Assembly: GCA_023247875.1 (NCBI GenBank)
Contig: JAHFFQ010000174.1
Location: forward strand, 1 to 17,851
Reading direction: 5' to 3'
Length of the DNA stretch: 17,851 nt
Source: Candidatus Omnitrophota bacterium
GTDB lineage: Bacteria > Omnitrophota > Gorgyraeia > Gygaellales > Profunditerraquicolaceae
Positions 1 to 17,851 of this stretch are shown one piece after another (positions within the stretch are counted from its first letter, which is position 1; each line of letters opens with the position of its first letter). The notes below the pieces were generated by a model. The model searched no databases, was not told the DNA's origin, and worked only from the letters and a program-made list of their open reading frames with translations. The position numbers were made by a program, and so were the translations under genes.

Positions 1-1043
1 TGGAAAAAGTATTGAAGTTAAGGGATGTTTGCGAATTTGAAATCTATCAAAAAGAATTTGAGGCGAAATGTGCCTCTTATTTCGGTGTTCCGTTTGCGCT
101 AGGCATGTCTTCAGGGACAGCCGCTCTTTCTCTTTCGCTGGTAGCGCTGGGTATAGGGCCGGCTGATTATGTAATTACCACGCCACATACCTATATCGCA
201 ACTGCCCTGGCAATATCTGATATCGGGGCCACTCCTTTATTTGTAGATGTCAGAGAAGATTCTAATATAGACCCGGCTGAAATAGAAAAGAAAATCTCGC
301 CTAAGGTCAAGGCCATTATTCCTGTCCATCTCTATGGGATACCTTGTTCGATAAGAGAAATTGTCGCATCGGCAAAAATACAAGGGCTTTACGTGGTTGA
401 AGATTGCTGTCAGGCTCTAGGAGCAACTATTGAAGGTAAGAAGGTGGGAACTTTTGGAGATTTCGGATGCTTTAGCTTCCATCCTTCTAAAATAGTCGGC
501 GGCCTGGGGGACGGCGGGATGGCCATTACCTCAGATCCCATAGTGGCGAAAAATATGGAAAGATTACGGGAGGCATTGTACAATGATAAGGAAGTGCTGA
601 AGAGTTTAAAAACCCCTGCTTCATTAGACGTGATCCATATCCCTTTTTTAAAGGTCAAGCTGAGGCACATAAACGAAATAATAGAAAAGAAGAAATTAAT
701 CGCGAATATTTATAATTCAATGATTTCTGGGATCCCGGGAGTCATTTTGCCGCAAATTGAAAACAATTGCACAAGTTCATTCCGTAATTATACGATAAGA
801 GTCCCGGAGAGAGGGCGTCTATTAAAATATTTGTTATCAAAAGGTATTGAAGCAAAGATCTTCTACGATACGCCGTTACATTTAAGAAATGAGTTTGCGC
901 ACCTCGGCTATGAAAAAGGCGATTTTCCTGTTTGCGAGAAAATCTATGAGGAGATAATTTCTTTGCCAATCTCATATGCTTTGGCATCCCAGGACATTGA
1001 GAAAATAGCCGGATTAATAAGAAGATTTTATGACCCCCACTAA
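1..1043 (+). CDS. DegT/DnrJ/EryC1-family sugar aminotransferase (5' partial)
   Basis: PLP-dependent aminotransferase of the DegT/DnrJ/EryC1 (ArnB-like) family, which transfers an amino group to a keto-sugar nucleotide in the cytoplasm. The frame is open to the left edge (first whole codon at 3), so the true start lies upstream; about 20-25 N-terminal residues are probably missing compared with the usual 360-370. Counting from the TTG at 12, the family motifs are SSGTAA (33-38, phosphate/PLP binding), VVEDCCQALGA (128-138, with D131 expected at the pyridine nitrogen) and FSFHPSKIVGGLGDGGM (154-170, with K160 the expected Schiff-base lysine). The catalytic residues are intact. It is separated from the next gene by 32 bp. 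Its place beside glycosyltransferases and a flippase fits amino-sugar supply for a surface glycan. Family assignment is firm; the specific sugar is unknown. Confidence 0.93.
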   Translation, partial: EKVLKLRDVCEFEIYQKEFEAKCASYFGVPFALGMSSGTAALSLSLVALGIGPADYVITTPHTYIATALAISDIGATPLFVDVREDSNIDPAEIEKKISPKVKAIIPVHLYGIPCSIREIVASAKIQGLYVVEDCCQALGATIEGKKVGTFGDFGCFSFHPSKIVGGLGDGGMAITSDPIVAKNMERLREALYNDKEVLKSLKTPASLDVIHIPFLKVKLRHINEIIEKKKLIANIYNSMISGIPGVILPQIENNCTSSFRNYTIRVPERGRLLKYLLSKGIEAKIFYDTPLHLRNEFAHLGYEKGDFPVCEKIYEEIISLPISYALASQDIEKIAGLIRRFYDPH

Positions 1044-1075
1044 CATCATATTGTTAAAGAAAAGGGGAGCGGATC

Positions 1076-2119
1076 TTGGCTAAGGAATGTCTGCAGGATA
1101 AAGAAAAGCTGGCATGCTGTTACCGCAGCTTTTATAAAATGTCGATCATCCCCTCAAGGGACGGTGATGCCGTAGTCGCTACATGCGGGGATAATATGTC
1201 TTATCCGGAGAATAAGGTAATTGTTAAGGAAAATATCAAAGGTGCCTGGAATTCGCCTCAGTTTCGGTTCCAGAGGAAGCTGATATTGAAAAATGACTGG
1301 AGTCCTTGCAAAGGGGCTTGCTGTGTATTTCATCCATTTGGCCTTGAAGATAAATTCTTAGATGATCCTGATGTAAAGTCGGCGATCGCGGGAAAAAAGG
1401 AGGAGCTTGCTTATGCTCCAAAACTCCTGGCGATCATCCCTTCCCATGCCTGTAACTTCGACTGTTATTCCTGTTATCATGTTTTTAAGAAGAACAGCAG
1501 AATAAAATACCGCTTGAAAGATAATTTGCTGAAAGAAATCGAAGAGACCCTGATCCCCTCAGCCGAGAATGTGCTTATCTCCGGAGGGGAGCCATTCTTT
1601 GCGCAAGAATCGCGCGAGTTTATCGACCGGCTGGTCTTAAACCATCCGCATAAGCAAATAGCGATTAATACCAACGGATCGCTTATCCATGAATATGGGC
1701 TGGATAAGATCATAGGAAGTAACCTGCATCTTACGATCACTGTTTACGGCATGGAAGCTAAGACGTATGAGGCGGTAACAAAAAGGAATAACCGTGATAT
1801 TGTCTTTTGCAACATAGAAGAGCTTATCGCGCGCCGCTATAAAAGGATGCAGTTGATTTTTCTGGTAAGCGAAAGATCCTTTAACGATAGCGAGAAATTC
1901 TGCGAATTTATTGCCGGGCATGAGGGCTTAAACGGCATAGTCAGAAACAATTGGTATGAAGGCGCAAAATTCTGGGGATTAATGAATAGATTGGAAGAAA
2001 AATACGCCAGTATCTCTTCCCGGCTTAAGTTCCAGTATCAAAATGTGTCATTGCCGAGGGCTATATACAGAAGGTTTTACAATCCGATACACTCATTGAG
2101 GTATCTACTGCGAAGATAA
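1076..2119 (+). CDS. Radical SAM protein with N-terminal SPASM-like segment, tandem copy 1
   Basis: Predicted radical SAM enzyme, 347 residues; substrate unknown. The TTG start is supported by a good ribosome site (AGGGGAG at 1063-1069, 6 bp spacing) and by an in-frame stop at 1055-1057. Residues 30-85 look like a SPASM auxiliary-cluster segment: C37 followed by DNM, then NIKGAWNSPQF, an RKLIL stretch, and C78/C82/C83. The radical SAM core follows, with CxxxCxxC at C126/C130/C133 and the SAM-contact motif SGGEP (169-173). This order (SPASM-like first, SAM core second) is the reverse of the usual arrangement, and there is no C-terminal SPASM domain. The gene is the left member of a 1116-bp tandem duplication. 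Residues 139-347 are identical to the next gene, whereas 23 substitutions fall in residues 21-138. It could be a maturase or a glycan-modifying enzyme; nothing in the sequence decides. Confidence 0.85.
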   Translation: MAKECLQDKEKLACCYRSFYKMSIIPSRDGDAVVATCGDNMSYPENKVIVKENIKGAWNSPQFRFQRKLILKNDWSPCKGACCVFHPFGLEDKFLDDPDVKSAIAGKKEELAYAPKLLAIIPSHACNFDCYSCYHVFKKNSRIKYRLKDNLLKEIEETLIPSAENVLISGGEPFFAQESREFIDRLVLNHPHKQIAINTNGSLIHEYGLDKIIGSNLHLTITVYGMEAKTYEAVTKRNNRDIVFCNIEELIARRYKRMQLIFLVSERSFNDSEKFCEFIAGHEGLNGIVRNNWYEGAKFWGLMNRLEEKYASISSRLKFQYQNVSLPRAIYRRFYNPIHSLRYLLRR

Positions 2120-2122
2120 TAA

Positions 2123-3235
2123 ATGATGAAAAAAGAAGCCATATCACTTGCCGTTGAAAAAGTAAGGTTTTACCTGCGCGACTGGCGGATCTTGGCTAAG
2201 GAATGCCTGCAGGATAAAGAAAAGCTGGCATGCTGTTACCGCAGCTTTTATAGAATGACGATCACCCCTTCAAGGGACGGTGATGCCATAATTGCGCCAT
2301 GTTGGAATAATATGTTCCATCCGGAGAATAAGGTAATTGTTAAGGAAAATATCAAAGGTGCCTGGAATTCGCCTCAGTTTCGGTTCCAGAGGAAGCTGAT
2401 ATTGAAAAATGACTGGAGTTTTTGCAAGGGGGCCAGTTGTGCGTTTGATTCATTTTTTCGCGAAGATAAATTCTTAGATGATCCTGATGTAAAGTCGGCG
2501 ATCGCGGGAAAAAAGGAGGAGCTTGCTTATGCTCCAAAACTCCTGGCGATCATCCCTTCCCATGCCTGTAACCACGAATGTTTCAGCTGCTTTTATGTTT
2601 TTATGAAGAACAGCAGAATAAAATACCGCTTGAAAGATAATTTGCTGAAAGAAATCGAAGAGACCCTGATCCCCTCAGCCGAGAATGTGCTTATCTCCGG
2701 AGGGGAGCCATTCTTTGCGCAAGAATCGCGCGAGTTTATCGACCGGCTGGTCTTAAACCATCCGCATAAGCAAATAGCGATTAATACCAACGGATCGCTT
2801 ATCCATGAATATGGGCTGGATAAGATCATAGGAAGTAACCTGCATCTTACGATCACTGTTTACGGCATGGAAGCTAAGACGTATGAGGCGGTAACAAAAA
2901 GGAATAACCGTGATATTGTCTTTTGCAACATAGAAGAGCTTATCGCGCGCCGCTATAAAAGGATGCAGTTGATTTTTCTGGTAAGCGAAAGATCCTTTAA
3001 CGATAGCGAGAAATTCTGCGAATTTATTGCCGGGCATGAGGGCTTAAACGGCATAGTCAGAAACAATTGGTATGAAGGCGCAAAATTCTGGGGATTAATG
3101 AATAGATTGGAAGAAAAATACGCCAGTATCTCTTCCCGGCTTAAGTTCCAGTATCAAAATGTGTCATTGCCGAGGGCTATATACAGAAGGTTTTACAATC
3201 CGATACACTCATTGAGGTATCTACTGCGAAGATAA
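2123..3235 (+). CDS. Radical SAM protein with N-terminal SPASM-like segment, tandem copy 2 (chimeric N-terminus)
   Basis: Paralogue of the preceding gene, 370 residues, starting 3 bp after its stop. Residues 1-20 (MMKKEAISLAVEKVRFYLRD) are the same as the first 20 residues of the next gene, and the shared radical SAM protein joins at about residue 22. This makes it a chimera produced by the duplication. The SPASM-like segment has C60 within PCWNNM, closer to the common SPASM CWNNM pattern than copy 1, and C101 and C106; the cysteine equivalent to copy 1 C82 is serine. The SAM core has C149/C153/C156 and SGGEP at 192-196. From residue 162 it is identical to copy 1. Start is the tandem ATG at 2123/2126, with only a weak ribosome site; an internal TTG at 2192 would give the copy 1 N-terminus. 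The two stops TAA TAA precede the next ATG. Function unknown beyond radical SAM chemistry. Confidence 0.83.
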   Translation: MMKKEAISLAVEKVRFYLRDWRILAKECLQDKEKLACCYRSFYRMTITPSRDGDAIIAPCWNNMFHPENKVIVKENIKGAWNSPQFRFQRKLILKNDWSFCKGASCAFDSFFREDKFLDDPDVKSAIAGKKEELAYAPKLLAIIPSHACNHECFSCFYVFMKNSRIKYRLKDNLLKEIEETLIPSAENVLISGGEPFFAQESREFIDRLVLNHPHKQIAINTNGSLIHEYGLDKIIGSNLHLTITVYGMEAKTYEAVTKRNNRDIVFCNIEELIARRYKRMQLIFLVSERSFNDSEKFCEFIAGHEGLNGIVRNNWYEGAKFWGLMNRLEEKYASISSRLKFQYQNVSLPRAIYRRFYNPIHSLRYLLRR

Positions 3236-3238
3236 TAA

Positions 3239-4267
3239 ATGATGAAAAAAGAAGCCATATCACTTGCCGTTGAAAAAGTAAGGTTTTACCTGCGCGATTC
3301 CAAGAACCTTGTTTTGCGTCAATTTGGGCTGTTAAAACTCTCTACGTTAATCTTAGCCTTAACCGATAAATGCAATTTGAAATGTGTTATGTGCGATATT
3401 TGGGAAAAAAAAGGAGAGGAGATCCGAGAATTGGATTTTATTAAGATCCGGCAGCTGCTGGAACTCGGTGGTTTAAAGCAGCTTAAACATATATCCCTGA
3501 CAGGAGGAGAGCCGTTTCTGCGTAAGGATATTTGTGACATAGTTTTGACAATCAAAGGTTTTTATCCCCGATCAAGCATCACCATTTCTTCGAATGGTAC
3601 ATTGACCGGTCAGATAATGGATTTTTTGCGCAGGACACAACAATATACGAATATCAGCATTGAACTTAGTTTGTTGGGCATAAAAACACACGATGACATC
3701 TCGGGGGTAAAGGGATCTTTTGCAAACCTTGAAAATACAATTCATGAAGTACGTAACGGGTTCCCCGCGTTGAATTTGAAGGCGAAATTCGTGATTACCC
3801 CCTGGAACTATCTTACGATTAAAGAGACAGCGGATTATTGCCAGGAGCAAAACATTCCGCTTATGTTCAAGATCGTAGAAAACGTAAGATCTTATACCAA
3901 TTCCCTTAAGTACCGTCAGAATTTAGTAAACAAAAGCCTCATTTTTAATGCTGAACAACTAAAATCGATTATAGATGCGCTTAAGAAACTAAGGAATAGC
4001 CGGACAGTTAACCGGGTCTGCACGGGGCAGCTTATTAACTGTTTAGAAGGTAAGAAAATAAGCAAAAAATGCTTTGTGCCGTTCCTTTCTTTGTTTATTA
4101 ATTCTGAAGGCAGCATTTATCGCTGCCGCATGCATGATCCGATAGGCAGTATTAGTAAAGAGCTTTTTAACTTTATTACCGCGGGAAATCTATTGGCAGA
4201 AAACCGGTTTGATGGTGACAGCCAAATGTGCGGTCAATGCGTTTCTCTCTTACGCTTTTTAATGTGA
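3239..4267 (+). CDS. Radical SAM protein with C-terminal SPASM-like domain
   Basis: Predicted radical SAM enzyme of 342 residues in the common domain order. The core cluster motif is CNLKCVMC (C45/C49/C52), followed by LTGGEPFLRKD with GGEP at 89-92. The C-terminal region has C278, G291 and C296 spaced as in the SPASM motif (C-x12-G-x4-C), then a CxxC pair at C331/C334. The last part of a full SPASM motif (the final two cysteines) is absent, as the protein ends 8 residues later. Its first 20 codons are duplicated at the start of the upstream gene. They fit naturally here, because they lead into a typical rSAM beta strand (TLILALTDKCN), so this gene is probably their original owner. The stop overlaps the start region of the SGNH hydrolase, indicating one operon. 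The substrate is not evident; a sugar- or peptide-modifying role is possible. Confidence 0.88.
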   Translation: MMKKEAISLAVEKVRFYLRDSKNLVLRQFGLLKLSTLILALTDKCNLKCVMCDIWEKKGEEIRELDFIKIRQLLELGGLKQLKHISLTGGEPFLRKDICDIVLTIKGFYPRSSITISSNGTLTGQIMDFLRRTQQYTNISIELSLLGIKTHDDISGVKGSFANLENTIHEVRNGFPALNLKAKFVITPWNYLTIKETADYCQEQNIPLMFKIVENVRSYTNSLKYRQNLVNKSLIFNAEQLKSIIDALKKLRNSRTVNRVCTGQLINCLEGKKISKKCFVPFLSLFINSEGSIYRCRMHDPIGSISKELFNFITAGNLLAENRFDGDSQMCGQCVSLLRFLM

Positions 4268-5268
4268 GACAGGCACACGTAGTCTGGCTAGCTTTATCAG
4301 TCGTTGTTTTATTTGACATTTCTTTAAAAACTTTTATGCCGCCTTTTTATAGGGCGACAAAATACGGATGGAATATTCCTGAGAATACCGCATATCAAAG
4401 AGTTGTTGAAGACAGCCCGGGCAGGCTAAGGCATATAACGATCAGGTATTTTGAGAACGGATTTAAAAGGTGGGCAGACCCGGATACAAGAAGAACCAAA
4501 ATATTTATTTTGGGGGACTCATTCACGGATATGGTCTGGGTATCGACCGGAGAAGAGTGGTATTCTTACCTGCAAAAGAAATTTACTAATTCTGAATTTT
4601 TTGTTTACGGGGTCAGAGGTTACGGCTCACTCCAGGAATTTATGGTGTTAAGTGATTTTATCGAGAAAATCAAGCCTGATATAATAATTCTGCAATTTTG
4701 CTCCAATGACTTCTGCGATAATTTATGCCCCTTGGATAGAAAGTCGTATCCTTTTAACAATTACGGGGTAAGGCCGTATTTAGAAAATGGGAGCATTGTT
4801 TACCGGCTTACCGCCCCGTTCTCCTGGCTGAGGACGCACTCTTTTACCGCGGACCTGCTGCTTTACATTTATGACGGAGTTATGCGAAAAATATCGGAAA
4901 GAAGCTTTTTGGCCGATACAAAAAGAAGAAAAATTTTGCTGGAGTACCATCCAAAGAACAAAGAGATAGAGCGGTTACACAGCGAGGCATTTATCGTTAC
5001 AGAAAAGATCATGAATATGATAAAAAGAAAAACAGGCAATATACCGGTTTATTTCATGGATGTTTCTAACCCGGATGATCCCCGTGGTGAATATTTGTGT
5101 AAAGGCGCAGGTTTTATTTACATCCCCGGAATTATCGAATATCTAGTCTCAAAAGAAAAAGATGGCTATTGCGTCACCGCCTCTCATGATAAACACTGGA
5201 ATCTTCTTGGCAATAGATTTATCGGCGATAAACTTACAGAATATTTTTTAAAAGAAGGCTTTAAATAA
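4237..5268 (+). CDS. SGNH/GDSL-type hydrolase, membrane-anchored
   Basis: Predicted SGNH-fold esterase or acyl hydrolase. Counting from the upstream GTG at 4228, the motifs are ILGDSF with the nucleophile S98 (block I), GVRGYGS around G131 (block II), QFCSND with N160 and D161 (block III), and SHDKHWNLLGN with D321 and H323 (block V), so the catalytic set is complete. A single hydrophobic stretch near the N-terminus (VVWLALSVVVLFDI) suggests a signal anchor and an extracytoplasmic domain. Three starts are possible: GTG 4228, ATG 4237 (chosen) and GTG 4264; the last overlaps the upstream stop by 4 bp. None has a clear ribosome site. The HWN..G C-terminus resembles SGNH proteins that add or remove acetyl groups on exopolysaccharides. 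In this locus a role in O-acyl editing of the glycan is reasonable but inferred. Confidence 0.85.
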   Translation: MRFSLTLFNVRQAHVVWLALSVVVLFDISLKTFMPPFYRATKYGWNIPENTAYQRVVEDSPGRLRHITIRYFENGFKRWADPDTRRTKIFILGDSFTDMVWVSTGEEWYSYLQKKFTNSEFFVYGVRGYGSLQEFMVLSDFIEKIKPDIIILQFCSNDFCDNLCPLDRKSYPFNNYGVRPYLENGSIVYRLTAPFSWLRTHSFTADLLLYIYDGVMRKISERSFLADTKRRKILLEYHPKNKEIERLHSEAFIVTEKIMNMIKRKTGNIPVYFMDVSNPDDPRGEYLCKGAGFIYIPGIIEYLVSKEKDGYCVTASHDKHWNLLGNRFIGDKLTEYFLKEGFK

Positions 5269-5269
5269 C

Positions 5270-6424
5270 ATGAAACTATCCGTACCTACAAATTGGCAGC
5301 CCGATTTATTGGGCAGAATAAATAAATCTAAGGTTATTGAGATCTATGGAAAATTGGGTTGCGACCCTATAGGCGGAGGCAGGCCATCGTTTACGCTGCC
5401 GTCTATTGATAAGCGCCGGGTTAAGGATTATATCTTGAAGGTGCACCAGAATGGCTTGAAATTTAATTATCTCTTAAATGCCGTATGCCTGGGTAATATT
5501 GAATGGTCAGCTGCCGGGCAGAAAAGGATAAGAGGATTTCTTGACTGGTTAACCACTCTAGATGTCGATGTGGTCACCGTCAGCATACCATATCTGCTTG
5601 AGCTGGTTAAGAAGCGCTATCCTCACTTTGAAACTAAAGTATCGGTATGCGCCGCAGTTTGCGACCCCTTACAGGCAAAATACTGGGAAGATATGGGAGC
5701 GGATACGATTACTCTTTCTCCATGGGCGGTAAACCGCAGTTTTAAAACCTTAAGAGAAATAAGGCAGGCGGTAAAATGCAAATTGCAGGTATACGCGAAT
5801 ACACGTTGCCTATCCGGATGTCCTTCTGTCCAGTACCATTATTCATCACACAGCCATTCTTCAAGGACCAAGGATAGAGCATCCAGCATTAATTACTGCA
5901 GGTTTTCTTGTAACTACCTGATATTCAAAGAACCCTGGAGGCTTATTTCAGCCTGCTGGATCCGCCCGGAAGATTTACCATACTATGAGACAGTGGGAAT
6001 AAATTCAGTTAAATTATCCGACCGGAGCATGGAAACAGAGCAAATCCAGCGCATAGTTGAGGCTTATACAATGGAAAGTTATGGCGGAAACCTTATGGAT
6101 TTATTGTACATAATTTCTGCGAAAAAATTGGCAATCGGGAAGAAACGCAACATCAAGGTACCGCCGCTCAGCAAACTCCTGGACCAAATACCTGTTAATG
6201 ATCCTACCTTCCTGGATAACGGAAAATTAGACGGTTTCCTGAATTTTTTTATTGAAGGCAAGTGCAGCCGTATTAACTGTGACGTGTGCGGATATTGCCG
6301 GGATATCGCGAATAAAGCTTTGTATATTCCTGATGATTATCGTAGCAAATTAATTTCCATCTATGAAGATTTATTTAAAATTATTATCGGCGGAGAGATG
6401 TTTACATGCAGGCAGAAGAACTGA
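5270..6424 (+). CDS. U32-family (PrtC/UbiU-like) Fe-S protein, paralogue 1
   Basis: Member of the family annotated as peptidase U32 (COG0826); 384 residues. Characterised members (UbiU, UbiV, TrhP, RlhA) are Fe-S proteins required for oxygen-independent hydroxylation; the peptidase label is historical and no protease motif is visible. Family-like segments include YANTRCLSGCP (C180, C184), NYCRFSC (C210, C214), CWIRPEDLPYYETVGI (C229 onward) and KLSDR. A further conserved C-terminal quartet is C332-x4-C337-x2-C340-x2-C343, suggesting a second metal site. It is one of three paralogues here; 36 of its first 40 residues match the second. Compared with the others it lacks about 14 residues between 280 and 307, where they carry a YSW..IK..FHP segment. 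ATG starts 1 bp after the upstream stop, and the flippase start overlaps its end by 19 bp. Function in this locus is unknown; a hydroxylase-type role is inferred from the family. Confidence 0.85.
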   Translation: MKLSVPTNWQPDLLGRINKSKVIEIYGKLGCDPIGGGRPSFTLPSIDKRRVKDYILKVHQNGLKFNYLLNAVCLGNIEWSAAGQKRIRGFLDWLTTLDVDVVTVSIPYLLELVKKRYPHFETKVSVCAAVCDPLQAKYWEDMGADTITLSPWAVNRSFKTLREIRQAVKCKLQVYANTRCLSGCPSVQYHYSSHSHSSRTKDRASSINYCRFSCNYLIFKEPWRLISACWIRPEDLPYYETVGINSVKLSDRSMETEQIQRIVEAYTMESYGGNLMDLLYIISAKKLAIGKKRNIKVPPLSKLLDQIPVNDPTFLDNGKLDGFLNFFIEGKCSRINCDVCGYCRDIANKALYIPDDYRSKLISIYEDLFKIIIGGEMFTCRQKN

Positions 6425-7848
6425 ATAAGAAAACGATAAAAGGATTGTCCTGGATAATGCTGGGAGTTGGCGTGCAGCATTTAGTAGACATATCTACTAA
6501 AATAGTATTAGTGAGGCTGCTATTGCCCGTTGAATTTGGCACTATTGCTACGGCGTACATCGTTATTAATCTACTCAGAGTTTTAAATGAAACCGGGATT
6601 TCTACGGCGATAATCCGAAGAAATGACGTAGATGACGAAAGTTTTTCAACAACATTCTTTTTTAATATTTTAATAAGCTTGATTTCACTGGTATCGGCCT
6701 TTATCTTAGCACCTTCCGTAGCCGCTTATTTTAAAAACAATTCGCTGGTGCCGGTTATACGCATATTATCGCTGGTTATCTTTATTGAATCATTCTACTA
6801 TGTCCATAACACGCTTTTGATAAAAAATCTGAATTTTAAGAATACGGTTATTCCTGAATTGGCGGCTGTTGTAATGTATTCCGTTTCTGGCATAACGCTT
6901 GCTTATTTTAAATTTGGCTTATGGAGCCTGGTTTGGTCGTCTTTAGCGCGCTCAATTGTTGCTGTAGTGTTATATTGGAAGTTAAATCCGTGGAGGCCAA
7001 AGCCACGTTTTAATTATCTAAAGTTGAAGACACTATTAGGTTTCGGCATCAAGGTATCAGCAATAAGAATACTAAGGTATGCGAGAAATAATATTGGCTA
7101 TCTTGTGATAGCTAAATTCTTAGGTCCTGTTGCTTTGGGGTATTATTATGTTGCCTATGAAGTGTCGCATTACTGCGATACGCAATTGTTTCCGCTGTTG
7201 AGTAAGATAATCTTTCCCGCCTTCGGCCAATTAGAAGACGCAAGAATGATCAGGAGATACTATTTTAAAGCAGTTAAGTACATCTCTATAATCGGGATTC
7301 CTGTTTCCTTAATCATATTTGCTTTAAGTGCGTGGATAGTATTGTTTTTATATGGATCAAAGTGGCTGCCTTCAGCTGTCCCCATGCAATTTTTGTCATT
7401 ATTGGGTTGTTTAAAACTTATGGAAAACTTAGTATTTAATTCATTATTTATTGCCAAAGGAAATATCGACAAATTCTTCAAAATCAACATAACTATGTTT
7501 TTGATAAATGTTATCGCGGTGTTTATAGGAGTATCCCATGGAATTACAGGCGTTGCCGTGCTTTCTTTATCTGCCGGAATTCTAAATTTTACAATAATTA
7601 TTCTTTCAATACACCCGATAATAAATCACAAATGGCAGGAATATGCAAAAAGCCTTTTTCCGGGAATTTTCTCAGGAGTAATAATGCTGGCGTTCCTATT
7701 GTTATTACGCGCTCTGCCATATGCTGGGGCGGTATTTTTATTGCCAGGGGTAGCATTGGCATTAATAATCTACGTGGTTATGCTAAAATTGTGCAAGGTA
7801 GACATATTCGGGAAAATTAAATTCATTGATAAAACAATTATATCTTAA
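6406..7848 (+). CDS. Wzx/WzxC-type polysaccharide flippase (MOP superfamily)
   Basis: Integral membrane protein of 480 residues, predicted to flip lipid-linked glycan units across the inner membrane. The N-terminus (KKTIKGLSWIMLGVGVQHLV, then VRLLLPVEFGTIATAYIV and LNETGISTAIIRR) is characteristic of the lipopolysaccharide exporters related to WzxC. Hydrophobic segments run through the whole protein, about 12-14 by eye, and a loop around residues 180-230 has the KPRFNYLKLKTLLGFGIKV pattern seen in this family. The ATG at 6406 has a good ribosome site (GGAGAG, 6392-6397, 8 bp spacing) inside the end of the U32 gene, so translation of the two is probably coupled. Length is normal for the family. 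Its presence is the strongest sign that the locus makes an exported glycan by a Wzx-dependent route, although no Wzy polymerase is visible in this window. Confidence 0.92.
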   Translation: MQAEELNKKTIKGLSWIMLGVGVQHLVDISTKIVLVRLLLPVEFGTIATAYIVINLLRVLNETGISTAIIRRNDVDDESFSTTFFFNILISLISLVSAFILAPSVAAYFKNNSLVPVIRILSLVIFIESFYYVHNTLLIKNLNFKNTVIPELAAVVMYSVSGITLAYFKFGLWSLVWSSLARSIVAVVLYWKLNPWRPKPRFNYLKLKTLLGFGIKVSAIRILRYARNNIGYLVIAKFLGPVALGYYYVAYEVSHYCDTQLFPLLSKIIFPAFGQLEDARMIRRYYFKAVKYISIIGIPVSLIIFALSAWIVLFLYGSKWLPSAVPMQFLSLLGCLKLMENLVFNSLFIAKGNIDKFFKINITMFLINVIAVFIGVSHGITGVAVLSLSAGILNFTIIILSIHPIINHKWQEYAKSLFPGIFSGVIMLAFLLLLRALPYAGAVFLLPGVALALIIYVVMLKLCKVDIFGKIKFIDKTIIS

Positions 7849-7994
7849 GACTGCCTGGTAAATAATGCGAGTCAATTCTCAGGCCTTTAAAATATTGACA
7901 AATACGGGAAGGAATGATAACCTGAGTCGTTAAGCAGGTCCGGGATCCCTGGGGTTTTTGAAACCAGATTTTCTGTATGAAGAAGGAGGGGGGA
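7849..7994 (+). promoter_or_regulatory. Spacer with possible promoter and attenuator-like hairpin
   Basis: This is the longest non-coding stretch, before the barrel gene. TTGACA at 7895-7900 is a perfect -35 consensus, but the -10 match is poor (TAACCT at 17 bp, or GATAAC at 15 bp). CTCAGG (7878-7883) and CCTGAG (7921-7926) form an inverted repeat flanking it. Further down, CTGG(G)GTTT and AAACCAG (7949-7967) can form a short stem with a single bulged G and a small loop, followed by ATTTTCT, which resembles a weak intrinsic terminator placed just before the start. The barrel gene may thus have its own promoter and be attenuated. All of this is by eye. Confidence 0.3.
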
Positions 7995-9371
7995 ATGAAA
8001 CTGATTTTAGCGCCGCTGGTTTTGTGTTTAGGCATATTTATGAATTTTATCCCGGCATTTGCGGAACTAAATTTCAGCGGGGGAGGGGCCTTACGGTTAA
8101 GGCATGAATACTGGAAAAACTTGAAAGACATGAATAGCGGCGTACTGGATAACCGCAATTTCTTTAGGATAAGGACGTCGCTCTGGGGGCAAATGGATTT
8201 AGATAAAAAGGCAAGCTTGTATGTTAAGCTTACGGATGAATTTAAGGCTTATACTTATTTTGGGGGATCGACCTCTTCTGTCCCCGACAAGAGCGCATCA
8301 AAAAAAGGGTATCATTTTGATATCAATGAAGTCGTATTTGATAATTTTTATCTGGATGTAAAAAGAGTTCTTGATTCTCCCGTAGGCCTGCGTATTGGAC
8401 GGCAGGATCTGCCGACTTCCGATTATGGAGAAGGGTTCCTGATCGGCGATGGTACTCCGGTGGACGGGTCAAGGACATATTATTTTAATGCAGCCAAGGC
8501 AAGGTGGCAAATCGATGGCAATACTTCATTAGATGCAATCTTGATAGATGATCCAAGAGACGAAGAATTCCTGCCGGTAATAAACCAGACGAAATTAGTC
8601 AATATAAGTAATCCAACCCTAGATAAGGTTACACAACAACTAAATACCACAGACGAAAAAGCCGGTGTTCTGTATTTTAGGAATAAATCCATTAAGAACC
8701 TTTACACGGAGGGGTACTACATATATAAAACAGAAGCCGCAGAAGGGGGGACGGGGCTGCAATCGCAGCGAACCAGGCTGCATACATTTGGTTCATACTC
8801 TAAGTTTAATCTTTCTCCGTATACCCTCAGAGGCCAGCTTGCCTATCAGACGGGTGACTACGGCGATAACAGCAGAAGAGGCTTGGGTGGGTATGTTTAT
8901 GTAGACAGGGCTTTTAAGAATATACCCTGGTCCCCGCTTGCCAGTTTAGGGTATATTTATCTTTCGGGTGACAAACAAAGCACCAGCGCAAATGAAGCAT
9001 GGGATCCATTATTTTCCAGGTATCCATGGTTATCAGATTTATATTGTCTTACCTTGGCCGGAGAAACCGGTATGACCGGCTACTGGACTAATTTTCAATG
9101 GGAGAGGGCATCGTTAACCCTATATCCGGTAAAGAAAGCTAAATTGTTGCTTTCATATAATTTCTTGAGAGCCAATACGCAGGTGGCAGCCAGCAGTATT
9201 TTTTCCGGAACAAGCAAAACAAGGGGACAGTTGATACAGGGCAAGCTGGATTATGAGATCAGTAAAAATATTACAACATATTTCATGGCCGAATATCTTA
9301 TTCCGGGTAAATTTTACGCGAATCAAGACGCAGCGGTATTTCTTAGAACAGAACTGATGATCAAATTTTAA
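7995..9371 (+). CDS. Alginate-export-like outer-membrane beta-barrel protein
   Basis: Predicted outer-membrane channel of 458 residues related to the alginate-export (AlgE-type) family. The chosen ATG at 7995 has a strong ribosome site (AGGAGG, 7984-7989); an in-frame ATG at 7977 would place that site inside the gene. A clean signal peptide (residues 1-23, ending PAFA) is followed by LNFSGGGALRLRHEYW, a typical first strand. Other family-like segments are RNFFRIRTSLWGQMDL, GLRIGRQDLPTSDYGEGF and the following RTYYFNAAKARW. Alternating hydrophobic residues and many aromatic/glycine turns continue to the C-terminus, which ends with F as expected for barrel assembly. It is not preceded by the periplasmic alginate genes algK/X/L, so the exported polymer need not be alginate. 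Likely cargo is the glycan made by this locus, or it may be a porin for an acidic sugar. Confidence 0.82.
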   Translation: MKLILAPLVLCLGIFMNFIPAFAELNFSGGGALRLRHEYWKNLKDMNSGVLDNRNFFRIRTSLWGQMDLDKKASLYVKLTDEFKAYTYFGGSTSSVPDKSASKKGYHFDINEVVFDNFYLDVKRVLDSPVGLRIGRQDLPTSDYGEGFLIGDGTPVDGSRTYYFNAAKARWQIDGNTSLDAILIDDPRDEEFLPVINQTKLVNISNPTLDKVTQQLNTTDEKAGVLYFRNKSIKNLYTEGYYIYKTEAAEGGTGLQSQRTRLHTFGSYSKFNLSPYTLRGQLAYQTGDYGDNSRRGLGGYVYVDRAFKNIPWSPLASLGYIYLSGDKQSTSANEAWDPLFSRYPWLSDLYCLTLAGETGMTGYWTNFQWERASLTLYPVKKAKLLLSYNFLRANTQVAASSIFSGTSKTRGQLIQGKLDYEISKNITTYFMAEYLIPGKFYANQDAAVFLRTELMIKF

Positions 9372-9425
9372 TAAGATATTTTATTTTAGGTTGCGGGAAG
9401 ACTGCGGAAAAAAGGAGGGGTTAAA

Positions 9426-9926
9426 ATGAAAAGACCTATTTTATTTTTGTTGCTGGTACTTTTAGCAGCCCAATTTAGTTGTAAAATAGCGCCTGTTTTG
9501 GCCCAGGAACAGGAAGAAGATAATAGGGCAGCAGCTCTGGAGGTAGTAAAAGCATTTTATGAAAGCACAGAGAAAGGCGACTATAATTCTGCATTGCAAC
9601 AAATCTCTCCTAATTTCTCCTGCGTAATAAATGGAGAAAAAATGGACTATAACAGACACAAAGCTTACCTTAAGGACAGCTTGGAGCTGAATTATAAGAG
9701 ATTTCTTCGGTTTTCCTTATATAATGTTCGGGTAAATCTGGAAGGAAGCGGCGATAGCGCTATCGCAGAAGTTGATTTCTATTGGAAAGGTTATGATTCT
9801 ATAGCCCTTGTTGATAAAACCGGCTATAGAAAACGGGTGGCTCATTTAGCGAAAGAAAATGGGGTGTGGAAAATAACCTGTCTCGGTCCTTTGGATCCCC
9901 CATCGGCACAACAGCCTCAATCCTAA
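9426..9926 (+). CDS. Small secreted NTF2/SnoaL-like protein
   Basis: Secreted protein of 166 residues. A signal peptide covers residues 1-26 (hydrophobic LFLLLVLLAA core, probable cleavage after PVLA before QEQEED). The mature part starts with a helix containing AAALEVVKAFYESTEKGDYNSALQQI, whose repeated pattern of an alpha helix followed by a strand-rich half is typical of the NTF2-like fold (SnoaL/DUF4440/lumazine-binding-like proteins), and ends with a GVWKITCLGPLD strand. No catalytic residues can be named. A strong ribosome site (AGGAGG, 9414-9419) precedes the ATG. It lies 54 bp after the barrel gene and probably belongs to the same transcript, so a periplasmic partner or accessory of the barrel is plausible. 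Fold assignment is by pattern only. Confidence 0.72.
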   Translation: MKRPILFLLLVLLAAQFSCKIAPVLAQEQEEDNRAAALEVVKAFYESTEKGDYNSALQQISPNFSCVINGEKMDYNRHKAYLKDSLELNYKRFLRFSLYNVRVNLEGSGDSAIAEVDFYWKGYDSIALVDKTGYRKRVAHLAKENGVWKITCLGPLDPPSAQQPQS

Positions 9927-9963
9927 CTCGTTTAGGTGTAGTTATAGCTCAATCCTGCCAAAA

Positions 9964-10012
9964 AGGCCTTTCGATATCACGTAAAATCAAGTATTATGTG
10001 AAGAAAAGGCCT
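9964..10012. repeat. Long interrupted inverted repeat in spacer
   Basis: In the spacer between the NTF2-like and GT2 genes, AGGCCTTT (9964-9971) pairs with AAAGGCCT (10005-10012), and inside it TCACGTAA (9977-9984) pairs with TTATGTGA (9994-10001) with one G-T pair. The left outer arm is itself a palindrome (AAAGGCCTTT). The structure could be an RNA hairpin that separates the two genes, or a protein-binding site. There is no U-tract after it, so it is not a standard intrinsic terminator. Confidence 0.5.
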
Positions 10013-10052
10013 ATCCCGCCCAAAAGAATTTGTGTGGTAAGATAAGGATGAT

Positions 10053-11048
10053 ATGAAGGATATTTCTATCTTAATCGTAGAAAATAACAGGGCAAATAAG
10101 TTAAAGAGGCTGCTGGAAAGTATTTTGAAGTTTGCTAAGCCGGAAGCCGTAGAGGTACTGGTATTAATAAACGGAGAAGGCTCAGAATCAGAGGCCCTAC
10201 TCAAGGAATTGATACCTTTGCACGCTAATATCCGGTATTTTAAGTCTGGGAACCTGAACAGAGGGGAAGCAAGGAACCTCTTGATAAAAATGTCGGAGGG
10301 CAAAATTCTGTATTTCCTGGATGATGATGCTTTGGTCAATAAGGATGTATTTACTTTGATTGGCGAAAAGTTCCGAGAGAACAGTGATATTTCTATTATC
10401 GGCGGCCCTAATTTAAACATGCCCGGCAGCTCATTATTTCAGGAATGTCAGGGATTTGCCTTAGCCTCTTTCTTTGGGACTCTATGGGTAAGCCAAAGGT
10501 ACAAAAAGTCCGGAGAGGACAGGCAGGTGGATGAGTCGGGATTGATATTATGCAATCTTGCCGCAAAAAAGGAAATATTCAGCATAACAAATATGCGTTT
10601 CCCGGAAAATTTAGTTTCCGCAGAAGAAAACCTTTTATTAGCGAGATTGGCCAGGCTGGGGTATAAAGCCATGTATGTCCCGGAGTTAGAAGTGTTTCAT
10701 GAAAGGAGGGCTACCTACAGGGAGTTTTTCAGGCAGATCCTAACTTATGGCAGAGGGCGCGCCCAGATTTTTAAAATCCTCCCATCTTATATAAACCCGG
10801 TTAATCTTTTGCCGATGGTTTTTCTTTTTTGCCTTGCAGCTGCCCCTTTCATAAAATCACAGGCATATTGGAGCGCGTTAATGTTTTATCCGGCATTAGA
10901 TCTGGTTTTTTCATTGAAAATAGCCTGCAAAAAACATGATTTGCGGGTATTTATTATCCTGCTGTTTATTTTCCCTACGATACACTTTGCTTACGCGCTT
11001 GCTTTCCTTACAGAAATATTAAGAATTAACCGGAAAGCGTTGATGTGA
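10053..11048 (+). CDS. GT2-family glycosyltransferase with C-terminal membrane segments
   Basis: Predicted inverting glycosyltransferase with a GT-A fold, 331 residues, working at the cytoplasmic face of the inner membrane. The N-terminus DISILIVENNRANKLKRLLE is the usual nucleotide-binding start. NRGEARNLLI (69-78) leads to FLDDDA with D90-D92, the DXD-like metal/nucleotide site. IIGGPN follows at 115-120. SAEENLLLARL (189-199) carries the acidic pair expected for the catalytic base, and QILTYGRGRAQ (228-238) corresponds to the acceptor-side region seen in processive and rhamnosyltransferase-like GT2s. Two or three hydrophobic segments occupy 250-325, anchoring it to the membrane. The ribosome site AAGGA sits close to the ATG. 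It likely extends the lipid-linked glycan; donor sugar and linkage cannot be read from the sequence. Confidence 0.9.
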   Translation: MKDISILIVENNRANKLKRLLESILKFAKPEAVEVLVLINGEGSESEALLKELIPLHANIRYFKSGNLNRGEARNLLIKMSEGKILYFLDDDALVNKDVFTLIGEKFRENSDISIIGGPNLNMPGSSLFQECQGFALASFFGTLWVSQRYKKSGEDRQVDESGLILCNLAAKKEIFSITNMRFPENLVSAEENLLLARLARLGYKAMYVPELEVFHERRATYREFFRQILTYGRGRAQIFKILPSYINPVNLLPMVFLFCLAAAPFIKSQAYWSALMFYPALDLVFSLKIACKKHDLRVFIILLFIFPTIHFAYALAFLTEILRINRKALM

Positions 11049-11093
11049 TGTTCGGTTATTTTAAGAAATTCAACCTAAGGAAAAAATAATTCT

Positions 11094-12296
11094 ATGAAAC
11101 TATCCGTGCCTACAAATTGGCAGCCAGATTTATTGGGGAGAATAAATAAATCAAAGGTCGCTGAAATCTATGGAAAATTAGAGAGGGATCCCGTGGGCGG
11201 TGGCCGCCCTTCTTTTATGCTTCCCTACATTAGTAAAACTCAGGCCAAAGAATATATTTCAACTGTGCATAAAGCCGGTCTTAAATTCAATTATCTTTTG
11301 AACGCTTCTTGTCTTGGAAATATTGAGTGGACAGCGCAAGGCCAAAAGAGGATTAGAAAATTCCTTGATTGGTTGACTGCCATAGGCGTTGATGCGGTGA
11401 CGGTAGCCGTTCCATATCTACTTCAGGTAGTCAAGAAGTGTTACCCGCATTTTGCAACAAAGATATCCGTGTGCGCGGGAATATATAATCCTATCCAGGC
11501 TAAATACTGGGAAAGCTTGGGAGCGGATGAAGTATCGCTTTCTCCGTGGTTAGTAAATCGCAACTTTAAGCTTTTAAGGAGAATCCGCGCTGCCGTCAAT
11601 TGCGATTTACAGATTTACGCGAACACCAGATGCTTAATCGGATGCCCGTTTGCAAATTACCATTACTCATCCACCAGCCATTCTTCAACTTCAAGCGGTA
11701 TTAATAACGGATTCTTTATTAACTACTGTATGTATTCCTGCGCTTATCTGGCGTTGTCGGAGCCCTGGAGATTAATAGCTTCATGCTGGATACGCCCGGA
11801 AGATTTACATTATTATAAAGAGGCAGGAATAAATACGGTTAAATTGTCAGAACGTGGCATAAAAACAGAATATATCCAGCGCATAGTTGAGGCGTATACA
11901 GAGGAGGAATATGACGGCAACCTTATGGATTTATTTCTTAGCCCTTCAAAGAGCCTGACGCCCTTCAAGAAGTACTCTTGGAAAAAAATAAAGTTTTTCT
12001 TCCATCCTTTTGGGGTCGACCTCTTTAAGCTGCACCGTTTTCTTACGCGTATACCCGCTGATGATCCTACCCATTTAGATAATAAAAAATTGGACGGATT
12101 TCTTAAGTTCTTTGTCGAAAAAAAATGTCGCCAGGGTAATTGCGACGAGTGTGGATATTGCCGCGACGTTGCCAAGAAAGCTTTATATATACCTGAGGGT
12201 TATAGGAATAAGATGCTGGGGATATATAAAGATTTACTTGAAGAAATCATTGACGGGGGTGTGTTTAAAATCAACAGCAATAAAATGCCTGGATAG
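11094..12296 (+). CDS. U32-family (PrtC/UbiU-like) Fe-S protein, paralogue 2
   Basis: Second U32 paralogue, 400 residues and the most complete of the three. The core cysteines are C180 and C184 (NTRCLIGCP), C212 and C216 (YCMYSC) and C231 (CWIRPEDL); C73 and C127 are also shared with paralogue 1. The C-terminal quartet is C345-x4-C350-x2-C353-x2-C356 (NCDECGYC). A segment around 293-306 (KYSWKKIKFFFHPF) is present here and in paralogue 3 but not in paralogue 1. The first 22 codons differ from paralogue 1 almost only at silent positions, so the pair is under strong protein-level constraint. It starts 45 bp after the GT2 gene with AAGGAAA upstream, and is followed 19 bp later by the GT39-like gene. 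The peptidase name is unlikely to reflect its activity; oxygen-independent hydroxylation is the family-based inference. Confidence 0.86.
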   Translation: MKLSVPTNWQPDLLGRINKSKVAEIYGKLERDPVGGGRPSFMLPYISKTQAKEYISTVHKAGLKFNYLLNASCLGNIEWTAQGQKRIRKFLDWLTAIGVDAVTVAVPYLLQVVKKCYPHFATKISVCAGIYNPIQAKYWESLGADEVSLSPWLVNRNFKLLRRIRAAVNCDLQIYANTRCLIGCPFANYHYSSTSHSSTSSGINNGFFINYCMYSCAYLALSEPWRLIASCWIRPEDLHYYKEAGINTVKLSERGIKTEYIQRIVEAYTEEEYDGNLMDLFLSPSKSLTPFKKYSWKKIKFFFHPFGVDLFKLHRFLTRIPADDPTHLDNKKLDGFLKFFVEKKCRQGNCDECGYCRDVAKKALYIPEGYRNKMLGIYKDLLEEIIDGGVFKINSNKMPG

Positions 12297-12315
12297 GCTA
12301 TTGGTCTGTACTCAA

Positions 12316-13860
12316 ATGGCGCAGTTATTTTTAAAAAATAAATTAACGGCTAATTTTATCCTTTTGGGAATAGTGCTTATCGGTTTTGCCTTGCGTATGC
12401 ATGACCTTAAAAAGCATGATCTCTGGTTTGATGAAGTAATTACCTACGAACATATTTCAATGGCATACTCAGGAGAAAACAAAAATTTCGTTAATAATTA
12501 TCTTGAGAAAAACCCTCCCTTTTATTTTGTTTTGCTGCGGCAATGGTCTAAAATATTCGGCCAAAGCGAATTTTCACTCAGGCTCCTTTCTTGCCTGCTG
12601 GGAGTTTTATCAATAGTGCTGCTTTACAAAGTAAGCAGGTTATTTTTTAGCCGTTCGGTTTCATTGCTCGCTGCTTTTTTTTTAGCCCTTTCCCCTTTTC
12701 AGCTCTGGTATTCCCAGGAGGTAAGGGCCTTTTCGCTTTCCGTGTTCCTCTCGTTACTAAACACTTATTTTATTTTAAAAGCCTTAAAGAGTGACGATAA
12801 TAGATATTGGTTGTGTTATTTCTTTTCCTTGTCCTGCCTGTTGTTCACGACATATTTTAGTTTTTTGTTATTCATTCCGCAGGCTGTCCTGATCTTATAT
12901 AATCGTAAATTCATATTAAAATGGTTAATCGCGCTTCTGGGCGCCAATCTCCTGTTCCTAATTTTTATTTACCCGTCTTTTACGCACCAATTCGCCCTCC
13001 TGCAATATAAAAACTGGGTGCCTTCACCTGACGGCGCCGGTTTTATTCTGTTTTCATTAAATAATTTTGTTATCGGTTATAATGCTGGCCCGGTTGCTTA
13101 TAATGCTTCGCTGCTCCTTATTTTATGGATGAGTTTTTTTGCCTGTTTTAATATGCCGGTGAGGACAATGATAATTTTGCTCTCTTTTTTAGCGGCGCCG
13201 ATAATTTTGGTGTTCATTTTCTCTAAAATATTTTTTCCCATCTACCTTGACCGCAGCTTGATAATCTTTTGTCCATTCCTTTACATTGTCTTGTCCAAAG
13301 GAGTTTCTGCGATAAAATACGGTTGGCTTAAGTCTCTTGTTATCTTGAGTTTCCTTGTTTGCATTGGCCTTTCTCTGGTTAATTATTATTATGATGCGCT
13401 GCCGGACAGGAGTTCCAATACCGTAATTTTTTTAAAAAGACCAGTCAGGCCTTTAGTAGATTTATTCCTGCTCAACAAAGAAAATGGGGACGTTATAGGA
13501 TTCTCTAATTATGGTTTTATGAGCACCTTCCGACATTATCTGCGCCAGGAGTCAAAAGAATATTCGGAAATTCCCAAGTATTATTTTTTTATTTCTCCCG
13601 GGGATGAATTCTTTGAAAGCGAGATCCAGAACATGCGGTCATTCGGATTTAAAAGCGAGTTGAAGTTTATTGACGTAAATAAGGATAATCTCGGTAGCCT
13701 CATCAATAAGCGGATTTGGGTATTTTCTACATCCTGGAAACGGCAGGGCAGTTTGGAACCGTACGCCCGGAAGGTAAAAATGTGGTTTGATAAACATTGT
13801 TGGAAAATCAGAGAGTGGTATGACGACGGGGTATGGATAGCAATATATAGGCTAAAATGA
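12316..13860 (+). CDS. GT39-like (ArnT/PMT-type) membrane glycosyltransferase
   Basis: Polytopic inner-membrane glycosyltransferase of 514 residues, related to the PMT/ArnT group that uses polyprenyl-phosphate sugars and acts on the outer face of the membrane. The first periplasmic loop has LWFDEVITYEHIS (WFDE at 37-40), matching the acidic catalytic motif of this group. NPPFYFVLLRQW (66-77) corresponds to the conserved NPPLYY-type segment, and SPFQLWYSQEVRAFSLSVF (126-144) is a family hallmark. About ten hydrophobic helices follow, then a soluble C-terminal domain from about residue 370. The frame is open further upstream to 12112, but that part overlaps the U32 gene and reads as non-membrane sequence, so ATG 12316 is chosen; no strong ribosome site is seen. 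It would add a sugar to lipid, glycan or protein after flipping. Confidence 0.87.
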   Translation: MAQLFLKNKLTANFILLGIVLIGFALRMHDLKKHDLWFDEVITYEHISMAYSGENKNFVNNYLEKNPPFYFVLLRQWSKIFGQSEFSLRLLSCLLGVLSIVLLYKVSRLFFSRSVSLLAAFFLALSPFQLWYSQEVRAFSLSVFLSLLNTYFILKALKSDDNRYWLCYFFSLSCLLFTTYFSFLLFIPQAVLILYNRKFILKWLIALLGANLLFLIFIYPSFTHQFALLQYKNWVPSPDGAGFILFSLNNFVIGYNAGPVAYNASLLLILWMSFFACFNMPVRTMIILLSFLAAPIILVFIFSKIFFPIYLDRSLIIFCPFLYIVLSKGVSAIKYGWLKSLVILSFLVCIGLSLVNYYYDALPDRSSNTVIFLKRPVRPLVDLFLLNKENGDVIGFSNYGFMSTFRHYLRQESKEYSEIPKYYFFISPGDEFFESEIQNMRSFGFKSELKFIDVNKDNLGSLINKRIWVFSTSWKRQGSLEPYARKVKMWFDKHCWKIREWYDDGVWIAIYRLK

Positions 13861-13905
13861 AGAAGATCGCCTGTAGTTATTGTATATCTGGTATTGATCA
13901 TTAAT

Positions 13906-15009
13906 ATGACCGATTTGTTGATAAAGAAGACATACCGCTTTATGTACAGGAATATTAATTCAAAAAGTGCGATTCATTCTGTTGCGAGGAAAATAGCTTT
14001 TACTTTATTGAATTATAAATACAGGACAATAAAATTGCATATAAATAATAACTGCAACTTGAAATGCAAAAATTGTTACTGCTATTTTGGAGAACAGGGA
14101 GCGGACTTAAAGAAAGAGGAAATCTACCGGTTCATAGACCAACTAAAAATTGTAAACCAGAATTTGGATCTGCATATCCTCGGAGGAGAGCCTCTCTTAA
14201 GGGAAGATCTATTTGAGATTATCAGCTACGCGGGGAAGAAACTAAAAAAGATAATATTATTTACTAACGCTACATTAATAACCCCTGAGATTGCAAGAAA
14301 AATAAAAGATTTACGAATAACGGCAGTTATCGCCACATTGCATTCTGCTGATCAAGATATACACGACAGTATAACGCAGGAGAGCACCTCCTGGAAGAGG
14401 ACTGTATCCGGAATGCGCTACTTAATCGAAGCGGGCGTGCCAACATATAGTTTTACGGTGCTTTTGTCTTGTAATGCCGGACACTTAGACAAGATCGAGC
14501 ATTTTGTTAAGGGGCTGGGAGCAAAAACCATGTATTTTCCCTATATAAAACAATGCCCGCAGGATAATTTATGCGTAGCCGACAAGAAAGAATTTCAGGA
14601 GGCGTTAACCTGGGTATTTAACAAGAGCGGAAAATATAAGAATAAACTGCTTTCGATATTGAATAAACGCCCGAAAGCCTGTTCTGCGTTTGTGAGCACA
14701 ATCAACATAAAATCAGACGGCACCCTTACCCCGTGCCCGTTTCTAAAGATGGACTTAGGCAACATTAAAAATGAAAAATTTTACTCTATTCTGGATAGGG
14801 CGCGCAGCAATAAAGATTTGTTAGATTTTTTGTCCGTTCCAGAAGAGTGCGAAGAGTGCTCTTTGGTTGATATTTGTGGTGGCGGTTGTAAAGCGTTCAG
14901 GTATAATGTTTATCGTGACGCCATTAACAAGGATGAAAATTGTTCGGGGCCATTTAAAGAAAGAATCCCGGTTGATAGAATAGGCTCCTTTTTGCCCTAT
15001 GTATTCTAA
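13906..15009 (+). CDS. Radical SAM/SPASM-domain protein
   Basis: Radical SAM enzyme of 367 residues with a complete C-terminal SPASM domain. The core motif is CNLKCKNC (C50/C54/C57), followed by HILGGEPLLRED (GGEP at 93-96). SPASM cysteines follow the textbook spacing: C259-x12-G272-x4-C277, then C315-x2-C318-x5-C324-x3-C328, and a last cysteine at C346, enough for two auxiliary clusters. Such proteins include peptide maturases (PqqE, anSME) and haem-d1/alternative-haem enzymes; none of these pathways has other genes here, so the substrate is open. Start choice is uncertain: ATG 13906 is used, and TTG 13894 would add four residues; neither has a clear ribosome site. Its 3' end overlaps the next gene by 11 bp, starting a tightly coupled block. 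Confidence 0.9.
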   Translation: MTDLLIKKTYRFMYRNINSKSAIHSVARKIAFTLLNYKYRTIKLHINNNCNLKCKNCYCYFGEQGADLKKEEIYRFIDQLKIVNQNLDLHILGGEPLLREDLFEIISYAGKKLKKIILFTNATLITPEIARKIKDLRITAVIATLHSADQDIHDSITQESTSWKRTVSGMRYLIEAGVPTYSFTVLLSCNAGHLDKIEHFVKGLGAKTMYFPYIKQCPQDNLCVADKKEFQEALTWVFNKSGKYKNKLLSILNKRPKACSAFVSTINIKSDGTLTPCPFLKMDLGNIKNEKFYSILDRARSNKDLLDFLSVPEECEECSLVDICGGGCKAFRYNVYRDAINKDENCSGPFKERIPVDRIGSFLPYVF

Positions 15010-16411
15010 ACAAGAAGTAACTTTAATTTGCGCAAGCGAGGATTCCTCAAAAAAACGGTCGTCGTTATTAAGGACGCTACGAGAAAGGACCTGTCCGCCT
15101 CTCGGCCTGCTCTATTTGGCGGCTGTTTTGGAAAAGGAGAAAATAAAGGTAGGGATAATCGATTTGGCCCGGTTAAAAGGGGGTATCCGGCAGGCAATAC
15201 AGGCAATACGCTCTTCAAACCCGAGCGTTATTGGAATATATGTTACTTCTTTTGAGCTCTCCTTAGTCAAAAGATTGATATCCGAAATCAGGAATAATTT
15301 AAAAGGGTCAAGAATTGTTATCGGGGGCCCGCATGTAAATTACTGCCCGGATTCGGTAGTCTATCTTAACGCTGATTTTGGAATTATTTCAGATGGAGAG
15401 TATGGGCTGTTAGGTTTGGTTAAAGAGTTGCTGAATAACGGCAGCAATTTTATGGATATCCCAAATCTTATAACCCGGTCAGGCAATGGCATAAGGGTAA
15501 ACGGCCTGAAAATGATCGAAGATCTAGACAGCCTGCCTTTTCCCGCCCGGCATCTTTGGCCTTACCGATTTTATTCGCCTTTGATCGCCGGTAAAATTAC
15601 TTCGGCGGTAACTTCAAGGGGCTGTGTTTTTCAATGCAGCTTTTGCGGGGTGCCCAATAAAGGGACATTAAGAGCCAGAAGCGTTGCCAGCGTAATAGAA
15701 GAGTTTGGTTATCTTCAGAAACAGGGATTTAATTACGTTGAACTTCTTGATGATACCTTTACTTATGATAGAAACAGGGTAAAATTGTTTTGTGAAACAT
15801 TAATTGAAAAAAGGAATGATTTAAAGTGGACCTGTTTAACCCGGATCGATTGCGTAGATAAAGAATTGTTGCGTTTGATGAATTTGGCGAAATGCACTCA
15901 CATTAAATACGGGATAGAAACCGGTTCAGAATTCATCAGGAATAAAATCATGAAAAAGCCCATCGCAAATGTCCAGATCGAAAATGTCATTAGGGAGACA
16001 AAAGGTGCGGGTATTTTTGCCGAGGGTTGTTTTATGCTGGCAGAGCGTGAAGAATCTTTAAAAGATATTAGATTTACCGTGGAATTCATAAAAAAGTTGA
16101 AGTTGGATTATATTGATTTTCACTTAACATGGTTAGTACCCGGTTCAGAGATTTTAAAGAAAGCGCTAACTGAGCAAAGAATTACTTCTGATGTGTGGGA
16201 GAAGGTCGCTGATGGAAAGCAGGTGCCTTTTTCTACCCCCGACACCGTAACATTGCCTGAAATAATCGCCCTAAGAAAGAAGATCATGAGAGATTTTTAT
16301 TTTAACCCGGTTTTTTTGTTTAAAGAGATTTTTACAAGGACAAAGGATTTCCCTTCAGCGATAAATAAAATAATGATTTTGTTAAATGTTTTAAATTTGC
16401 ATAGAAGATGA
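14999..16411 (+). CDS. B12-binding-type radical SAM protein (BchE/class B methylase-like)
   Basis: Predicted radical SAM enzyme of 470 residues with an N-terminal cobalamin-binding-like Rossmann domain. The N-terminus has TCPPLGLLYLAAVLEKEKI (31-49), then IIDL, IGIYVTSFE and IVIGGPHVNYCP (106-117), the usual signature of B12-binding radical SAM proteins. The classic DxHxxG motif is not present (DLARLKGG at this place), as in several relatives that bind cobalamin base-off/His-off. DLDSLPFPARHLWP (176-188) links to the core SRGCVFQCSFC with C209/C213/C216, followed by a typical ELLDDTFTYDR strand and YGIETGSE. Characterised relatives methylate unreactive carbons or form rings. It overlaps the upstream SPASM gene by 11 bp and the downstream U32 gene by ATGA, so the three are probably made together. 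Substrate unknown. Confidence 0.9.
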   Translation: MYSKQEVTLICASEDSSKKRSSLLRTLRERTCPPLGLLYLAAVLEKEKIKVGIIDLARLKGGIRQAIQAIRSSNPSVIGIYVTSFELSLVKRLISEIRNNLKGSRIVIGGPHVNYCPDSVVYLNADFGIISDGEYGLLGLVKELLNNGSNFMDIPNLITRSGNGIRVNGLKMIEDLDSLPFPARHLWPYRFYSPLIAGKITSAVTSRGCVFQCSFCGVPNKGTLRARSVASVIEEFGYLQKQGFNYVELLDDTFTYDRNRVKLFCETLIEKRNDLKWTCLTRIDCVDKELLRLMNLAKCTHIKYGIETGSEFIRNKIMKKPIANVQIENVIRETKGAGIFAEGCFMLAEREESLKDIRFTVEFIKKLKLDYIDFHLTWLVPGSEILKKALTEQRITSDVWEKVADGKQVPFSTPDTVTLPEIIALRKKIMRDFYFNPVFLFKEIFTRTKDFPSAINKIMILLNVLNLHRR

Positions 16412-17598
16412 AGTTATCCGTGCCTACAAATTGGGAAGAGGGCCTTCTCCCGCAGCTGAATAAGAAAAATATTGCCGTAATCTACGGGAAGCTGGACAAA
16501 GATTTCGTCGGAGCTGGCCGGCCAAGCTCTATATTGGCGAGAATCACGAAAAGAGAAACCGGCAGGCAAATATCCGGTATCCACAAGAACGGTATAAAAT
16601 TTGATTATTTATTGAACTCTCCGTGTTTAAACAATCTGGAATGGACTGCCTTTGGGCAAAAAGAAATCAGAAGATTGCTGGATTGGCTGGTTACCATAGG
16701 GACAGATAGCGTTACAGTAAGCATGCCATATTTGCTTCAGATGATAAAAAAATGCTATTCTGGCATCGAAGTAAATATTTCAGTCGGTGCGGGTATTGCT
16801 TCTTTGGCTAAAGCAAAATACTGGGAAGACTTGGGAGCGAACCAGCTTACCCTTCTTCCCACGGAGGCCAATAGGGATTTCCAGCTTTTAAGCAATATCC
16901 GCAAGGCCGTTAACTGCCGCCTGCAATTAATTGCTAATTTACCCTGCCTGCATGAATGCCCATTTTATGCGTACCATATTGCTTCCCTCGGACATGCTTC
17001 GCAAACCGAACATATTAATAAAGGCTTTTTTGTTGATTATTATCCTTTATTGTGCAAATACCATAAATTATCCGCACCATGGAGGATGGTTGCTGCATCC
17101 TGGATCAGGCCGGAAGATTTACGCTATTATGAAGAAATAGGAATAGACAGGATAAAGCTTGTTGACAGGGGCTGGAAAACAGAATATATCCTTCGTGCGG
17201 TAGAGGCATATACTAATGAAAGATATGATGGCAACCTGTTAGATTTGTTTTCCGACACGGGGAAATATCAGGCATTCGCAAAAAGGTATTCTTGGGGGAG
17301 GATTAAATATTTATTTCATCCCATGAAATACAATATGTTTCTTTTCCACCGTCGGGTAAGCCCCATGATTTTCAATGACCCGTCATTCCTGGATAACCGA
17401 AAAATGGGTGGTTTTATTAAATTCTTTATGGACGGTAAATGCAAATCCGCTAACTGCAGTGAATGTAATTATTGCCGCGGCATTGCCGAAGAAGCATTCA
17501 ATGTGCCAAATGATTACAGAGAAAAGATGTTAAGTTTATGCGGGAGGTTATTGAATGATATTATTGACGGAACTGTATTTTATTGTGATAAGAAATGA
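16408..17598 (+). CDS. U32-family Fe-S protein, paralogue 3 (altered core cysteines)
   Basis: Third U32 paralogue, 396 residues, with the same MKLSVPTNW start and the same domain layout as the other two. It retains C73, C180 and C184 (LPCLHECP), C216 and the C-terminal quartet C345-x4-C350-x2-C353-x2-C356. However, positions that are cysteine in both sister proteins have changed: C127 is G, C212 is Y (DYYPLLC) and the cysteine before WIRPEDL is S231. The central cluster may therefore be lost, changed or coordinated differently, while the C-terminal site is kept. It starts at ATG 16408 in an ATGA overlap with the B12-type radical SAM gene and ends in an ATGA overlap with the sulfatase-like gene. 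No frameshift or stop is seen, so it is not an obvious pseudogene. A divergent or partner-type role, as UbiU pairs with UbiV, is an inference. Confidence 0.84.
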   Translation: MKLSVPTNWEEGLLPQLNKKNIAVIYGKLDKDFVGAGRPSSILARITKRETGRQISGIHKNGIKFDYLLNSPCLNNLEWTAFGQKEIRRLLDWLVTIGTDSVTVSMPYLLQMIKKCYSGIEVNISVGAGIASLAKAKYWEDLGANQLTLLPTEANRDFQLLSNIRKAVNCRLQLIANLPCLHECPFYAYHIASLGHASQTEHINKGFFVDYYPLLCKYHKLSAPWRMVAASWIRPEDLRYYEEIGIDRIKLVDRGWKTEYILRAVEAYTNERYDGNLLDLFSDTGKYQAFAKRYSWGRIKYLFHPMKYNMFLFHRRVSPMIFNDPSFLDNRKMGGFIKFFMDGKCKSANCSECNYCRGIAEEAFNVPNDYREKMLSLCGRLLNDIIDGTVFYCDKK

Positions 17599-17851
17599 GC
17601 AAGAGAATAAATTTTAAATCCCTTATCTTTATATCTAGCTTTTTAAGCATAATTTGTTTCTCATATCTTTACATTTCCCATCTCTGCCTGAAATCTTCCA
17701 AAACGAATATCATTCTTATAATGGGCGATTCTTTAAGGGCAGATCATTTAGGCTGTTACGGTTATAATAAGAATACCAGCCCTTGCATCGATAAATTTTC
17801 CGAGAAATTAACTTTATACGAGAATTGTTTTTCAGCAGCCACTTGGACTGT
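17595..17851 (+). CDS. Sulfatase/alkaline phosphatase-superfamily protein (3' partial)
   Basis: The window holds only the first 85 or so residues. The ATG at 17595 overlaps the U32 stop in an ATGA and the frame stays open to the edge. A hydrophobic segment (LIFISSFLSIICFSYLYI, residues 10-27) suggests a membrane anchor or uncleaved signal. It is followed by NIILIMGDSLRADHLGCYGY (38-57) and, after TSPCIDKF, by ENCFSAATWT. This matches the N-terminal metal site of sulfatases (a D(T/S)LRADHLGCYGY pattern, with the metal aspartate in MGDS) and the lead-in to the nucleophile region, which lies outside the window. It would work outside the cytoplasm, removing or transferring sulfate or phosphoethanolamine-type groups on the glycan. 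The exact activity cannot be judged without the missing nucleophile motif. Confidence 0.85.
   Translation, partial: MSKRINFKSLIFISSFLSIICFSYLYISHLCLKSSKTNIILIMGDSLRADHLGCYGYNKNTSPCIDKFSEKLTLYENCFSAATWT

Follow-up and report, generated by a model that had tools for sequence, protein, structure and literature searches.

Two adjacent radical SAM genes from a Candidatus Omnitrophota bacterium are nearly identical, and almost all of their differences fall in three short patches beside cysteines that are likely to ligate iron-sulfur clusters in the encoded enzymes. On balance, though without great confidence, we favor the view that the genes form an old pair that has been homogenised by gene conversion except at patches that set enzyme specificity. 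According to this model, each protein of the pair would have a four-cysteine N-terminal region in front of the radical SAM barrel, and recombination between the copies, by gene conversion or unequal crossing-over, would keep nearly the whole gene identical. The three patches by the cluster ligands would be exempt from this levelling, owing to a need for a separate version in each copy, and two sets of residues, a copy-1 type and a copy-2 type, would recur in related lineages at patches 1 and 3, although not at patch 2. Both enzymes would oxidise a sugar-like substrate held between two clusters, by analogy with twitch enzymes like BtrN, with the two copies acting on different substrates or positions. 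The neighboring DegT aminotransferase would next act on the product, adding an amino group for use in a surface polysaccharide.

Tandem copies with three divergent patches

The window, meaning the whole stretch of DNA that was analysed (17,851 nucleotides), is all of contig C71 in a 1.38-Mb assembly that consists of 177 contigs and is 90% complete. The features of the locus are collected in Table 1. Copy 1 has a TTG start codon, and a sequence judged by eye to resemble a ribosome-binding site, AAGGGGAG, lies just 5' of it. Other genes in the window encode a flippase, an alginate-export protein, a family 2 glycosyltransferase, a PMT_2-type transferase and U32-like proteins, and the gene surroundings are those of surface polysaccharide synthesis. 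Two more paralogs are found elsewhere in the genome. One, on contig C22, is 60% identical and lies in the order aminotransferase, family gene, gene 3, with a similar DegT-type gene upstream and a gene-3-type gene on its 3' side; the other, C110, is 51% identical.

Table 1. Features of the duplicated radical SAM locus (positions are those of the window)
Feature	Position	Strand	Description
DegT/DnrJ/EryC1/StrS aminotransferase	12..1043	+	PF01041, 291 bits; directly upstream of the pair; 5' end cut by contig start
Duplicated unit, first copy	1069..2181	+	Position-by-position comparison and repeat search; offset 1116
Copy 1, radical SAM enzyme	1076..2119	+	ORF, 347 aa, no leader; PF04055, 43.6 bits
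Patch 1, copy 1	1136..1204	+	Codons 21-43 around C37; 10 amino-acid changes
Block like C110 (likely exchange)	1246..1314	+	Lies between patches 1 and 2 and overlaps the first part of patch 2; 69 nt, 90% versus 60% overall
Patch 2, copy 1	1304..1345	+	Codons 77-90 around C78 and C83; 7 amino-acid changes
Patch 3, copy 1	1457..1489	+	Codons 128-138, within and after the CX3CX2C radical SAM motif; 6 amino-acid changes
Identical block, 693 nt	1489..2181 = 2605-3297	+	Rest of barrel, stop codon, 3 nt, first 59 nt of next gene
Leader of copy 2, 59 nt	2123..2181	+	Identical to gene 3 start (3239-3297); same fusion in P0004
Copy 2, radical SAM enzyme	2123..3235	+	ORF, 370 aa, 23-residue N-terminal extension; PF04055, 40.8 bits
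Duplicated unit, second copy	2185..3297	+	Position-by-position comparison
Patch 1, copy 2	2252..2320	+	Offset 1116
Patch 2, copy 2	2420..2461	+	Offset 1116
Patch 3, copy 2	2573..2605	+	Offset 1116
Gene 3, radical SAM enzyme with C-terminal SPASM domain	3239..4267	+	PF04055, 57.5 bits; PF13186, 24.7 bits

The copies are a tandem duplication of 1116 bp. Over the 1041 coding bases that they share there are 42 differences, which are confined to codon 5 and the three patches. The original prediction had described exact identity over 693, 111 and 101 nt, patches around C37, C78-C83 and the C126-C133 motif, 23 amino-acid changes with about eight silent codons, and a serine (S132) encoded by TCC in one of the copies and by AGC in the other. 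Position-by-position comparison bore out each of these points and showed that the TCC codon belongs to copy 1 and the AGC codon to copy 2. The 31 differing codons comprise the 23 that change an amino acid (residues 21-138) and the eight that are silent (codons 5-133); of the two copies, only copy 1 has a cysteine at residue 82. When 42 differences were placed at random in 20,000 trials, the longest clean run was 261 nt, versus 628 coding nt observed, and when the placements were confined to the first 413 nt, none of 20,000 gave two gaps of at least 101 nt. The patchy pattern is not due to chance.

Substitution rates and parallels in other duplicated genes

The 23 amino-acid changes against eight silent codons had been taken as an excess of amino-acid change, and this excess disappears once sites are counted. 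By Nei-Gojobori counts, the patches have a dN of 0.29 and a dS of 0.74 (dN/dS 0.39); dS outside the patches is 0.019 in the rest of codons 1-138, and codons 139-347 are unchanged (dS 0). Seven of the eight purely silent codons lie inside the patches, which make up 48 of the 347 codons (p = 7e-6). Selection on the protein does not keep silent sites different, and so the patch borders are recombination borders. Silent divergence is heterogeneous along the gene, as would be expected of duplicates under gene conversion with selected islands.

Active diversification had also been offered as a cause. It could proceed through positively selected point mutations or through a mutagenic system akin to those that generate diversity, and the 23 amino-acid changes do adjoin iron-sulfur ligands. 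Against this stand the patch dN/dS, which is below 1 and lends no support to positive selection in the patches, and a Fisher test whose direction is the opposite one, with fewer amino-acid changes per site in the patches (p = 0.018). The 42 differences are of mixed kinds (26 transitions, 16 transversions), and there is no adenine-directed pattern since A occupies just 7 of the 42 differing sites in copy 1 and 8 of the 42 in copy 2; a diversity-generating retroelement or adenine mutagenesis is unsupported. Diversification in either form is very improbable indeed. Taken as a group, the patch columns vary no more quickly than the other columns of the family alignment, with a mean entropy of 1.35 bits versus 1.33 and 1.37; the 23 differing columns alone are faster than average, at 1.65 bits. 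Of these two results, the first speaks for the favored model of gene conversion and the second against it.

Divergence peaks that survive gene conversion where selection keeps two functions have been described for opsins, together with their signature and the theory behind it, in sections of one account (PMC3924837). In the human red and green opsin genes, exchange keeps adjacent duplicates alike except where function differs, and divergence climbs in one small region, exon 5 (theory: Innan; Teshima and Innan). What sets the present case apart from the opsins is that the enzymes are bacterial radical SAM proteins, that the islands number three, and that each island lies by likely cluster ligands; a functional difference between the copies is here a prediction. 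A similar peak, mosaics included, is described in parts of a study of GOT1p1 and GOT1p2 in the copepod Tigriopus californicus (PMC3728101), which differ from the pair analysed here in being eukaryotic genes for a putative aspartate transaminase. The islands of divergence under gene conversion reported in the relevant sections of these sources are from animal and yeast genes (PMC3924837, PMC3728101). Among the papers listed by searches of the literature on radical SAM gene conversion, Omnitrophota radical SAM enzymes and bacterial concerted evolution, none dealt with this family or with a pair of bacterial radical SAM genes having three such islands beside cluster ligands. Gene conversion has reportedly been described for one bacterial gene pair. 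The process is already known; this case is new. Identical outside the three patches (the leader of copy 2 aside), the pair amounts to a near-ideal natural swap experiment, in which any product or redox difference between the copies would trace to about 23 residues, and it would provide a bacterial metalloenzyme example of divergence islands outlasting gene conversion.

Enzyme family and predicted chemistry

Both copies belong to the radical SAM superfamily, with PF04055 scores (Table 1) above the cut-off of 29.5 bits and a CX3CX2C motif. The cysteines of this motif, C126/C130/C133, are invariant in 33 of the 33 rows of alignment A3, and C15, C37, C78 and C83 do not vary in alignment A4, whose 31 rows include two fragments of the copies and leave out four start-truncated proteins. 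Judging from this conservation, C15, C37, C78, C83 and C126/C130/C133 are the likely cluster ligands, and the region of the first four probably binds one auxiliary iron-sulfur cluster, in a twitch-like manner, before the barrel. The SPASM profile PF13186 has no match in either copy (E 0.001) or in four N-terminal fragments of the family (E 10). The best NCBIfam match for both copies is NF033640, N_Twi_rSAM, at 44.1 and 42.9 bits, which is below its cut-off of 170. This match takes in part of the N-terminal cysteine region as well as the radical SAM motif (profile positions 34-220 of 398 for copy 1 and 5-220 for copy 2), whereas the second part of the profile is unmatched by the copies. The same profile matches 30 of the 33 members of A3 at E <=0.001.

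A structural model of the whole protein had a pLDDT of 86, and among the matches listed it was mostly the barrel that was covered. The N-terminal model alone (pLDDT 75) gave no confident PDB match, and there were no SPASM/twitch chains among the matches listed. A sequence-profile search of the PDB placed 7wzv (SpeY) at the top and included BtrN (4m7t, 4m7s), whose step precedes an aminotransferase step; the match of the copies to SpeY and BtrN is restricted to the start of the barrel. In BtrN, which oxidises an aminocyclitol by two electrons, the auxiliary cluster sits on four cysteines; twitch domains are described as C-terminal extensions, unlike the region considered here (both points as given in parts of PMC9012708). 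From the profile similarity and the DegT neighbor, the most likely chemistry would be a radical dehydrogenation followed by DegT transamination. To our knowledge, the substrate choice of radical SAM enzymes with auxiliary clusters is mostly unknown.

Age of the pair, patch types and probable exchange between paralogs

Protein searches against 5.8 billion sequences returned 26 proteins when the full gene was the query; its C-terminal half gave 2 and its N-terminal half 25, amounting over all protein searches to 29 different identifiers, one of which (P0001) is copy 1 itself; P0002-P0009 were compared at the protein level. At E 1e-30 the family was detected in 1 of 108 genomes of the bacterial family, 1 of 128 of the order, 3 of 384 of the class and 3 of 384 of the phylum, and also in 1 of 12 and 1 of 42, in overlapping sets that include the source genome, so that the positives are three genomes in all. 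Among the matches listed for 145 relatives, 82 had a radical SAM match (E 0.001), and outside the source genome none exceeded 55 bits. Genome contigs yielded 44 matching loci, of which only L039 reached 47%; viral and plasmid matches were weak (1 viral locus, 2 plasmid records). The named close homologs P0025, P0027 and L039 are all labelled Candidatus Omnitrophota. At L089, a tandem pair of the family is followed on its 3' side by a gene-3 relative, and the copies of that pair are 47% identical and not homogenised (L089 and L039, both on 45,101-nt contigs, were taken as one contig).

The age of the duplication can be approached through the leader of copy 2. The 693-nt block runs past the stop codon into a copy of the gene 3 start, so that copy 2 opens with the first 20 residues of gene 3 and exceeds copy 1 in length by 23 residues. 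Gene 3 appears to be where the leader belongs: a matching stretch, NLRDSKNLFL, is present in the gene-3 relative that follows the L089 pair, and the relative on C22 can be aligned to the leader by eye. The leader also occurs in P0004 (72% identical), where it is joined to the enzyme at the junction seen in copy 2 (YLRDW), and the shared fusion suggests that the duplication is older than the split between the two lineages. One old duplication would be the simplest reading. When the final 191 residues of copy 2 were used to look for a truncated upstream copy beside P0004, the only proteins returned were P0011 and P0013.

A divergent-then-identical layout is seen again in P0004 and P0027, an N-terminal fragment without leader that comes from a different source. 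Through patch 3, these two proteins have 51 differences in 138 residues; the next 44 residues contain 1, and beyond residue 141 the two are identical, although their divergence within the first 138 residues, unlike that in the window, also lies outside the patches. In the same 44 residues, copy 2 versus P0004 and copy 1 versus P0027 show 10 differences each, and a tree on residues 139-182 places P0027 and P0004 as sisters with support of 100/98. By contrast, P0006 and P0009 (longest contigs 24,952 in both cases) differ throughout, including 20 of 44 and 57 of 165 residues after patch 3, and no homogenisation is visible in that lineage. The original prediction would have been contradicted by homologs whose divergence is spread evenly along the gene; such an even spread is absent from P0027/P0004 and present in P0006/P0009.

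These comparisons also bear on the assembly itself. An exact 693-nt repeat is difficult for short reads, and in an assembly of 177 contigs the merging of strains or of repeat copies could have produced wrong patch phasing or a wrong copy number; the true copy number could exceed two. Such an artefact is nevertheless quite improbable, given that the junction that puts a leader before copy 2 recurs in the separately assembled P0004 and that the layout is repeated in P0027/P0004. Furthermore, the patches have an intact reading frame along with their low dN/dS, and hence are not read errors.

Do the patches themselves fall into types that are shared between lineages? In the quartet of copy 1, copy 2, P0027 and P0004, the grouping follows lineage at 21 sites (20 of which lie outside the patches), type at 6 (copy 1 with P0027, copy 2 with P0004) and the opposite pairing at 0. 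Because a type site can exist only where the two copies are unlike, 6 versus 0 is the proper contrast. The six type sites, which were picked after looking at the data, are 25, 38 and 39 in patch 1 and 129, 135 and 138 in patch 3, the copy-1 type being I25 G38 D39, D129 H135 K138 and the copy-2 type T25 W38 N39, E129 Y135 M138. In an alignment of 33 rows, three of them without the first three type sites, IGDDHK occurs in copy 1 and P0027 only, and TWNEYM in copy 2, P0003 and P0004 only. Other states are TWNDYM in P0005, TGDDHK in P0009, TGDDQT in P0006, and TWN followed by DHK in P0002. The last of these is a mosaic, with the copy-2 state at 10 of 10 differing sites in patch 1 and the copy-1 state at 6 of 6 in patch 3; it has no leader and yet a patch 1 of the copy-2 type, so that patch type and gene position are not strictly coupled.

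Other quartets with copies 1 and 2 gave type and cross sites of 10 and 1 (P0027/P0003), 9 and 1 (P0027/P0005), 8 and 0 (P0009/P0003), 7 and 0 (P0009/P0005), 5 and 1 (P0009/P0004) and 1 and 0 (P0009/P0006). The type groupings tie at 4 versus 4 in copy 1/P0002/P0027/P0004 and in P0027/P0004/P0009/P0006. A signed score over all 23 differing residues, evaluated by a sign-flip test, was +18 for P0027/P0003 (p = 0.009), +15 for P0009/P0003 (p = 0.007), +10 for P0027/P0004 (p = 0.11), +7 for P0009/P0004 (p = 0.29) and +3 for P0009/P0006 (p = 0.53). The share of patch 2 in these scores was +2, 0, -1, -3 and -1, respectively, and by this measure the type signal is carried by patches 1 and 3 and is absent from patch 2. 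In an AU test on the patch columns (14 rows, 48 columns), a clade of copy 1 and copy 2 was rejected (p = 0.021), whereas copy 1 with P0027 (p = 0.45), P0027 with P0004 (p = 0.19) and copy 1 with copy 2 and P0002 (p = 0.24) were not; 8 of the 11 inner branches of the patch-column tree are open.

Gene conversion with selection keeping the patches is the best supported of the three causes originally proposed, by virtue of the clustered silent changes, the leader of P0004, the layout in P0027/P0004 and the six type residues; patch 2 and the P0006/P0009 pair speak against it. A stronger version, which we regard as rather doubtful, would have the two types persist together across lineage splits because neither works alone, acting as an obligate pair in successive steps or as a heterodimer. 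About two dozen residues surrounding the auxiliary-cluster and radical SAM cysteines would then define the type, and patches would be swapped as modules, with P0002 a natural chimera. If true, this version would offer a ready-made specificity map for a radical SAM family with an N-terminal cluster.

The pair could instead have arisen by a recent tandem duplication, after which one or both copies imported three short stretches from a related strain or species. The TCC/AGC difference at S132 and the clustered silent changes point to a diverged sequence, the mosaic P0002 implies that patches move between backgrounds, patch 2 carries no old type signal, and P0006/P0009 are not homogenised. However, the leader fusion shared with P0004 points to an old duplication, three separate short events would be required that left flanks of 101 and 111 nt unchanged, and the patch 1 and patch 3 residues match P0027 and P0004/P0003 by type. 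A search of the source genome for patch donors, as the original prediction had proposed, likewise failed to favor import: a DNA query of 1130-1500 found none in this genome (90% complete, 177 contigs), the matches being both copies, the C110 block and seven short ones at E 0.07-0.83. An assembly of this completeness and fragmentation could have left a donor unassembled, and the mosaic of both patch types in P0002 would allow for a donor from outside, so that the suggested recombination with a donor keeps some force even though the genome itself yields none. We consider recent import possible, if on the unlikely side.

Returning to the favored model of an old pair under gene conversion, exchange may extend to other paralogs. 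The block at 1246..1314 is likely to reflect an ectopic exchange with C110. The best segment of copy 2 against C110 (residues 58-78) is 92% identical versus 60% overall, a value reached in 0 of 5000 permutations, and the best segment of copy 1 is 89% identical (p = 0.0006), whereas no segment stands out against C22 (p = 0.44 and 0.40). From these segments, exchange between paralogs appears to be visible mainly within the homogenised part of the gene.

A candidate exchange tract

The radical SAM paralog on C110, another contig of the same genome, is 90% identical to the window within a 69-nt block but only 60% identical overall. From this sequence pattern, the block is likely to be an ectopic gene-conversion tract. 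The gene sets on C110 and on C22, a further contig of this genome, parallel each other, and the common set (with genes partly named by eye) comprises an ATP-grasp protein, an ABC ATPase and substrate-binding protein, a glycosyltransferase and a radical SAM gene of the family. The genome therefore contains several similar clusters, and these may serve as partners in DNA exchange.

Features of the window and related loci
Feature	Location
69-nt shared block	window 1246-1314 / L088 (C110) 8946-9014
Tandem family pair, then gene-3 relative	L089:6551-9735 (marine Omnitrophota contig)
U32-peptidase-like paralog 1	5270-6424
U32-peptidase-like paralog 2	11094-12296
U32-peptidase-like paralog 3	16408-17598

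Family copy number and gene order

The family is rare, with 29 protein ids (P0001-P0029) from three protein searches. Despite this rarity it often seems to be multi-copy, judging by the equal longest contigs of P0003, P0008 and P0022 (92,159 in each case) and of P0006, P0009 and P0019 (24,952). The order copy, copy, gene 3 (the SPASM-domain radical SAM gene) was seen again in a distant marine Omnitrophota genome, where the two copies are 47% identical to one another.

Dispersed U32-peptidase-like paralogs

All three dispersed U32-peptidase-like paralogs in the window begin with MKLSVPTNW. At the DNA level, paralogs 1 and 2 are 71-72% identical across stretches of 247-300 nt.
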